Shown piece by piece: positions 1 through 64,000 of a stretch of DNA of 64,000 bases (position 1 is the stretch's first letter; each line of letters starts with the position of its first letter). The notes beneath the pieces were generated by a model. That model did no database searches, was not told where the DNA came from, and saw only the letters and a list, made by a program, of their open reading frames with translations. This stretch comes from an uncultured Gemmatimonadota bacterium (GTDB lineage: Bacteria; Gemmatimonadota; Gemmatimonadetes; Gemmatimonadales; Gemmatimonadaceae), in NCBI GenBank assembly GCA_902826615.1, contig CADEFN010000002.1, positions 496,001 through 560,000 of the forward strand, written 5' to 3'. The position numbers were made by a program, and so were the translations under genes.

Positions 1-1
1 C

Positions 2-169
2 AGCCGCGCCTCCGAGCTGGATGGCACGGGACTCGACGCACTCGTGAACGTGCAGGATCTCGAGGCGGTGGAAGCCTACACACGGACAGGATCGATGCCC
101 GCGCAGTTCCAGACGCTGGATGGCTGTGGTGCCCTGGCGATCTGGACCAAGGCCAAGCGGGGCACATGA
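2..169 (+). CDS. C-terminal end of a TonB plug-domain protein (5' truncated by window)
   Basis: Only the last 55 residues are inside the window, so the start is not visible. The tail (LVNVQDLEAVEAYTR ... PAQFQTLDGCGALAIWT) closely parallels the end of the next gene (FINVQDVRAVEVYAR ... PSQFMTLTGCGSIVITT). The two genes are therefore tandem paralogs. This C-terminal pattern is that of the plug domain of TonB-dependent receptors, here without a following barrel. The stop codon overlaps the start of the next gene (ATGA), indicating translational coupling. Function beyond the plug fold is unknown. Confidence 0.75.
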   Translation, partial: SRASELDGTGLDALVNVQDLEAVEAYTRTGSMPAQFQTLDGCGALAIWTKAKRGT

Positions 170-1593
170 AAGCGCTGCTGCTCGTGGGCGCCCTGCTGAC
201 GGCGTTCGCGCCGTGCGCACACGGGCAGGTGACATCCCGCATCACCGGGACGGTGTACGACAGCATCGGAAGCCGGCACCTCTCCGACGCGCTGATCCAG
301 CTGGTGCGGGGAGACAACCCGGCGGCCACCCTGAGCACCCGCTCGGACGCCGAGGGCCGCTACGCCTTCGACAGCGTCAGCGCCGGCACCTGGCTCATCG
401 GCTTTTATCACCCGATGGTCGACTCGTTAGGGCTGGACATGCCCACGCTGCGGATAGACATCAACCGGGCCGATCCGGTCCGCGCGATGCTGACCATCCC
501 ATCGGCGGCCACGGTAGTCCGGAATACCTGCGGCCCACTGCCGAAGGGCCACGGGTTGTGGTACGGCAGGGTCAAAAACGCCGCAACCGGAGGCCTCGCC
601 GCTGGGGCTACTGTGCTGGCCCAGTGGAGCACCCTGGTGGTGCAAGGCACCAGCATCTCGCGTCAACTCGGTACGGTGGAAGACACCGCACGCGACGATG
701 GTCTCTTTGCGATGTGCGGTGTTGGCACCGACGAGATTGTCGTAGCCCGCTCGTGGCTTGGCCCCGACTCCTCCGGTGTGGCGACCCTCTCCGTGCCCAG
801 CAGCGGCTTGCTCTACCGGGACCTCTGGATCGCTCCGGTTATCATGGCGCAACGACGTGTGGCCGACGATTCTCTGAGCAGCGACTCCCTGAAAGTCCCG
901 GTCCGTGTCGGCGACCGCAGCCTGCGAGGTCGCGTCGCGCGGGTCAATGGCAGCCCCGTCGAGGGTGCCCGCCTGCGCGTGCCAGACAGTGGGGTGGAAG
1001 TGGTCACCAACAGCAACGGATTTTTCACAGTCGACTCACTCCCCGCCGGGACACAAACCGTGGACCTGAGGGCGCTCGGCTTTCTGCCGGTGACGCAGAC
1101 GGTGGATCTCGCTGCCCCCGTGGTCACGCAAGACTTTGTCCTCGAATCGCGCACCACCTACCTCGACACCGTCAAGGTGATCGGGCAGCGCATAATGGAG
1201 AACCCGCGGTACCTCGATTTTCTCCAGCGCAAGAAAAGTGGCTTTGGCTATTTCCTGGACGAAGACCAGATTGAGCGACGACAACCCGTTTTTCTTGCCG
1301 ACCTCCTGCGCCTCACCCCAGGGATCATGGTCATGCCTTCCACCTTCGGCGGCGGCTCCATTCGCATGCGCGGCAGCAGCTTCACGGCGACCTGTTCCCC
1401 TGCGGTTTTTGTCGATGGGATGCTCATGGCACAGCTCGAGGGCGTCGACATCGAATCGTTCATCAACGTGCAGGACGTACGCGCCGTGGAAGTCTACGCG
1501 CGGACGGCATCCATTCCATCCCAATTCATGACGCTCACGGGCTGCGGATCGATAGTCATCACCACGGGAGCCCGGCGGAAGCGCCCGTCATGA
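166..1593 (+). CDS. Exported protein with carboxypeptidase-regulatory-like domains and a barrel-less TonB plug
   Basis: This is a 475-residue protein. It starts with a signal peptide (ALLLVGALLTAFAPCAHGQ), followed by a carboxypeptidase-regulatory-like beta-sandwich at about residues 25-100 (ITGTVYDSIG ... AEGRYAFDSV). A second such domain lies at about 250-330 (LRGRVARVNG ... NGFFTVDSLPAGTQ). A plug-like domain at about 355-470 (FLADLLRLTPGI, GSIRMRGS, CSPAVFVDGM) ends the protein, where a full TonB receptor would carry a roughly 600-residue barrel. It is probably a periplasmic or outer-membrane surface accessory. It overlaps both neighbours by ATGA, placing it in one operon with its paralog and with the toxin-like gene. 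Its ligand cannot be inferred. Confidence 0.85.
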   Translation: MKALLLVGALLTAFAPCAHGQVTSRITGTVYDSIGSRHLSDALIQLVRGDNPAATLSTRSDAEGRYAFDSVSAGTWLIGFYHPMVDSLGLDMPTLRIDINRADPVRAMLTIPSAATVVRNTCGPLPKGHGLWYGRVKNAATGGLAAGATVLAQWSTLVVQGTSISRQLGTVEDTARDDGLFAMCGVGTDEIVVARSWLGPDSSGVATLSVPSSGLLYRDLWIAPVIMAQRRVADDSLSSDSLKVPVRVGDRSLRGRVARVNGSPVEGARLRVPDSGVEVVTNSNGFFTVDSLPAGTQTVDLRALGFLPVTQTVDLAAPVVTQDFVLESRTTYLDTVKVIGQRIMENPRYLDFLQRKKSGFGYFLDEDQIERRQPVFLADLLRLTPGIMVMPSTFGGGSIRMRGSSFTATCSPAVFVDGMLMAQLEGVDIESFINVQDVRAVEVYARTASIPSQFMTLTGCGSIVITTGARRKRPS

Positions 1594-2030
1594 TGCGCCG
1601 GCTTTTTGGTCTACTGCTCGCGCTTACCGGCTGCGGTGAAGTACGCGAGGCCCCCCAGCCACCGGCCATAGTTCCTGCCGCCGAGGCCCCAGCGCTTTCG
1701 CGCGAAGCACCGGTATCGTCCAAAGCCTTCGGTCCGGAAATAGGATTTCGCTCTCGCCGGCTCCTCACCGAACACGTCGAGAAACATGGCGCTGAGTTCG
1801 GCGGTGTCTCCACTGCCGTGTACCTGAGGCTGGCGCAGCAGCTCCGTGATGCCGAACCAGGCGGCGACATTATCGAAGTCACGCGTGCGGACGGAACGAT
1901 CTCCAGATTCCAGCGCTCCACGGGTGCCTTCATCGCCTTTAACGGCGACGGCACCATCCGCACCTTCTTCAAGCCAAATGACGGCGAGAAGTACTTCCAG
2001 CGTCAGGCCAGACGGAGGCCCTCCCGATGA
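1590..2030 (+). CDS. Lipoprotein with a polymorphic-toxin-type C-terminal nuclease-like domain
   Basis: This is a 146-residue protein. The N-terminus is a short lipoprotein signal peptide (MMRRLFGLLLALTGCGE) with the lipobox Cys near residue 15, then a Pro/Ala-rich linker to about residue 50. The rest (LTEHVEKHGAEFG, then STAVYLRLAQQLRD, then GDGTIRTFFKPN and YFQRQ) matches, from memory, the small RNase-type domains found at the C-termini of Rhs/CDI-type polymorphic toxins. In those, an H-xxx-H/K 'KHGxEFG' segment precedes an alpha-helix and an 'F-x-P' strand. Here the domain is on its own behind a lipobox rather than at the end of a large delivery protein. The next gene, overlapping by ATGA, is small and acidic and could be the immunity protein. 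The toxin assignment is by motif resemblance and is unproven. Confidence 0.6.
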   Translation: MMRRLFGLLLALTGCGEVREAPQPPAIVPAAEAPALSREAPVSSKAFGPEIGFRSRRLLTEHVEKHGAEFGGVSTAVYLRLAQQLRDAEPGGDIIEVTRADGTISRFQRSTGAFIAFNGDGTIRTFFKPNDGEKYFQRQARRRPSR

Positions 2031-2449
2031 CCCACTCTCCCCCGCCATTGGATCCTGTTCGTGCGCTCCTCAATGCGCGAGGATGCCCTCCTCACATTGT
2101 AGACGCGGGCCTCCCTGGGCTCGTCGACGCCTGGTCACAGGTGGTGGACTCCATCGCCGATGAGTACGAGCTGACACTCGACGACTACCTCAACGACCTC
2201 GATCTGCGCGACCTGATTGCCGCCGCCCTCGAGGTCGCCGACGTACCGGCGCGGCTATCGGTGACGCAGGAGCTGGACGAGAGCGACACACGCTTTCGCG
2301 AACTCACCGAGGACGCACCCTGTCTCTGGGGTGAAGACATTGCCGCCGAGGAGGGGCTCGAACCGGAGCGGGAATGGTGGTACTACCGGCGTCCCGCGCA
2401 CCCGGGTGAACAGCTCCGCGAAGACCTGGAAAGCTGGGGCCTCGACTGA
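2027..2449 (+). CDS. Small acidic cytosolic protein, candidate immunity protein
   Basis: This is a 140-residue strongly acidic protein with no signal peptide or membrane segment. Its middle carries YELTLDDYLNDLDLRDLI, and the C-terminus is Trp/Glu-rich (EPEREWWYYRRP). It starts inside the stop of the toxin-like lipoprotein gene (ATGA overlap). Small, acidic, soluble and immediately downstream is the usual profile of an immunity protein paired with a polymorphic-toxin nuclease, and I recall similar 'TLDDYLNDLD' proteins in that setting. It carries no motif that proves the role. It could equally be an unrelated conserved hypothetical protein. Confidence 0.6.
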   Translation: MTHSPPPLDPVRALLNARGCPPHIVDAGLPGLVDAWSQVVDSIADEYELTLDDYLNDLDLRDLIAAALEVADVPARLSVTQELDESDTRFRELTEDAPCLWGEDIAAEEGLEPEREWWYYRRPAHPGEQLREDLESWGLD

Positions 2450-2509
2450 GCTGGCCCGTGGCTCGTTGTCGTGCGAGGAGATAGGTTGGCCCCATCCTGT
2501 CGCAGGTGA

Positions 2510-4846
2510 GTGCACGTGAAGGTTGCTGTACTGGGCGGTGGTCCCGCCGGACTCTACTTCTCCCTCCTCCTCAAGAAAGCCCGCCCCGACATCGACGTCG
2601 AAGGCTACGAACGCAACGCCGCCGACGACACCTTCGGCTGGGGCGTGGTGTTTTCTGACCAAACCCTCGAAAACTTCCGGCAGGCCGACGAGGCGACGTA
2701 CCAGGCGATCACCGGCGCCTTTGCCCATTGGGATGACATCGACATCCATTTCAAGGGGCGCACCATCACCTCTGGTGGGCACGGTTTCAGCGGCATCGCC
2801 CGCAAGGTCCTGCTCCAAATTCTGCAGCACCGGGCCGCCGAACTGGGCGTGCGCTGGCATTTCGGCGCCGAACTGCCCGACGAGGAGGCGCTGCGATCCG
2901 GCGAATCACCCCCTGACCTGATCATCGCGGCCGATGGGGTGAACTCGGTGGTGCGCCGTCGACATGCCGAGGCCTTTGGCGCCAATGTGGACCAGCGGAC
3001 CGCGCGGTTTATCTGGCTGGGCACGCGGAAGCGTTTTGACGCCTTCACCTTCATCGTCATTGAAAACGCGTGGGGTGTCTTTCAGGTACACGCCTACCGC
3101 TTCAACGACACGCAATCGGCCTTCATTGTCGAGTGCGACGAAGCTTCGTGGCGAGCCGCCGGTTTCGAGTCGATGGACGCTACACAAACCATCGCGCAGT
3201 GCGAGACGATGTTCGGCGAGTGGCTCGACGGCAACACGCTGGAATACAATGCCACGATCCATCGGCTGCGTGACCCGTGGGTGACCTTTTTGCGCGTGAG
3301 CTGCGCGCAGTGGCGTCACGGCAATGTGGTCTTGCTGGGGGACTCGGCGCACACGGCACACTTCTCGATCGGCTCGGGCACCAAACTGGCGATGGAAGAC
3401 GCCATCGTTCTCGCCCGGCAGATTGCGGCCGTGCCCTCGGCAGGGCCCGAGGCACGCACCGGTAACCCGAGCCCCGAGATGGTGCAGGCCATCGACCGGT
3501 ACCAGTCGGAGCGGCGCGTGGAGGTGCTGCGACTGCAGAACGCGGCGCGCAACTCGATGGAGTGGTTCGAAAACGTCAAGCGATACGTGCGTCTCGAACC
3601 CGAACAGTTCGCCTACTCGCTGCTCACCAGGTCGCAGCGGGTGAGTCATGAAAATCTGCGACTCCGCGATGGGGCATACCTGCAGGGTGTGGAACGGTGG
3701 TTCAGCTCGCGAGCTTCGCGTGAGGCGCGCGCACCGGGTACATCGGCGGCGGTGCCCCCGATGTTCACCCCCTTCACGCTGCGCGGGATGACCCTGCCCA
3801 ACCGAATCGTGATGTCGCCGATGGACATGTACAGCGCGATCGACGGCGTGCCGAACGACTTTCACCTCGTCCACTACGGGTCGCGCGCGTTAGGCGGCGC
3901 AGGACTCCTCATGACGGAGATGACCTGTGTGTCGCCCGAGGGACGGATCACCCTTGGCTGCACGGGGATGTACGATCCGGCACATGTCGAGGCGTGGAAA
4001 CGCATCACGGGGTTTGTGCATCAGTCTTCCCCCGCACGTATCTGCCTGCAGCTGGGGCACTCCGGACGCAAAGGCAGCACGCGGATTGGTCTTGAAGGCA
4101 CCGACGTCCCCCTCTCTGAAGACAACTGGGATGTGTGGGGGCCGTCACCCGAGGCACATAAACCGGGGATGCAGGTGCCGCGCGAGATGTCGCGCGAGGA
4201 CATGGATCGGGTGGTGCACGACTTTTCCCGGGCCACGCGCCTGGCGGTGACGGCCGACTTCGACATGCTGGAACTGCACTGCGCCCACGGCTACCTGCTG
4301 TCGAGTTTCATCACGCCGCTCGCTAACAAACGCACTGACGCATACGGCGGCACACTCGCCAACCGTCTCCGTTTTCCGCTCGAGGTGTTTGCCGCGATGC
4401 GCGAGGTGTGGCCGCAGGATCGCCCCATCTCCGTGCGCATCTCGGCCACCGACTGGGTGGCCGGTGGTGTGGACGCGGCGGAGGCCGTGGAGATTGCGCG
4501 CGCATTTCGCGATGCCGGCGCCGACATCATGCACATCTCCACCGGCCAGACGTCACCCGACGCCAGGCCCGTCTACGGCCGCATGTACCAGACGCCATTC
4601 TCGGACAGGATCCGCAATGAACTCGGCGTGAAGACCATTGCTGTCGGCGCCATCACCGAACCCGACCAGGTCAACTCGATTCTTGCGGCGGGCCGCGCCG
4701 ATCTGTGTGCTCTCGCGCGCCCACACCTCGCCGACCCGCATTGGACCCTGCATGCCGCGGCGCAACAGGGCTTCAAGGAACAGCCCTGGCCATGGCAATA
4801 CCGGTCGGGCAAGGATCAGCTCGAGCGGCTACTGGAGAAGAAGTGA
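2510..4846 (+). CDS. Bifunctional 2-aminobenzoyl-CoA (or salicylyl-CoA) monooxygenase/reductase
   Basis: This is a 778-residue two-domain flavoenzyme. Residues 1 to about 400 are a group A FAD monooxygenase: Rossmann [10 protein letters not shown] near the start, EGYERN, the DG-type motif near [11 protein letters not shown], and [16 protein letters not shown] for the second FAD contact. From about residue 420 ([20 protein letters not shown]) it is an Old Yellow Enzyme-type FMN oxidoreductase ([28 protein letters not shown]). This fusion is known from Azoarcus evansii 2-aminobenzoyl-CoA monooxygenase/reductase, which hydroxylates and then hydrogenates the ring of 2-aminobenzoyl-CoA. Annotation pipelines also call it salicylyl-CoA 5-hydroxylase. 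The ligase, enoyl-CoA hydratase, acyl-CoA dehydrogenase and RidA that follow support anthranilate degradation. The start is GTG; a second in-frame GTG lies 6 bases later. Confidence 0.88.
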
Positions 4847-4928
4847 CGACGGCATGGTGTCAGCGCTATTGGCGCATGGCCTCGCCGGGTGTGACGCCGC
4901 ATCTTTCCCGCGCCCCCGGCAATCCCGC

Positions 4929-5768
4929 ATGACGACTTCGCCTGTTGTTGCCCCGCACTCCATCGCGCCTACCCACTTTCTCTGGTCGTTCGACGGAGGG
5001 GTGGGCACCGTTACGCTCAACCGTCCCGAGCGAAAGAACCCGCTCACCTTCGAGTCGTACGCCGAGCTGACGCAGCTCTTCCGGACGCTGGTGCACGTGC
5101 GTGAGGTGAAAACGGTCGTGCTGACGGGCGCTGGCGATGACTTCTGCAGCGGTGGCGATGTGCACGAGATCATTGGTCCGCTCGTCGAGGCGCGCAATGC
5201 GGGTCGAGCGGACGATATCCTCCGATTTACCGAGATGACCGGAGGGCTGGTGAAGGCAATGCGTGCGTGCCCGCAGCCCATCGTCGCCGCCATCGACGGG
5301 GTGTGCGCTGGCGCGGGTGCCATTCTGGCCATGGCCAGCGACCTCCGGCTCGGCACCCCGCGAAGCCGCGTGGCCTTTCTCTTCACGCGGGTCGGCTTGA
5401 GTGGAGCTGACATGGGCGCCTGTGCGTTGCTCCCGCGGATCATCGGGCAGGGGCGTGCGGCCGAGCTGCTCTACACCGGGCGGTTCATGGATGCGGCCGA
5501 GGCGGAGCGCTGGGGCTTTTACAACCGCGTGGTCGCTGTTGAGTCGTTAGGCGCCGAGGCGCGTGCACTGGCCTCGAACCTTGCCGCCGGGCCGGCGTTT
5601 GCCCATGGGGTGACCAAGGCCTGCCTGCACGAAGAGTGGGCCATGAGCATCAATGACGCCATTTCGCACGAGGCAAAGGCGCAGGCCGTCTGCATGATGA
5701 CCGGGGATTTCGAGCGCGCCTATCGCGCCTTTGTGGCGAAAGAGAAGCCCGTCTTCGAGGGCCGCTGA
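4929..5768 (+). CDS. Enoyl-CoA hydratase/isomerase family protein
   Basis: This is a 279-residue crotonase-fold protein. [16 protein letters not shown] opens the fold. The oxyanion-hole loops are [12 protein letters not shown] and the [19 protein letters not shown] segment. The Glu usually present in hydratases is in the [19 protein letters not shown] region. It probably hydrates the unsaturated acyl-CoA formed after ring reduction, or helps cleave the ring. It sits between the monooxygenase/reductase and the acyl-CoA dehydrogenase on the same strand, and its TGA is directly followed by the GTG of the dehydrogenase. ATG 4929 is chosen because family homology begins shortly after; an earlier in-frame ATG at 4854 would add 25 residues without family character. 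Confidence 0.88.
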
Positions 5769-6926
5769 GTGAGTGATTCGTCGTTCCTGTCCTGGCCCTT
5801 TTTTGGCGAGACCCACCGCACCTTTGCGCATGCGCTCGACGAGTGGTGCGGCACCGCCCTCCCAGCACTGGCTATCGATCATCATGATGCCGACACCAGC
5901 TGCCGCCGTCTGGTGGCCGCGTTAGGCGAGGCCGGGTGGCTGCGGCATGCCGTGGCGCAGGGAGACACACCGCTCGACGTCCGAAAGCTCTGCCTGACGA
6001 GAGACACCCTCGGGCGGCACGACGCCCTCGCCGACTTTGCCTTTGCCATGCAGGGACTGGGGGGTGGGCCCATCTCGCTCTTCGGGAGCGCCGAGCAGAA
6101 GGCGCGCTGGCTCCCCGACGTTGCCGCAGGAAAGTCCATCGCGGCGTTTGCCCTCTCGGAGCCCGACGCCGGTTCGGATGTGATGGCGATGTCGACGACC
6201 GCCACGCGCAACGCCGACGGCTCATGGCGACTCGACGGCGAGAAGACCTGGATCTCGAATGGCGGGATCGCGGATTTCTATGTGGTGTTTGCGCGGTATC
6301 CCGAAGGCGGCGAACGATCGTTTGCCGCCTTTGTTGTGGATGCAAAGACGCCGGGACTCGAGGTGGTGGAACGGCTGGAGGTGATGGCACCTCATCCCCT
6401 GGCCAGACTGCGGTTCAGCGGCTGCCGTGTGCCGGCCGACGCCCTGGTGGGTGAAGCGGGCAAGGGGATGCGAGTGGCGTTAGGCACACTCGACGTCTTC
6501 CGGAGCACCGTGGGGGCGGCGGCGCTTGGCATGGCACGCCGCGCGCTCGACGAGGCAGTGGCGCATGTGAGACAGCGACGGATGTTCGGGCAGGTGCTCG
6601 CCGACTTCCAGCTGACGCAGTCACGGATTGCCACCATGGCCACCGATGTGGACGCCGCGGCACTCCTGGTGTATCGCGCGGCATGGACCAAGGATGTGGT
6701 GGGTGGGCGCATCACACGCGAGGCGGCGATGGCCAAATGGGTGGCCACCGAGTCGGCGCAGCGAGCCATCGACTCGGCCCTGCAGCTGCTGGGTGCGCGC
6801 GGGGTGCAGTCGGGGCACGTGGTGGAGCGGCTCTACCGCGACATCCGCGCCCTCCGCATTTACGAAGGGACAAGTGAAGTCCAGCAGCTGGTGATTGCCG
6901 GGCAGGTGCTGCCGGCAAATGAATGA
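5769..6926 (+). CDS. Acyl-CoA dehydrogenase family protein
   Basis: This is a 385-residue FAD acyl-CoA dehydrogenase. It shows the family signatures [20 protein letters not shown], the [14 protein letters not shown] strand, [20 protein letters not shown] in the helical C-terminal domain, and [21 protein letters not shown] near the end. It is expected to introduce a double bond into an alicyclic acyl-CoA during 2-aminobenzoyl-CoA breakdown, passing electrons to ETF. The GTG start directly abuts the stop of the enoyl-CoA hydratase, so the two are probably translated together. The exact substrate cannot be read from the sequence. Confidence 0.9.
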
Positions 6927-6941
6927 GAGGACGATGAACGG

Positions 6942-8588
6942 ATGAACCCACCAGGCACCAGCCGCCTTCCCGGCGGCGTCCCTACCGCACACACCGACAC
7001 CTTCGCGCGCGACAACCTGCCACCGCGCGAGCTCTGGCCGGTGATGGACTACAGCGGGATTCCGGAGCTGGCATACCCCGATCACCTCAACTGCGCGGTC
7101 GAACTCCTGGATGCCGGCGTGGCGCGAGGATGGGGGGAGCGGGTGGCGTTCCGTTCGCCCACAGAAAGCGTGACGTACCAGCAGCTGCTGGAACGCGCCA
7201 ACAGGATTGCGCGTGTGCTGGTCGAGGACTTCGGCCTGGTGCCAGGGAACCGTGTGTTGTTGCGCGGTGCCAACTCACCCATGATGGTGGCGCTCTGGTG
7301 TGCCGTGCTCAAAGCGGGCGGTGTGGTGGTGTGCACCATGCCGCTGCTCCGTGCCCGTGAACTCACCTTCACACTGGACAAGGCGCAGATCGATCTCGCG
7401 ATCACCGATGTTCGGCTCACCGCCGAGCTCGATCAGGCGATGGAGGGCCGGGCGAAGGGCGCTGTGCTGCGGTACGGAGACTCGACGCCCGGGTCACTGG
7501 ATGTTCGCATGGCAGGCAAGGCGGCCACCTTCGGCAATGTGCGAACCGCCGCCGACGACGTCGCGCTGATTGCCTTCACATCGGGCACCACGGGCGAGGG
7601 AAAGGGCACCATGCACTTTCATCGCGATGTGATGGCCATCTGCGACTGCTTCCCGCGGCATGTGCTTCGCGCCTCACCTGATGACGTCTTCATCGGCTCT
7701 CCTCCATTTGCCTTCACCTTCGGGCTGGGAGGACTGGCCCTCTTCCCGATGCGGATCGGGGCGAGTTCCATCCTGCTCGAGCAGGCCACACCGCCTTTTC
7801 TGATTCAGGCCATTCAGGACTACGGGGCCACGGTCGTGTTCACGGCGCCTACGGCGTACCGTGCGATGCTCGCCCTGCTCCCCAACTTCAGCGTCAAGAG
7901 TCTGCGCAAATGTGTGTCGGCGGGCGAGGCGTTGCCGCGCGCGACGTTTGACGCGTGGAAGGCGGCGACCGGGATCACATTGATCGATGGGATCGGAGCC
8001 ACGGAGTTGCTGCACATCTTTATCAGTGCGGCCGACGATGAGGTGCGCCCGGGGAGCACCGGGAAGCCGGTGCCTGGCTACCAGGCGCGTGTGGTGGACG
8101 ACGCCATGAAGGAAGTGCCAGATGGCGAAATCGGCCGGCTGGCGGTGCGTGGCCCAACGGGGTGCCGGTACCTGCTGAATCAGGAGCGGCAGGAAGCGTA
8201 CGTGCGAGACGGCTGGAACCTCACGGGCGACTCCTACAAACGCGATGCTGACGGGTATTTCTGGTATCAGGCGCGCACCGACGACATGATCATCTCGTCC
8301 GGCTACAACATCTCCGGGCCCGAGGTGGAAGGTGTGCTCCTCGAACACCCGCTGGTGCTGGAGTGTGGTGTGGTGGGAGTGCCAGACGAGGAACGCGGCC
8401 AGCTGGTGAAGGCCTTCGTGGTGCTCAAACCCGACGCCGAGCGATCGCCGGCCACGGTCAAGGTGCTGCAGGACTTTGTGAAGCAGCAACTGGCCCCGTA
8501 CAAGTATCCGCGTGCGGTGGAGTTCAGGGATGCCCTGCCCCGCACCAGCACCGGCAAGCTGCAACGCTACCGGCTGCGCGAACCGTAG
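6942..8588 (+). CDS. 2-aminobenzoate-CoA ligase (benzoate-CoA ligase family)
   Basis: This is a 548-residue AMP-forming acyl-CoA synthetase. The P-loop-like motif is FTSGTTGEGKGT near residue 210. The A5 motif region is GIGATELLHIF, A7 is TGDSYKRDADGYFWYQAR, A8 is DDMIISSGYNISGPEVE, and the C-terminal catalytic Lys lies in PRTSTGKLQRYRLR. The pattern matches the benzoate/2-aminobenzoate-CoA ligase group more than long-chain ligases. It would activate anthranilate to 2-aminobenzoyl-CoA, the substrate of the fusion monooxygenase at 2510-4846. It lies 15 bases after the acyl-CoA dehydrogenase stop, in the same operon. Confidence 0.88.
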   Translation: MNPPGTSRLPGGVPTAHTDTFARDNLPPRELWPVMDYSGIPELAYPDHLNCAVELLDAGVARGWGERVAFRSPTESVTYQQLLERANRIARVLVEDFGLVPGNRVLLRGANSPMMVALWCAVLKAGGVVVCTMPLLRARELTFTLDKAQIDLAITDVRLTAELDQAMEGRAKGAVLRYGDSTPGSLDVRMAGKAATFGNVRTAADDVALIAFTSGTTGEGKGTMHFHRDVMAICDCFPRHVLRASPDDVFIGSPPFAFTFGLGGLALFPMRIGASSILLEQATPPFLIQAIQDYGATVVFTAPTAYRAMLALLPNFSVKSLRKCVSAGEALPRATFDAWKAATGITLIDGIGATELLHIFISAADDEVRPGSTGKPVPGYQARVVDDAMKEVPDGEIGRLAVRGPTGCRYLLNQERQEAYVRDGWNLTGDSYKRDADGYFWYQARTDDMIISSGYNISGPEVEGVLLEHPLVLECGVVGVPDEERGQLVKAFVVLKPDAERSPATVKVLQDFVKQQLAPYKYPRAVEFRDALPRTSTGKLQRYRLREP

Positions 8589-8613
8589 ATCACTCTTTCA
8601 CACCACAACCCGC

Positions 8614-9018
8614 ATGACGCTTCCCTCCCCCGTTGCCGTGGACGGCTGGTCCCGCCCGCACGGATATAGCGACGGCATGACCGCCACGGGACGAGTGCTC
8701 GTCACGGCGGGTGTGATCGGCTGGAACCCGGCAACACAAACCATCGAAACCGACAACTTCACGTCGCAGGTCGCGCAGACCTTTCGCAATATTCTCGAGG
8801 TGCTCAAGGCCGGCGGCGCGGGGCCGGAACACCTCGTGCGGCTCACCTGGTACATCACCAACCGTGATGAATACATCGCCGCACGACAGGCCGTGGGCCT
8901 CGCGTACCGCGAAGTCTTCGGACGGGTCTATCCCACCATGGCGGTGGTGATTGTGGCGGGTCTCGTCGAGCCGCGCGCCAAGGTGGAGATCGAGGCGACC
9001 GCCATCATCCCCGTGTAG
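8614..9018 (+). CDS. RidA family (YjgF/YER057c/UK114) enamine/imine deaminase
   Basis: This is a 134-residue RidA fold. It has the early strand GRVLVTAGVIGWNPATQ, the TFRNILEVLKAGGAGPEHLVRLTWYITN helix-strand unit, and VVIVAGLVEPRAKVEIEATAI at the end. RidA proteins hydrolyse reactive enamines and imines. In this operon the expected product of 2-aminobenzoyl-CoA monooxygenase/reductase is a cyclic beta-enamine CoA ester, so this copy may release ammonia from that intermediate; that is inference. Arg in the EPRAKVEIEATA segment is at the place of the usual catalytic Arg. Its 3' end overlaps the convergent gene by 14 bases. Confidence 0.9.
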   Translation: MTLPSPVAVDGWSRPHGYSDGMTATGRVLVTAGVIGWNPATQTIETDNFTSQVAQTFRNILEVLKAGGAGPEHLVRLTWYITNRDEYIAARQAVGLAYREVFGRVYPTMAVVIVAGLVEPRAKVEIEATAIIPV

Positions 9019-9958
9019 CGCGTACGGCGAGACGCTGCGTTCGCACAAACCAGGCGCCAACCAGCAGGAGGAGGGCAGCACGCAGCACCGGCAGCACATA
9101 CGCTCCCCTGGCATCAACCGTGGTGAGTGCCCCGGGAGCGGCAAACCAGAAGTAGAGGGCCGCCGCCAGGGCACCGTACAACGGCAGCGCCACTCTGGAG
9201 GCCAGCGATGTAACGCGAGCGGCTGACCCGAGCAGCAGCCAGCTGAACAGGGACCAGCCGATGACGCTCGCGTAGGTGGTCATCGCGCTGGCGCCATCAG
9301 GTACCCGGAAGTACCCGGCAATGAATCCGGGAAAGGCACAGGCAAAGACTCCGGTGGCCGTCATCAACCAGCCTCGCTCCTTTCGCAACGGACCGAGGAG
9401 TTGCGGCAGTGTCTTGCTCCCGGCCAGATCGGGACACCCGCGTGGCGTACACACCGTACAGTCGGAACAGCGAGGATTTCCGATGTCGGCCAACGGGAGC
9501 TGTCCGTAGAGCCGCTCCACCGGAAGCACCGGGCAAATGAGATTGCAGAAGCCCGCCCGCGCCTGGTACTGCCTGCCTAACACACAGGCCACCAGGGCAG
9601 CTCCGAGGACCAGTGCGGTGAACGCCATGGGCTCGTGGTTCAGTCCGAGGTGCCGTGCGGGAACGAGCACCACGAGCATCAGCATCGCCGGCCAGCCCGC
9701 CCACCGCATGACTTCACTTGGCAGCTGCCGGCCGCGTGGGTTGGCGGCAAGCATGTTGAGTGTTGCCAGGGGACACACGGCGCGCCACAACACCGGCGTC
9801 ATCAGGAACGACAGCGGCAGCAGGGGGAGCACGAAATTCCAGAAGAAGCCCATGACCGGCTGTGGCCACATGGCGACGCCAGCCAATAGCGCGGCAGTCG
9901 CCAGGAGCGCTCCCCACTGTGCCGCTGCCCATGACGACGAACTCGCCGACGCTCTCAC
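9005..9958 (-). CDS. Polytopic membrane protein with 4Fe-4S-type cysteine motifs
   Basis: This is a 317-residue membrane protein with about seven hydrophobic segments. Cysteine clusters lie between helices: RAVCPLATLN, GFCNLICPVLPVERLYG and CSDCTVCTPRGCPDL. The arrangement recalls the NapH/NosR/CcoG type of membrane ferredoxin-like proteins, so an electron-transfer role at the inner-membrane face is likely. It is not close enough to any one of them for a gene name. It is convergent with the RidA gene and divergent from the MATE gene. The start at 9958 gives a plausible short cytosolic N-terminus. Confidence 0.75.
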   Translation of the reverse strand: MRASASSSSWAAAQWGALLATAALLAGVAMWPQPVMGFFWNFVLPLLPLSFLMTPVLWRAVCPLATLNMLAANPRGRQLPSEVMRWAGWPAMLMLVVLVPARHLGLNHEPMAFTALVLGAALVACVLGRQYQARAGFCNLICPVLPVERLYGQLPLADIGNPRCSDCTVCTPRGCPDLAGSKTLPQLLGPLRKERGWLMTATGVFACAFPGFIAGYFRVPDGASAMTTYASVIGWSLFSWLLLGSAARVTSLASRVALPLYGALAAALYFWFAAPGALTTVDARGAYVLPVLRAALLLLVGAWFVRTQRLAVRATRG

Positions 9959-10238
9959 CGCTCAGGTCACCGATAGGAAAGGGTTGGTCAGTCTATCGGG
10001 ACTGGCCGTTGTCGTCAGTGAGGTGTTCCCCGACATGGGATTGTGACGCCTCCTGTGCGTGCCGGGTCTCACCGCGCAGGAGAACGCCAATGCGGAACGC
10101 CGTTACGACATACCTGCCCGCTGTTGCACCGAGCCCTCGCCCTCGAGGCGGGTGTCCGGTACTCGCGCCGGTCATGTCCACAGAGCTGTAACACCGCGTT
10201 TCGCTCGCGCCGCCCTCGCGCTGGGTCGGCCTCCCTCC

Positions 10239-10244
10239 TACAAT
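10239..10244 (+). promoter_or_regulatory. Candidate -10 element placing transcription start at the MATE ATG
   Basis: TACAAT at this position matches the sigma-70 -10 hexamer in 5 of 6 bases and ends 7 bases before the ATG at 10252. No convincing -35 is visible. If used, the transcript would start at or next to the AUG (leaderless), which fits the absence of a Shine-Dalgarno sequence in front of this gene. The rest of 9959-10251, between two divergent genes, shows no other clear signal. Confidence 0.4.
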
Positions 10245-10251
10245 CGCTCAT

Positions 10252-11688
10252 ATGTCAGAAATAGACGCCGCCACCAGCGGCACCGCTGCTGCGTCGCCAT
10301 CCGGCTCGTTGTGGTCTGCCGCCCGCCAGGCCATTCGGGGGTCGGAGTCCCACGACTTCACCCAGGGTGATATCGGCCGAGCCATCGTGCTCCTCGCCAT
10401 TCCGATGGTGCTGGAGATGTCGATGGAAAGTGTGTTCGCAGTCGTGGACGTGTTTTTTGTCTCGCGTCTCGGGGCCGATGCAGTCGCGACCGTTGGGCTG
10501 ACCGAGTCGATGATGGCGATGATCTACACCCTCGCCATGGGACTCGGGATTGGCGCCACCGCCATGGTGGCCCGCCGCATTGGGGAACGCGATCAGGATG
10601 GCGCGGCCCGTGCCGCGATGCAGGCGGTCTGGCTCGGTCTGCTCGTGGCCGCCGCGTTAGGTGTGGTCGGCGCGGTCTTTGCCCCCGAACTCCTGCGGTT
10701 CATGGGGGCGGAAGAGAGTGTGATCCGAACCGGCACCACCTTCACCCGGGTGATGCTTGGGGGGAACGTGAGTGTGCTCATGCTCTTCCTGGTGAATGCC
10801 ATCTTCCGCGGTGCGGGCGATGCCGCCATCGCCATGCGCACGTTGTGGTTTGCCAATCTCATCAACATGACGCTGGGCCCCTGCCTCATTTTCGGGCTCG
10901 GCCCCTTCCCTCAGATGGGCGTGACGGGTGCGGCCGTCGCCACCACCACCGGACGGCTCCTCGGCGCGCTGTACGCGCTGAGCCGTCTGCTGCGGCCGGG
11001 CGCACGGATTCACCTGGCCGCGCGGCACCTGCGTGTGGATGCCGGGGTCATGTGGCGCCTGGTCAAACTCTCGGCATCCGGCACCTTCCAGATCTTCATC
11101 GGCACCGCCAGCTGGGTGCTCCTCATCCGGATTGTGTCGAGCTTCGGCAGCCAGGTGATTGCCGGCTACACCATCGCCATCCGCGTGATCATCTTCGCCC
11201 TTTTGCCGTCGTGGGGCATGAGCAACGCCGCGGCCACCATGGTGGGGCAGGCGTTAGGCGCTGGCGACTCGGCACGTGCCGAGCGTGCGGTGTGGATTGC
11301 GGGCAAGTACAACGCCGTCTTTCTCACCACACTCGGCGTGGTCTTCGTGGTGTTTGCGCCGCTCATCGTGCGGATCTTCACCACCGATCCGGCCGTCACG
11401 GCCAGCGCCGTCGATGCCTTGCGCGTCGTGGCGGCTGGTTTCCCGTTTTATGCGTATGGCATGGTCATCACCCAATCCTTCAACGGAGCGGGCGACACCT
11501 GGACCCCAACCTGGATCAACCTCGGCTGCTTCTGGTTCTGGGAGGTGCCGCTGGGGTGGTTCCTTGCGCTCCGGACGGGGCTGCAGGCACATGGGGTGTA
11601 CCTGGCCATTGCCATCGCCTATGCCACCCTTGCGCTGGTCAGCGTGGTGCTCTTCAAACGAGGGGCATGGAAACTCAAGACCGTCTAG
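10252..11688 (+). CDS. MATE family multidrug/solute efflux transporter
   Basis: This is a 478-residue protein with twelve predicted membrane helices in two homologous halves. The first half begins GDIGRAIVLLAIPMVLEMSMESVF and the second LVKLSASGTFQIFIGTASW. The MATE landmarks GLTESMMAMIYTLAMGLGIGATAMVARRIGE and the second-half equivalent MSNAAATMVGQALGAGDSARAERAVW are present. It exports cationic or hydrophobic compounds by sodium or proton antiport. The substrate is not predictable, and neither neighbour suggests one. Confidence 0.93.
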   Translation: MSEIDAATSGTAAASPSGSLWSAARQAIRGSESHDFTQGDIGRAIVLLAIPMVLEMSMESVFAVVDVFFVSRLGADAVATVGLTESMMAMIYTLAMGLGIGATAMVARRIGERDQDGAARAAMQAVWLGLLVAAALGVVGAVFAPELLRFMGAEESVIRTGTTFTRVMLGGNVSVLMLFLVNAIFRGAGDAAIAMRTLWFANLINMTLGPCLIFGLGPFPQMGVTGAAVATTTGRLLGALYALSRLLRPGARIHLAARHLRVDAGVMWRLVKLSASGTFQIFIGTASWVLLIRIVSSFGSQVIAGYTIAIRVIIFALLPSWGMSNAAATMVGQALGAGDSARAERAVWIAGKYNAVFLTTLGVVFVVFAPLIVRIFTTDPAVTASAVDALRVVAAGFPFYAYGMVITQSFNGAGDTWTPTWINLGCFWFWEVPLGWFLALRTGLQAHGVYLAIAIAYATLALVSVVLFKRGAWKLKTV

Positions 11689-11717
11689 CCTGACGCGGCG
11701 GAGCGGCGTCGGCCAAA

Positions 11718-14700
11718 TCAGTTCCGCGATACGATGTCGGCCCGCGCTGCTCGGGTAGTTGCGTCCAAGATCCTTGCGGATAGGGCGGCTGTCTCCCGCA
11801 CGTTCCCCTCGAGCTGCCACTCCGCGACTCGAGCAGCATCGCGCATAAGCATAACGCGAATCGATACTCTCTGTTCCGAAACGCGGTATCTTCCGACAAT
11901 AGAGTACGCACTCGGGTAGTCCGCTACATCGAGATAGAGCGGATCCGAGGGCCCTTGAGACTTGCGCGACGACAGAGCATGATCAACCTGCCCCGACAAG
12001 CCCAAGCCGTCGAAGATGTCATCTTCGCTCTGAAACGTCGAGCGAACAAAGACGGCACTCGATCCTGACAAGACGATCCTCTGGCGCGCGTCTGCATCAA
12101 GCCTTCCAATGTCGAAGCCGCGACCTCCCCTCGGAATCGCCAATTCGGGGTGCTGAAGGCCGTGAACGCCCATGGCGAGACGCGGAACGCGTTCGGCCGC
12201 GTCCGTGAGCCAACGCGCAACACCAAGAAACCCTCCGTCCCTGAGCGCGGGTCCCTTCATACCTAAGAGTAGACTGTATGTGAGAACACCATTTCCATAG
12301 GCTGAGGACTCGTAAGCGCGCGCGTCGGCGGCCGATCCGGCCAAGATGTAGACGCCGGTACCGCTTTGCAGTCGTGTGATGGCCTCTGCCTGCTCGCGGT
12401 TTGGATCACCAGCGCGGCTTGCGATAGTGGGTATCACGCGACCTGCGCCACATGTGTCAAGGATGAGTATCTGCTTGGTCGCCTGGCTTCCCTTCAGAAA
12501 CGCTGCGAGTTCACGTCCCGAGACGGTCGTAGCGGCTCGGAGCCATGGATCGGTGATTGCCGTGGTAGCGGCTTCTTGCGTAAGGAAGTAGTAGTCTCCG
12601 CCTGGACCGCCCTCAACCACACCATGCCCAGCGAAGTACAGCACGACGATGTCAGCCGCAGTAACAGATGTGCTAATTCGGTTGAGAGCTGAAACGATCT
12701 GCTGACGAGTGGGTCCGGAAGATCCATCGCGGCCGTTCAGGACGGTCACCTTGATGCTGGCGCTCGGCAGTATGCCTTGACCCGCAATCCGCACCGCCTC
12801 CGCGAAATGTTGAGCATCTTGTGAAGCGAAGCGAAGATCGAGGTCTTCGCCTCTATAGTCGCTCACGCCAACGGCAAGCACCCACATCGTGGGCGCTAAA
12901 GCTCGAGTCCCGCTGCGCCCCACGTCCACCGTTGCAACAGGGGAACTCAGGTGGCTATTCCGGTCATACGCGATAACGGAAAGAAGGTTCTCGCGGCCCC
13001 TGGCGAGAAAAGGATGGCCGGCCAACGGCAGATGAATTAGCAGACTATCGGCAGAGTCCTTCGACTCGAGTTGATCGGCATCGTGCGAGATTTCTTTCCC
13101 GTTAAGCTCAAGAGCTACACGCCCGATACCGCCTCCCCGGTTCTTCACTAACACCGTTGCGCGCGATGTTGTGGTGTCCGCAACCACTACAACCTGCGGC
13201 GGCAACAGAACCCGATCATAACCAGGCGCTGGTGCCTCTATCCGCCGACGTCGTGTCAAGGCCTCCGCAATTAGGTTCGGCCGATAGAATCGTCCTCGCA
13301 GCTGATCCGTTTCCAGCCGTTCCATGCCGGCAAGGATGGCGACTGGCGAGCGGCGTAGGTCTCGTGACGCGTCGAAGCGGTACAAGTGGTCGAACGCCAG
13401 CCAATCCGAGTCTCCCGAACGTACAAGAGTCAGTTCGTCAAACGCATCCTTTCCGCTGACCACTCGCACGGTCGGTCCGACCCCAAACACCAAAAGGTTA
13501 CCTCCAGGGTCCGATTTCGCCCGAAGGACTCCGTCTCGCCACTCGCCAACTTTGGTACCAATTTCGCTGTTCCACGCTAGACGTAGGCGAGAATCACCCA
13601 CGACAACCACCCCGCCGCTCAGCTTTGCTATGGATCGAATGCCCCTAGGGAATACCTGATGGCGGTATAGCAAAGTGCCACTAGTGTCGATGATCGTTAA
13701 GCTGCCATCGGGCCCACCTACCAGCAGCGAGACCGAATCCCGGAAGGCCAGTGCTTCAATGCTCTGGCGAACCTTGGGTTCTTCCCAAGGGTATGCGCTG
13801 GGCTCCCAGAATCCCTCACCGGGCTCGAAGGTCAAGCTGATCCTCCTTCTCGGACCCGTGGCGGGCGAAAGCCTAACTCGCGTGGCAAAAAGGTCGATCG
13901 CGCTGTCTCCGGCCGTTGCAAGCACATCCCCGTCAACAGAGAGAGCTATGGCATTGACGGCTTTACCAGCGAACAGACTATCGACCACCTCGCCGGTGCG
14001 AAGTTCAAAGCGCCGAACTAGGCCCCAATGGTGCGCGACGTAGAAGTACCGAGAGTCGGGGCTAACGCAAACCCCAGTGACTCGAGAGTCAGCGAAATAG
14101 GGAGTCTTGACGTCTGTCAGCTTGATCGAGTGGATTCTTCGTGCGAGCTCAAGCGACCACACTTCAGCCAGCCAAGGGGTGCCGGGTCCTTCTCCCCTTC
14201 CAGGACCCTCACCTGACACTACCGCATATGCGCCGTCGAGCGAGACCGCAACCCGCGCGTCAGCGAAAACGCCGACCTGCTTGCTCCACCGCATCTGACT
14301 GGCGCGCAGCGACCAGTGCTGCAGTGTCCCAGTTTGAGTCGTCGCTACGACCACGTCGCCAGTAGCCGCAACATCGACGTCCGTCACATAGTCGCCAGAC
14401 TCGCCGAGCATCCGCACATGCTCACCGGTCAGCCCTGAGTAGATAGCCGGCTTGCCGTCTGTGAGGACGCTGACGTATGTGCCTCGACTCGAGAACCTCG
14501 CCCAATCGATACGCGTTGCCCTTACGGCTGCCTCCTCGCCGTAGCTGTCACGAAGTAGTACAATGTCGGACTCAGTCGAATCCCCCACGAGTACCTTCGA
14601 GCGGTCTCGAGCTACCGCATAGACCGCGCTCGAACGCCACAAGGAGTCATTTGGCTCTTCGACAGGAGCCAAGCCCCTAGTTGAGACCGACCAGACACTG

Positions 14701-15431
14701 ATCCAGCGACTCGGCCGCATCCATGGACGTTGGGGATGCCTTACCCAAGACTGAGGTAGTGTCGCGATTAGGACACCACCGTCGCTTGCGAACTCCAAGA
14801 CGATTCTCCCCGAGAAATCTTTCTCGGTCGTGCCTTGCCAAGAAGCCAGCCTCTCGCCCGTCGCTAGACTCCAGAGAGAGAGCGCGCCCTTTCTATTCGC
14901 GCCGGCAAGCACACGCTCATCAGGTGAAAACGCCAGCGACACGAGGGAGTCACCGGTGTTCAAGGTTGTGAGAGGAGTGAACCCACCACTCTCCGACGGC
15001 TCACAGATAATGACCGTTGCACCTGAAGCTAGGGCAAGCCTGTCACTGATCGGCGACCAGCTATGTCCGGAGCCCTCGAGGCGCCAAGGTGTTCCTTCAT
15101 CGTCAGCATGTCGTACGACGACCTGACTAGGTACGGACGAAGTAGTGTAGGATAGGTAGTCGCCACTGCGCGAAAGCGCAGCGTCGGCCATGCCCGAGTC
15201 GTTGACGACGAGGAGCTGGGCGCCAGTGTTGATGTCCCAGACGATGATCTCCGCCTCGGACGCCGTTGCCGCATACCGCTCGTCTTCAGAGATGGTGAAA
15301 GAGGAGACCCTTTCGCGCCGTAGATGGCCGGTTTGGGGCACAACTCGCAACCGGGCTCCGGGATGAGGCCGTTGCGCCGACAGCGGAGAAGCTCCTGCCC
15401 AGTGGCCCAGAAGGAGCACTGCGAACCACAT
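11718..15431 (-). CDS. Exported WD40 beta-propeller protein with a C-terminal caspase-like (C14) protease domain
   Basis: The protein has 1237 residues from ATG 15431. The start is placed there because a signal peptide follows directly (MWFAVLLLGHWAGASPLSAQ); a TTG at 15443 is an alternative. Residues of about 35-620 carry WD40-type repeats (e.g. SLAFSPDERVLAGANRKGALSLW, ALSVDGDVLATAGDSAIDLF). The caspase-hemoglobinase fold begins at about 848 (MWVLAVGVSDYRGEDLDLRF). Its catalytic pair is visible: His936 in LYFAGHG and Cys994 in LDTCGAG. A final domain of about 130 residues is unassigned. Codon use is less GC-biased than in flanking genes. It is divergent from an exported unknown protein and a CHASE2 protein, and possibly one system with them. 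With both catalytic residues intact it is predicted to be an active envelope-side protease. Confidence 0.85.
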   Translation of the reverse strand: MWFAVLLLGHWAGASPLSAQRPHPGARLRVVPQTGHLRRERVSSFTISEDERYAATASEAEIIVWDINTGAQLLVVNDSGMADAALSRSGDYLSYTTSSVPSQVVVRHADDEGTPWRLEGSGHSWSPISDRLALASGATVIICEPSESGGFTPLTTLNTGDSLVSLAFSPDERVLAGANRKGALSLWSLATGERLASWQGTTEKDFSGRIVLEFASDGGVLIATLPQSWVRHPQRPWMRPSRWISVWSVSTRGLAPVEEPNDSLWRSSAVYAVARDRSKVLVGDSTESDIVLLRDSYGEEAAVRATRIDWARFSSRGTYVSVLTDGKPAIYSGLTGEHVRMLGESGDYVTDVDVAATGDVVVATTQTGTLQHWSLRASQMRWSKQVGVFADARVAVSLDGAYAVVSGEGPGRGEGPGTPWLAEVWSLELARRIHSIKLTDVKTPYFADSRVTGVCVSPDSRYFYVAHHWGLVRRFELRTGEVVDSLFAGKAVNAIALSVDGDVLATAGDSAIDLFATRVRLSPATGPRRRISLTFEPGEGFWEPSAYPWEEPKVRQSIEALAFRDSVSLLVGGPDGSLTIIDTSGTLLYRHQVFPRGIRSIAKLSGGVVVVGDSRLRLAWNSEIGTKVGEWRDGVLRAKSDPGGNLLVFGVGPTVRVVSGKDAFDELTLVRSGDSDWLAFDHLYRFDASRDLRRSPVAILAGMERLETDQLRGRFYRPNLIAEALTRRRRIEAPAPGYDRVLLPPQVVVVADTTTSRATVLVKNRGGGIGRVALELNGKEISHDADQLESKDSADSLLIHLPLAGHPFLARGRENLLSVIAYDRNSHLSSPVATVDVGRSGTRALAPTMWVLAVGVSDYRGEDLDLRFASQDAQHFAEAVRIAGQGILPSASIKVTVLNGRDGSSGPTRQQIVSALNRISTSVTAADIVVLYFAGHGVVEGGPGGDYYFLTQEAATTAITDPWLRAATTVSGRELAAFLKGSQATKQILILDTCGAGRVIPTIASRAGDPNREQAEAITRLQSGTGVYILAGSAADARAYESSAYGNGVLTYSLLLGMKGPALRDGGFLGVARWLTDAAERVPRLAMGVHGLQHPELAIPRGGRGFDIGRLDADARQRIVLSGSSAVFVRSTFQSEDDIFDGLGLSGQVDHALSSRKSQGPSDPLYLDVADYPSAYSIVGRYRVSEQRVSIRVMLMRDAARVAEWQLEGNVRETAALSARILDATTRAARADIVSRN

Positions 15432-15519
15432 AAACCTGCGCAACTGGCATAAAGCTAGCACGTCGACCTTGCCACAGGTGGGATGGCCATAGAATACTTG
15501 CGCAGTCCGGTTTCGCGCC

Positions 15520-16515
15520 ATGGCAGGCCATGGCTTCTGCATGTTGAGAGTTCGAAGCCCAGATGTGGAGGGTAACGTTATCGCATCGAACAACGGTTGG
15601 TGTTACTCGAAGCGCGCCAGGTTCCTTGCGCATCCAGATCTCGTCGCGAAGTGGGGAATCGCTTCGGCAGTGCTCCTATTGTCGACGGCGGTGCGAGGGC
15701 AGCACACGAACACTTGCGGGCAACCTCCGGGATCCGCGCAGACCTTTGTTTTCGTCCGAGAGCTCTATCCGCCAGTGAACGGTTGGTTGCGCGTTCAATT
15801 GAATCGGCCGCTGTTGGCCGGATCGCTGGTAGGACTCGATGAGACCATTCGACCACTTGCGCGACCCACCCCAACACGAGGCAGAAGGTCGAGAATCGAC
15901 ACAGCGAGGGTCGTCCTGAAGTATTCGTCGGTCACGTTCTCTCATCAGTGCTCACCAATTTCATCCTGCTCGGGCGGTGTCGAGATCTCCAAACTCGTGG
16001 ACAAGACACTGACTCCGGATACGCTCTTCCGACGCGCCGCTGCGGGACAGTGCTCACACCCAGGAATACTTGTTCTGCCAAACAGCAAAGGTCCGGACGC
16101 TGACCTCCAGATTCTGCTCGTGCCCGTCATTGGCGGCGAGATACCAATGGACTCCCTTGTTCGGCGTGTCCCCCGTGGGCTCGTAGGCCACGTCTGTCGC
16201 TTGGATGCCCAGGGTGAAGTGTGCGCGCCTGGGTCAAGCTCGCAGTCTGCATGTCAGGTACTCCGTGGCGCCACCTGCTCGGTCGGACCCTTGGGGCGGG
16301 CAGCGTATCGGCTCGTTATCGCGGACGATCTTGAGGTCTTGCGACCTGTCGAAGCAGTCGTGGTTGCCGTGCCGGAACGCGAGTTTCGCCGGTATCGAGC
16401 GGAAGCTCAGGCAGGATTCGGTGCGATTCGGCGTCTCATGCGCGAGCGGATCGGCGCTGATACACCTACGCATGAAATCAGTCGGCTTGTGGTGGCGTAT
16501 TTGGTGGGCAGCTAG
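15520..16515 (+). CDS. Exported cysteine-containing protein of unknown function
   Basis: The ORF has up to 331 residues. A hydrophobic stretch (WGIASAVLLLSTAVRGQ) at about residues 45-61 looks like a signal peptide, so the real start is probably downstream of 15520; GTG 15563 is one in-frame option. The mature part contains several cysteines (SHQCSPISSCSGG, GHVCRLDAQGEVCAPG), consistent with disulfides in the periplasm. I recognise no family. It is followed after 5 bases by the CHASE2 gene and is divergent from the WD40-caspase gene. Base composition resembles those two genes rather than the rest of the window. Confidence 0.65.
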   Translation: MAGHGFCMLRVRSPDVEGNVIASNNGWCYSKRARFLAHPDLVAKWGIASAVLLLSTAVRGQHTNTCGQPPGSAQTFVFVRELYPPVNGWLRVQLNRPLLAGSLVGLDETIRPLARPTPTRGRRSRIDTARVVLKYSSVTFSHQCSPISSCSGGVEISKLVDKTLTPDTLFRRAAAGQCSHPGILVLPNSKGPDADLQILLVPVIGGEIPMDSLVRRVPRGLVGHVCRLDAQGEVCAPGSSSQSACQVLRGATCSVGPLGRAAYRLVIADDLEVLRPVEAVVVAVPEREFRRYRAEAQAGFGAIRRLMRERIGADTPTHEISRLVVAYLVGS

Positions 16516-16520
16516 CTGAA

Positions 16521-17684
16521 ATGTCCAAAGAACCTAGCACTCACCAACCGCAATCGCTCTTTCGAAACGTGCTCGTGAGGCTCGGCTGGAGGAATCGTGG
16601 ACTGAAGACTTTCGCGTACGGGTTTGGGGGGAGGCGCGGAGCACTCTTTGCGTTGGTCGTCGTCGCCTCCACTTTACTCGGGAAGACAGAAAGTGGAGTC
16701 GCCGCGAGCGACGCCTTAGTCGAGGTTCTCATTCGGCGTGAGCCCCCACAGCCGCCCCGGTACACCGCGCTCGTACTTGTAGATTCTTTGACGCTTCGGA
16801 CCGCCTCCTATCAGGATAGCGCGGGTACGCTGCTGCGCCGAGCACTCGAGCGAATTCGTCTCGGCCTGCCGGCAGTTGTTGTGCTGGATTTGGCGCCGCC
16901 AGAGGGGCGCTTCCCTTGGCTCGACGCGCTCTCTGATGGCCCACCCGTAGTTTTCGGACTGCGGGAGGTGGACGGACAGCTTTCTACAGGAAAGAGCTGG
17001 CTGCGCTTCGCTTCGGCGCACCTTCCACACGCTGCTACGGGGGTGGTTCGCACGCTCGCGATCGCGGATCAGACCGGCGCGTTAGCGCTTCCTGGCGAAG
17101 CTGCGCGACTCTTTTGTTACGGCGTGTCGTCAAACTCCCCTAAGCTCCTCAATCGTCCAGATTCGTGTCTCAGGTTGGCCGTAAGTTCCAACGCATCGTA
17201 CTTCCGTCGCTACGAGTGGCCGACTCACCGGACGCTCGAAACATTCGCATCAGAAGCCGCTGATGTCGCGCAGTTCCGCGATATGATTGTGGTCATCGGG
17301 GCGGCGCCTGATGCGGGATTGGACAATCATGCCACCTCGTTTGGTGTCCAGAGTGGTGCCCTCATTCACGCTAGTGCCATTGAAACATTGCTAGACTCAC
17401 GGGCTTTGCCGACTCGCGTGCCATTGCGCGGCGAGATTGTGGTCAAGGTCGTCCTCGGCGTTCTACTTCTCGCCAGTCACTTCTTCTTCCCCCACTCGCT
17501 GTTTGCGGGCTTCCTGTCCCTGTGCGTTGCGGGCGTCGTGGCTGCAACGGCGCAGTTTACCTTAGATCACATTGGCTGGGTGTTCCCCTACGCAACGACA
17601 ATCCTCGGATTCTGGATCGAAGCGCTTTTCCTGGAGGACGAAGTCCACGGACCGAAGGAGCACGCTCAGCCTCAAGCCGAGTAA
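16521..17684 (+). CDS. CHASE2 domain membrane protein
   Basis: This is a 387-residue protein. One membrane helix lies near residues 38-54 (ALFALVVVASTLLG). A CHASE2-type extracytoplasmic sensor occupies about 70-300, with RLGLPAVVVLDLAPPEG, DMIVVIGAAPDAGLDNHATSF and GVQSGALIHASAIETLLDSR as landmarks. Two or three C-terminal helices follow (VLGVLLLASHFFFPHSLFAG, FLSLCVAGVVAATAQFTL, GWVFPYATTILGFWI). CHASE2 usually feeds a cytosolic kinase, cyclase or protease; here only about 20 residues follow the last helix, so an output partner must be separate. The WD40-caspase and the upstream exported protein are candidates. Confidence 0.8.
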   Translation: MSKEPSTHQPQSLFRNVLVRLGWRNRGLKTFAYGFGGRRGALFALVVVASTLLGKTESGVAASDALVEVLIRREPPQPPRYTALVLVDSLTLRTASYQDSAGTLLRRALERIRLGLPAVVVLDLAPPEGRFPWLDALSDGPPVVFGLREVDGQLSTGKSWLRFASAHLPHAATGVVRTLAIADQTGALALPGEAARLFCYGVSSNSPKLLNRPDSCLRLAVSSNASYFRRYEWPTHRTLETFASEAADVAQFRDMIVVIGAAPDAGLDNHATSFGVQSGALIHASAIETLLDSRALPTRVPLRGEIVVKVVLGVLLLASHFFFPHSLFAGFLSLCVAGVVAATAQFTLDHIGWVFPYATTILGFWIEALFLEDEVHGPKEHAQPQAE

Positions 17685-17790
17685 GGGTACTCCCGAGAGG
17701 TGCCGACTTGAGTGAAACCATTTGGGAGATGCTGCACTTCTCGAAGGAAGACACCTTGACGAGGGCTGTTCACACATACATTCTGCATTT

Positions 17791-17874
17791 ATGATCCTCC
17801 GCGCCACCTGCAGCTATCGCACCGCCACGTATTACGCGCCCTCCACGGGACGCGAGAGGTGGCGTTTGCGTTAG
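17791..17874 (+). CDS. Candidate 27-residue Tyr leader peptide of the phenylalanine hydroxylase gene
   Basis: This short ORF (ATG 17791 to TAG 17874) encodes a 27-residue peptide with three Tyr codons: one at codon 9 (SYRT) and two adjacent at codons 14-15 (TATYYAPS). It contains no Phe. It lies 25 bases before a perfect terminator hairpin that in turn precedes phenylalanine 4-hydroxylase, an enzyme that makes Tyr. There is no Shine-Dalgarno. A possible promoter (TTGACG 17756-17761, TACATT 17777-17782) would start transcription at about the AUG, giving a leaderless message. Reading as a real peptide is inference from context and architecture. Confidence 0.5.
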   Translation: MILRATCSYRTATYYAPSTGRERWRLR

Positions 17875-17898
17875 GCAGATTGCAGCGCGACTCCCTCC

Positions 17899-17937
17899 AG
17901 CGGCCCGTGACGTGTGTCACGGGCCGCTTTTCTTTTG
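17899..17937 (+). terminator. Perfect intrinsic terminator in the leader of phenylalanine hydroxylase (candidate attenuator)
   Basis: Arms 17899-17911 and 17916-17928 form an uninterrupted 13-bp GC-rich stem with a GTGT loop, followed by TTTTCTTTT, ending 2 bases before ATG 17940. It can only terminate transcripts coming from upstream into the hydroxylase gene. An alternative pairing exists: 17844-17853 with 17900-17909 (9 of 10 pairs, one A-G mismatch), which would break the terminator. A further 8-bp hairpin, 17802-17809 with 17857-17864, lies within the leader ORF. This is the layout of transcription attenuation by a translated leader. Confidence 0.7.
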
Positions 17938-17939
17938 CC

Positions 17940-18680
17940 ATGAGGTCCCAGCCAATGTTGTCCACACCACCGGTGCCACTCCTCGAACAGCAGTGGGACA
18001 CCTACACCGCCGATGATCACGACACATGGGACACGCTCGTCACCGGTCGCCTGCTGACGCTACGGACCACCGGTGCCTCCGCGGTGCGCCAGGGCATCGA
18101 GACTCTATGCCTCACAGAGGCTGGTATCCCGAACCTCACTCGGCTGAATCAGACCCTGCAGCCACTTACAGGCTGGAGGGTGGTCGGCGTCGATGGGTAC
18201 CTCGACGCGCGGTCCTTTTTTTCGCTCCTGGCCGAGCGACGCTTCCCCTCCACCACCCACGTTCGGCCCTTCTCGTCGCTGGAATACATCCCCAGCCCCG
18301 ACATCTTTCATGACGTTTTCGGTCACGTGCCCTTGCATGCGCACCCGCCATTCGCGGCAGTGCTGCAGCGCTTTGGTCGGCTGGGCGCGCGTGCCGACAC
18401 GGAGGCCGCGCTTGTCGCGGTGCAGCGGCTCTTCTGGTACACCGTGGAGTTCGGGCTCATCGAGGAAACGGGCGAACCCAGGCTCTACGGTTCAGGCCTG
18501 GTGTCATCCATCGCCGAGGAACGCCAGGCGCTAAACAGCACGTGCGAACGGCGCGCCTTTGACCTGGATGCGGTCATCAACACGCCGTTCGATGTGGAGC
18601 AGGTGCAGCCGGTGTATTTCGTGATCAGAGACTTTGCGGAACTCGCGCATGCACTGAACGAGTTGTCGTCGCGCCACTGA
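17940..18680 (+). CDS. phhA: Phenylalanine 4-hydroxylase
   Basis: This is a 246-residue monomeric-type bacterial phenylalanine hydroxylase, converting L-Phe to L-Tyr with tetrahydropterin, O2 and non-haem iron. The iron ligands are visible: two His in SPDIFHDVFGHVPLHAH and Glu in LFWYTVEFGLIEETGEPR. The catalytic-domain landmarks GWRVVGVDGYLDARSFFSLLAERRFPSTTHVR and GSGLVSS are present. There is no N-terminal ACT regulatory domain, as usual for bacteria. ATG 17955 is an alternative start and is the better match to family length (241 residues). The gene directly follows the leader peptide and terminator hairpin, suggesting regulation by attenuation. It stands alone and is convergent with the TonB receptor gene. 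Confidence 0.92.
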   Translation: MRSQPMLSTPPVPLLEQQWDTYTADDHDTWDTLVTGRLLTLRTTGASAVRQGIETLCLTEAGIPNLTRLNQTLQPLTGWRVVGVDGYLDARSFFSLLAERRFPSTTHVRPFSSLEYIPSPDIFHDVFGHVPLHAHPPFAAVLQRFGRLGARADTEAALVAVQRLFWYTVEFGLIEETGEPRLYGSGLVSSIAEERQALNSTCERRAFDLDAVINTPFDVEQVQPVYFVIRDFAELAHALNELSSRH

Positions 18681-18687
18681 GCCACGC

Positions 18688-18712
18688 TGGCCCGGGCACC
18701 TCGCCCGGGCCA
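18688..18712. terminator. GC-rich hairpin between convergent genes
   Basis: A 10-bp perfect stem (18688-18697 with 18703-18712) with a 5-base loop sits in the 41-base gap between the phenylalanine hydroxylase stop and the TonB receptor stop. There is no U-tract on either strand, so it is a weak or bidirectional terminator or a 3'-end stabiliser. Confidence 0.5.
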
Positions 18713-18721
18713 CGTTGGTGA

Positions 18722-21043
18722 TCAGAACGTGGTGTTGATGCCGAAGAACACCAGACGCTTCTGGCCGGTCATCAAGGTTTCAAGATCGCCGCGCACACTG
18801 AAGCCACCCGTGCCCACAGTCGAAATGAACTCTTCATCGAGCAGGTTGAGCGCGTTCACCTGGAAGGTGAGGGCCTTGAGCCCGCGCGGCTTGATGGTGT
18901 ACCCGGCGGACAGGTCAACCGTGGAATACGACGGCGCCGCGATGTCGTTGAGGATGCTGAAGAAACGCTCGCCAACATGGCGCGCAGCAACCGATCCGGT
19001 GAAGCCACGCTTGACCAGACGCATCGACGTGTTGAAGAGCACCTTCGGCGCATCGACCACCTGCTTCCCGGCAGACGGAATGATGGTGGTGCCGTTGTTG
19101 TAGTCGTCGTCGATCTTGGAGTCGTTGTACGACGCCGCCGTTGTCCAGCTCAGTCCTTCGGCAAGGCGCAGGCTCAGCAGCCCCTCGGCGCCACGTGTGG
19201 TGACCGAGCCCACGTTGGCAAACGAGCTGACGCAGGTCGCGGTGAGCGGGCAGACGGCAACCCCGATCAGACGATTGCGGTAGTCGATGTTGTAGAGCGC
19301 CAGCGACGCTTCCACCCGCGCCGTTCGCGTGCGAAGTCCGAGTTCGTAGGTGTGGGCCTTTTCCGGATCGGTGTTGTCCTTGAAGAACTGGAACGCCGTC
19401 GGGTTGGTGTTGTACACGCCGCTCTGCGGCGAATACGGATAGGCGTTCACATTCTGCGAGTAGTTGGCGAAGACCTGCATCCGTTCGTTCGGCGCGTAGA
19501 CCGCTCCGGCCTGCGTCAGGATGCCACCATCGGTGGGAATGGACACATTCGGGCGCGTGACGTCCGGGGCCGACCCCGCGGTGGGCTCGGTGTTGCCGTT
19601 GTTGGTATAGTCGGCATTGATGCGGAGGTACTTGGCGCCATACGTCAGCTTGAGCTTGTTGGACGCAAGCGTATTGGTGTTCTGCAGGTACACCGTGCGC
19701 GTGCCGATGTCACCAGTCCGGTCGAAGAAGAGCCGCAAGACGTTGTTGAAATCCACCTCGGGGCTGGCCGCAAAGTTGCGCATGCGCCAGGCCACACGAC
19801 GGATGTTCGCCTCGTTGTTTTCGATCCAGGTGCCGCCCTCGAGCGCATTGGGACCGAAGGTTGCCTTGGCACGTGCGGTCACACCGATGCGGCGTGTGTC
19901 GTACTGCGTCTGGCGGAAGTAGATCGGATCGGGGCTGAAGGCAGTCGAGCCGTAGTTGGGAGCGTGCCAATCGCCGGCACCTTCGTTGGTGTGGAAGTAG
20001 GGCTTGATGCTCAGCATGGCGCGCTCGCCGAGCTGGAAGTCACCGCCCAGGTAGCCGAAGTGGTCGCGACGAGCGCCCTGCGCACTGTGAAAGTAGGCCA
20101 GGTCTTCCTGCCCGGAGATCTGCGCCTGCCGCTGGGCGGCCTGCCAGCTCGAGAACTGGTCGTGGTCACGACCCAGCGTATTGAAGCGCGCCAGCGTGAG
20201 GTCGACGTAGTCGGCCTCTGTCTTGTCTGCAAAGTTGTAGTAGGCGGTGAGCTTGCTCGCCCCAAAGAGATACTGCGCCTTGAGGTTCACCTGATCCATC
20301 CACTGCTCGCCCGCGTCCCCGATGAACCCGTTCTGGCCAAAGAGCCCGGCGCTCGCGGGTGAGAAACGCTCCCCGCTCCCCTTCCACTTGTCGGTGTCGT
20401 AGCGGCTGAAGGAGACGTAACCCTTGAAGGCATTGTCCCCGGCCTGCAACAGCCCGGTGTCAAAGCGTCCGCCGGTGCGCCGCGCCGCCGACTGGCCGAA
20501 CATCTGACGCAAGGAGCCGCGACGTTCGTTGGACGGGTCGTCGCTGGTGTACTGGACGACACCGCCGAGGTTGTTGCTGGAGGCCGTGCCTAACGCGCCA
20601 GTCCCCTGTGTGACAGCGGCATCGGCAAGGTTGTCAGCGTCAATCGCCCGCCCGATGTTGAGCCCATTGAAATTGCCGTAGCTCATGTCGCCGAGCGTGA
20701 TTCCGTCAAAGGTCTGCCCGACCTGTGCACTCTGAAAGCCGCGCACGGTCACGCGCGTGGCCCACTCGTACAACCCGAAGGGATCCGCCCCCTGCATGTT
20801 CACCCCGGGCAAACGTTCAATGGCGCGCAGCGGGCTCGTACCCGACGGCGTCACCTGCAAGTCGATTTTCTGAATGGCGTTGCCGGTGCGTGCCTGACCA
20901 AACCCCGTGGCCGACCCCTTCACCTCCACGGTCCGCAACACCTGCATGCTGTCGCGGCGTACACTGTCCGGACGCTGAGCAGCCAGCGGCGCGGTGATGA
21001 TGGCCAACAAGATCCCACTCCCGGTCCAACGGATGATCCGCAT
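18722..21043 (-). CDS. TonB-dependent outer-membrane receptor
   Basis: This is a 773-residue protein. The signal peptide is MRIIRWTGSGILLAIITA, cleaved near LAAQ. The plug spans about residues 45-160 (PLRAIERLPGVNMQGADPFG, RVTVRGFQSAQVGQTFDGI). The barrel ends with KRLVFFGINTTF, a terminal Phe as required for outer-membrane insertion by BamA. The DPFGLYEWATRVTVRGF segment recalls FecA-like siderophore or metal-chelate receptors. No TonB box is certain, though MQVLRTVEVKG is in the right place. The gene is monocistronic, and no regulator or inner-membrane transporter lies beside it, so the ligand is unknown. Confidence 0.92.
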   Translation of the reverse strand: MRIIRWTGSGILLAIITAPLAAQRPDSVRRDSMQVLRTVEVKGSATGFGQARTGNAIQKIDLQVTPSGTSPLRAIERLPGVNMQGADPFGLYEWATRVTVRGFQSAQVGQTFDGITLGDMSYGNFNGLNIGRAIDADNLADAAVTQGTGALGTASSNNLGGVVQYTSDDPSNERRGSLRQMFGQSAARRTGGRFDTGLLQAGDNAFKGYVSFSRYDTDKWKGSGERFSPASAGLFGQNGFIGDAGEQWMDQVNLKAQYLFGASKLTAYYNFADKTEADYVDLTLARFNTLGRDHDQFSSWQAAQRQAQISGQEDLAYFHSAQGARRDHFGYLGGDFQLGERAMLSIKPYFHTNEGAGDWHAPNYGSTAFSPDPIYFRQTQYDTRRIGVTARAKATFGPNALEGGTWIENNEANIRRVAWRMRNFAASPEVDFNNVLRLFFDRTGDIGTRTVYLQNTNTLASNKLKLTYGAKYLRINADYTNNGNTEPTAGSAPDVTRPNVSIPTDGGILTQAGAVYAPNERMQVFANYSQNVNAYPYSPQSGVYNTNPTAFQFFKDNTDPEKAHTYELGLRTRTARVEASLALYNIDYRNRLIGVAVCPLTATCVSSFANVGSVTTRGAEGLLSLRLAEGLSWTTAASYNDSKIDDDYNNGTTIIPSAGKQVVDAPKVLFNTSMRLVKRGFTGSVAARHVGERFFSILNDIAAPSYSTVDLSAGYTIKPRGLKALTFQVNALNLLDEEFISTVGTGGFSVRGDLETLMTGQKRLVFFGINTTF

Positions 21044-21214
21044 GTGTCAAACCCTCGATTCGATGACACGGCGCGGCATGCGCCGTTACGGGGGGAGATT
21101 CCTGTCACATGGTCACGATCGAGTGTCCGAAACGCACATGGCGCGGTAACGGACCGGACACGATCCCATGAGCCCCCATATCTTTCGCGCATTACTGCGC
21201 GGAGTGATCAAGCA

Positions 21215-22402
21215 ATGGAGGCGGTGCGACGACCCACACCCACAACACCCGGCCTCGGCATGGTCCTGGGCGGTGGAGGTGCACGGGGCGCCTATCAGGT
21301 CGGCCTGCTGCGCGCCATCGCGCGACGGTACCCACACCTGCAGGTCCCCATCCTGGTGGGCGTGTCGGCGGGCGCAGTGAACACCACCCACATCGCGTCC
21401 CATCGCGGCACCTTTGCCGACTGCATGGAAGACCTCGTGCGTCACTGGTGTTCGATGACACCCGACCAGGTGTTTCGTGTCGACGCGTCGTCCCTCGCCA
21501 CCAACGTGCTTCGCTCCGGCTTCCGGCTTGTGGCCGGTGGACAAGCCCACCCCGAGCAATTCCGCGGCATGGTGGACACCGAACCCCTGCGCCATTTCCT
21601 GCACCGTGTGCTGGAACCGGCCGCCGATGGGTCATTGCCCGGCATCGACCACAACCTGCAGCGCGGCTCCCTGCGCGCCGTCGCCCTCTGCGCCACGAGT
21701 TACACCACATCGCAGAGCGTGACCTGGGTTCAGGGCCGCGGCATCGCCACGTGGGAGCGCCCGCAGCGACGTGCGGAGCAGGCGCAGCTCTCGGTCGAAC
21801 ATGTGATGGCCTCCACGGCCCTGCCGCTCCTCTTTCCGGCAGCACGAGTGGGCAGCGAATGGTTTGGTGACGGAGGCATCCGGCTCACCGCGCCACTGTC
21901 GCCCGCCCTCCACCTCGGCGCCTCGCGCATCATTACCATCTCCACGCGCTACGATCGTTCGCAGGCCGAAGCCGACCGACCACAGGTTGCCGGGTACCCC
22001 CCACCGGCCCAGGTGCTTGGCGTCCTGTACAACGCCGTGTTTCTCGACCTGATCGATCAGGACGTGGTGCGACTGGAGCGCCTCAACAAGCTCGTCGAAC
22101 GAATGCCCGTCGATCAACGTGCGGGACTGCGAGTGGTGGACATGCTCGTCCTGCGTCCCTCACGCGATCTTGGCCGACTGGCCAGCGAGTACGAGCCGCG
22201 ACTCCCGCGTGTCTTTCGCTTTCTCACGCGCGGACTTGGCACCAAGCGAACGGAGAGTCCGGACATTTTGTCGCTGGTCATGTTCCAGGAGGACTACCTG
22301 CGACGCCTGATCGAGCTGGGAGAGTCCGACGCCGAACGGCAGTGGGAACGGATCGCGCCCTTCATTGAAGCGGAGCCGGAACGAATTTCGGCAGTACGCT
22401 AA
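21215..22402 (+). CDS. Patatin-like phospholipase
   Basis: This is a 395-residue protein. The complete patatin active site is visible: oxyanion loop GGGGARGAYQVGL near residue 15, nucleophile Ser in VGVSAGAVN (GxSxG), and Asp in GDGGIRLTAPLSPA (DGG/A motif). It should hydrolyse acyl esters of phospholipids. It has no signal peptide, so it is cytosolic or secreted by another route. ATG 21215 has GGAG about 10 bases upstream; the open frame extends to 21044 but that part overlaps the divergent receptor promoter and has no family similarity. Its stop codon overlaps the -35 of the sigma-28-like promoter for the next gene. Confidence 0.9.
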   Translation: MEAVRRPTPTTPGLGMVLGGGGARGAYQVGLLRAIARRYPHLQVPILVGVSAGAVNTTHIASHRGTFADCMEDLVRHWCSMTPDQVFRVDASSLATNVLRSGFRLVAGGQAHPEQFRGMVDTEPLRHFLHRVLEPAADGSLPGIDHNLQRGSLRAVALCATSYTTSQSVTWVQGRGIATWERPQRRAEQAQLSVEHVMASTALPLLFPAARVGSEWFGDGGIRLTAPLSPALHLGASRIITISTRYDRSQAEADRPQVAGYPPPAQVLGVLYNAVFLDLIDQDVVRLERLNKLVERMPVDQRAGLRVVDMLVLRPSRDLGRLASEYEPRLPRVFRFLTRGLGTKRTESPDILSLVMFQEDYLRRLIELGESDAERQWERIAPFIEAEPERISAVR

Positions 22403-22426
22403 AGTTTCCTGGGTCGGTGCCGACAC
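22400..22426 (+). promoter_or_regulatory. Sigma-28 (FliA)-type promoter of the rod-like gene
   Basis: TAAAGTTT (22400-22407), an 11-base spacer and GCCGACAC (22419-22426) match the enterobacterial FliA consensus TAAAGTTT-N11-GCCGATAA at 14 of 16 positions with the exact spacing. Transcription would begin at about 22433, 73 bases before the ATG of the flagellar-rod-like gene at 22506. Confidence 0.75.
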
Positions 22427-22505
22427 TCTTGCTCAAGGGAGTATTCAGGAGAGCCAAGTGTGACGCACGTCGCATTTCGCTCGGCGGCCATCAGGAGCAA
22501 TCTCA

Positions 22506-22796
22506 ATGACGATCAACTCGATCTCGAACGGCGCGAACGGCATTCAGAAGCAGGGCGCAGCGCTCGATCGCGCGGCATCGCGCATCGCGCGGGCAACCTT
22601 GGCCGAGTCGCATCAGGCGCCAGCGAAGCCCAGACAGACGGCTGCAGAGGCCGAGGCTCCGTCACGTCTGGCTGACGCCACAGTGGATCTCATGGTCTCC
22701 AAACGGATGTTCACGGCAGCCGTCCGAATGGCCCAGACGGCCAACGAGGGTGTCATGGAAGCCCTGCGTGTCGGGGGGTACGAAACGGCCGCCTGA
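22506..22796 (+). CDS. Small flagellar rod/hook-like protein (FlgC C-terminal type)
   Basis: This is a 96-residue protein. The N-terminal segment (SISNGANGIQKQGAALDRAASRIA) resembles the amphipathic first helix of axial flagellar proteins. The C-terminal segment (LADATVDLMVSKRMFTAAVRMAQTANEGVMEALRVG) resembles the last helix of rod and hook proteins such as FlgC. The middle is a Lys/Ala/Glu-rich linker. Small proteins of this build occur in several phyla with unknown exact role. AGGAG lies 9 bases upstream of the ATG. The sigma-28-type promoter at 22400-22426 supports a motility function. It is not linked to other flagellar structural genes here. Confidence 0.7.
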   Translation: MTINSISNGANGIQKQGAALDRAASRIARATLAESHQAPAKPRQTAAEAEAPSRLADATVDLMVSKRMFTAAVRMAQTANEGVMEALRVGGYETAA

Positions 22797-22817
22797 TCGG
22801 GAGTCCCAAATTCGAAG

Positions 22818-22850
22818 GCGCCGGATCCATAACATGGATTCGGCGCTTTT
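22818..22850 (+). terminator. Intrinsic terminator after the rod-like gene
   Basis: A 13-bp stem (22818-22830 with 22834-22846, one G-U pair) with a 3-base loop is followed by TTTT, 22 bases after the stop codon of the rod-like gene. Confidence 0.8.
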
Positions 22851-23215
22851 GCATTCGTTCTTGTATAGGTGACCTGTTAAGTGCCTTGCCAGCAACGTCT
22901 TACGATTCCCCTTTCGTTGCAGCGAGTCCTCACCGAGTGCCGCAGCGGCGCACAGCGATCTCAGCCGCAATGACCGACATGTTCTGCTACAATTCCGTTC
23001 GGGTTTGGTACTTCTAACGCAAGTACATGTGTAGCAAAGGCTTACGGACGGCAATTGCAGCCAGGATCCTACTGGCACGCCACGTGCTTAGTGATGCAGC
23101 GCACACCAGCCCCGGTCAAAATCGACCTGGTGCCCGCCGAGAGAGGATGACCGGGTCTGGTGCGCGCCACGACGGAGGGAGGAGCTGTCGTGAACCCAAA
23201 CGCCAAAGCAGAGCC
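22851..23215. other. Intergenic region upstream of the PEP-CTERM gene
   Basis: There is no convincing gene in these 365 bases. TACAAT at about 22988-22993 could be a -10 element for the downstream gene, which would leave a leader of about 220 bases. The stretch just before the ATG is GC-rich and able to fold, but I recognise no riboswitch class. Confidence 0.4.
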
Positions 23216-23899
23216 ATGAAGATCACGAAGTTTGTCGCCGCCGCAGTACTCGCCTTCGCCTCGGTTAGCGCCGAAGCGCAGAGTTCCGGCTCGCTCAAGT
23301 TCCAGCCCACCGCACCGACCCCGGCGGTTACGGCGTTCGGGTACTACGTTGGGCCGTTTTGGGGGACGATCACGTCTGATCCGACCCAGCCCAAGATCGA
23401 TCTGTTCTGCGTCGACGTCTTGAACTCGATCACCTGGGGACAGACCTGGAACGCGAACTTCTCGAGCCTCGGCGGCGACCTGAGCCTCACGCGTCATGGC
23501 AACGCCAAGCGTACCAGCTATGAGCAGGCAGCCTACCTGGCCTCGATGTACAAGGCTCCTGGGGTCGCGACCGCGCAGTGGGGTGGCATTCAGGCCGCCA
23601 TCTGGAACCTGCTGAACCCGGGCGCTCCCAACGGTGGCACCAACGTCAATTCGAATGGTTCGGAGGCCTACTGGCTGGCGCAGGCGTCGGCGTGGCACGG
23701 CAGCGCCGCGAAAGCGACGTTCGACTTCTCGCGCTGGACTGTCGTGACCGACGTGAGGGGTGCCGGCCGGGTCTCTGGCGCTGGAGCGCAGGAGTTCCTG
23801 ACCACCGGCGTTGCCCCGGAACCCGAAACGTGGTTGCTGATGGGCACCGGGCTCTTCCTTGTGGTGGGCTTCGCGGTAAAGCGCGGCCGTCTCGCCTGA
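23216..23899 (+). CDS. PEP-CTERM sorting domain protein
   Basis: This is a 227-residue protein. The signal peptide is MKITKFVAAAVLAFASVSAEAQ. The mature domain is Trp/Tyr-rich (FGYYVGPFWGTITSD, QWGGIQAAIWNLL), of the kind common in PEP-CTERM surface proteins. The C-terminus has the complete sorting signal: PEPETW, a hydrophobic helix (LLMGTGLFLVVGFAV) and a basic tail (KRGRLA). It would be recognised and cut by an exosortase (EpsH type), which is not encoded in this window. It may be an extracellular-matrix or envelope protein. Start 23216 is the only ATG directly before the signal peptide. Confidence 0.88.
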   Translation: MKITKFVAAAVLAFASVSAEAQSSGSLKFQPTAPTPAVTAFGYYVGPFWGTITSDPTQPKIDLFCVDVLNSITWGQTWNANFSSLGGDLSLTRHGNAKRTSYEQAAYLASMYKAPGVATAQWGGIQAAIWNLLNPGAPNGGTNVNSNGSEAYWLAQASAWHGSAAKATFDFSRWTVVTDVRGAGRVSGAGAQEFLTTGVAPEPETWLLMGTGLFLVVGFAVKRGRLA

Positions 23900-23920
23900 G
23901 GTCTTCTCCGCACCGAAAGC

Positions 23921-23953
23921 AGGGCCGAGTCCTCACCGACTCGGCCCTTTTTC
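23921..23953 (+). terminator. Intrinsic terminator after the PEP-CTERM gene
   Basis: An 11-bp stem (23921-23931 with 23938-23948) with a 6-base loop is followed by a T-rich run, 21 bases after the stop codon. Confidence 0.85.
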
Positions 23954-24034
23954 TTTGCGCTGCGTCACTGTCGCAGGTTACAGAGTGGCCGTAGCATCGT
24001 ATTCTGATATCAGTGACTTCCCACTCCGCGAGCC

Positions 24035-24535
24035 ATGCCGAACCGACGTTTTGAGGGCGTTGAGGCGCTTGTAGCGCCTCTCTATTTCGTGGCCCTTCTC
24101 CTCGTATTGACGCCCGTGATGGACTTTGCCACGAGTGTCCTCCCACTTCGGGTGAGCAATATCGAGTGGCGCTTCGCCTCAGTTGGGCTCTTGTCGGGCT
24201 TCCTCCTGACGCCCGTCCTTGGGATCGTGCTTGCGATTCTGATTGCGGGCTGGTCTGGCCACGAGAAGTTCCAGCGGGTCATTGCCATCGTGAACCTCGC
24301 ATCGGTGGCCGTCTTTGCCCTCCTCCTCGTCTTCTTTCTGCTTGACATCCTGCAGCTGCGCAGCGCCGTTCAGGCCGAGGCTAAAACGGCCTTTGAAGGG
24401 GCCGCTATCAAGGCCGTGGCCAAGTACCTCTGCGTGATGTTTGCCCTGGGCTGGCTTGGTCTGAAAGGCCTCTCGGCGTCGCGCTGGCGCGAACCTGTAA
24501 AGCGGCAAGCCGCCGCGGTAGTGATCGGGACCTGA
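24035..24535 (+). CDS. Small polytopic membrane protein of unknown function
   Basis: This is a 166-residue protein with four predicted helices: APLYFVALLLVLTPVMDFA, FASVGLLSGFLLTPVLGIVLAILIAGW (one or two), VIAIVNLASVAVFALLLVFFLLDIL, and a last one near YLCVMFALGWLGLKGL. The last loop before the final helix is charged (QAEAKTAFEGAAIKAVAK). There is no recognisable motif and no obvious partner. It lies between the PEP-CTERM gene and a TonB gene. Confidence 0.75.
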   Translation: MPNRRFEGVEALVAPLYFVALLLVLTPVMDFATSVLPLRVSNIEWRFASVGLLSGFLLTPVLGIVLAILIAGWSGHEKFQRVIAIVNLASVAVFALLLVFFLLDILQLRSAVQAEAKTAFEGAAIKAVAKYLCVMFALGWLGLKGLSASRWREPVKRQAAAVVIGT

Positions 24536-24663
24536 GCTGTTCGCCCACGTAGCTCATCCGTTCGCGTCACCATCGGACGGGTCATCCAGATTCTGCTTGT
24601 CCTGCAGAGACTTTCGCGACATACTCGAAGGGCGGTCTCTCTGAGGTCGACGCCAATCCCCCC

Positions 24664-25377
24664 ATGTTGTTCCGTCGCCTTTCCCAGCCTGTTTCGGGTA
24701 GCCTCCTCCAGACGGTGGAGGGCTACCTCGTGAGCGTCGCCCTTCACACGGCGCTCATCGCCACGGCTATTGTCGCAGGGCAGACCGCTGACGCGCCCCA
24801 GGAACTCCCGGATTCGCTCGAGTGGGCCAGGTTTCTGGTCCCCAAGGACAAGCAGGCGGGAAGTGCACCGGTTCGCGAACATCTGACGTTTTTCAACGCA
24901 GCAGCTCCCGGCGGGAGCGGAATGCTGGTCAGTGATACGCCTGAACCGGAGCGCGTTGAACTCGAGGTGCCTGAGGGTACCGGTGCGGACGAGCAGACGG
25001 ACGTGGCGGCCGCCCCACCGCCGGCCGAGGAGGTCAAGGCCGACGAAGTGCTGACCGTGCTCGAAGTGGACACGGCCGCCGCTCGGTATGACGACAGCGC
25101 GGCGCCGCCCTATCCTGCCTCGATGCTGGCCAAGAAGATCGAGGGGTCAGTGGCGGTGCAGTACGTCGTCGACACGGCGGGTATGGCCGACACGGCGAGT
25201 TTCCTCGTACTCGAAACCACGCACGCCGACTTCGCCAAATCGGTCAAGGCGACACTCCCGAGCATGCGGTTCCGGGCGGCCAAGATGAACGGGAACAAGG
25301 TGCGTCAGCTGGTACAGCAACTGTTTTCGTTCCGCATCGACACTACCCTGCTCGCGAAGGATCCGAAGAAGCCCTGA
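24664..25377 (+). CDS. TonB-like energy transducer
   Basis: This is a 237-residue protein. One N-terminal membrane anchor (YLVSVALHTALIATAIVAG) is followed by a Pro/Glu-rich periplasmic spacer of about 100 residues. A C-terminal TonB domain runs from about 140, with PPYPASMLAKKIEGSVAVQYVVDTAGMADTAS and ADFAKSVKATLPSMRFRAAKMNGNKVRQLVQQLFSF. It should carry proton-motive energy from ExbBD to outer-membrane receptors such as that at 18722-21043. No exbB or exbD is adjacent. Confidence 0.85.
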   Translation: MLFRRLSQPVSGSLLQTVEGYLVSVALHTALIATAIVAGQTADAPQELPDSLEWARFLVPKDKQAGSAPVREHLTFFNAAAPGGSGMLVSDTPEPERVELEVPEGTGADEQTDVAAAPPPAEEVKADEVLTVLEVDTAAARYDDSAAPPYPASMLAKKIEGSVAVQYVVDTAGMADTASFLVLETTHADFAKSVKATLPSMRFRAAKMNGNKVRQLVQQLFSFRIDTTLLAKDPKKP

Positions 25378-25387
25378 GCCAGCCGGC

Positions 25388-26503
25388 TCAGCGGGCGTCG
25401 CGGGTGATCACATCGGTGTAGGTCCGCAGGGAGCCCTCGCGCCAGCGCCGGTTGAAGTCGGTGATGCGCTGCAGGAGCTGCACCGAGACATGCCCTTCCA
25501 CCCGGAGCGGGTGCATCCCCGAGCGATCGAAGTGGCTCCGAATGATCACTGCCGAGGGGGCCAGGGGCATGCGGGACACGGATTGGGCAAACTCGGCGAA
25601 GCCGCCGTCACGCCACACATAGAGCTCGGCGTTTGACGTATAGAGCGCGCTCAGCCCGACACCCCGCGCGCGCAGCTCGCGCGCCAGGCCGGGGAACGCC
25701 TGTGGGCCTGCCAGGTTGCCGACCACGGGAATGATCCTGCCCTGCACGTGGAGGTCGCGCACAAAACGCCAGTCGTCTTCGCGAGCCAGGTAGGAGCGCA
25801 TCGCACCCTCGAGATCGCGCTCGAGAATCAGGCGCCGCAGCGTGGGGTATTGCGACTCGTTGCCGCGGCCAAACGAACTGAAGCGCAACCCGAGACCCGC
25901 GCGCATGAACTCGGCATGAAAGCGCTCGATCGTTTCGCGATCACGCGTATCCAGCGGAATCCCGAAGGCGGCAATGAGGCGGGCAGTTTCTGCGCGCACA
26001 CGGGAGGCGGACGCCTGATCAAGGCGAGTGCTGTCCACCCAGGCCAGAAGCTCCAGCACCGGCCGGTCGGTGGTCATGTTGCGCGGCGGCGCTCGGCAAC
26101 CTAACCAGAGACAGAGGAAGGCGAGCCGGTTTGGTGCCTGGACAAACAGTGCCTTGAAGAGAAGATGCTGGAGGGCGTTGTCGCGCCGGATGTCGATGAG
26201 AAATGCGACTTCAGGACGGATGAGGGCCAGGTACGAGTAATTCTGGTCGGGACCTACCCCGATATACGCGCCGCCACGCACACCGAGCGCCTCCAGGCGA
26301 GGGGCCACATGGAGGTACGACGTCTCGTTGGAAATGAGGTTGTCCGTGTCGAAGAAACCACCAGCCTCGGAGAGTCGGGCGAAGGCATTGGCGAACGCGG
26401 TATCGCGCACCACGGTCGACGTCTGCGCGGGTTGGGCGTGCAGTGCGGTGGCGACGGTGAGGAACGCGAGACACGACAGGCGAGACGCGAGTCGGGAAGA
26501 CAA
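25388..26503 (-). CDS. Exported LIC_10091-family-like protein
   Basis: The protein has 371 residues from TTG 26503. The start is placed there because a clean signal peptide follows (SSRLASRLSCLAFLTVATALHAQ); the open frame extends to 26614 but adds a Pro/Ser-rich stretch unlike a signal peptide. The mature part has the pattern I associate with the LIC_10091 family, a Rossmann-like fold: NLISNETSYLHVAPRLEALGVRGGAYIGVGPDQNYSYLALIRPEVAFLIDIRR, then LLFKALF and NRLAFLCLWL. The biochemical activity of this family is unknown to me. It is divergent from the FAD oxidase gene; an ATG of the opposite frame shares base 26503. Confidence 0.7.
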   Translation of the reverse strand: MSSRLASRLSCLAFLTVATALHAQPAQTSTVVRDTAFANAFARLSEAGGFFDTDNLISNETSYLHVAPRLEALGVRGGAYIGVGPDQNYSYLALIRPEVAFLIDIRRDNALQHLLFKALFVQAPNRLAFLCLWLGCRAPPRNMTTDRPVLELLAWVDSTRLDQASASRVRAETARLIAAFGIPLDTRDRETIERFHAEFMRAGLGLRFSSFGRGNESQYPTLRRLILERDLEGAMRSYLAREDDWRFVRDLHVQGRIIPVVGNLAGPQAFPGLARELRARGVGLSALYTSNAELYVWRDGGFAEFAQSVSRMPLAPSAVIIRSHFDRSGMHPLRVEGHVSVQLLQRITDFNRRWREGSLRTYTDVITRDAR

Positions 26504-26631
26504 TGGCTTGGGCGGTGGACGCGACGGGAAAGATGGGGCGCGACTGGAGGTGTGAGGCGCGGCCCTCGATTCGTCAAGAGTACCGTGGTTTCCTGATGGC
26601 GTGGGGTACGGCACTCCCTAGATTTGCCCGA

Positions 26632-28260
26632 ATGAGCGCCGAGCTCCCACCACTGCCGTCGTCGTTTCGCGGGGAGTTTCGCACGGACGCCGATGCTCGC
26701 GCCGTGTACAGCGAAAGTGCGGGGATCATGCGAATGGACCCGCTCGGCGTGGCAATACCAGATTCCGTGGAGTCGCTTCAGGCCCTGTGCCGCTGGGCCC
26801 TCGCGGCCGGGGTGCCACTCATACCCCGCGGGAGCGGGAGCAGCATGAGTGGCGCCGCGGTTGGGCCAGGCGTCGTGGTCGACCTCCATCGCTTGCGCAC
26901 GCCTCCGGTTGTTGACGTCGCCTGGTCGCGACTTTCTGCGGGCGCGGCCATTACGAGGGGAGTGGCCGATGCCGCCGCGCGTGCCAACGGGCTGCGCTTC
27001 CCGGTCGATCCATCGAGCGGAGGATTCGCAACACTCGGCGGAATGGCAAGCACCAACGCCGCCGGCGCGCGAACACTCGCCTTCGGAGCAATGCGAACCT
27101 GGGTACAGGCACTCGATTGTGTCTTTGCCGATGGGTCGCGCGGAGTCGTGCATCGGCATCACGCACTCCCTGCACTGCCAATCCTTGCATACTTCGAAAG
27201 GGCTGCCGAGTCATTGCGTGAGCGAGCACGCTCTGTCGCGCCTCGACGCACCCGCAAGGAGTCATCGGGTTATGGCATCCACGACTTTGCCAATTCGGGT
27301 TCCCTCGTTGACCTCCTCGTCGGAAGTGAGGGCACCCTCGCCTTTATTGTCGGCGTCGAGCTCGCGCTGATTCCATTGCCCGTGGCTACGGCAACCGTGG
27401 TCGGGTCATGGGCCTCACTCGAGGCAGCGGTCGAGGGCACCCGTCTCGCGCGTGAAGCCGGTGCCGTCGCCTGTGAACTTCTCGAGGCATCGTTCCTCCG
27501 CATTGCCGCGCGCGGCCGCTCCCTCCCGGTGCCTGACGAGTCTGCGAGTGTCTTGCTGGTTGAACTCGAAGGGAACGACGCTGCGGGTGTTCAGGCACGC
27601 GCAGGGGCACTCGACCAGGCCTGGCGCGGCGTCGGCGCAACCGATGTGCTGCTGGGGCTCGATCCCGAATCCGAGGATGCACTCTGGGCGCTGCGGCATG
27701 CGGCGAGCCCGATCCTCGCTCGCATGGATCCGCATCTCCGCTCCATGCAGATCATCGAAGATGGCTGCGTGCCACTCGAACATCTGGCCGAGTACATCCG
27801 TGGAGTCACACGCGCGCTTGAAGCGCAGCATTTGGAGGGGGTGCTCTTCGGGCACGCCGGGGATGCGCACCTGCACGTGAACGCACTGGTCGACGTGCGT
27901 GCCGACGGCTGGCAGGACCGAATTCGTGCGCTCTTCCACGAGGTCGCGGCGCTTGCAAAACGTCTTGAGGGTACCATGGCCGGTGAACACGGCGATGGCC
28001 GGCTGAGGTCGAGTGAGCTCGCACACTTCTGGGGTCGCGAGGCCGTCGCACTTTTCAACGACATCAAGGCCATCTTCGACCCCACCGGCGTACTGAACCC
28101 CGGTGTGAAGGCCGGAGAGACCCCCGACCCCTTCCTCGACATCAAGTACGATCCGCTCAAGCCCCTGGCCAGCCGTTTGGCATTCCGCGTGCTGGACGAA
28201 GTGGAGCGGACTCGCTGCTACGACCGTTGCCGTCTGGAGATGCTGGGTCAGACTGGCTAG
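26632..28260 (+). CDS. FAD-linked oxidase (GlcD / D-lactate dehydrogenase type)
   Basis: This is a 542-residue member of the VAO/PCMH flavoprotein group. The FAD-binding part shows PLIPRGSGSSMSGAAVGPGVVVDLHRL and PVDPSSGGFATLGGMASTNAAGARTLAFGAM. The C-terminal cap has GHAGDAHLHVNALVDV and GEHGDGRLRSSELAHFWG, with substrate/metal His residues, and FDPTGVLNPGVK near the end. It oxidises a 2-hydroxyacid such as D-lactate or glycolate. In larger homologs an Fe-S module follows here; this copy stops 50 residues after LNPGVK, with only CYDRC left. ATG 26632 is preferred over upstream in-frame ATGs at 26596 and 26503. Confidence 0.88.
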   Translation: MSAELPPLPSSFRGEFRTDADARAVYSESAGIMRMDPLGVAIPDSVESLQALCRWALAAGVPLIPRGSGSSMSGAAVGPGVVVDLHRLRTPPVVDVAWSRLSAGAAITRGVADAAARANGLRFPVDPSSGGFATLGGMASTNAAGARTLAFGAMRTWVQALDCVFADGSRGVVHRHHALPALPILAYFERAAESLRERARSVAPRRTRKESSGYGIHDFANSGSLVDLLVGSEGTLAFIVGVELALIPLPVATATVVGSWASLEAAVEGTRLAREAGAVACELLEASFLRIAARGRSLPVPDESASVLLVELEGNDAAGVQARAGALDQAWRGVGATDVLLGLDPESEDALWALRHAASPILARMDPHLRSMQIIEDGCVPLEHLAEYIRGVTRALEAQHLEGVLFGHAGDAHLHVNALVDVRADGWQDRIRALFHEVAALAKRLEGTMAGEHGDGRLRSSELAHFWGREAVALFNDIKAIFDPTGVLNPGVKAGETPDPFLDIKYDPLKPLASRLAFRVLDEVERTRCYDRCRLEMLGQTG

Positions 28261-28307
28261 GTTGCCCCCTCGGCGCGCCCCGCGAACCGCACTCCTGCCC
28301 CCCGCTC

Positions 28308-29057
28308 ATGCTGTATTACGAACCCCGACTCACCGTCATTGCGCGCCCGGCCTTTTCTGAACCGGCGCACCTCCCTGTGCAGTGGGGCGGTGAAGGCACT
28401 GACGGGGAGCATCTCGCCGAGTTCGCTGGGCGGCTCTGCTACATGAGTCAGCGAAATCCGGCCGGGAGGACGACGCGAGAGTACCTCGTGAACATTCTCA
28501 AGCAGGGTCATGGGAGTGTGCTCGAGCATGCGAACTACTCGTTGCTCCTGGAGGGTGTGTCGCGTTCACTGACCCACGAGCTGGTGCGGCATCGGGCCGG
28601 CTTTGCCTACTCGCAGCTGAGCCAGCGCTATGTGGACGAGTCGGAGGCTGCCTTTGTGGTGCCACCAGCGATCATCGGCGACACCGCGCTGGAAAGTGCC
28701 TGGAAGACGCAGATCGAGTCGGCACAGCAGGCATATGTCGCACTGGTGAGCGAACTCATGGCCCGATATGCCTGGGTGGATGACAAGGTCCATCGCCGCA
28801 AAATGGCTCGGGAAGCGGCACGTGGTGTGTTGCCGAACTCGACCGAAACCAAGATTGTCGTGACGGCGAATGCCCGGGCCTGGCGCACCATGCTCGAATT
28901 GCGATCGAGCGAAGGGGCCGAGCTTGAAATCCGGCGCCTTGCGGTGCTGGCGATTCGTGTGCTGCAGGCGGAAGCACCCGGGTTCTTTGGTGACCTCGAG
29001 GTGTATACCGCTGACGATCGTCGTGAGGCGGCCCGGATCACGTACCACAAGGTGTAG
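28308..29057 (+). CDS. thyX: Flavin-dependent thymidylate synthase ThyX
   Basis: This is a 249-residue protein making dTMP from dUMP with FAD, NADPH and methylene-tetrahydrofolate. The ThyX signature is present as RHRAGFAYSQLSQR (RHRx7S). GHGSVLEHANYSLLLEGVSRSLTHELVRHR precedes it, and the C-terminal NARAWRTMLELRSSEGAELEIRRLA segment is typical. ATG 28308 gives the family start (MLYYEPRLTVI); 27 further upstream codons are open but not family-like. It is 47 bases after the FAD oxidase stop. Confidence 0.94.
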   Translation: MLYYEPRLTVIARPAFSEPAHLPVQWGGEGTDGEHLAEFAGRLCYMSQRNPAGRTTREYLVNILKQGHGSVLEHANYSLLLEGVSRSLTHELVRHRAGFAYSQLSQRYVDESEAAFVVPPAIIGDTALESAWKTQIESAQQAYVALVSELMARYAWVDDKVHRRKMAREAARGVLPNSTETKIVVTANARAWRTMLELRSSEGAELEIRRLAVLAIRVLQAEAPGFFGDLEVYTADDRREAARITYHKV

Positions 29058-29125
29058 CTGGGCTGTACGGACGTCTGGTGGCCTTTGGGGTGGTCTCGCT
29101 GGGACCCGCACTGAGAGGTAAGCAA

Positions 29126-29536
29126 ATGCGACCGTTGATTCGTAGCGTGCTTCTGGGTGTGATGGCGACCGCAGTCGCGTCAGGGTGTGCGAAACAGACT
29201 GGTGTCGGTGCTCCGGTGCGGAGCGGGTCCGATGTGCTACGGGCAGACGAGATCCGGCGATCCGGAACCACGGACATCCTCTCTGCTATTCGCATGTTGA
29301 GGCCGGCGTTCTTGCAGACCCGTGGCCGAACATCCATTCTGCGATCCGAAGAGGCTGAGCCGGCCGTGTACGTGGACGATCGACTCTTCGGGAGCCTCAT
29401 GAGCCTTGCCGACATCCCTGCCAACACGGTGATGGAAGTTCGGCACTTCAACGCGGCTCAGGCACAGATGCGGTGGGGGGCGGGAAATTCTCAGGGCGCC
29501 ATTCTTGTCATCACCGGCACCCCCAAACAGGAGTAA
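29126..29536 (+). CDS. Small lipoprotein with TonB-plug-like C-terminus
   Basis: This is a 136-residue protein. The lipoprotein signal is MRPLIRSVLLGVMATAVASGC, with Cys as lipidation site. The mature part (VLRADEIRRSGTTDILSAIRMLRPAFLQTRG, AVYVDDRLFGSLMSLADIPANTVMEVRHFNAAQAQMRWGAG, GAILVITG) follows the plug-domain pattern of TonB receptors, as in the genes at 2-1593, but with no barrel and no regulatory domains. AGAGG lies 8 bases before ATG 29126. The role is unknown. Confidence 0.75.
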   Translation: MRPLIRSVLLGVMATAVASGCAKQTGVGAPVRSGSDVLRADEIRRSGTTDILSAIRMLRPAFLQTRGRTSILRSEEAEPAVYVDDRLFGSLMSLADIPANTVMEVRHFNAAQAQMRWGAGNSQGAILVITGTPKQE

Positions 29537-29547
29537 GCCTGCTTCAC

Positions 29548-31593
29548 TTGTGGCGCAATTCCGGGCGATCCGGTCGTTCGGTCCATGGCGGGTGTGTGTA
29601 TGCCATGGGCCTTCTCGTCTTGCTGGCCTGTTCGGGTGACGATCCGGTCGACCCCGGGAGCGTGATTCCTGCCGGCGTTCGCCGGGTGCAGTGGTCCCAG
29701 GCATCGGCGTGGTTGTCGCCGGGCATGACGCTCCCGCTGACGGTCGCCGCCGAGGACAGCCTCGGGCGTCCCGTGTCGGGGGCGACGATCCGCGTGGAGT
29801 CGTCGGCGCCGCAGGTGGCCACGGTCAGCGCCAGTGGCAGTGTACAGGCCACGGCCGCCGGCACCACGCGCCTGATTGCTTCGTTAGGCGCCTTCCGCGA
29901 TACGGCCGTGATCACGGTGGTTCCGGCTGCCCGACCGGCGCAGTTCGGCGTCGAACGCCAGGGGGTCTCCGATGTGTCGCTGCTCGGGGCCTGGGCCGAC
30001 GCCTCCACCGATGTGGCCTTTGGTGTGGGCCAGAATGGCGTGGTGCTGCAGGGGGTCGGGGGCACCTGGCGTCTCCAGAAGCTCCCTACAGAAGAAACGC
30101 TAGTCGGCGTGTGGGGGGCCGGGACCAGTGATGTCTGGGTGGTGGGGACCGGCGGGTACATCGCCCGGTGGAATGGCACCGCGTGGAACAGTGTGTCATC
30201 ACCAACCACCGAAACACTGCTCGAAGTCTTCGGGTTGTCGGCCACCGAGGTGTACGCCGTGGGCGTGAACGGCACGATTCTCCGATTCAACGGCGCCCAG
30301 TGGTCCGTGATGTCCACCGGGACCGGCTGGGAGCTCTGGGGCGTCTGGGGCTCCTCGCCCACGGACCTCTGGGCCGTTGGGCAGAACGGGATCATCGTCC
30401 GCTACGACGGCACCAGCTGGCGCCAGCAGGTGTCCCCCACTGGCAATCCCCTGTTTGGTATCTGGGGCACCGCACCCGATGATATCTGGGCCGTGGGGAT
30501 CAATGGCACCCTGTTGCGCTACGACGGCGTGCGCTGGTCGCTGCAGTCCCCCATCACCCGGCGCAACCTGTTTGCAATCTGGGGACGCCGCAACGATCTG
30601 TACGCGGTGGGCAACACCGGCGCCGTGGTGCACTACGACGGCGCCACCTGGCGCGAGCTCGTGACCACTTCGACGGGGCAGAACCTGCGTGCGGTGTGGG
30701 GTGACAGCAAAGGCCAGGTGGTGTCGGCGGGGTGGGATGGCACCATGATTCGCGGTACGGCAGCTGCCGCGAGTTGGACCACCGAGATCTCCGCGCCAAC
30801 GCTGGTAACGGCCTGGGGACCGGGCGATGGCACGGTGTACGGCGCCGGTGGTGGTGGCACCTTGTTGCGCCGGGGCATCGGCACCGGGTGGGCGCCGGCC
30901 GGGCTCCCGCCATCCCAAACGATCTATGGCATCCATGGGTCCGGCCCGTCAGACGTCGTGGCGGTCGGCGATACCGGCACCATCTGGCGGTACAACGGCA
31001 CACGCTGGGCCAGCGAGGAGAGCCGCAGTACCCTGCTGCTGCGCTCCGCGTGGGTGCCGGCGCCGCAGCGCGGATACATCGTGGGAGATCGCGGCACCAT
31101 TCTCGAGTATCGGAGCGGAAGCTGGCAGCCGATGACGAGCGGTACCACGGCCTTCCTGCGGCACGTGTGGGGGCTGTCCCCCACCGAGATCTATGCCGTC
31201 GGCGACTCGGGGCTGGTCTTGCGGTACGACGGCGCGCAATGGCGCTCCATGCCGACGCCGACCCGCGAGCTGCTCCGCGGCATCTGGGGCACGGCCTCGA
31301 ACGATCTTTTTGCCGTTGGGGAAAAGGGCACCCTGCTGCGATACGACGGCCGCCGCTGGATTGCGCAGCCGTCCGGCACCGACAAAGCCATCCGTGGTGT
31401 GTGGGGGTCGAGCCCGGTGGATGTCTACGCCGTGGGTGAAGAGGGCCTGCTGCTGCGATTTGACGGCGTCAACTGGACGCGCCTCACCTCCGCCACCACA
31501 TCACTCCTGATTCAGCTGTGGGGTGAGCCCGGGCAGGGACGTGTGTTCGCCGTGGGGTCCGTGACGACCATTTTGCGCGGGGAACGGCAGTAA
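29548..31593 (+). CDS. Lipoprotein with Ig-like (Big2) domain and a long beta-propeller repeat
   Basis: The protein has about 681 residues. A lipobox (MGLLVLLACSG) follows an Arg-rich segment, so TTG 29548 is taken as start, 15 bases after AGGAG; ATG 29605 is the alternative. A Big2-type domain comes first (LTVAAEDSLGRPVSGATIRVESSAPQVATVSASG). Then roughly fifteen repeats of about 40 residues follow the pattern WGxxxxDxWAVGxNGxxxRYDGxxW (e.g. DLWAVGQNGIIVRYDG, DIWAVGINGTLLRYDG). These should form one or two propellers, a surface-exposed binding scaffold. Convergent with the EF-G-like gene. The ligand is not evident. Confidence 0.82.
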   Translation: MWRNSGRSGRSVHGGCVYAMGLLVLLACSGDDPVDPGSVIPAGVRRVQWSQASAWLSPGMTLPLTVAAEDSLGRPVSGATIRVESSAPQVATVSASGSVQATAAGTTRLIASLGAFRDTAVITVVPAARPAQFGVERQGVSDVSLLGAWADASTDVAFGVGQNGVVLQGVGGTWRLQKLPTEETLVGVWGAGTSDVWVVGTGGYIARWNGTAWNSVSSPTTETLLEVFGLSATEVYAVGVNGTILRFNGAQWSVMSTGTGWELWGVWGSSPTDLWAVGQNGIIVRYDGTSWRQQVSPTGNPLFGIWGTAPDDIWAVGINGTLLRYDGVRWSLQSPITRRNLFAIWGRRNDLYAVGNTGAVVHYDGATWRELVTTSTGQNLRAVWGDSKGQVVSAGWDGTMIRGTAAAASWTTEISAPTLVTAWGPGDGTVYGAGGGGTLLRRGIGTGWAPAGLPPSQTIYGIHGSGPSDVVAVGDTGTIWRYNGTRWASEESRSTLLLRSAWVPAPQRGYIVGDRGTILEYRSGSWQPMTSGTTAFLRHVWGLSPTEIYAVGDSGLVLRYDGAQWRSMPTPTRELLRGIWGTASNDLFAVGEKGTLLRYDGRRWIAQPSGTDKAIRGVWGSSPVDVYAVGEEGLLLRFDGVNWTRLTSATTSLLIQLWGEPGQGRVFAVGSVTTILRGERQ

Positions 31594-31628
31594 CGCGACA
31601 CGGGGGAACCACCACCCTCCGTGTCGCG
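31594..31628. terminator. Hairpin between convergent genes
   Basis: A 10-bp perfect stem (31594-31603 with 31619-31628) occupies the gap between the stops of the propeller lipoprotein and the EF-G-like gene. There is no U-tract, so it could act in either direction or as a 3' barrier. Confidence 0.5.
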
Positions 31629-31638
31629 TCTCGCCTCC

Positions 31639-33750
31639 CTAGTCTTCCTCCTTCTCCTCCTTCCGGTGTTTCGCTGACTCGGCGACCACCTTCTGCGCTG
31701 CCTCGGCCGGCATCTGCTCGTAGGCGTGAAACCGTCGCAGATAGGTGCCATGCCCGTGCGTCAGTGAGTTGAGGTCGGTGGCATAGAGATGCAGTTCCGC
31801 GCTTGGGACGATGGCCCGCACCACCGCGCCATGCCCATTCCCGTCGGAATCAGTCCCCATGATGCGCCCGCGCCGCTGATTGAGATCACCCATCACGTCG
31901 CCCATGAAACGGTCAGGCACATGGATCTCCACTTCATCCAGCGGTTCGAGCAGCACAGGGCGGCACTTGGGTGATACCGTCCTGAAGGCCAGGATGCCCG
32001 CCATCTTGAACGACATCTCGTTCGAGTCCACCGAGTGGTACGACCCGTCGAACAACTCCACCTCGAAGTCCACCAGCGGATACCCGGCGAGAATGCCGCG
32101 CGCCGACGCCTCCTGCACCCCCTTGTCCACCGCCGGCCTGAAGCCTGACGGGATCACCCCGCCGACGATCTTGTCGACAAAGGCATAACCTGCCCCGCGT
32201 GGACGCGGCGCCATCCGCACCCAGCAGTCCCCAAACTGCCCGCGCCCGCCCGACTGCTTCTTGTGACGCCCCTGTCCTTCTGCCTTCGCTGTCAGCGTCT
32301 CGCGATAGGCAATGCGCGGTTTGGTCAGCTCGCCCACCACGTTGTACTTCCGCTTGAGTTTGGCCATCGTCACATCGAGATGCCGCTCGCCCATGCCCGA
32401 GATGATCGTCTCGTGGGTTTCGGCGTTGTAATGGGTCTCGAAGGTCGGATCTTCATCGTGCAGCCGGTGCAACCCGGGCTGCAGTTTTTCCTCGTCGTTG
32501 CGGCTCGCGGCATGGACCGCAAACGATACGGCTGGCTCGGGAAACCGGATCTGCGGCAGGCGGACCGGGTGCTCGCGGGTGGACAACGTGTCGTTGGTGT
32601 GCGTGTTCTTGAGTTTGGCCACACAGCCAATGTCACCCGCGTGGAGCACCGGGACCTCGGTGCGATCCTTGCCCTGTGCCACACAGAGATGCCCCATCTT
32701 TTCGGCGGTATCGCGTGTGGCGTTGAAGAACTCCTGCCCGTTGTTCACGCTCCCGGAAAAGATGCGGAAGTACGAGACGTCGCCCACATGCGGCTCGGAA
32801 TGGGTCTTGAACACGAGCGCAGCAAAGGGATTGGTGTCGATCGCGTGGATCTCCACGGTGTGATCGCCCTCGGCGCCCTTGAAGGCATGAAGCTCCTCCA
32901 TCTCGTACGCCGATGGCATGAGCTGCACGAGTTCGGTCAGCAGTGCCTGGATCCCGATCGTGTGTTCGGCGGATACGGCAAACAGGGGATAGAGGTCCAT
33001 GCGCTTCATGGCCTCCTTCATGCCGTGAATGGCTTCGTCGCGACCGATCTCCGCCCCTTCGAGATATCGCTCCAGGAGGGTGTCGTCAGTGGCCGAGATG
33101 GCCTCGATCATCTCCTGATAGTACTTGTCGAATGTGGCCTGCTCCTCGGCGGGAATGTCGGCCTCGGTGTACTCCCCCGGTTTGGCGCCAGCTTTGTAGA
33201 GGTAGGCCTTGCGGGCAAAGAGGTTCATCACGCCACGGAACGACGTCCCTGCACCAATCGGGATCTCGACCGGCACCACCTTGCTGGTCAGCCGCTCACG
33301 AATCTGCTGGTAGACACGATCAAAATCGGCGTGTTCCTTGTCCATCTGTGACACCACAAACAACACCGGATCCTGCCGCGTCGTCGCCTCCCGGAACATC
33401 TTCTCCGTACCCACTTCCACCCCGGCCGCGGCGCTCACCACCGCAATCACTCCGTCGGCCGCCGCGACACCGGCAACCGCGTCGCCCTGGAAGTCGAGGT
33501 ACCCCGGGACGTCGATCAGATTGATCTTTGTGTCCATCCACTCGGCGTACGCGCACGCGAGCTCGATGGAATACTTTCGCTCCAGTTCCTCAGGTGTGTA
33601 ATCGGTGAGCGTCGTGCCGTCCTTGATGTGTCCATGACGTTTGGTGGACCCACTGACGAACGCCAGCGCGTCCACCAGGGTTGTCTTGCCGCTGGCGCCG
33701 TGACCGACCACTGCGACGTTGCGGATTTCGTTCGCGCGATACTCTCGCAT
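31639..33750 (-). CDS. Elongation factor G-like translational GTPase (EF-G paralog)
   Basis: This is a 703-residue protein with EF-G domain order. The G domain has a P-loop GHGASGKTTL, DVPGYLDF (G3) and SQMDKEHADFD (G4, in place of NKxD). Domains II-III follow (GDIGCVAKLKNTHTNDTLS), then domain IV (QSGGRGQFGDCWVRM) and domain V (DRFMGDVMGDLNQRRGRIMGTD), with a charged Lys/Glu tail. The unusual P-loop and G4 place it with the EF-G-like paralogs often annotated fusA2/EF-G2, not with the main ribosomal translocase. It stands alone, without rpsG or tuf. Start ATG 33750 matches family length. Confidence 0.88.
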   Translation of the reverse strand: MREYRANEIRNVAVVGHGASGKTTLVDALAFVSGSTKRHGHIKDGTTLTDYTPEELERKYSIELACAYAEWMDTKINLIDVPGYLDFQGDAVAGVAAADGVIAVVSAAAGVEVGTEKMFREATTRQDPVLFVVSQMDKEHADFDRVYQQIRERLTSKVVPVEIPIGAGTSFRGVMNLFARKAYLYKAGAKPGEYTEADIPAEEQATFDKYYQEMIEAISATDDTLLERYLEGAEIGRDEAIHGMKEAMKRMDLYPLFAVSAEHTIGIQALLTELVQLMPSAYEMEELHAFKGAEGDHTVEIHAIDTNPFAALVFKTHSEPHVGDVSYFRIFSGSVNNGQEFFNATRDTAEKMGHLCVAQGKDRTEVPVLHAGDIGCVAKLKNTHTNDTLSTREHPVRLPQIRFPEPAVSFAVHAASRNDEEKLQPGLHRLHDEDPTFETHYNAETHETIISGMGERHLDVTMAKLKRKYNVVGELTKPRIAYRETLTAKAEGQGRHKKQSGGRGQFGDCWVRMAPRPRGAGYAFVDKIVGGVIPSGFRPAVDKGVQEASARGILAGYPLVDFEVELFDGSYHSVDSNEMSFKMAGILAFRTVSPKCRPVLLEPLDEVEIHVPDRFMGDVMGDLNQRRGRIMGTDSDGNGHGAVVRAIVPSAELHLYATDLNSLTHGHGTYLRRFHAYEQMPAEAAQKVVAESAKHRKEEKEED

Positions 33751-33898
33751 GCGATGCTCTCCGTGACCGAAGTGTCCAAGGGGATGGGAGACGCTGTTGC
33801 GCGCGGGCCGCGAGGGCAAGAGGGTTCGACCGACGCCCGGGTCGGGTGAGCCCGGTTGCGTGCGCCGCCAGGCCACCTGGCATTCGGGCCATCAAGGC

Positions 33899-33928
33899 AA
33901 AAAAAGGGGCACCCTCGTGGGGTGCCCC
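33899..33928 (-). terminator. Intrinsic terminator for the minus-strand gene at 33965-34501
   Basis: On the minus strand a 9-bp stem (33906-33914 with 33920-33928) is followed by seven T residues (33899-33905 on the plus strand are A). It lies 36 bases past the stop of the unknown gene at 33965. Confidence 0.85.
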
Positions 33929-33964
33929 GGACTTCACCAACGCTCTGACAGATCAGATCGCTGT

Positions 33965-34501
33965 TCAGTCTCCTTCGGTGTCGACACCGATGCCGTCGGC
34001 CGAGCGATAGCTGTCGAGGAACGAGTCGGACTGCGCTCCCGCGATTGCCGGCGCGACTGCTGTTGAGGTGAGAGTGAAGCTGATGGCCCGCCGGGTGCCT
34101 TCAGGCCAGTCGGGCATCGTCAGCCCGGCGATGAGCCGCCGGATTGATCCGCCGCATTCGAGCATGAGATGCGTCCCGGTGTTCTTCAACGTGTCCATGG
34201 GGATTACCACATCACGCGTGGCGAGTGCCCCAGCCTCGTCACGCCAGGCCGCATCTCCCACCGCTCCGCGCTCCGGCCAGAGCGCGACGTGTCGGATCGT
34301 CTCCGAACGTTCGCTGGGCTCTCGTCGTGCCTCGACCGCTGCCGCCAATGCCAGCGCCAGGAGCTCCGGTGTGGGATCGCCATACAGCGTCACCACGTCC
34401 CGAGACGGGCGTTCAGAATTGAGCGGCGACGGCACGGAGTTCACGTGCGCGAGCACCGTCGAGTGTTCGGGGCGATCCTCTACCATCACGAGGACGTCCA
34501 T
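33965..34501 (-). CDS. Hypothetical cytosolic protein
   Basis: This is a 178-residue protein, no family recognised. It opens MDVLVMVEDRPEHSTVLAHV, has DVVTLYGDPTPELLALALAAAVEARREPSERSE in the middle, and ends with an acidic tail. No signal peptide, membrane helix or repeat is visible. The start is decided by a strong Shine-Dalgarno (GAGGAGG) 7 bases before ATG 34501; the open frame upstream has no such site. It has its own terminator, so it is a single-gene unit, divergent from the OmpR-type regulator. Confidence 0.65.
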   Translation of the reverse strand: MDVLVMVEDRPEHSTVLAHVNSVPSPLNSERPSRDVVTLYGDPTPELLALALAAAVEARREPSERSETIRHVALWPERGAVGDAAWRDEAGALATRDVVIPMDTLKNTGTHLMLECGGSIRRLIAGLTMPDWPEGTRRAISFTLTSTAVAPAIAGAQSDSFLDSYRSADGIGVDTEGD

Positions 34502-34889
34502 CAACCCCTCCTCTCGCAAAACACCGGCTCCAGATCCCCGGCCCCATGCCGTGGACCCGCCGATGGTACTTACAGGCAATGACCCTGCCACAAGGTTTTC
34601 CGCCACTCTGTTCCCTCGTTCGGTTTGCGTCCTGCACGAACCGTGACACGCCATCCTGCCTGCTTTAGGGCCGACACGCTCAAGCGCCACACACCCTGCG
34701 TTCGATACTCTTCATGTTGCCAGCCTCCACCACCGCACCGTCATTCTGTCCGCTCTGCGCGCTGCAGCGTCATCGTGAAGCCGAGCTAATCAATTGCGGT
34801 GGAAAGGGATAGCCTCGTTTCACCGGCTTGAAGAATCCCCTCCACAGGTGTATCTGTGGTCTCAATCAACGACCGACCCAAGGATAGAC
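34502..34889. other. Intergenic region between divergent genes, with one possible tiny ORF
   Basis: No recognisable gene lies here. One short plus-strand ORF (34714-34815, 33 residues) encodes a CPLC pair and a later Cys (FCPLCALQRH, NCGGKG), which could be a zinc-binding mini-protein or chance. The promoters of both flanking genes must lie here, but no strong consensus stands out. Confidence 0.3.
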
Positions 34890-35597
34890 ATGCCGGCCCA
34901 GACAGCTCATACCCCCGCAACCGTTCTTGTGATCGAGGATCGACGTGAGGTGCTCGACCTGCTCGAGCGCTCGCTGTCAGCTGCGGGGTACGAGGTGGTC
35001 ACCTGCATGGATGGCGAAACAGGACAGGAAATCGCCCTCGACCGCTCCCCGGACATGGTGGTGGTGGACGTCGGTTTGCCGAAGAAAAGCGGACTGGATG
35101 TGGCGCGAGAGCTTCGGTCCCGCGGGTTTCGTGCTCCAATCCTCATGCTGACCGCTCGCGACACGGTCGACGACAAGGTGCTGGGGCTCGACGCCGGTGC
35201 CGACGACTACCTGGCCAAGCCGTTCGACATCGAGGAGTTGCTTGCTCGTATCCGGGCCCTGTTGCGTCGAGCCTCCATGGCGGCCGAGGCGGCACTGCTC
35301 AAGGTGGGAGACCTGGTGATCGACCCCCTCACCCGGGAAGTGCGACGTGGGGCACGCGTCGTCTCGCTTACCCAGAAGGAGTACGCACTCCTGGAGTACC
35401 TCGCGAAGCACGTGGATCACAAGGTCTCGCGGGACCGGATCTCGGAGCATGTCTGGAAACAGGAACTGGATCCGAGCACGAACATCGTGGACGTCTATAT
35501 CAACTACCTGCGAAAAAAGGTCGATCAGGACGCCGACCAGCCGCTGCTTCATACCGTGCGCGGGGTCGGATACATGCTCAGCGTGACCAAACCCTGA
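34890..35597 (+). CDS. OmpR/PhoB-type response regulator
   Basis: This is a 235-residue protein. The receiver domain has the acidic pair at VIEDRREV (one Asp, Arg in place of a second Asp), phospho-acceptor Asp in DMVVVDVGLPKKSGLDVA, Thr in LMLTARD and Lys in DDYLAKPFD. A C-terminal winged helix follows (LTREVRRGARVVSLTQKEYALLEYLAKHVDHKVSRDRISEHVW, VDVYINYLRKKVD, HTVRGVGYML). It should bind DNA as a dimer after phosphorylation. No sensor kinase is adjacent, making it an orphan here. The start is ATG 34890 with AGGAT just upstream. Confidence 0.92.
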   Translation: MPAQTAHTPATVLVIEDRREVLDLLERSLSAAGYEVVTCMDGETGQEIALDRSPDMVVVDVGLPKKSGLDVARELRSRGFRAPILMLTARDTVDDKVLGLDAGADDYLAKPFDIEELLARIRALLRRASMAAEAALLKVGDLVIDPLTREVRRGARVVSLTQKEYALLEYLAKHVDHKVSRDRISEHVWKQELDPSTNIVDVYINYLRKKVDQDADQPLLHTVRGVGYMLSVTKP

Positions 35598-35620
35598 GCC
35601 GGGCCCTCAGGTTTTCTGTC

Positions 35621-36946
35621 CTAGAAGAGGGCGTCGTCGACCGAATCTGACGACAGCAAAGCGGCGGCCGATTGGAGGGCAGATGGCGCCAGACCCGCGT
35701 TTGCCAGCTCTTCGCAGCGCATGCCGACAAAAAATCGGCTCCCCTCGCTCGTTTCGAACCAGTCCGCCAGATCCCATTGCTCGGTTGGATCGGTGGTGTA
35801 GCTCGTCACGATATCCGGGAGGCTGATGGTGAGGTCGAACCCTGCCTCGATGAGACCCGCGCGGGCGCGTCCACCGATGGTGTTGCTGAGTTCGCCGAAG
35901 ACGTCAGCGCCGCCCGAGTCGAGTGTGACCTCGCGCCGCAGCACTTTTCCGGCGAGCCCGACGGCATCGGCTGCGGCGCAGGCGATGAGCACCACGACGC
36001 TCACGTCAGCGGCCGAAAGCGAGATGCGGCCGGCCACGCCATCGGTGATGACGGGATTCTCGGGTGCGTCGACGACCTTCACTTCCTGACCAGACATCAC
36101 GCCGAGTGTTTGACGCGTGGCCGTGAGACTCCAGCGTCGGGCATCCTCCGCAAAGTGCAGCCGCAACTTGTCTACCGGGGAGTGCCCGTGCAGCAGCGTG
36201 CGCCGCAACTCGGCCGTGAAGGCGTCGGGGACAAACGACCGACGCACGAGTCCAACAAAGTGCTGCATGATATCGCGGGGCGGCTGTTCATCGGCACACA
36301 GCCAGAACGACGGGGCGAGGCCACTGGCTTCGGCCGCCATACGCGTGATCAGGTTCTTGAGCTGTACTTCATTGACCAGCGGGAGCCCGCGAGCCGCCAG
36401 CACGACCGTCGGCTTGACGTCTGCATCCTTGTACACGCGGAGCGCGTGGGCGCCCGAGATGGCCTCGAGTACCGTGAACGGAGGCGAAAGAAAGGTCCTC
36501 GCGAACTCGCGGAAATTCGGGTCCACATCCACCAGGAGGAGGATGCGTGCTCCCTCTGCGCCCTGACGGCGCCGCCAGCCGCTGTGCTGCGCAATGACCT
36601 TGCGAAAGCGGTCGTGCACCTCGGCCGGTCGAATGGGCTTGAGGATGTAGTCCTGCACGCCTAACGCGACGAGGCGCGTCACCTCGTCCTTGTCCTTCAC
36701 CGACGACATGCACACCACGGGCAGCTGGTTGTGCTTCTTGGAATTGCGCACCGCCTCGACCAGCTCGTAGCCACCGAGCTCCGGCATCTGGAGATCGGTG
36801 AAGAGAAAGTCCGGATCTTCCTTCTCGATCATCTCCAATGCCTCGAGCCCGTCACCTGCCTCGACGATTTCGTCGGACATGTGACTCAGGATGCGCTTGA
36901 GGAGTTCGCGAGTGACGAGATCGTCTTCCGCGATGAGGATCTTCAT
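35621..36946 (-). CDS. Response regulator with two receiver-type domains and a C-terminal CheX-like domain
   Basis: This is a 441-residue protein. Residues 1-125 are a canonical receiver: KILIAEDDLVTREL, phospho-acceptor Asp in DFLFTDLQMPELGGYEL, SSVKDKD, and Lys in DYILKPI. A second receiver-like region at about 135-260 (ARILLLVDVDPNFREFARTF) lacks a clear phospho-acceptor. The C-terminal third (VSVVVLIACAAADAVGLAGKVLRREV, ADVFGELSNTIGGRARAGL) resembles CheC/CheX phosphatases, where the ExxN pair removes phosphate from CheY. The protein ends in DSVDDALF, a Phe-terminated tail shared with other Che proteins of this cluster. It has its own sigma-28-like promoter at 36990-37018. Confidence 0.82.
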   Translation of the reverse strand: MKILIAEDDLVTRELLKRILSHMSDEIVEAGDGLEALEMIEKEDPDFLFTDLQMPELGGYELVEAVRNSKKHNQLPVVCMSSVKDKDEVTRLVALGVQDYILKPIRPAEVHDRFRKVIAQHSGWRRRQGAEGARILLLVDVDPNFREFARTFLSPPFTVLEAISGAHALRVYKDADVKPTVVLAARGLPLVNEVQLKNLITRMAAEASGLAPSFWLCADEQPPRDIMQHFVGLVRRSFVPDAFTAELRRTLLHGHSPVDKLRLHFAEDARRWSLTATRQTLGVMSGQEVKVVDAPENPVITDGVAGRISLSAADVSVVVLIACAAADAVGLAGKVLRREVTLDSGGADVFGELSNTIGGRARAGLIEAGFDLTISLPDIVTSYTTDPTEQWDLADWFETSEGSRFFVGMRCEELANAGLAPSALQSAAALLSSDSVDDALF

Positions 36947-36989
36947 TGGAAACGAATTGGTCGCCCCTGGGGGTAGGGGTCTACTGGAA

Positions 36990-37018
36990 GTGTCGGCCCA
37001 CCTATCAGCATGCCTTAG
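36990..37018 (-). promoter_or_regulatory. Sigma-28-type promoter of the REC-REC-CheX gene
   Basis: On the minus strand a TAAGG-type -35 (core at 37013-37017), 15 bases, then GCCGACAC (36990-36997), followed by TT. The same GCCGACACTT is found at the promoter upstream of the STAS gene. It lies about 45 bases before ATG 36946; the -35 overlaps the cheB stop codon. Confidence 0.6.
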
Positions 37019-38091
37019 CGCCGGGCGACCGCATCAGCCGCCCACCGAAGGGCGACGTCGGCGATGTCGTCCAGCGGAAGCACTTCCTCCACCGCTCCCC
37101 GTTCTATCGCCACCCGCGGCATTCCGAACACCACGCAGGTTTCCTCGTTCTGGGCAATCGTGCGCGCGCCGGCGTCGCGCATGGCCTTCATGCCATTCGC
37201 CCCGTCGTCGCCCATCCCGGTCAGCATGACCGCGACCGCGTTCGGCCCAAGCGCCGTCGCGCAGGACTCGAACAACGCATCCACCGACGGGCGGTGCCGG
37301 TTGATCGGCGCGTCCTGCGAGATGCGCACGCGGTACTCGGCGCCACTGCGCGCGACGCGCATGTGGAAGCTTCCGGGCGCGATGAGCACCTGGCCCGGCA
37401 TGATTCGGTCGCCATCGGCGGCTTCCTTCACCTGCATCTGACACAACCCGTTGAGCCGCTCCGCGAACGACCGCGTGAACTTCTCGGGCATATGCTGCGT
37501 GATCACCACGCCCGGAGCGTTGCCCGGGAATCGCGACAGGAGCTGCTTGACGGCCTCCGTTCCCCCGGTGGACGCCCCGATACAAATGATTCGGTGCGTG
37601 GCCTCGGCAAAGGAGGCGCCGTGCCACTGTGCCGACGGGCGTGGCTCCGTTGTGCGAGCCGCACTGGCAGGCCGGCGTGCACGCACCCTGGCGGCGGCCG
37701 CCGCCTTCACCTTGGCCACGATTTCGTCACCCAGATCGGTGGTGCCATGCTGCAGATCGAGCTTTGGCTTCGTGACAAAATCCACGGCGCCGATCTCGAG
37801 TGCCCGCAGCGTGGTCGCGCATCCCTGCTCGGTGAGTGAGGATACCATCACCACCGGCATGGGGCGCGCCTGCATGAGCTTGTCCAGGAAGGTGAGCCCA
37901 TCCATGCGCGGCATTTCGACATCGAGGGTCAGCACATCGATCTGCTCCATCTCACGCATACGGCGCCACGCCGCGATGGGGTCGCCCGCGCTTCCGACTA
38001 CCTCGATACCCGGATCCCGCGACAGGATATTCGTGAGCAACTGCCGCATGAGGGCAGAGTCATCAACGATGAAGACCTTGATGCGACGCAT
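37015..38091 (-). CDS. cheB: Chemotaxis response regulator protein-glutamate methylesterase CheB
   Basis: This is a 358-residue protein. The receiver domain has VFIVDDSALMRQLL, Asp in DVLTLDVEMPRMDGL, and Lys in VDFVTKPKLD. A linker of about 50 residues leads to the methylesterase domain, with Ser in CIGASTGGTEAVKQLL, His in VVITQHMPEKFTRSFAERLNGL and Asp in VMLTGMGDDGANGMKAM, the full catalytic triad. It demethylates and deamidates MCP glutamates for adaptation. ATG 38091 gives the normal start; it is 7 bases after the CheZ-like stop, within the chemotaxis operon. Confidence 0.95.
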   Translation of the reverse strand: MRRIKVFIVDDSALMRQLLTNILSRDPGIEVVGSAGDPIAAWRRMREMEQIDVLTLDVEMPRMDGLTFLDKLMQARPMPVVMVSSLTEQGCATTLRALEIGAVDFVTKPKLDLQHGTTDLGDEIVAKVKAAAAARVRARRPASAARTTEPRPSAQWHGASFAEATHRIICIGASTGGTEAVKQLLSRFPGNAPGVVITQHMPEKFTRSFAERLNGLCQMQVKEAADGDRIMPGQVLIAPGSFHMRVARSGAEYRVRISQDAPINRHRPSVDALFESCATALGPNAVAVMLTGMGDDGANGMKAMRDAGARTIAQNEETCVVFGMPRVAIERGAVEEVLPLDDIADVALRWAADAVARR

Positions 38092-38098
38092 GGCCAGC

Positions 38099-38662
38099 TC
38101 AGAACAGCTCGACGTCGCCTTCGTCCAGCGATTCCTGCTGGACCGCCTTGTGCCGCCAGCCGAGCAGTTCCTCGCGACGACGGGCCAGCGAACTCTCCAC
38201 ACCGCTGAAGTCTTCGGGTGAGAGTCCGACCACACCTCCGATCACCCGGGAATGCAACGGGGCGGCGTCCTTGGCGTAGGCCTCCAGCCACAGCAGGCGT
38301 TTGTCGACATGCTGCAGGAGTTGTGTGGCCATGTCTTCGAACTGCAGGCTCTGCACCACCATGAGCGAGCCACGGGTAATGTCCTCGGCCAGCTGGCGCA
38401 CTTCGCGTACGGCGTCGGAGCCAGACACACTTTCGATGCGATCGGCGGCGGACTGCTGCGACCGGGCCTGATGAATCATGGTCTGGAACGCGACACTGAG
38501 TTTGCCGGTGGCGTCGCCGAGCAGGCTGCGCAACTGGTGCAGGTCGGCCAGGGCATCGGCGAACCCATCCTGCAGTGTGCCCTGCACCTCCTGGTGGAGA
38601 CGCTGGGCGCGCAGCCGGAGGTCGTCCGTCGCGATGGCGGGTGGAGCGATTGGCGTTGTCAT
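38099..38662 (-). CDS. CheZ-like helical chemotaxis protein (putative CheY-P phosphatase)
   Basis: This is a 187-residue, almost entirely helical protein. The central segment SLMVVQSLQFEDMATQLLQHVDKRLLWLE resembles the 'LQFQD-x-x-Q-L' helix of CheZ-type proteins, in which Asp and Gln act in dephosphorylation. Length and helicity fit CheZ (about 210 residues). The C-terminus is DEGDVELF, an acidic tail ending in Phe that resembles the CheY-binding tail of E. coli CheZ. It lies between the CheR-CheD fusion and cheB with gaps of 4 and 7 bases. The phosphatase role is inferred, and a scaffold function is possible. Confidence 0.7.
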   Translation of the reverse strand: MTTPIAPPAIATDDLRLRAQRLHQEVQGTLQDGFADALADLHQLRSLLGDATGKLSVAFQTMIHQARSQQSAADRIESVSGSDAVREVRQLAEDITRGSLMVVQSLQFEDMATQLLQHVDKRLLWLEAYAKDAAPLHSRVIGGVVGLSPEDFSGVESSLARRREELLGWRHKAVQQESLDEGDVELF

Positions 38663-38666
38663 GTAC

Positions 38667-40112
38667 CTAAAAGAGAACGGAATCAAGATCGTCTGTGGTG
38701 ATCGGCGCCGGTTTTGGCGGCAGTACCACAACCCGTTGTTCAGACCGGAAGATGTCCGCGCTGCGATCGATGATCGCACGGACACGAGCCCGCGTCGTGC
38801 CAGTATGAAAGCGCACTTCGAGGGGATACTCACCACCCAGCTGCTCCGCCTCGATGGGAATCCGTTCCGCAGCCAGAAAGGCACGAATGAATTCCGAGTT
38901 CTTGCGGCCCACATCGGCTCCCGACTTGAGTGCCTTGATGACACTCGCGCCGCCAAAGACCTTGGCGCGCAGCCGGCTGCGTTCACCACCCAGCTTCATG
39001 ACCTGGTTGATCAGCAGTTCCATCGCGTGCACGCCGTACCGTGCCGGCCGGTCAGAACTCTCACCGCTTGGCAGCATGAAGTGATTCATTCCGCCAATGC
39101 GGAGCGCCGGATCGTACACGCAGGCGGCCACACACGAACCCAGCACCGTGCGAATTTCCATCGCCGCTTTACTGGCATGGACTCCCCCGGCCTCGATACG
39201 CATCACGGGCGTGGCTGGCGGCAATGGCGCTTTTGCCGTCACGGCAGGTACGGAACCTGTCCGCACCAGTGACGACCGTCTCGGCTCGCCGCCACGCCGG
39301 CGGTAGACCGTCTTGCCCATGGGTTCGTACAGGTCGGAGAGCCAGGAGAGGTTCTCCGAGTGTCCGATGATCATCGACCCACCAGGCACCATACGTTCGG
39401 CAAACCGGCGAAAGAGCTTGTCCTGCGTTTCGCGGTTGAAGTAGATGATCACATTGCGGCAGAAGATCACGTCGAAGGGCGCGCCGGCAGGCCAGCCCCC
39501 CTCGATGAGATTCACGCGCTGGAAGTCGATCATGGACTGCAGTTCGGGACGCACGCGGTAGAAGCCCGCCTTGTCTCCCGACCCGCGCAGGAAATGGCGT
39601 CGCTGCAGGTCGAGCGACAGATCAGCCACCCGGTCCTCGCGATAGACACCCGCCCGCGCGGTCGCCAGCACGTTGGTGTCGATGTCACTCGCCACGATCT
39701 CCACATTCACCCGGGCGTCGCGCGCCGTCATGGCGATCGAGTACGGCTCCTCACCCGTGGACGATGCCGCGCACCAGATGCGCAGCGACTTCCCGCTGAA
39801 CGAGGGGAACACTTCGTCGCGCAGGTAGTGAAAGTGGTGCTCTTCGCGAAAGAACGAGGTCTTGTTGGTGGTGACGGCGTTGATCAGCTCACGCACTTCA
39901 TCGCTTGTGGCATCGGCATCACGCAGCACCGCAACATACGGTGCGTATTCCCGCATGCCGTAGTGGCGCAGCCGCTTCGCCAGCCGCCCCTCGATGAGGG
40001 ACTTCTTCTGCGGCGTCAGATGGATGCCGGCGACCCGCATGATCAGCTCCTGGAGGAACGCGAAGTCGCGTTCCCCCAGCGCGGGCGGGCCGAGGAGGGT
40101 GGTGTCCGTCAT
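38667..40112 (-). CDS. CheR methyltransferase fused to CheD deamidase
   Basis: This is a 481-residue fusion. Residues 1 to about 280 are CheR, with the N-terminal helical bundle (LQELIMRVAGIHLTPQKKSLIEGRLAKRLR), TNKTSFFREEHHF, SAM-binding RIWCAASSTGEEPYSIAM, and DVIFCRNVIIYFNRETQ. A Pro/Ala linker of about 40 residues follows. Residues from about 320 are CheD: EIRTVLGSCVAACVYDPALRIGGMNHFMLP, with the catalytic Cys and His, and AKVFGGASVIKALKSGADVGRKN. One chain would thus methylate and deamidate receptors. The C-terminus TTDDLDSVLF is close to the CheZ tail of E. coli. Upstream is the MCP gene. Confidence 0.92.
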   Translation of the reverse strand: MTDTTLLGPPALGERDFAFLQELIMRVAGIHLTPQKKSLIEGRLAKRLRHYGMREYAPYVAVLRDADATSDEVRELINAVTTNKTSFFREEHHFHYLRDEVFPSFSGKSLRIWCAASSTGEEPYSIAMTARDARVNVEIVASDIDTNVLATARAGVYREDRVADLSLDLQRRHFLRGSGDKAGFYRVRPELQSMIDFQRVNLIEGGWPAGAPFDVIFCRNVIIYFNRETQDKLFRRFAERMVPGGSMIIGHSENLSWLSDLYEPMGKTVYRRRGGEPRRSSLVRTGSVPAVTAKAPLPPATPVMRIEAGGVHASKAAMEIRTVLGSCVAACVYDPALRIGGMNHFMLPSGESSDRPARYGVHAMELLINQVMKLGGERSRLRAKVFGGASVIKALKSGADVGRKNSEFIRAFLAAERIPIEAEQLGGEYPLEVRFHTGTTRARVRAIIDRSADIFRSEQRVVVLPPKPAPITTDDLDSVLF

Positions 40113-40139
40113 GGGTGCGGACGATGTCCTTCTGATGGG

Positions 40140-42221
40140 CTAGAAGTCGACGAACCCGTCGAGCTCCGCTTCCGCACTCATCGCCGCCGTGGCCGCTGGC
40201 TGTTCGCGCACCGGCCCGCTGGACGCCTGACGACGGGTGAGCGAGCGCGCGGGACGACCCGCGGGCACTTCAAGGGCCCGTGACGCCGTTGTGGCTTCCT
40301 CGAGTTTGAACCACGAGACAAGCGCATCGAGCTCTCGCGCCTGGTTCGACAGGGTGCCGGCGGTGGCCGACAGCTCTTCGTTCTGGGCCGCGTTCTGCTG
40401 CGTGACCTGGTCCATCTGCGAGACGGCGCGGTTCACCTCTTCGATGCCAACACTCTGCTCGCGGCTGGCCGCGGCGATTTCGGCGACGATATCCGTGACC
40501 CGTTTCACACTGGTGACGATCTCTTCGAGCGTCTGTCCGGACTGGTTCACGAGCGCCGTACCCTGATCCACCTTGCCTGACGACTCCTGGATCAGCGCCT
40601 TGATCTCCTTGGCAGCCGACGCCGAGCGGGCCGCGAGCGACCGCACTTCGGCGGCCACCACTGCAAAGCCGCGACCCTGCGATCCGGCGCGTGCGGCTTC
40701 CACCGCCGCGTTCAGCGCGAGCAAGTTGGTCTGGAAGGCGATTTCATCGATCGTCGTGATGATCTCGGCAATCTTGCGCGACGAGCGATTGATCTCGCCC
40801 ATGGCCGACACGGCGTCGCCCACCACCCGACCGCCACGATCAGCGACTTCGCGCGCCGTGGTGGCCAGCCGGCTCGCCTGGCTGGCGTTGTCGGCGTTCT
40901 GTTTGACGGTGGCCGTAATCTGCTCCATGCTGGCCGCCGTTTGTTCAAGCGACGAGGCCTGCGATTGCGCCGCCGAGGAGATGTCGTCGGCGACCGATGA
41001 CAACTCGCGTGAAGCGGTGGCCACCTGTGTCGACGATCCGTGGATCCCGTGCGCGATCTCGCCGAGTTTGGTAACAAACGTGTTGAAGGAGATGGCAAGG
41101 TCCCCGAGTTCGTCCTGCGATACGACGTCGAGTCGTTTGGTGAGATCACCGTCCTGGGAGATGCTGCGCATCACGCTTGCCGTCGCGGCAATGGGGTTGG
41201 CAATCGAGCTGCTCATCCAGAGGGCAGTGCCACCGAGCAGGAGGGCCGCCACCAGCGCCAGAATCAGCATGGTATTGCGCAGCGCCACGGCCGGTGCCAG
41301 CGCCTGCTTCTCATCAGCGCGGACAACCACACCCCATCCGTACTTCGGCTGAAACGCTTGCGGCGATGAGGCGTACCCCGCGATGTAGGACACACCGGCC
41401 TTGTCATCCACCTGTTCGATGAACCCGGTTTCGCGGGCCACCGTGCGACGCACGGCTTCCCAGCCCCCGGCTCCCATGTCCTGCGTGAGTTCCCCCTCCT
41501 CACTGACGTCGTCGTGCAGCTTGATGCCCTTGGCGTCGACCAGGGTAAAGAGGAGATCGACCCCGGCTGATGAGCGAGCCGCTACCCGTGCGTTCTCGAG
41601 GATTCCGTCGGCAATGCGCTGGAGTGATGCGTAGTTGCGCCAGACCCCGACCACTTTGCCGCTCGCGTCGCGGATGGGCGCGGTGAAGGTGGTGATGGTT
41701 TCTTCGTCGCCATAGAGCGCCGTGACCCAGGGGTGCTTGGAGGGGGCATCGGTCAGCGACTCCCCTGATTTGATGCCGCCTCGAATGCCCTTCTGGAACC
41801 ATTCCTCCGAGGAGACGTTGGAGGCTTTGATCTCGCGGGTGTCGAGGGGTTTCCCCGTCGGGTCCACCGTGTTCACCACACGGACATTGCCGCGTTCGTC
41901 GGCCACGATCATGAGGTCATAGAATCCATAGGCCACCATGTATTCGTCAGCCAGCGACTGGAGGCGGTCCCAGTCACGAATGCGGCTGGCGGCCAGCGCG
42001 AAGGCCTGCACGTCGCCGTACCGCTCGAAGTAGTTGCGGTCGATTTTATCCGCCACGTTGTAGGCGGTCTGCGATTGGGCGATGCCGGCGGCGGCCGTCA
42101 GGCTCTCGGTCGCTCGCTGGAACGCCAGAAACCCGACGATACCCATGGGAACGAGACCGAGGGCCAGGAAGGCCACGAGCAGCTTGGTGCGCACGCTGCG
42201 GAAAGTGAATCGAGCGAACAT
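40140..42221 (-). CDS. Methyl-accepting chemotaxis protein with dCache sensor
   Basis: This is a 693-residue transducer. TM1 is about residues 13-32 ([21 protein letters not shown]). A periplasmic dCache-type sensor follows to about 310 ([46 protein letters not shown]). TM2 is about 313-333 and HAMP follows ([39 protein letters not shown]). The signalling hairpin has [42 protein letters not shown]. The C-terminus AELDGFVDF resembles the tails of other Che proteins here. It sits in the operon between cheW and cheR-cheD and also has its own sigma-28-like promoter. Confidence 0.94.
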
Positions 42222-42257
42222 GGGTCGGGGCGATGGATGGGCGAACGGATGAGGGAA

Positions 42258-42284
42258 GTATCGGACTGGTTCAGCTGCGCTCGA
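42258..42284 (-). promoter_or_regulatory. Sigma-28-type promoter of the MCP gene
   Basis: On the minus strand TCGAG (42280-42284), 14 bases and TCCGATAC (42258-42265), then TT. Six of eight bases match the FliA -10 GCCGATAA. It lies 37 bases before ATG 42221, with the -35 inside the end of cheW. Confidence 0.45.
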
Positions 42285-42756
42285 TCAATTCGAGATCGGC
42301 GCTGACGATTTTTTCGATGTCCAGCAGCGCGACCAGCCGCTCCTGGATCTGGGCAATCCCGCGGACGTAGGCGCCGCCTAACGCGCTTGTCAGCTCGGGG
42401 ACGGGCTGGATCGACTCGGGAGGCAGATCGATCACATCCTCGACCGCATCCACCACCAGCCCGACCACCTTGGTCCCGACGGACGTGATGATGAACACCG
42501 TGAAGCGGTCATAGGGCCGCTCCTCGATCCCGAAGCGAATCCGCAAGTCCACGATCGGCACCACGGCGCCACGCAGGTTGGTGACACCCTTCACGTGTGC
42601 CGGGGTGTTGGGCATCGTGGTGATGGCACTCAGGCCCTTGATCTCCTGCACCTTGAGAATCTCGAGACCGTATTCCTCACCACCCAGCTGGAAGGTGAGA
42701 TACTGGTTGGCATCAGTGGCCGCGTCGATGTCCTGCTCGAGTGTCATAGTGGTCAT
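42271..42756 (-). CDS. cheW: Chemotaxis coupling protein CheW
   Basis: This is a 161-residue SH3-like adaptor linking MCPs to CheA. CheW landmarks: [60 protein letters not shown] in sequence, and [25 protein letters not shown]. Its start overlaps the cheA stop (ATGA), so the two are translationally coupled. Confidence 0.95.
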
Positions 42757-44771
42757 GCAAATTCCTCCCCGGATGTGCTGACGGCGGCGAGCAGCTGTTC
42801 TGCCGCCTCACGACGTGTGGTGGTCCACCGGAACAGCTCCTGCACGTCACAGATGAGCGACACACGCCCATCGCCCAGGATGGTGGCGCCCATCACCCCG
42901 TCCAGCTTTCGATAGTTGGCTTCGAGATTCTTGATGACCACCTGCTGCTGGCCCAGCACGTCGTCGACGAGCAGGCCAAAGCGGCGACCATCGGTTTCGG
43001 CGATGACAATGATCCCGCGGCTCGGTTCGGTGATGGCCACGTCATGACCAAAGACCGCATGCAGCCGCACAAAGGGAAGACTCTCGCCCCGAAGCACCAG
43101 CACCTCACCCGACCCCAGGATGTTGCGCACATCGCGTGGAGTGGGCCGCAGCGACTCCACCACACTCAGGAGCGGCAGGACGTAACTCGCGCCCCCCACG
43201 CTCACGATGAGGCCGTCGAGAATGGCCAGCGTCAGGGGGAGGCGAATCCGGACACGACTTCCCTTGCCCTCGGTAGAGGTGAGGGTCACCGATCCGCTCA
43301 TGCCTTCGACATTGCGCTTGACCACATCCATACCCACGCCGCGACCACTGAGATCGCTCACCTGGGCGGCCGTCGAGAATCCCGGCGCGAAGATCAGGGC
43401 ATTGATCTCGTCGTCGCTGAGCACCTCGTCCGGCCGGATCAGCCCATTGGCCTCGGCCTTCTCCCGGATGCGCTTCGTGTTGAGTCCGCGGCCGTCGTCG
43501 GCCACATCAATCACCACGCTCCCCCCTTCGTGGGCGGCACGCAGCGTGACGGTGCCCGTGTCCCCCTTGCCGGCCGCGATACGATCGGCGGGTGTCTCGA
43601 GCCCGTGGTCGATGGCGTTGCGCACCAGATGGGTGAGCGGATCTCCGATGCGCTCGATCATCCCCTTGTCGAGCTCCGTTTCAGCGCCCTGCATCTCGAG
43701 CCTGACCTTCTTGCCTAACGTGTTCGACACGTCGCGCACCAGGCGCGGGAAGCGGTTGAACACCGTGGCCACCGGGAGCATGCGCACACTCATCACACGT
43801 TCCTGCAGGTCGCGCGTACTGCGATCCAGCGAGGCCAGTGCTTCCTGCAGTTCGCCCAGCCGGCCCATGTCGAAGTCCGACGCAATCTGGTTCACCATCG
43901 CCTGCGAAATGACCAGCTCGCCGACCAGGTCCACCAGCGCATCGATCTTGTCGGTGGGCACGCGAATCGACGCCGCTTCTGCTGCGACGGGTTTGCCGTC
44001 AGATCCGGGCGTCTTGAGTGGCGGCGCATGGGCGGCGACACCGGCGCGCGAGGGATCGTCGGTCACATCACGCACCGAGTGCTCACACTCGTCTTCCGCA
44101 AACAGGAAGACGTTGGCGATTTCGTCGCGTGACGCAGTGGTGGTCACCTTCACCACCCAAATGAGGTGGCACAGATCGGGGTCCAGCGCGTCGATCGCGG
44201 GGAGCCGAGTCGTGTCGCACACCACCGACACATCGTGGCCGAGTTCGGTCAGCTCGCGCACGATCAGCATCGGATCCTGTCCCGATGCGAAGAGCTGTCG
44301 CTTGGGCAGCAAGCGAATCGCGTACGTGCGAGGTGCCCCAGCGGCCGGCGTGGACTGCGGCGCCACGACGGTCTCGGCCTCTGTCGTGGGAGCACCCAGT
44401 GCCGCCCTCAACTCGCCCGTGACTTCGGCCGTGTCGACTTCACTCCCTTGACCGGCTTGTGCTGCGGCGAGAAGTGCCTTGAGTGTGTCGTTGGCGCGCA
44501 GAAGGAGCTGCCCCAGCTTGGGCGTCACCGCCAGTGTGCCACTCCGAAGCCGGTCAAGCACACTTTCCATATCGTGCGTGAAAGCCGCGATCTCCGGAAA
44601 ACCCAGGGTGGCCGCGAGCCCCTTCACCGAGTGCGCGGCGCGGAAGATCGCGTTCATCTGTTCGGAGTCTGCCGCACCGCTGTCGAGGGCGAGCAGTCCC
44701 TGTTCGACCGCTGCCACATGCTCTGCGGACTCCTCGAAGAAGGCGTCGCGGAACTCCGCCATGAAGGTCAT
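42753..44771 (-). CDS. cheA: Chemotaxis histidine kinase CheA
   Basis: This is a 672-residue kinase. P1 phosphotransfer domain: His at about residue 47 in AIFRAAHSVKGLAATLGF. A P2-like region near 140-240 is followed by the P3 dimerisation helix pair (IRVPTDKIDALVDLVGELVISQAMVNQ). P4 ATPase: N-box HLVRNAIDHGLE, G1 DVADDGRGLN, G2 SDLSGRGVGMDVVKRNVE. P5 CheW-like regulatory domain at the end (LLSVVESLRPTPRDVRNI, GLLVDDVLGQQQVVIKNLE). ATG 44771 is chosen because it lies 19 bases after the cheY stop and begins the P1 domain. Confidence 0.95.
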   Translation of the reverse strand: MTFMAEFRDAFFEESAEHVAAVEQGLLALDSGAADSEQMNAIFRAAHSVKGLAATLGFPEIAAFTHDMESVLDRLRSGTLAVTPKLGQLLLRANDTLKALLAAAQAGQGSEVDTAEVTGELRAALGAPTTEAETVVAPQSTPAAGAPRTYAIRLLPKRQLFASGQDPMLIVRELTELGHDVSVVCDTTRLPAIDALDPDLCHLIWVVKVTTTASRDEIANVFLFAEDECEHSVRDVTDDPSRAGVAAHAPPLKTPGSDGKPVAAEAASIRVPTDKIDALVDLVGELVISQAMVNQIASDFDMGRLGELQEALASLDRSTRDLQERVMSVRMLPVATVFNRFPRLVRDVSNTLGKKVRLEMQGAETELDKGMIERIGDPLTHLVRNAIDHGLETPADRIAAGKGDTGTVTLRAAHEGGSVVIDVADDGRGLNTKRIREKAEANGLIRPDEVLSDDEINALIFAPGFSTAAQVSDLSGRGVGMDVVKRNVEGMSGSVTLTSTEGKGSRVRIRLPLTLAILDGLIVSVGGASYVLPLLSVVESLRPTPRDVRNILGSGEVLVLRGESLPFVRLHAVFGHDVAITEPSRGIIVIAETDGRRFGLLVDDVLGQQQVVIKNLEANYRKLDGVMGATILGDGRVSLICDVQELFRWTTTRREAAEQLLAAVSTSGEEFA

Positions 44772-44790
44772 GAGAGGCCCTGTCTCGCGA

Positions 44791-45156
44791 TCAGGGGACG
44801 ACCTTGGCAATCACCTTGAGCAGCATTTCGGGGTTGAATGGCTTGACCAGCCACCCCGTCGCCCCCGCCGCTTTGCCCTGCTCCTTCATGCCAGCTTGCG
44901 ACTCTGTGGTCAGCATGAGAATGGGAACACCCTTCAGCTCGTCGCGCTGCCGCGCCTGCTTGATGAAGGTGATGCCATCCATGACTGGCATGTTCAGGTC
45001 GGAGATGATCAGGTCCACCGATTTGCCCTGAAGAACATCCAGGGCTTGCTGGCCATCGCCGGCGGTGAGGGTGTCAAAGCCCGCTTCTTTCAGCGAGTAC
45101 GACACCATTTCGCGCATGGTGGTGGAGTCGTCGACGACCAGTGCTGTCTTTGCCAT
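44791..45156 (-). CDS. cheY: Chemotaxis response regulator CheY
   Basis: This is a 121-residue single receiver domain. Asp pair in LVVDDSTTMREM, phospho-acceptor Asp in DLIISDLNMPVMDG, Thr in ILMLTTESQ, Lys in GWLVKPFNPEMLLKVI. The 'TTESQ' and 'GWLVKPF' spellings are typical of motility CheY proteins. It is expected to bind FliM when phosphorylated and to be the partner of the Phe-terminated tails of neighbouring Che proteins. Start ATG 45156 begins the fold directly. Confidence 0.93.
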   Translation of the reverse strand: MAKTALVVDDSTTMREMVSYSLKEAGFDTLTAGDGQQALDVLQGKSVDLIISDLNMPVMDGITFIKQARQRDELKGVPILMLTTESQAGMKEQGKAAGATGWLVKPFNPEMLLKVIAKVVP

Positions 45157-45191
45157 TCGGTTACTCTCGATGTCGCGAGTTTGGGCCTGCG

Positions 45192-45464
45192 TCAGGCGGG
45201 CGTGTGTACAAGGCCTGCGTATTCGAACCGCCACGTGAGGTCGGCGGGCACATTGATCACACGCATCATGCCGCCTCTGGACCCCAATGCGTTGCGAAGC
45301 GCGAGGAGCACTTGAAGACCCGCCGTATCGCACTCTGCGAGTCCCGCACAATCCACCACCACCACGGTGGCCTGCGCTGCTATCGCGCGAGCGCGCTCCA
45401 GCAGTTCACGGGCGGTCCGCAGAGTAGCAGTGGGTCCGAAGACCAGTACGGGTTCTTGACTCAC
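45192..45464 (-). CDS. STAS domain protein (first gene of the chemotaxis operon)
   Basis: This is a 90-residue STAS (anti-sigma-factor-antagonist) fold: short strand VLVFGPTATL, helix ARELLERARAIAAQ, VVVVDCAGLAECDTAGLQVLLALRNAL and a final strand. In SpoIIAA-type proteins a Ser in 'DxSG' is phosphorylated; here the position reads DCAGLAECDTAG, with Thr in the DTAGL turn as the only likely site. STAS proteins occur at the head of chemotaxis operons with unclear role. It has a sigma-28-type promoter just upstream and is 35 bases from cheY. Confidence 0.82.
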   Translation of the reverse strand: MSQEPVLVFGPTATLRTARELLERARAIAAQATVVVVDCAGLAECDTAGLQVLLALRNALGSRGGMMRVINVPADLTWRFEYAGLVHTPA

Positions 45465-45510
45465 GGGTCGAGGCGAAGAGGAGACGATGCGGTGTGATGC
45501 ACCTCATGAA

Positions 45511-45538
45511 GTGTCGGCCGGGTATGGAGGTCGCTTGA
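45511..45538 (-). promoter_or_regulatory. Sigma-28-type promoter of chemotaxis operon 1
   Basis: On the minus strand TCAAG (45534-45538), 15 bases and GCCGACAC (45511-45518), then TT. TCAAG is a common FliA -35 variant, and the -10 equals that of the rod-like gene promoter. It lies 47 bases upstream of the STAS start codon, so the whole STAS-cheY-cheA-cheW-MCP-cheRD-cheZ-like-cheB unit would be read from it. Confidence 0.65.
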
Positions 45539-45619
45539 GCCCAGTTTGCGCCGGCGGTTAACGCCGCAGACCCCGCGACGTCGAAATGATGGACCGCTCC
45601 TCACCCCGTGGTGTCCGAT

Positions 45620-47527
45620 ATGCGCTTTCGAATGATTCTTGTACCCTGCGTCACCCTTGGCCTCGTCGGTGTGCTGTCCTCGGTCGGCACCGAGAGGATC
45701 GGCGCACAAAGCGGCGCACAGCAGGGTGAGTTGAGCACGAGCGAGGCCGCCCATCACGTCCTCAACCGGCTGGGCTTCGGTCCCCGTCCCGGCGAGGTCG
45801 AGCGTGTCATGAAAACCGGGGTGTCCCGGTGGATTGATCTCCAGCTCCAGCCGCGGCGCATAACCGATGCCGCAGCGGAGCTCGCGCTGAGCCGTTATCC
45901 CGACCTGTCGCGGCCACCGGCCGCCTTGCGCGAGATGTTCCCGCGGCCCGGTGTGCTGCAGCGTGCCGCTGGAGGACAGCTGTCAGCGGCCGACTCCATG
46001 GCGCTGCGTGACCAGGCGCGGGCAGGGCGGGCGTTTGTCGGGCAGATCATGTCAGCGCGGGTGGCACAGGCGGTGACGTCGGAGCGGCAGCTCCAGGAAG
46101 TGATGACCGATTTCTGGCTGAACCACTTTACCGTCTTTGTCGGGAAGAATCCGCTTATGCGGTATTGCCTCCCGGCCTATGAACGCGAAGTGATTCGCCC
46201 ACATACCCTCGGGAAGTTCCGGGACTTGCTCGGTGCGGTGGCCAAGAGCCCAGCCATGCTCACCTACCTCGACAATGCCATCAGCGTGGCCGACAGCACC
46301 CGGCCGACACTGGTGAGCCGCGAGGCCACGCAGCGGCGGGTGCAGTTCGCACGACGTGCCGTACGACGGGGGGCACAGCGCCCGGGTGCGCGCGTAGACA
46401 GCGCAACCTTCGAACGGCTGATGGCCCGTCGTCCGCGTGGTCTCAACGAGAACTATGCGCGCGAACTGCTGGAGTTGCACACGCTGGGTGTTGATGGCGG
46501 CTACACCCAGCAGGACGTGATCGAAGTGGCGCGCGCCCTCACCGGGTGGACGGTTCGCCCGGGACGGCGTGACGACGACGGCTTCTTTTTCAACGCCGCG
46601 GCACACGATGCGGCGGAAAAGGTCATTCTCGGGAAAAGATTCCCCGCCGGACGTGGCGAGGACGAGGGCGAGGCCGTGCTCGACCTGCTCGCTCGTCATC
46701 CGGCCACCGCGCGTCACATCGCGCACAAACTGGCGGTGCGTTTTGTATCGGACGCACCCTCGGAGGCACTGGTCGACCAGGTCGCCGAAGTCTTCCGCAA
46801 CACCGAAGGCGATCTGACCGCGGTGTTGCGCTCGATTGTCACGTCGAAGGAGTTTTTCTCGCGCGCGGCGTATCGCTCAAAGGTGAAGTCACCCTTCGAG
46901 GTGGTGGTGAGTGCGGTGCGTGCGTTAGGCGGCACCGCCGACTCCACGGCCGTTACCGCCGCCCTGGTGGCGCGGCTCGGACAGCCCATCTATGGACACC
47001 AGGCGCCCGATGGGTGGCCGGAGACGGGCGACGAATGGATGAACACCGGGGCCATCCTCAACCGGATCAACTTCGGGCTGGCGGTAGCGTCCAACCGGAT
47101 ACCGGGTGCCCGTGCCTCGGACTGGGAGCGGTATGGGGTGCTGCGCGGTGCGCAGCGCACCGAACAGGTGGATGCCGCGATTGCAGCCTTTCTTGGCGGA
47201 TCTGCGTCGTCCGACACCAGGGAGATCCTGATGAGCGGAACCAATCCGTTGCTGGCGGGCGGGCAGACAGACTCGGGCGCGGTGGACGTGGACGCGACCG
47301 TGGAGATGAGCGTGGAGGGAGCCAACATGCCGCCTCGTCGGCGCCCTGGCCGGGGGGCCCCCCCCGAAAGGCAAGGTAGCCCCGACTCAATGAATGTGCG
47401 CAACCGTTTTGTCCCCGATCGTACCAATCCACTGCGAACCCCTCCCCTCGGCGCCACCCGCCCCCTCACCGGGCTCGATCTGGTCATCGGTCTCGCGTTA
47501 GGCGCGCCCGAGTTCCAGCGCCGATAA
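45620..47527 (+). CDS. DUF1800 domain exported protein
   Basis: This is a 635-residue protein. The signal peptide MRFRMILVPCVTLGLVGVLSSVG is followed by the DUF1800 pattern: AAHHVLNRLGFGPRPGEVERVMKTGVSRWIDLQL, QEVMTDFWLNHFTVFVGKN, GLNENYARELLELHTLGVDGGYTQQDVIEVARALTGWTV, and APDGWPETGDEWMN. The function of DUF1800 is not established; it nearly always travels with DUF1501, as here. GTG 45608 and 45611 are alternative starts. It is divergent from the chemotaxis operon. Confidence 0.88.
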   Translation: MRFRMILVPCVTLGLVGVLSSVGTERIGAQSGAQQGELSTSEAAHHVLNRLGFGPRPGEVERVMKTGVSRWIDLQLQPRRITDAAAELALSRYPDLSRPPAALREMFPRPGVLQRAAGGQLSAADSMALRDQARAGRAFVGQIMSARVAQAVTSERQLQEVMTDFWLNHFTVFVGKNPLMRYCLPAYEREVIRPHTLGKFRDLLGAVAKSPAMLTYLDNAISVADSTRPTLVSREATQRRVQFARRAVRRGAQRPGARVDSATFERLMARRPRGLNENYARELLELHTLGVDGGYTQQDVIEVARALTGWTVRPGRRDDDGFFFNAAAHDAAEKVILGKRFPAGRGEDEGEAVLDLLARHPATARHIAHKLAVRFVSDAPSEALVDQVAEVFRNTEGDLTAVLRSIVTSKEFFSRAAYRSKVKSPFEVVVSAVRALGGTADSTAVTAALVARLGQPIYGHQAPDGWPETGDEWMNTGAILNRINFGLAVASNRIPGARASDWERYGVLRGAQRTEQVDAAIAAFLGGSASSDTREILMSGTNPLLAGGQTDSGAVDVDATVEMSVEGANMPPRRRPGRGAPPERQGSPDSMNVRNRFVPDRTNPLRTPPLGATRPLTGLDLVIGLALGAPEFQRR

Positions 47528-47605
47528 CCAACCGTCACCCCCGATCACGCACTGCACCGGCGCCCGGTCCTCGACCCGCCGTTTCACATCCAGCCGAACC
47601 CTGCC

Positions 47606-48871
47606 ATGCGTCGCCGCGTCTTCATGAAATCCGGAGCGCTCGCCCTCGTCACCATGGGCCTGAGTCCCTCCTTCCTCCGCCGCTCCGCCTTTGCCGCCGA
47701 GCTGCGACGCGCTCCAAAAGGCAAGGTGCTGGTCTGTCTCTTTCAGCGTGGCGCCGCCGACGCCCTGAACATGGTGGTCCCGCATGGCGAGGCCGCCTAC
47801 TACACCATGCGGCCCGGTATTGCCATTCCGCGGCCCAAACGCGGCGACACCTCCACCACCATCGACCTCGACGGATTCTTCGGGCTGCATCCCGCGCTTG
47901 GAGCCTTCGAGCCCCTCTATCGGGACGGGATCCTCGCTCCCATCCATGCCGTGGGGAGTCCGAGTGCCACCCGTTCGCACTTCGACGCGCAAGACTACCT
48001 GGAAAGCGGCACTCCCGACCTCAAGTCCACGCGCGATGGATGGCTCAACCGCTACCTCGCCGTGTCGGGCACCTGCCAGGCCTGTGACGTGCCGGCCTCC
48101 CCATTTCGCGCGGTGTCCATGACCTCGCAAATGCCGCGCATCCTCGATGGCAACGCCCCTACGGTGGCGATGGCCTCGTTAGGTGACTTCAGTGTCCGGG
48201 CCACCGGCTCGGCTACCGAGCGACTCGAAGGGCTATATCGCACGGGATCGGCCGATCTGGTACACGCCTCCGGCAAGGAGATGTTCGAAGCGCTCAAAAT
48301 GCTGCGCAGCGCCGATCCACAGCGGTACCGTGCGGAACATGGCGCCACCTATCCCGCTTCGCCCTTCGGGCAGCGGCTGGCCGAAATCGCGCAGCTCATC
48401 AAGGCGGGACTGGGGCTCGAAGTGGCCTTTGCCGATGTCGGGGGCTGGGACACCCATGTGAACCAGGGCGCGGCCACCGGTCAGCTGGCCACACGACTTC
48501 GCGACTTCTCGCAGTCCATCGCTGCCTTTGTGAAAGACCTCGGCCCACGCATGGACAACGTCCTGATCCTCACCATGTCGGAGTTCGGGCGCATGGCGCG
48601 TCAGAATGGGAGCGGTGGCACCGACCATGGACATGCCGGTGCCATGTTTGCCATCGGCTCGCAGGTGAGCGGCGGACGCGTGCACGGAAAGTGGCCCGGG
48701 CTCGCACGCGAGCAACTGTACGAGGGACGCGACCTGGCACTGACGACCGACTTTCGCAGCGTCTTTACCGAGGTACTCACGCGTCACATGGGCGCCGACA
48801 CCACCGCGAAAGTCTTTCCGGGGTTTGTCTCTGGTACGCCAGCCTGGGAGCTGCTACGTGGCGGCGCGTGA
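47606..48871 (+). CDS. DUF1501 domain protein
   Basis: This is a 421-residue protein. The N-terminus RRRVFMKSGALALVTMGLSPSF has paired Arg and a hydrophobic core, consistent with Tat or Sec export. The DUF1501 pattern follows (sulfatase-like fold): VLVCLFQRGAADALNMVVPHGEAAYY, GLHPALGAFEPLYRDGILAPIHAVGSP, RSHFDAQDYLESG, VGGWDTHVNQG, and LTMSEFGRMARQNGSGGTDHGHAG with the metal-binding-like Glu, Asp and His residues. It is 78 bases downstream of its usual partner DUF1800 on the same strand. The substrate is unknown. Confidence 0.9.
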   Translation: MRRRVFMKSGALALVTMGLSPSFLRRSAFAAELRRAPKGKVLVCLFQRGAADALNMVVPHGEAAYYTMRPGIAIPRPKRGDTSTTIDLDGFFGLHPALGAFEPLYRDGILAPIHAVGSPSATRSHFDAQDYLESGTPDLKSTRDGWLNRYLAVSGTCQACDVPASPFRAVSMTSQMPRILDGNAPTVAMASLGDFSVRATGSATERLEGLYRTGSADLVHASGKEMFEALKMLRSADPQRYRAEHGATYPASPFGQRLAEIAQLIKAGLGLEVAFADVGGWDTHVNQGAATGQLATRLRDFSQSIAAFVKDLGPRMDNVLILTMSEFGRMARQNGSGGTDHGHAGAMFAIGSQVSGGRVHGKWPGLAREQLYEGRDLALTTDFRSVFTEVLTRHMGADTTAKVFPGFVSGTPAWELLRGGA

Positions 48872-48884
48872 GCTCACCATGTCA

Positions 48885-50294
48885 CTATCGCCACACCCCG
48901 GGTGACCTCCCGGGGATCGGCTGGACGTAGTCCATGGCCGGCAGCAGCCGGCCGGGCCCGACCAGCCGAGTGGCCACCTCTGCCACCATCGCAGGCAACG
49001 AGTCGAGTGGACCACTCGCGGTTGCCGATGACCGCACCACACCAGTCGTGCGGTTGACCAGCGTGGCCCGCATCACCAGCAGCCGGGCATCACCCACCAG
49101 GGTGCCGGTCACCACCCATCCTGCGCCTAACGCTTGCGCCGTGGCGGCCAGGGTTTCCGGTGGAGCCAGCTGCAGCGCCTCCTGACGTTCGCCCCACCAG
49201 CGATGGACAAACACCGGATCCAGCACTGGCAGCGTGTCCCGATCGGCAATCGCTGCGGAGAGCATCTCCACGACCGCGGTGGGGAGATGCACCAGGTCAC
49301 GCGAAAGCCCGGTTCCACGGAAGGGCAGTACGGCGGTCCCGGCGACCGGTGTACCATGCCGCGCGCGTTGGTCGCCCAAACGAGCGACTGCAAGCATGGC
49401 CGCCATCGTTGCCACCGCGGTCACCGCGGCACGGCGGGCCATGAGCCGCATCTCGCGCGACGGACCGCGCCGCACCGCCTGCAGCTGCGCCGCAATGGAC
49501 TGCCGCAGCAGAGTCCACCAGGTCGACGTGTGCGGCGCCTCGGCGCGCACCGCGGCGTCATCACGTCGCGGCGTGCGAGGTGGTGTGCGCTGCAGTTCAT
49601 CTGCGAGCTCACCAACACGGCCGTCGGGGTCGAGATCGAGCTCCTGCCGGACGAGTGCGCCGTACACACGCCCCTGTTGTACCGCACCCGGCACATCACC
49701 GGCTGCCGCCAGGGCTCGCATGAGTGAGAGTGTGGCCGACGCATCGAGCGGATCGAGGGCCACTCGCCGCTTGAGCGCGCTGACCGCCCTGTCAGGCTGT
49801 CCGGCCTCGAGATAGCGGCGCGACGCCGCGTCGAGCACGGTGCCCACCCGTCGCGCACACTCCGCCCGCTGCTCATCCAGCCATCGGTCGAGCTCACCCA
49901 AACCCCCAACCGAAAATCCGTCGAGCACGGGACCGCGATAGACCGCCAGGAGCGCTACGTCATCTCCCTCCTCGGCCGCGCGCTCGAGTTCGATCACATC
50001 GGTGGTGACCTTCTCCAGGTTCAGCATCAAGTGGCTGTTTCCCACCACCACATCCTCGTGACCCACCAGTCGCCGAATCGCGTACAGCGACTGCGCCAGC
50101 GCGTGGCGGGCACGTTCCGGGTCCACATCGGCCCAGAGAAGCGTCAGCAACCGATCACGCGCAACCCCGCGGCCCGCGCTGAGGGCCAGCACGGCCAGGA
50201 TTGCCGCGAGCTTTCGTGGGACTGTGGCACTCCGGTTCTCCCCGTCTACAAAGAGACCAAAGCCGCCAAGTGCTTCAATACGAATCACTTGCAT
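48885..50294 (-). CDS. SARP/BTAD-type transcriptional regulator with a membrane anchor and C-terminal sensor-like domain
   Basis: This is a 469-residue protein. A winged-helix DNA-binding domain comes first (IRIEALGGFGLFVDGENRSATVPRKLAAILAVLALSAGRGVARDRLLTLLW). The bacterial transcriptional activation domain of TPR type spans about 95-240 (RYLEAGQPDRAVSALKRRVALDPLDASATLSLMRALAAAGD). A hydrophobic segment near 305 (AAVTAVATMAAMLAVARLG) could cross the membrane. The C-terminal region (AVLPFRGTGLSRDLVHLPTAVVEMLSAAI, LGAGWVVTGTLVGDARLLVMRATLVNRTTG) has the TolB/FlgT N-like fold pattern. AGGAG lies before ATG 50294. It is divergent from the HAD/glycosyltransferase pair, which it may control. Confidence 0.82.
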   Translation of the reverse strand: MQVIRIEALGGFGLFVDGENRSATVPRKLAAILAVLALSAGRGVARDRLLTLLWADVDPERARHALAQSLYAIRRLVGHEDVVVGNSHLMLNLEKVTTDVIELERAAEEGDDVALLAVYRGPVLDGFSVGGLGELDRWLDEQRAECARRVGTVLDAASRRYLEAGQPDRAVSALKRRVALDPLDASATLSLMRALAAAGDVPGAVQQGRVYGALVRQELDLDPDGRVGELADELQRTPPRTPRRDDAAVRAEAPHTSTWWTLLRQSIAAQLQAVRRGPSREMRLMARRAAVTAVATMAAMLAVARLGDQRARHGTPVAGTAVLPFRGTGLSRDLVHLPTAVVEMLSAAIADRDTLPVLDPVFVHRWWGERQEALQLAPPETLAATAQALGAGWVVTGTLVGDARLLVMRATLVNRTTGVVRSSATASGPLDSLPAMVAEVATRLVGPGRLLPAMDYVQPIPGRSPGVWR

Positions 50295-50384
50295 GCAACT
50301 GATTTTCTCCTGATCGGATGCTGATACCCCCGGCGGATGTTGAGGTCCGTGATCGTGACCCTCAGCGCCCGAGTCTGCCACACC

Positions 50385-51245
50385 ATGATGCCACCCCGCG
50401 ACGTACTGATTTTCTCCGACATCGACGGCACCCTCCTCGACGCGGCGGGCCTGCCACCACGTGCATGGCCCGCCATGCGAGACGTGCTGGACGAAGCCCT
50501 GATCGTGCTCTGCTCCAGCCGAACTGTACGTCAGGTGCGTGACGCGCAACACCGCCTCGGACTCTCCGGGCCCTTCATCGCCGAAAATGGCGCCCTGCTC
50601 TGCTTCCCCGATGATTGGCCGGACGCACCGGCTCAGGCTGTGACCGACATCAGCATCCCGGATCTTCGTGTGGTTCGAATCGGGACACCGGCGCCACAGC
50701 TGCGCTCGGTGTTACTCGGCGTCGCGTCTGCACTGCTCTTTACCGTCGAGGTGGGGGACGAGCGTCTCTTGCACGATCTCTCTTCGCAGGCGAGCGGAAC
50801 CGGGCGTGTGGTGTTGGTACCCAACGCCTCGCAGCGCAGCCACTCCGTTCTGATGCAGGTGGCGGCCAGCCCGGAGCGGGCGGCCCTCTTGCTTCGGGCC
50901 ATGGCCCGCGCTCACCTCACGGTGACCAATGGCGGTCGATGGCTGGTCGTGCAACACGGGTCGAGCAAGGGCATGGCGGCTGGCCTCATGCGCACACTGC
51001 TGCGCTCCCGCCTGCGCCCGGAGGCGCCCGCCATTGCGGTCGGCGACTCCGACAACGACCGCTCCCTGCTCGAGAGCATGGATGTCCGCTGGGTGCTGCG
51101 CTCGGACGACGGCACCGTGAGTCCCTCCCTTGCCTCCCTCGACGGCATCACGGTGGCGACCACACCGGGCGTGAACGGATGGAGCGACCTGCTGCCGCAG
51201 CTGCGGCGTGACCTGGTGACCACGGGAGGAATTGGAGATGAATGA
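50385..51245 (+). CDS. HAD-superfamily phosphatase, mannosyl-3-phosphoglycerate phosphatase-like
   Basis: This is a 286-residue protein of the HAD Cof/MPGP type. Motif I is IFSDIDGTLLD, motif II CSSRTVRQVRD, then ENGALL, the cap, motif III Lys near HGSSKGMAAG, and motif IV AIAVGDSDNDRSLLESMD. The 'SSRT' and 'ENGA' spellings fit the mannosyl-3-phosphoglycerate phosphatase group. The next gene, overlapping by 8 bases, is a glycosyltransferase but does not look like mannosyl-3-phosphoglycerate synthase, so the actual substrate is uncertain. ATG 50385 or 50388 starts the fold; the frame is open to 50337. Confidence 0.8.
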   Translation: MMPPRDVLIFSDIDGTLLDAAGLPPRAWPAMRDVLDEALIVLCSSRTVRQVRDAQHRLGLSGPFIAENGALLCFPDDWPDAPAQAVTDISIPDLRVVRIGTPAPQLRSVLLGVASALLFTVEVGDERLLHDLSSQASGTGRVVLVPNASQRSHSVLMQVAASPERAALLLRAMARAHLTVTNGGRWLVVQHGSSKGMAAGLMRTLLRSRLRPEAPAIAVGDSDNDRSLLESMDVRWVLRSDDGTVSPSLASLDGITVATTPGVNGWSDLLPQLRRDLVTTGGIGDE

Positions 51246-52299
51246 CCGTCGATGGACCATCAGTGTGCTCACGATTCCGCAGCGTGAGTCGTACGTCGCC
51301 CAACTCGTGGAATCGCTGCACGCGGCACGTGTTACGCGGGGCGCCGTGTTGTCCGTGGTCTACAACTGGGATTCGCGCGAGGCACCCGACGTGATCGAAG
51401 CCCGGCTGCGCCGGCTTTGTCGCGGGGTGTCCCTCGACGTCACCTTCAACATGACCGGGCCGACCATCGTGTCGGGACGACAGCAACAATTGAATGCCTG
51501 CAAGACACCGCTCCTCTGTTTTGTCGACGACGACCTCACGGTTCATGGCGACCTGCTCGGCGTGCTGGACGAGGCCCTGGTGCGCCAGCCGTTAGGCATC
51601 GTGGGTATCCCCTCGTACGTGAACGATTCAGACGAGCGCTTCAAGCCCAGGGACTCCACGCCACATGTGCTGCATGAGGGGCTCCGCTTCTCACCGGTGC
51701 AGGGGATGCTGGTCGCCGGGTACCGGCGTCTCTTTCTCGATGTCGGAGGCTTCAATGCGCGCCGCCAGTTCTGGGGGGAGTGGACCGAGCTCAACCTGCG
51801 GATGTGGCGCTCGGGTTTCCCCACGGCATACGCCATGGAAGGGGCCTGGCTGCGGCACTGGCACGATGCGCCGGAATCTCCAACGCGCAACCGGACCGGG
51901 CGCGAATCCGACATCCTCTGGGGACTGATGTGCACGGCACTCGAGTACGACGCCGCCGACATCACCGCCGAGACGGGGTCGTTCTGGCGATTGGTGTCCG
52001 AACGCTACCTGGCCTATGCCTTTGGTGCCGCGCTCGCACCAGACCGCCTGCTCTCGGAGTTCCTGCGGCTCGTGCCGCGACTGGCATCGGAGTGGCCGCA
52101 AATTGCTGCGTACCGCGACCGCATGCGACTGCAGCCATTCGGCTTTGCTCCTTTTGCCCAACTCACCCGCGCCGACGTGGAGCAGGTGCTGGAGCATGCC
52201 AGACCGCGTGTGGAGGAGTACCGCACACCGGCGCAGTCAGCACGGCGCACCTGGCGTGAGGTGTTGCGTGGTCCCTGGGTCGCTCGGCAAACGGCCTGA
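51238..52299 (+). CDS. Glycosyltransferase (GT-A fold, family 2-like)
   Basis: This is a 353-residue protein. Nucleotide-sugar binding fold: ISVLTIPQRESYVAQLVESL, then CFVDDDLTVHGDLL with the DDD metal-binding motif. Then GMLVAGYRRLFLDVGGFNARRQFWGEWTELNLRMWRSGF, resembling the acceptor-side 'GG(F)...(E/W)xE' region of family 2/7 transferases, and HWHDAPESP. No membrane helix is present. Its start overlaps the phosphatase stop, with GGAGG upstream, so the two act together, possibly in making a glycosylated solute or surface sugar. Confidence 0.8.
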   Translation: MNDRRWTISVLTIPQRESYVAQLVESLHAARVTRGAVLSVVYNWDSREAPDVIEARLRRLCRGVSLDVTFNMTGPTIVSGRQQQLNACKTPLLCFVDDDLTVHGDLLGVLDEALVRQPLGIVGIPSYVNDSDERFKPRDSTPHVLHEGLRFSPVQGMLVAGYRRLFLDVGGFNARRQFWGEWTELNLRMWRSGFPTAYAMEGAWLRHWHDAPESPTRNRTGRESDILWGLMCTALEYDAADITAETGSFWRLVSERYLAYAFGAALAPDRLLSEFLRLVPRLASEWPQIAAYRDRMRLQPFGFAPFAQLTRADVEQVLEHARPRVEEYRTPAQSARRTWREVLRGPWVARQTA

Positions 52300-52307
52300 G
52301 GGGGCGG

Positions 52308-52436
52308 CACGGGAAGCACGGGAAGCACGCGAGGCACGCGAGGCCCGAGAGGCACGGGAGGCCCACGAGGCACGGGAGGCCCACGAGGCACGCGAAGTCT
52401 CGTGCTTCCCGTGCTTCCCGTGCCTCCCGTGCTTCC
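52308..52436. repeat. 9-bp tandem repeat array with inverted copies between convergent genes
   Basis: Ten direct copies of a 9-base unit (consensus CACGGGAGG, with variants such as CACGGGAAG, CACGCGAGG and CCCACGAGG) run from 52308 to 52397. Three bases later, four inverted copies (CGTGCTTCC type) follow to 52436. The whole can fold back into a long stem. It fills the space between the stops of the glycosyltransferase and the penicillin-binding protein. The frame is open as (REA)n, but this is a by-product of the 9-base period. Confidence 0.85.
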
Positions 52437-52443
52437 GTTTGCC

Positions 52444-54597
52444 CTACCGCTCGATCAGGCGGCGCAGCGTGCGAGCCAGCGGACGCCAGTCGTCATGCGC
52501 CAGCTCTTCCACCAGCTCACCGACATCGAACTCGGGCTCGTCGCCACAGACCTCGGTGGGCTCGGAGCCGGCCTTGAACCACTCGCGCTGTCGCGCCTGA
52601 CACCACTCACCGGCCAAACGTCCGGTAGCAGGATCGATGTCCACCGCCACCAGGCCGGCGGGTGCCTTCCATGACCCCTCACGCTCGCGCCAGCCGGCCC
52701 GGTAGAAATCGGCCCACGCCGGCGCGGCGTAGCGGCCCCCATTCACGTTGCCGCCCATCGGCCGCGGGTGGTCGTAGCCAAACCAGAAGCCGGCCACCAC
52801 CGTGGGGGTGTAGCCAACAAACCAGACATCGGTGCCGTCGTTGGTGGTCCCGGTTTTTCCAGCCACCGGCCCCGTGACCCCCATCGCTCGCACCGCCTGT
52901 CCCGTGCCCTCGTCCACCACGGACCGGAGCATCGAGGTCACCTGAAAAGCGTCCCGGGCATCCATCACCTGTTCACGCACCAGGGTGTCGCGCCAGATCA
53001 CCACACCGCGACGCGTTTCGATCCGTCTCACCAGCTGGGGCTTCACCCGCCAGCCGCCATTGGCAAAGGGGGCGTAGGCCGTCACGAGTTCGAGGGGCGA
53101 CACCTCCACCGCGCCTAACGCGACCGCCGGCACTGCACGCAAGGTGCTGCCAATGCCGTTCCGGCGTGCAAGATCGACCACGTTGCGCTCCCCCACGGCC
53201 CGCGACACGCGCACGGTCGCGGCGTTGGCGGAGTGTGCCAGGGCCTGACGCAGCGTCACGGGGCCCCGGTATTCGTCCCCATAGTTGGCGGGCGACCAGT
53301 CGTCGTTTCCAACCCGGATGGTGACTGGCTCGTCGTCCACCATCGTCGCCGGCGTGTACCCGGCCGACAGGGCGGCGGCGTAGACAAATGGCTTGAACGC
53401 CGACCCCGGCTGCCGTCGAGCGGCGATGGCGCGGTTATATCCACCCCGCAGGTGGTCGCGCCCACCCACGAGCGCCCGGATTTCACCATTCCGCGGGTCA
53501 ATCGCCACCATGGCGCCCTGCAGCCGCTCGTTTGCATTGCTCCACCATCCGATATCCCCTTCGATGCGCCCCGCATGCTGCCGCACCGCGCGCTGGGCCG
53601 CGCGCTGCGCGGGGAGATCGAGCGTGGTGAACACCACCAGCTCACTCGCCATGAGTCCTCGCGCCAGGGAGATCGAGTCGACAACGGATCGCACAGCATC
53701 GAGCGCAAACGACTCATCCGGCTGGGGCACCCGCCAGTCGCGACGCGAGACCTGGAGTGATCTGGCCTGCGCCCGAGTCACCTGGGCATCGGTGAGGTAT
53801 CCTTCGCGACGCATGAGGCCAAGCACCACGTTGCGGCGTTCACGTGCCCGGTCGAGATGGGCCTTTGGTGTGTAGGCCGATGGCCCCTTGGCCAGGGCGG
53901 CGAGCACCGCCGCTTCGGCCACGCTCACCTCGCGCACACTCTTGCCAAACAGGTCGCGGCTGGCCCCTTCCACTCCGTACACACCATTCCCCAGATAGAT
54001 CTCGTTGAGATAGAGCTCGAGAATGCGCTCCTTGCTCAGGTGGCGTTCCATGAGCGTGGCCAGCCGCACCTCGATGAGCTTGCGACCTAACGAGCGCTGG
54101 AGGGCAGCCCGTTCCGGGAGAAAGGCATTGCGGGCCGCCTGCATGGTGATGGTGCTGAACCCCTCACGCACGCCCAGGGATCGCACGTTGCGCACAACCG
54201 ACCGCGCCACCGATCGGAGGTCGACCCCGTGATGTTGCGCAAAGCGGCGGTCTTCAGTGGCAATGAAGGCTTCGCGAACATGTCGTGGCACCCGAGCCAG
54301 CGAAATGTTCACCCGGTTCACCGGCGCGAGCCGCCCAATCACGCGTCCCGCGCGATCGAGCACTTTGCCACCCTCCGAAGGGCGGTAGCGTACGATTTCG
54401 TCTGCCGACGGACACCCGGCAAAACCGCAGCTCACCAGCCAGAGGTCGAAAACCGCCCCACCGGCGAGTGCGATGACAACACCCACGGTCAGGAGCCGCC
54501 GGCCCGGCCTCCATTCGATTGCACGTTCGCCCTCGGGGAGTCGGAGCCGGGCAAGAAACCCGGCCCGCAATCGCGCGGACCACTCACGGAATGACAT
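52444..54597 (-). CDS. Class A penicillin-binding protein (PBP1A-type transglycosylase/transpeptidase)
   Basis: This is a 717-residue protein. One N-terminal membrane anchor (LLTVGVVIALAGGAVFDLWL). The GT51 glycosyltransferase domain at about 90-260 has EDRRFAQHHGVD, FSTITMQAARN, RKLIEVRLATLMERHLSKERILELYLNEIYLGNGVYGVE. The transpeptidase domain has catalytic Ser in PGSAFKPF (SxxK), SANAATV (SxN) and GKTGTTND (KTG). It polymerises and cross-links peptidoglycan on the periplasmic side. The acidic C-terminal end (CGDEPEFDVGELVEELAHDD) is unusual. Confidence 0.94.
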   Translation of the reverse strand: MSFREWSARLRAGFLARLRLPEGERAIEWRPGRRLLTVGVVIALAGGAVFDLWLVSCGFAGCPSADEIVRYRPSEGGKVLDRAGRVIGRLAPVNRVNISLARVPRHVREAFIATEDRRFAQHHGVDLRSVARSVVRNVRSLGVREGFSTITMQAARNAFLPERAALQRSLGRKLIEVRLATLMERHLSKERILELYLNEIYLGNGVYGVEGASRDLFGKSVREVSVAEAAVLAALAKGPSAYTPKAHLDRARERRNVVLGLMRREGYLTDAQVTRAQARSLQVSRRDWRVPQPDESFALDAVRSVVDSISLARGLMASELVVFTTLDLPAQRAAQRAVRQHAGRIEGDIGWWSNANERLQGAMVAIDPRNGEIRALVGGRDHLRGGYNRAIAARRQPGSAFKPFVYAAALSAGYTPATMVDDEPVTIRVGNDDWSPANYGDEYRGPVTLRQALAHSANAATVRVSRAVGERNVVDLARRNGIGSTLRAVPAVALGAVEVSPLELVTAYAPFANGGWRVKPQLVRRIETRRGVVIWRDTLVREQVMDARDAFQVTSMLRSVVDEGTGQAVRAMGVTGPVAGKTGTTNDGTDVWFVGYTPTVVAGFWFGYDHPRPMGGNVNGGRYAAPAWADFYRAGWREREGSWKAPAGLVAVDIDPATGRLAGEWCQARQREWFKAGSEPTEVCGDEPEFDVGELVEELAHDDWRPLARTLRRLIER

Positions 54598-54701
54598 GAC
54601 GTGCGTGCCGTTGGAGGGGAGACGACCAGTGTTAGATACGTCACAACCGGCCGAGGGTTTCTTCGGCGCGCGACGACTGCCGTAACACCCGAATCAGCGA
54701 A

Positions 54702-55295
54702 TCAGAACTTCCAGCCCTTGAGGGCCATGAGCGCCGTCTCCAGCGCCTGCTTCTGTTCAGGTTCCGCTGCGCGACTCAGCAGGTCCTCATACCCGGCAAT
54801 GGCCAGATCGAGCATTTCGTAGTCCTGCTCCGCGCTGGCGACCGACGCGGCGTTGTCGGCCATGTTCGCCAGCGCGAGGTCGTCGGTGGGGAACCGCTCG
54901 TGCACCTGACGCCAGCGAATGGTGCGCTGCCGCGGGTCGGCCTCGGAGAGGGCCCAGAGATGCCAGGCACCCCGGTTGGTGGCATCGGCTTCGATGGCAC
55001 GTGAAGCCAGATCCTGCACCGCATCGGGGCCGGCGCCCAGCAGCCAGTAGGCGTTGGCGAGCAGCACGAGCGCGCGGGCATTGCGCGGCTGTGCCTCAAC
55101 TACCACTTCGTACAGGGGAGCCGCGATCTGCGGATCTTCGAGAAACTCTTCTGCCGCCACCACGAGCGCATCGGGTGTTGCGGCCCGGGCGACACGCTGG
55201 AGTTCATCCCGGAGTTGAGCAAAGCGACCGAGCGCGCGATACTCTGCAATAAGGCCCGCGAGCTCCGACGCCAGTGGCGATGGGGCGTTCAGCAT
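54702..55295 (-). CDS. TPR-like helical protein
   Basis: This is a 197-residue, Ala/Leu/Glu-rich all-helical protein. Repeating 34-residue-like units are visible (APLYEVVVEAQPRNARALVLLANAYWLLG, AIEADATNRGAWHLWALSEADPRQRTIRW, YEMLDLAIAGYEDLLSRAAEPEQKQALETALMALKG), the pattern of TPR adaptors. No signal peptide. Start ATG 55295 is chosen because the next upstream ATG would overlap the divergent gene. The partner is unknown. Confidence 0.7.
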   Translation of the reverse strand: MLNAPSPLASELAGLIAEYRALGRFAQLRDELQRVARAATPDALVVAAEEFLEDPQIAAPLYEVVVEAQPRNARALVLLANAYWLLGAGPDAVQDLASRAIEADATNRGAWHLWALSEADPRQRTIRWRQVHERFPTDDLALANMADNAASVASAEQDYEMLDLAIAGYEDLLSRAAEPEQKQALETALMALKGWKF

Positions 55296-55348
55296 GCGGC
55301 CAATGTACAGCTCCCGCCGCTGCGGCGCTGCCTTCACCTGTCCCCTAC

Positions 55349-55987
55349 GTGCTCCCGACTCCATTCCTCGTCTGCCTCTCCACCTCCGCCGCTGCCGCGG
55401 ATGTGTTGCGTGACCTGGTGCAGACGCTGGTGCCGCAGGCCAGGGTCGACTCCGCCGACACCTCCGTGATCCGGCATTTGCCGCCCTCCCATTGCGTCAT
55501 TCTGTCTGTAGGCCAGATGTACGAGTCGGCTGAATCGGTCGTGCGCGAGCTGCGTGCACGGGGCAATGCCGACGATGTACTGGTGGTGGCGGATGACGTG
55601 GCCCTGCTGCCTACTACCGCGCTGCAGCGGCTCGGCGCGCGGCTCGCCGTTGCCACCAATGAGGTGGCCACTGCACTTCCGGCGGTGCTCATGGAGAGCC
55701 TGCGCGACCGCGCGCTTCGTCAGGCCTCCGACGAAGCCGTGCAGCTGCAGACGGCACTGCGGCAGGTACAGGCGCTCATTGCCGCGGGACAATTGGCGGG
55801 ACGGCTGCAGCACCGACTCAACAACCCGCTTGCCGCATTGCTCGCCGAAGCACAACTCCTCGAACTCGAACCACTCGCACCGGAGGTGGCCGCATCGGTC
55901 CGCCGGATTGTGGAGCTCTGCCGCCGCGTGATCGACGAAACACGTTCCATCGATGGGCTGGCGAACGCTGGCGGGGGTCCCGCGTAA
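55349..55987 (+). CDS. Protein with histidine-kinase-type dimerisation/phosphoacceptor helix but no ATPase domain
   Basis: This is a 212-residue protein. The first 110 residues have alternating strands and helices (FLVCLSTSAAAADVLRDLV, HCVILSVGQMYESAESVVRELRARG, DVLVVADDVALLPTTALQRLGARLAVATN), a degenerate receiver-like fold. Then comes a long helix and the H-box AGRLQHRLNNPLAALLAEAQLLELE, with a His in the position that is phosphorylated in HisKA domains. The chain ends about 40 residues later, with no N, G1 or G2 boxes. It may be a phosphotransfer or dimerisation partner. GTG 55349 is preferred; ATG 55274 would overlap the divergent TPR gene. Confidence 0.65.
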   Translation: MLPTPFLVCLSTSAAAADVLRDLVQTLVPQARVDSADTSVIRHLPPSHCVILSVGQMYESAESVVRELRARGNADDVLVVADDVALLPTTALQRLGARLAVATNEVATALPAVLMESLRDRALRQASDEAVQLQTALRQVQALIAAGQLAGRLQHRLNNPLAALLAEAQLLELEPLAPEVAASVRRIVELCRRVIDETRSIDGLANAGGGPA

Positions 55988-56402
55988 GTATCCTCGCAGG
56001 CAGCGAATCGTCTCAAGAGCAGCCGGACTGCCTTGCGCGATGGGCGGCGGTGTGGCATACTCGTAGTCACTTGAGGTGCGCGCTGCGCACCCAGGTATCG
56101 AGGCCCGGTCAGCCCAGTGGGCATGTGCGAACGAACGGCGCCTCATCCCAACGTCACCAGGAATTGCCGGTCGTGCGCGTGGTCGCGCTGCCGTCAGGTG
56201 ACCTGAAGTCTGTGCGGTTCGCGCACCCTCGTCTCTCTCAGTCCATTCCGAATTCCCGCGCTCCAGGACACCGCGCTTCTCAGCGTGTGATCCAGCGCAC
56301 TCGGCCTCGTTAGGACATTCCGTCCTCAGTTGAGACTTTCCGGCCCCAATGGGTCGCCGGAGTTTGTCATGATCACATCCGTTCCTCCCATAATTTCACG
56401 GC
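55988..56402. other. Long leader/intergenic region upstream of rho
   Basis: No gene is apparent in these 415 bases; short frames on both strands lack any protein character. A long untranslated leader would suit rho, which in E. coli is autoregulated by termination in its leader, but I see no specific site here. Confidence 0.35.
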
Positions 56403-57956
<1,554 letters not shown>

Positions 57957-58422
57957 GGGCGCCGCCCTCGCCCGACGTCGGCCGGTGTACGTCTGAGCTA
58001 TCGGGCGGTCGGGGAGCTCACAATACCGGCAATCGAAGCACGGCCACAAAGCGCAACTCGCGGCCGTGCTTCCCGCCTCGTTCCTTGCTGTTCGCCAGGG
58101 GCTCCCGACTGGTGTCCGCCCAGCGCGCCAGATGATGAGCTCGGCGCCGCGCGGCGATGGATTTGGAGTAACCAACGAAGTCATGCGCTCGTCCCGAACC
58201 CTTGGCCAGAGACTCCAGGGTGTCCTCCTGCACGCCTCCACGGACGACCTGCGGGACTTTCTCAACCATCAAAGGGCGCCAGCGGATTCCTGAGGCTGAC
58301 GCGACTCGGGAACGTCGAACACGCGATCGAGGGTGTGCTCGCCCTAATTGCCTGCAACTCCTGCCCGCCGCCTGGAGCGAGGCCGCGGCGGAACCGGGCC
58401 ATGGCGACCTGAGCGCTGCCAC
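57957..58422. other. Region between rho and the second chemotaxis operon
   Basis: There is no confident gene. One plus-strand ORF (58132-58293, 53 residues, ending TDDLRDFLNHQRAPADS) could be a small protein or a remnant, but has no Shine-Dalgarno and no recognisable family. The segment also holds a hairpin (58035-58072). Confidence 0.35.
58035..58072 (+). terminator. Hairpin downstream of rho
   Basis: An 11-bp perfect stem (58035-58045 with 58062-58072) with a 16-base loop lies 79 bases after the rho stop. There is no U-tract, so termination by this element is uncertain. Confidence 0.4.
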
Positions 58423-58449
58423 TCAAGAAACGGCCCGAAGTGCCGATCC
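58423..58449 (+). promoter_or_regulatory. Sigma-28-type promoter of chemotaxis operon 2
   Basis: TCAAG (58423-58427), 14 bases and GCCGATCC (58442-58449). The -10 matches FliA GCCGATAA in the first six bases and the spacing is that of the FliA consensus. It lies 42 bases before the cheA ATG. Confidence 0.6.
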
Positions 58450-58491
58450 TATTCATGCAACGGTACTTCCAATCCCCTGCGGGCCGATCTC

Positions 58492-60765
58492 ATGCCGATG
58501 GACGATGTCCTGAAAGAGTTCCTCACCGAAGGAAGTGAGGGCCTAGCCCAGCTGGATCTCGATCTCGTGGAACTCGAGCGCCACCCGGACTCCCAGGAAC
58601 TGATCAACCGAATCTTCCGGTCAATTCATACGATCAAGGGCGGCTGTGGCTTTTTGGATCTGGCGCGCCTTGAAGCCGTGGCCCATGCGACGGAAGGTGT
58701 CCTGATGCAGGTGCGCGAGCACCGGCTCGGAGTAAGCCAGTCGATGATGAATGACGTCCTCTCGGGTGTGGACGCCATCCGGAAGATCATGAACTACCTC
58801 GAGACCGAGCAGCGCGAGCCCGACGGTGACGATCGCGTAGTTATTGAGCGGCTGGAACGCTGGCTCACGGGAGAGCCCCCGGTGACCCCCGAGGAGCCGA
58901 CGCCGGAGTTACCACAGCATTCAGGAGGGTCCCGCGGGACCTTTGAACTCTTTGAAACGGGGGAGGTAATCCCCGTCCATGCATCGGCCGTTCCGTTGGC
59001 TGAGGAGCCGTCGACATCTGTCGCGCCAGCAGCAGCTGAGGTCCGCACACCCGCGCCGCCGGCGCCGCCGAGCGGCGCGGGCTCAAGCGACTCCGAAGCC
59101 GGGAGCGACCCCCGCCAGTCCGTCGTGGAGTCGTCCCTGCGGGTTAACGTCGTCCTGCTCGACCGACTGATGAACCTCGTCGGCGAACTGGTGCTGGCGC
59201 GTAACCAGTTGATTCAGCTGTCGACGGGCACCGAGGAATCCGTGTTCGCCGCGCCGGTGCAGCACCTGAACCGGGTAGCGTCCGACCTGCAAGAGGCGGT
59301 GATGAAAACCCGCATGCAACCGATCGGAGCGGCGTGGGGCAAGTTGCCGCGCCTGGTGCGCGATCTGGCTGCGGCGACCGGGAAGAAGATCGAGCTGGAT
59401 ATGCGGGGCGCGGAGACGGAGCTGGACCGGCAGATCCTCCAGGCGATTCAGGATCCGCTGACGCACATGGTGCGCAACTCAGCGGACCACGGCATTGAAA
59501 GTCCGGACGAGCGCATCGACAACGGCAAGCCAGCGCACGGCACGATCACCCTGAATGCGTACCATGAAGGCGGTCATGTGATCCTGGAGATCACCGACGA
59601 TGGCGCCGGAATCAACGTGGATCGCGTGCGGTCCAAAGCGATCGAGCGTGGCTTGGTCAAGGCCGAGGCTGCGATGGCGATGTCGGAGTCGCAGATCCTG
59701 CGCTTCATTTTCGAGCCCGGTTTCTCCACGGCCGCGCAGATCACCAACGTCAGTGGTCGTGGCGTCGGCATGGACGTGGTGCGAAGCAACATCGAGCGAA
59801 TTGGCGGCACCGTTGACCTGAGCTCCCGCATGGGAGAAGGCTCGACGGTGCGCGTGAAGATCCCGCTGACGCTCGCGATCGTTTCGGCGCTGGTGGTCAA
59901 GGCTGGGGCTCACGTCTTCGCCATCCCCCAGATTGGTGTCGTGGAGCTGGTGCGGGTGACCGAGGAGCTGCAGCACCGGATGGAGCGTGTGAACCAGGTG
60001 AGGTTCTATCGCCTTCGCGATGCCCTGTTGCCCATCGTGGATCTCGCCGGTCTGCTTGCCCTTAACAGCGACAGCAGCCGCAGCGAGTTCAACATCGTGG
60101 TCTGCCAGGTCGGCACCTTGCGCTTTGGCCTGGTCGTCGATGACGTCTATGATACGCAGGAAATTGTCGTCAAGCCCGTCGGTCGCCTCGTCAAGCACGT
60201 GACGGTCTATTCCGGGTGTACGATCCTCGGCGATGGACGCGTGATCATGATCCTGGACACGACCGGGATCGCCTCGACGGCCATGCCATCGACCCAGAGC
60301 GAACGTACCGTCCCGCGCAGCGTGGAGGCGCAGACCACGCAGAACACGGAGCGCGAGAGCATCCTCCTGTTCGATGCCGGTGGGGCGACCCTGCAAGCAG
60401 TGCCGCTCGTTCGCGTGGCACGCCTGGAAGAGTTTGGTGCGGAGCAGCTCGAGGAAGCCGATGGACGGCTGGTGGTGCAGTATCGCGGCGCGCTGCTGCC
60501 CATCATCGCGGCCAATCCCTCGATGAATGTGCGGGCGCGTGTCCCGCGGCCGGTCATCGTCCTGTCCGCGGATGGCCAGACGATGGGTCTGGCCGTCGAG
60601 GAGATCAAGGACATCGTCGAGGAACATCTCGTGATGCAGGCGGGGGCGCGTCGCCCGGGTGTGCGAGGGGTGGCCGTAATCGCCGGCAAGGCGACCGAGG
60701 TGCTCGACGTCACCCACTTCCTCTCCGAGGCGTCCGCGTCGCTCTCGGGCGTCGGAGGCTTCTAA
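58492..60765 (+). CDS. cheA: Chemotaxis histidine kinase CheA, second copy, with two CheW-like domains
   Basis: This is a 757-residue kinase. P1: His at about residue 46 in IFRSIHTIKGGCGFLDLARLEAVAHATEG. A Pro/Ala-rich linker without clear P2 spans about 130-210. P3 has LRVNVVLLDRLMNLVGELVLARNQLIQL. P4 has HMVRNSADHGIESP, DDGAGINVDR and TNVSGRGVGMDVVRSNIE. The first CheW-like domain is at about 490-600 and a second at about 620-750 (LLFDAGGATLQAVPLVRVARLEEFG, GLAVEEIKDIVEEHL). It is distinct in sequence and build from the first CheA, so it serves a separate array or pathway. ATG 58492 starts P1. Confidence 0.94.
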   Translation: MPMDDVLKEFLTEGSEGLAQLDLDLVELERHPDSQELINRIFRSIHTIKGGCGFLDLARLEAVAHATEGVLMQVREHRLGVSQSMMNDVLSGVDAIRKIMNYLETEQREPDGDDRVVIERLERWLTGEPPVTPEEPTPELPQHSGGSRGTFELFETGEVIPVHASAVPLAEEPSTSVAPAAAEVRTPAPPAPPSGAGSSDSEAGSDPRQSVVESSLRVNVVLLDRLMNLVGELVLARNQLIQLSTGTEESVFAAPVQHLNRVASDLQEAVMKTRMQPIGAAWGKLPRLVRDLAAATGKKIELDMRGAETELDRQILQAIQDPLTHMVRNSADHGIESPDERIDNGKPAHGTITLNAYHEGGHVILEITDDGAGINVDRVRSKAIERGLVKAEAAMAMSESQILRFIFEPGFSTAAQITNVSGRGVGMDVVRSNIERIGGTVDLSSRMGEGSTVRVKIPLTLAIVSALVVKAGAHVFAIPQIGVVELVRVTEELQHRMERVNQVRFYRLRDALLPIVDLAGLLALNSDSSRSEFNIVVCQVGTLRFGLVVDDVYDTQEIVVKPVGRLVKHVTVYSGCTILGDGRVIMILDTTGIASTAMPSTQSERTVPRSVEAQTTQNTERESILLFDAGGATLQAVPLVRVARLEEFGAEQLEEADGRLVVQYRGALLPIIAANPSMNVRARVPRPVIVLSADGQTMGLAVEEIKDIVEEHLVMQAGARRPGVRGVAVIAGKATEVLDVTHFLSEASASLSGVGGF

Positions 60766-61209
60766 ATGAGTAACAGCGTGACTCAGGAGTTTGTCACCTT
60801 TCGCGTCGGTGATCAGTGGCTCGGCGTACCCGTGAGCATCGTGCAGGAGGTGCTGCTGGCCCAGCGTCTGGCTGTTGTCCCGTTGTCCCCGCCTGAGGTT
60901 GCCGGGTTTCTCAACCTGCGCGGGCAGATCGTCACGGCCGTCGACGTGCGCACTCGCCTCGACATGGACGGCGAGCCTTCGGTTGGCACGGCCATGAATG
61001 TCGTGGTGCGCCATGACGACGAGCTCTTTTCGCTCCTCGTCGATGAAGTCGGCGACGTGCTTGCGGTGGAAGCCGGCTCGGTGGAGCCTGTACCGGCGAC
61101 CCTGGACGCGTGTTGGCGTTCAGTCAGCAGCGGTATCATCCGCCGGGAACGTGACCTGGTGGTCGTCCTCGATTCCGGCGCGCTACTGCGTGTCGAGGCC
61201 AAGGCCTGA
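60766..61209 (+). CDS. cheW: Chemotaxis coupling protein CheW, second copy
   Basis: This is a 147-residue Che[60 protein letters not shown] in order, and [27 protein letters not shown]. The ATG follows the cheA stop without any gap, so translation is coupled. It couples the PAS-MCP downstream to the second CheA. Confidence 0.94.
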
Positions 61210-61396
61210 TCGTGACGACTGCGACTCGTGCGCTCCAGGACGCGACGCTCCTGCGGATTCCATCGATGCTGTAAATCCGCGCGTCGACCACCTCGCGCAG
61301 ACGCGCACCTACCCAACTGTTGCAGCTCACGCCATTTGCGGCGCGGGCGGCGTATCGTCTCCCTTGTCCTCGTCTCACCCTCCCGCCTCACCATCC

Positions 61397-63043
61397 ATGT
61401 CCACCACGAAGGTCGCACCGCGCAACGCCAAGCTCCCCAAGCTCCCGAAGCTCAAGAACTGGAATGTCGACACGGACGCGATCGACGAAGCGCCCGTCGA
61501 CGCCAACCTGCAGGGAATCGTCGACGCGATCTCGCGTTCCACCGCGATGATCGAGTTCACCCCGGACGGTACCATCCTCACGGCCAATGACAACTTCCTC
61601 GGGGCGATCGGTTATTCGCTCAGCGAGATCCAGGGCAAGCACCACTCCCTGTTCTGTGAGGAGTCCTATCGTTCCTCACCGGCCTACCGCGAGTTCTGGG
61701 CAAAGCTTGGTCGTGGTGAGTACGATGCGAACGAATACAAGCGCATCGCCAAGGGGGGCAGGGAGATCTGGATCCAGGCCTCGTATAACCCGGTGCGGGA
61801 CGCGGAAGGTCGCGTTGTAAAGGTCGTGAAATTCGCCACCGACATCACGGCGCAGGCCGCGACCGCGGCCGACTTCGCCGGCCAGGTTGCCGCCATGAGC
61901 AAGGCAAACGCGGTCATCGAGTTCAACCTCGACGGGACGATCATCACCGCGAACGACAATTTCCTCGGCGCACTCGGGTATACACTTTCCGAGATCCAGG
62001 GGAAGCATCATCGCATGTTCTGCGAGGAGGCGTATCGGTCATCGAGCGCGTATACAGAGTTCTGGGCCAAACTGAATCGAGGTTCATTCGATGCGGGCAT
62101 CTACAACCGCATCGGAAAGGGCGGTAAGTCCGTTTGGATTCAGGCGTCCTATAACCCGATCCTCGATCGCGAGGGTCGCCCGTTCAAGGTGGTGAAGTTC
62201 GCCACCGATGTCACTCCTCTCGTTCAGCTCGCAGAAACCCTCGACTCGGTCGCCAGCATCGTTTCGGCGTCGTCAACGGAACTCGAGGCTTCGTCGCAGT
62301 CGATGGCGGCAGGCGCCGAAGAGACAAACCGGCAGTCGCAGGCGGTGGCTGCGGCCTCCGAGCAGGCGACGCGAAACGTGCAGACGGTGGCTGCCTCGGC
62401 TGAGGAGCTGACCGCTTCGATCAGGGAGATCGCGTCCCGCGTGCAGGAGGCGTCGCAGATCTCACAGGTTGCCGTGAAGCAGGCGGCGTCGACGACTGAG
62501 ACCATGGCCAAGCTCGGACAGTCGAGCCAGGAGATCGGCCAGGTCGTGAAGGTGATCACGTCGATTGCGCAGCAGACCAACCTGCTGGCGCTCAACGCCA
62601 CCATCGAGGCGGCACGCGCAGGAGAGGCTGGGAAGGGCTTCGCCGTCGTCGCGAATGAAGTGAAGGAGTTGGCGCGCCAGACCGCCAAGGCGACTGAGGA
62701 GATCGGCAACAAGATCGCCGGGGTCCAGGCGGACACAGGAACGGCCGTTTCCGCCATCAAGGAGATCGCGACGGTGATCGACAAGATCAACGACATCTCC
62801 ACCACCATCGCCGGTGCGGTGGAGGAGCAGAACGCGGCGACGGGTGAGATTTCCCGTAACGTGTCCGAGGCCGCGCGCGGCACCGCAGATGTGAGCTACA
62901 ACATCACCTCGGTGACCCAGGCGGCAGGCGAGTCGGGCCGCACGGCGGAAGGGATCAAGACAGCGGCAGGCCAGCTCGCGTCCGAGGCAGTGCGCCTCTC
63001 AGGTGCAGTGGCGGACCTGCAGCGGAGGCTGCGATCCAGCTAG
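61397..63043 (+). CDS. Soluble chemotaxis transducer with two PAS domains
   Basis: The 548-residue protein has no membrane helix. The N-terminal 30 residues are basic. PAS1 is about 38-160 ([53 protein letters not shown]). PAS2 is a close duplicate at about 165-275 ([37 protein letters not shown]). The MCP signalling domain follows, with [47 protein letters not shown]. Tandem PAS of this type occurs in BdlA-like and Aer-like energy or redox sensors; a haem or flavin ligand is possible but not shown. It probably clusters in the cytoplasm with the second CheA/CheW. Confidence 0.92.
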
Positions 63044-63345
63044 TACCTCGGGACGTGCGCTGACAGCGCTGCCTGGTCTTCCTCACCCTCGTGGTGCCGT
63101 GCCTCTACCAACTGTTTGTGGGGGCACATGGAAGGTCGGATACCGATGCGCACACGTTCTCGAACATCAACATGGTAGCGGGCATGAGCACCGTGCCCGT
63201 TGCCATGCGGGTGCTTTCGGGGCGAGGCGGCGATGTGCTCCGGTGGGCACGGTGACCTTCCTGAACGACGCCCTCGCACTCGCGGGGTTGGCCTGGTCGT
63301 TCGCGGCATTCGCCAGCTAGGTCATACAGGAAGCCACCGGGTCGG
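63044..63345. other. Non-coding or decayed stretch between the PAS-MCP and the CheY-like gene
   Basis: There is no intact gene. One plus-strand frame (63064 to about 63253) reads like part of a membrane protein (LVFLTLVVPCLYQLFVGAH ... GMSTVPVAMRVLSG). A second frame nearby continues with FLNDALALAGLAWSFAAFAS. Together they could be a frameshifted remnant, but chance cannot be excluded. Confidence 0.35.
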
Positions 63346-63353
63346 CCGATACT
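63346..63353 (+). promoter_or_regulatory. Sigma-28-type -10 element before the CheY-like gene
   Basis: GCCGATAC matches the FliA -10 in seven of eight bases and is followed by TT as at the other sites in this window. The -35 side is weak (ACAGG with 15 bases spacing). The ATG of the response regulator is 47 bases downstream. Confidence 0.45.
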
Positions 63354-63400
63354 TGCTCGGGAGATCCCGCAGGGACCGCAGGCACCAGCCCCCACCGAAT

Positions 63401-63772
63401 ATGAGCCGCATCCTCGTCATCGACGACTCCAACGCGATCCGGAAGGCCATCCGGCGCATCCTCGAGCCGCTTGGATACCAGGTCGAAGAGGCCGCCGACG
63501 GTGTCCTCGCCCTCGAGGCCCTCGCTCGCGATGCGGCCTACGCGGCCGTGCTCTGCGACATCGACATGCCGAACATGGACGGGCTGACCTTCCTCGACTC
63601 GCTGCAGAAGCGCGCGGATCTCCCGAGGCCACCGGTCATCATGTGCACGACACACAACACCTTCGACAAGATCCAGACCGCGCTCTCGCTCGGCGCGTCG
63701 GAATACATCATGAAGCCCTTTGACGGTGAGATCATCGCGGGCAAGCTGGCCGCGTGCGGTGTGCAGTCATGA
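63401..63772 (+). CDS. CheY-like single-domain response regulator
   Basis: This is a 123-residue receiver: ILVIDDSNAIRKAIRRIL (acidic pair), phospho-acceptor Asp in AVLCDIDMPNMDGLTFL, Thr in IMCTTHNTFDKI and Lys in SEYIMKPFDGEII. There is no output domain. It lies after the PAS-MCP and overlaps the following cheB (ATGA), so it is the probable CheY of the second system. It differs clearly from the CheY of the first cluster. Confidence 0.9.
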   Translation: MSRILVIDDSNAIRKAIRRILEPLGYQVEEAADGVLALEALARDAAYAAVLCDIDMPNMDGLTFLDSLQKRADLPRPPVIMCTTHNTFDKIQTALSLGASEYIMKPFDGEIIAGKLAACGVQS

Positions 63773-64000
63773 CCGCAAATCCCATCCGGGTCATGATTGT
63801 GGATGACAGTGCGGTCGTCCGCGGCGCGATCGGGCGCATGCTCGACGCGGCCGGGGATATCAAGGTTGTCACCACGGCCACCAATGGCCAGCAGGCGCTC
63901 GAGGCGCTGCGGCATACGGTCGTCGACCTCGTGCTGCTCGACGTCGAGATGCCGGTCATGGACGGCATCTCGGTGTTGCCCGTGATTCTCGAGCGATATC
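63769..64000 (+). CDS. CheB-type methylesterase, N-terminal part (truncated by window end)
   Basis: Only 77 residues of the receiver domain are visible: RVMIVDDSAVVRGAIGRML, then DLVLLDVEMPVMDGISVLPVIL. The 'DVEMPVMDGISVLP' spelling and the place after a CheY-like gene in a che operon indicate CheB. The methylesterase domain must lie beyond the window, so another receiver protein is not excluded. The start overlaps the previous stop by ATGA. Confidence 0.75.
   Translation, partial: MTANPIRVMIVDDSAVVRGAIGRMLDAAGDIKVVTTATNGQQALEALRHTVVDLVLLDVEMPVMDGISVLPVILERY

Follow-up and report, generated by a model that had tools for sequence, protein, structure and literature searches.

Expression of phhA, an aromatic amino acid (phenylalanine-4-) hydroxylase gene of an uncultured Gemmatimonadota bacterium, is very probably controlled by transcription attenuation of the ribosome-mediated (leader-peptide) type, with charged tRNA-Tyr as the signal, as judged from comparative sequence analysis. 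The gene lies in the window, the 64,000-nucleotide stretch of DNA analyzed here, and its leader has the parts of an attenuator: an upstream open reading frame (uORF) enriched in codons for the product, an intrinsic terminator before the gene, an antiterminator that excludes the terminator, and a protector hairpin beside the control codons. The same reading was offered as a candidate in an initial annotation of the window, and it is supported by conserved Tyr codons followed by a terminator, by three covarying helices, and by leader codons that match the downstream operon.

Anatomy of the phhA leader

The features of the leader and its gene are as follows (window coordinates).

17756–17784 (+): putative promoter, with the −35 element TTGACG (17756–17761), a 17-nt spacer and the −10-like box CATTCT (17779–17784); assigned from sequence and from position across leaders
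17791–17874 (+): leader peptide uORF of 27 codons, MILRATCSYRTATYYAPSTGRERWRLR and stop, with Tyr codons at 17815, 17830 and 17833; assigned from sequence and conservation
17836–17841 (+): region 1, GCGCCC, immediately 3' of the Tyr pair; partner of region 2 in the protector hairpin (covariation of helix 1:2)
17844–17853 (+): region 2, CACGGGACGC, common to the protector hairpin (1:2) and the antiterminator (2:3) (covariation of helix 2:3)
17899–17911 (+): region 3, 5' arm of the terminator, of which 17900–17909 is the alternative partner of region 2
17916–17936 (+): region 4, 3' arm of the terminator (17916–17928) plus the T run (17928–17936) (covariation of helix 3:4)
17942–17945 (+): likely Shine-Dalgarno sequence of phhA, GAGG, read from the sequence
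17955–18680 (+): phhA, 241 aa (Pfam Biopterin_H, PF00351)

The 27-codon uORF with three Tyr codons, two of them adjacent, is present as first annotated, and so is the terminator, a perfect 13-bp stem (17899–17911 with 17916–17928; loop GTGT; TTTTCTTTT) followed by a T run. This hairpin is the strongest terminator-like site within positions 16000–22000, and no other + strand stem in the window is perfect over 13 bp or more and followed by a T tail. Single-sequence folding of the leader compared with chance gave z = −4.2. The T run had been placed two bases before the hydroxylase ATG at 17940 and actually ends at 17936, three bases (GCC) before it. That ATG has no Shine-Dalgarno sequence, and we prefer the in-frame ATG at 17955 with GAGG at 17942–17945 as the start; the terminator therefore ends about 18 nt upstream of phhA, whose product matches Biopterin_H (PF00351) over residues 17–237 (E 5.8e-42). 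The proposed alternative pairing of 17844–17853 with 17900–17909 is found in nine of ten positions, the mismatch being A.G. An 8-bp leader hairpin (17802–17809 with 17857–17864) had been suggested to complete the layout; it exists in this sequence, but by eye it has no clear counterpart elsewhere, with a partial one in L002 only, and the conserved protector hairpin is instead formed by 17836–17841 (GCGCCC) and 17847–17853 (GGGACGC).

A sigma-70 scan at a strict threshold found no promoter at the leader, and the promoter was therefore assessed from its placement in the set of leaders. In 27/29 leaders the distance from the end of the −10-like box to the uORF ATG is 5–10 nt (7 nt in 13 of them), many of these leaders have TTGACA/G 17 nt upstream of the box, and in the window the uORF ATG starts 6 nt downstream of CATTCT. 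Because the box is so close to the ATG, the uORF is probably leaderless, with a transcript starting at or beside its start codon. Rfam returned no match at gathering score anywhere in the window and nothing credible, T-box included, at E ≤ 1 in 17740–17960; the leaders of other members of the scaffold described below match no Rfam family either.

Conservation, covariation and control codons

The search for phhA covered 99 relatives as well as 395 genomes of the phylum. Close orthologs (E ≤ 1e-55) were found in 43 genomes, 42 of which have upstream DNA, and a Tyr-rich uORF followed by a terminator precedes phhA in 28 of the 42 (L036 included), so that the reading survived the objection that relatives might keep phhA with neither the Tyr codons nor the terminator. 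The element is absent from the remaining 14 orthologs, which belong to four genera; at ~40% identity, phhA genes of this phylum mostly lack it as well. A distant phhA (L017) has a Cys-rich uORF, MVRICTVGRIMCCLEWFRGCGRVHRL, and a terminator, which lie ~220–75 bases upstream of where the phhA match begins (797). Over 29 leaders, 100 of 778 codons (12.9%) encode Tyr and none carries fewer than two (binomial P about 5e-40 at an assumed background of 2.5%, relatedness ignored). Three Tyr in 27 codons in the window alone are weak evidence against chance, and the comparative sequence data strengthen the finding well beyond what the window by itself could provide.

In a 29-leader alignment, each of the three competing helices was tested as a named structure, with 500 shuffles and with controls in which the partner was slid 1–3 columns. 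Helix 1:2 shows 91% pairing and 11 double-changed cells, a result that 0/500 shuffles matched, also on covariation score. Helices 2:3 (84% paired) and 3:4 (93% paired) each have 7 pairs changed on both sides, and 0/500 shuffles reached either double-changed count, although all these counts are inflated by relatedness and are to be read as support, not as probabilities. Pairing fell to 26–52% in the slid controls. Compensatory changes were thus seen in all three helices of the aligned leaders; by eye, regions 1 and 2 pair as UUCG/CGAA in L005 and L006 and as GCG/CGC elsewhere, and regions 2 and 3 as GCU/AGC in L042 and as CGC/GCG elsewhere. RNAalifold applied to all 29 leaders recovered part of the terminator only, since it is misled by two misaligned leaders (L019 and L066) and by competition between the alternative helices; counting on named structures was used for this reason.

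We built a covariance model from nothing but phhA leaders, the 27 that aligned best, and it matches 152/395 genomes of the phylum at E ≤ 1e-3. We fetched 59 further matches, nearly all of which lie upstream of amino-acid genes, and their codons agree with the operon. Tyr codons occur in front of aroF-tyrA or chorismate mutase-tyrA (mean 4.1 per leader, and 3.3 in the phhA leaders), Phe codons in front of pheA (mean 4.1), both Tyr and Phe codons in front of aroF alone or aroF-pheA, His codons in front of hisG-hisD (mean 6.3), and Thr codons in front of an aspartokinase gene, thrA (mean 10.3), whose homoserine dehydrogenase part was judged from its sequence. The window's own genome contains a second match (L194; contig C1 302657–302782, − strand) before hisG-hisD, where the shared scaffold encodes a His-rich leader peptide, MNLYSRHHHAHHVHGHLGLGGSGVR. 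In L221, L224, L241 and L243, runs of as many as seven Thr codons were observed before the aspartokinase (homoserine dehydrogenase-type) gene. A weak model match within the window (33898–34015, − strand) was rejected as a terminator after another gene, located 5' of an elongation-factor-like GTPase gene and with no Tyr-rich leader. Nothing supports a sensor role of the Tyr codons more strongly than this exchange of control codons on one scaffold, since the same scaffold carries Tyr, Phe, His or Thr in agreement with the operon.

This exchange also bears on the possibility that the leader peptide senses free tyrosine through nascent-peptide arrest (TnaC/ErmC-like) and not charged tRNA. A conceivable peptide motif exists in the C-terminal tail TGRxRRRxR, which is well conserved in the leaders, but region 2 and adjoining conserved RNA encode these residues, and base pairing therefore explains their conservation. 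The N-terminus of the peptide is not conserved, the replacement of Tyr by His, Phe or Thr fits codon sensing and not a single binding site, and arrest by free Tyr would have the wrong sign for a Tyr-making enzyme, all of which renders this explanation highly improbable.

Ribosome positions and the proposed switch

The ribosome positions, left undefined in the initial annotation, were worked out with fold predictions in which region 4 was still untranscribed and a ribosome footprint was placed on each codon of each leader in turn. In these predictions, Tyr stalls open the antiterminator, and a ribosome at the stop codon usually does not. Predicted 2:3 pairing averages 8.2 bp with the A site on Tyr codons and 2.3 bp at the stop; in the window's own leader it amounts to 8.9, 8.9 and 7.8 bp at the three Tyr stalls and 0 at the stop. 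The antiterminator is permissive at some Tyr codon in 26/27 leaders, and 82/92 Tyr codons fall inside the permissive interval (about 40 expected); the last Tyr codon is usually found at the 3' border of that interval, 13–17 nt upstream of the region 2 GGG. As exceptions, 7/27 leaders still allow 2:3 pairing with the ribosome at the stop codon in this simple fold. In the fold with no ribosome, region 1 pairs with region 2, and region 3 is left free for the terminator. When the full-length RNA 3' of a Tyr stall is folded at equilibrium, the terminator wins, and the switch decision predicted by this model must therefore be kinetic, like that of other attenuators.

The fold model also predicts that stalls upstream of the Tyr codons would open the antiterminator, as would be expected if these codons were incidental and the leader reported general translation or transcription-translation coupling. 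Such a general sensor is likewise highly improbable, given the Tyr enrichment, with at least two Tyr codons in every leader, and the other codons carried by leaders before his, thr and pheA operons. Equally improbable is the idea that the uORF is a chance ORF and the hairpin merely the end terminator of the CHASE2 gene (16521–17684, +), which has the same orientation and whose end is 215 bp upstream of the hairpin: this gene was found at no other phhA locus tested while the uORF, antiterminator arm and terminator remain, helices 1:2 and 2:3 covary, and the same element occurs upstream of other amino-acid operons. Because the CHASE2 gene is missing from every other phhA locus tested, we take the hairpin, on this comparative basis, to belong to phhA and not to an unrelated upstream transcript. 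Near the CHASE2 gene, the − strand (11718–15593) contains a 1291-aa ORF whose product, by eye, resembles WD40 repeats with a caspase-like protease domain after them.

For the charged-tRNA attenuator, we infer the following course of initiation, termination, Tyr dependence and direction of response. Transcription would begin at or next to the uORF ATG, and Tyr limitation is assumed to be sensed via tRNA charging. When Tyr is short, a ribosome would stall at the Tyr codons (17815, 17830, 17833) and cover region 1 (17836–17841), leaving region 2 (17844–17853) free to pair with region 3 (17900–17909) during transcription; the 2:3 helix would then block the terminator, phhA would be transcribed, and Tyr would be made from Phe. 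When Tyr is plentiful, the ribosome would pass on and region 2 would be held in the 1:2 hairpin or be otherwise unavailable, such that the terminator helix 3:4 could form and stop transcription at the T run; the same outcome is expected when no ribosome is present.

Tyrosine supply and relation to known attenuators

Bacterial phenylalanine hydroxylase is often classed as catabolic. The genome studied here (G000) has the shikimate pathway, with DAHP synthase and chorismate synthase, but we found in it no prephenate dehydrogenase domain (PDH_N) at E ≤ 0.1 and no full-length TyrA; prephenate dehydratase was likewise not found. TyrA is present in a congener (G002) that is without this phhA. Because the chorismate route is present with no detectable prephenate dehydrogenase, phhA is probably the biosynthetic Tyr enzyme of this genome and a plausible main source of its Tyr. 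Across the phylum, PDH_N (E ≤ 1e-8) occurs in 12/28 genomes with attenuated phhA and in 242/367 others (Fisher p about 0.02, relatedness ignored), a weak trend toward rarity in the former. These 12 genomes weaken the idea of a strict replacement of tyrA by attenuated phhA, and some genomes contain Tyr-attenuated phhA and tyrA together. A biosynthetic role of the hydroxylase is known from Dyella, Echinicola and Legionella, with gene-fitness data for Dyella and Echinicola (PMC7311316).

Tyr-rich uORFs followed by a terminator were also found at 7/30 phhA loci of Bacteroidota (L256, L257, L259, L260, L263, L265 and L278), with peptide stretches such as YYYYY or IYYPAYY. Because their sequences are unrelated to the scaffold of the phylum studied here, Tyr control of phhA probably arose more than once, and the Bacteroidota cases represent apparent convergence.

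Leader-peptide attenuators are a classical mechanism class. Like the his, pheA, thr and trp attenuators of Enterobacteria, the phhA element combines a short uORF rich in codons for the operon product with protector, antiterminator and terminator helices and an intrinsic terminator before the first gene. It differs from them in being Tyr-specific and targeting phenylalanine hydroxylase, in its stop codon 3' of region 2, which therefore lies inside the uORF, in a uORF that is probably leaderless, and in a scaffold common to Tyr, Phe, His and Thr operons. The trpL/rnTrpL leader of Sinorhizobium meliloti (PMC7298713) is likewise a leaderless ORF whose transcript starts at the ATG, with stalling at end-product codons, but it is Trp-specific, targets trpE(G) and is unrelated in sequence. 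Tyrosine T-box elements share RNA-level control of Tyr genes, whereas the phhA element would sense through a translated uORF and matches no Rfam family.

A survey of Actinobacteria listed Tyr as T-box-regulated and Phe, His and Thr as attenuator-regulated, with no conserved RNA element found before Tyr or Phe operons of Actinobacteria; its Trp, Cys and branched-chain elements are also cases of leader peptide regulation outside Proteobacteria but concern other amino acids (PMC1262725). A 2010 terminator survey knew leader peptides only in Proteobacteria, Actinobacteria and, newly, Firmicutes (PMC2965389), and Tyr control elsewhere has been ascribed to the TyrR/PhhR proteins (PMC1173090). In the openly accessible literature searched, we found no Tyr-specific leader-peptide attenuator and, in agreement with the initial annotation, no attenuator of phenylalanine hydroxylase; a search for leader peptides in Gemmatimonas gave nothing relevant. 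A Tyr-specific leader-peptide attenuator, phhA as its target and a re-coded shared scaffold thus appear undescribed in that literature.

We slightly favor a scenario, drawn from these sequence patterns, in which copies of one scaffold spread among operons and took on new specificity solely through changed control codons (Tyr, Phe, His, Thr), giving phylum-wide modular amino-acid switches, and in which phenylalanine hydroxylase acquired the Tyr module in lineages where an animal-like Phe-to-Tyr route replaced prephenate dehydrogenase. The re-coded scaffold is a natural experiment on the evolution of attenuator specificity, and it aids annotation in that the leader codons name the operon product. 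For this bacterium, the element argues that phenylalanine hydroxylase is a regulated tyrosine-biosynthetic enzyme.
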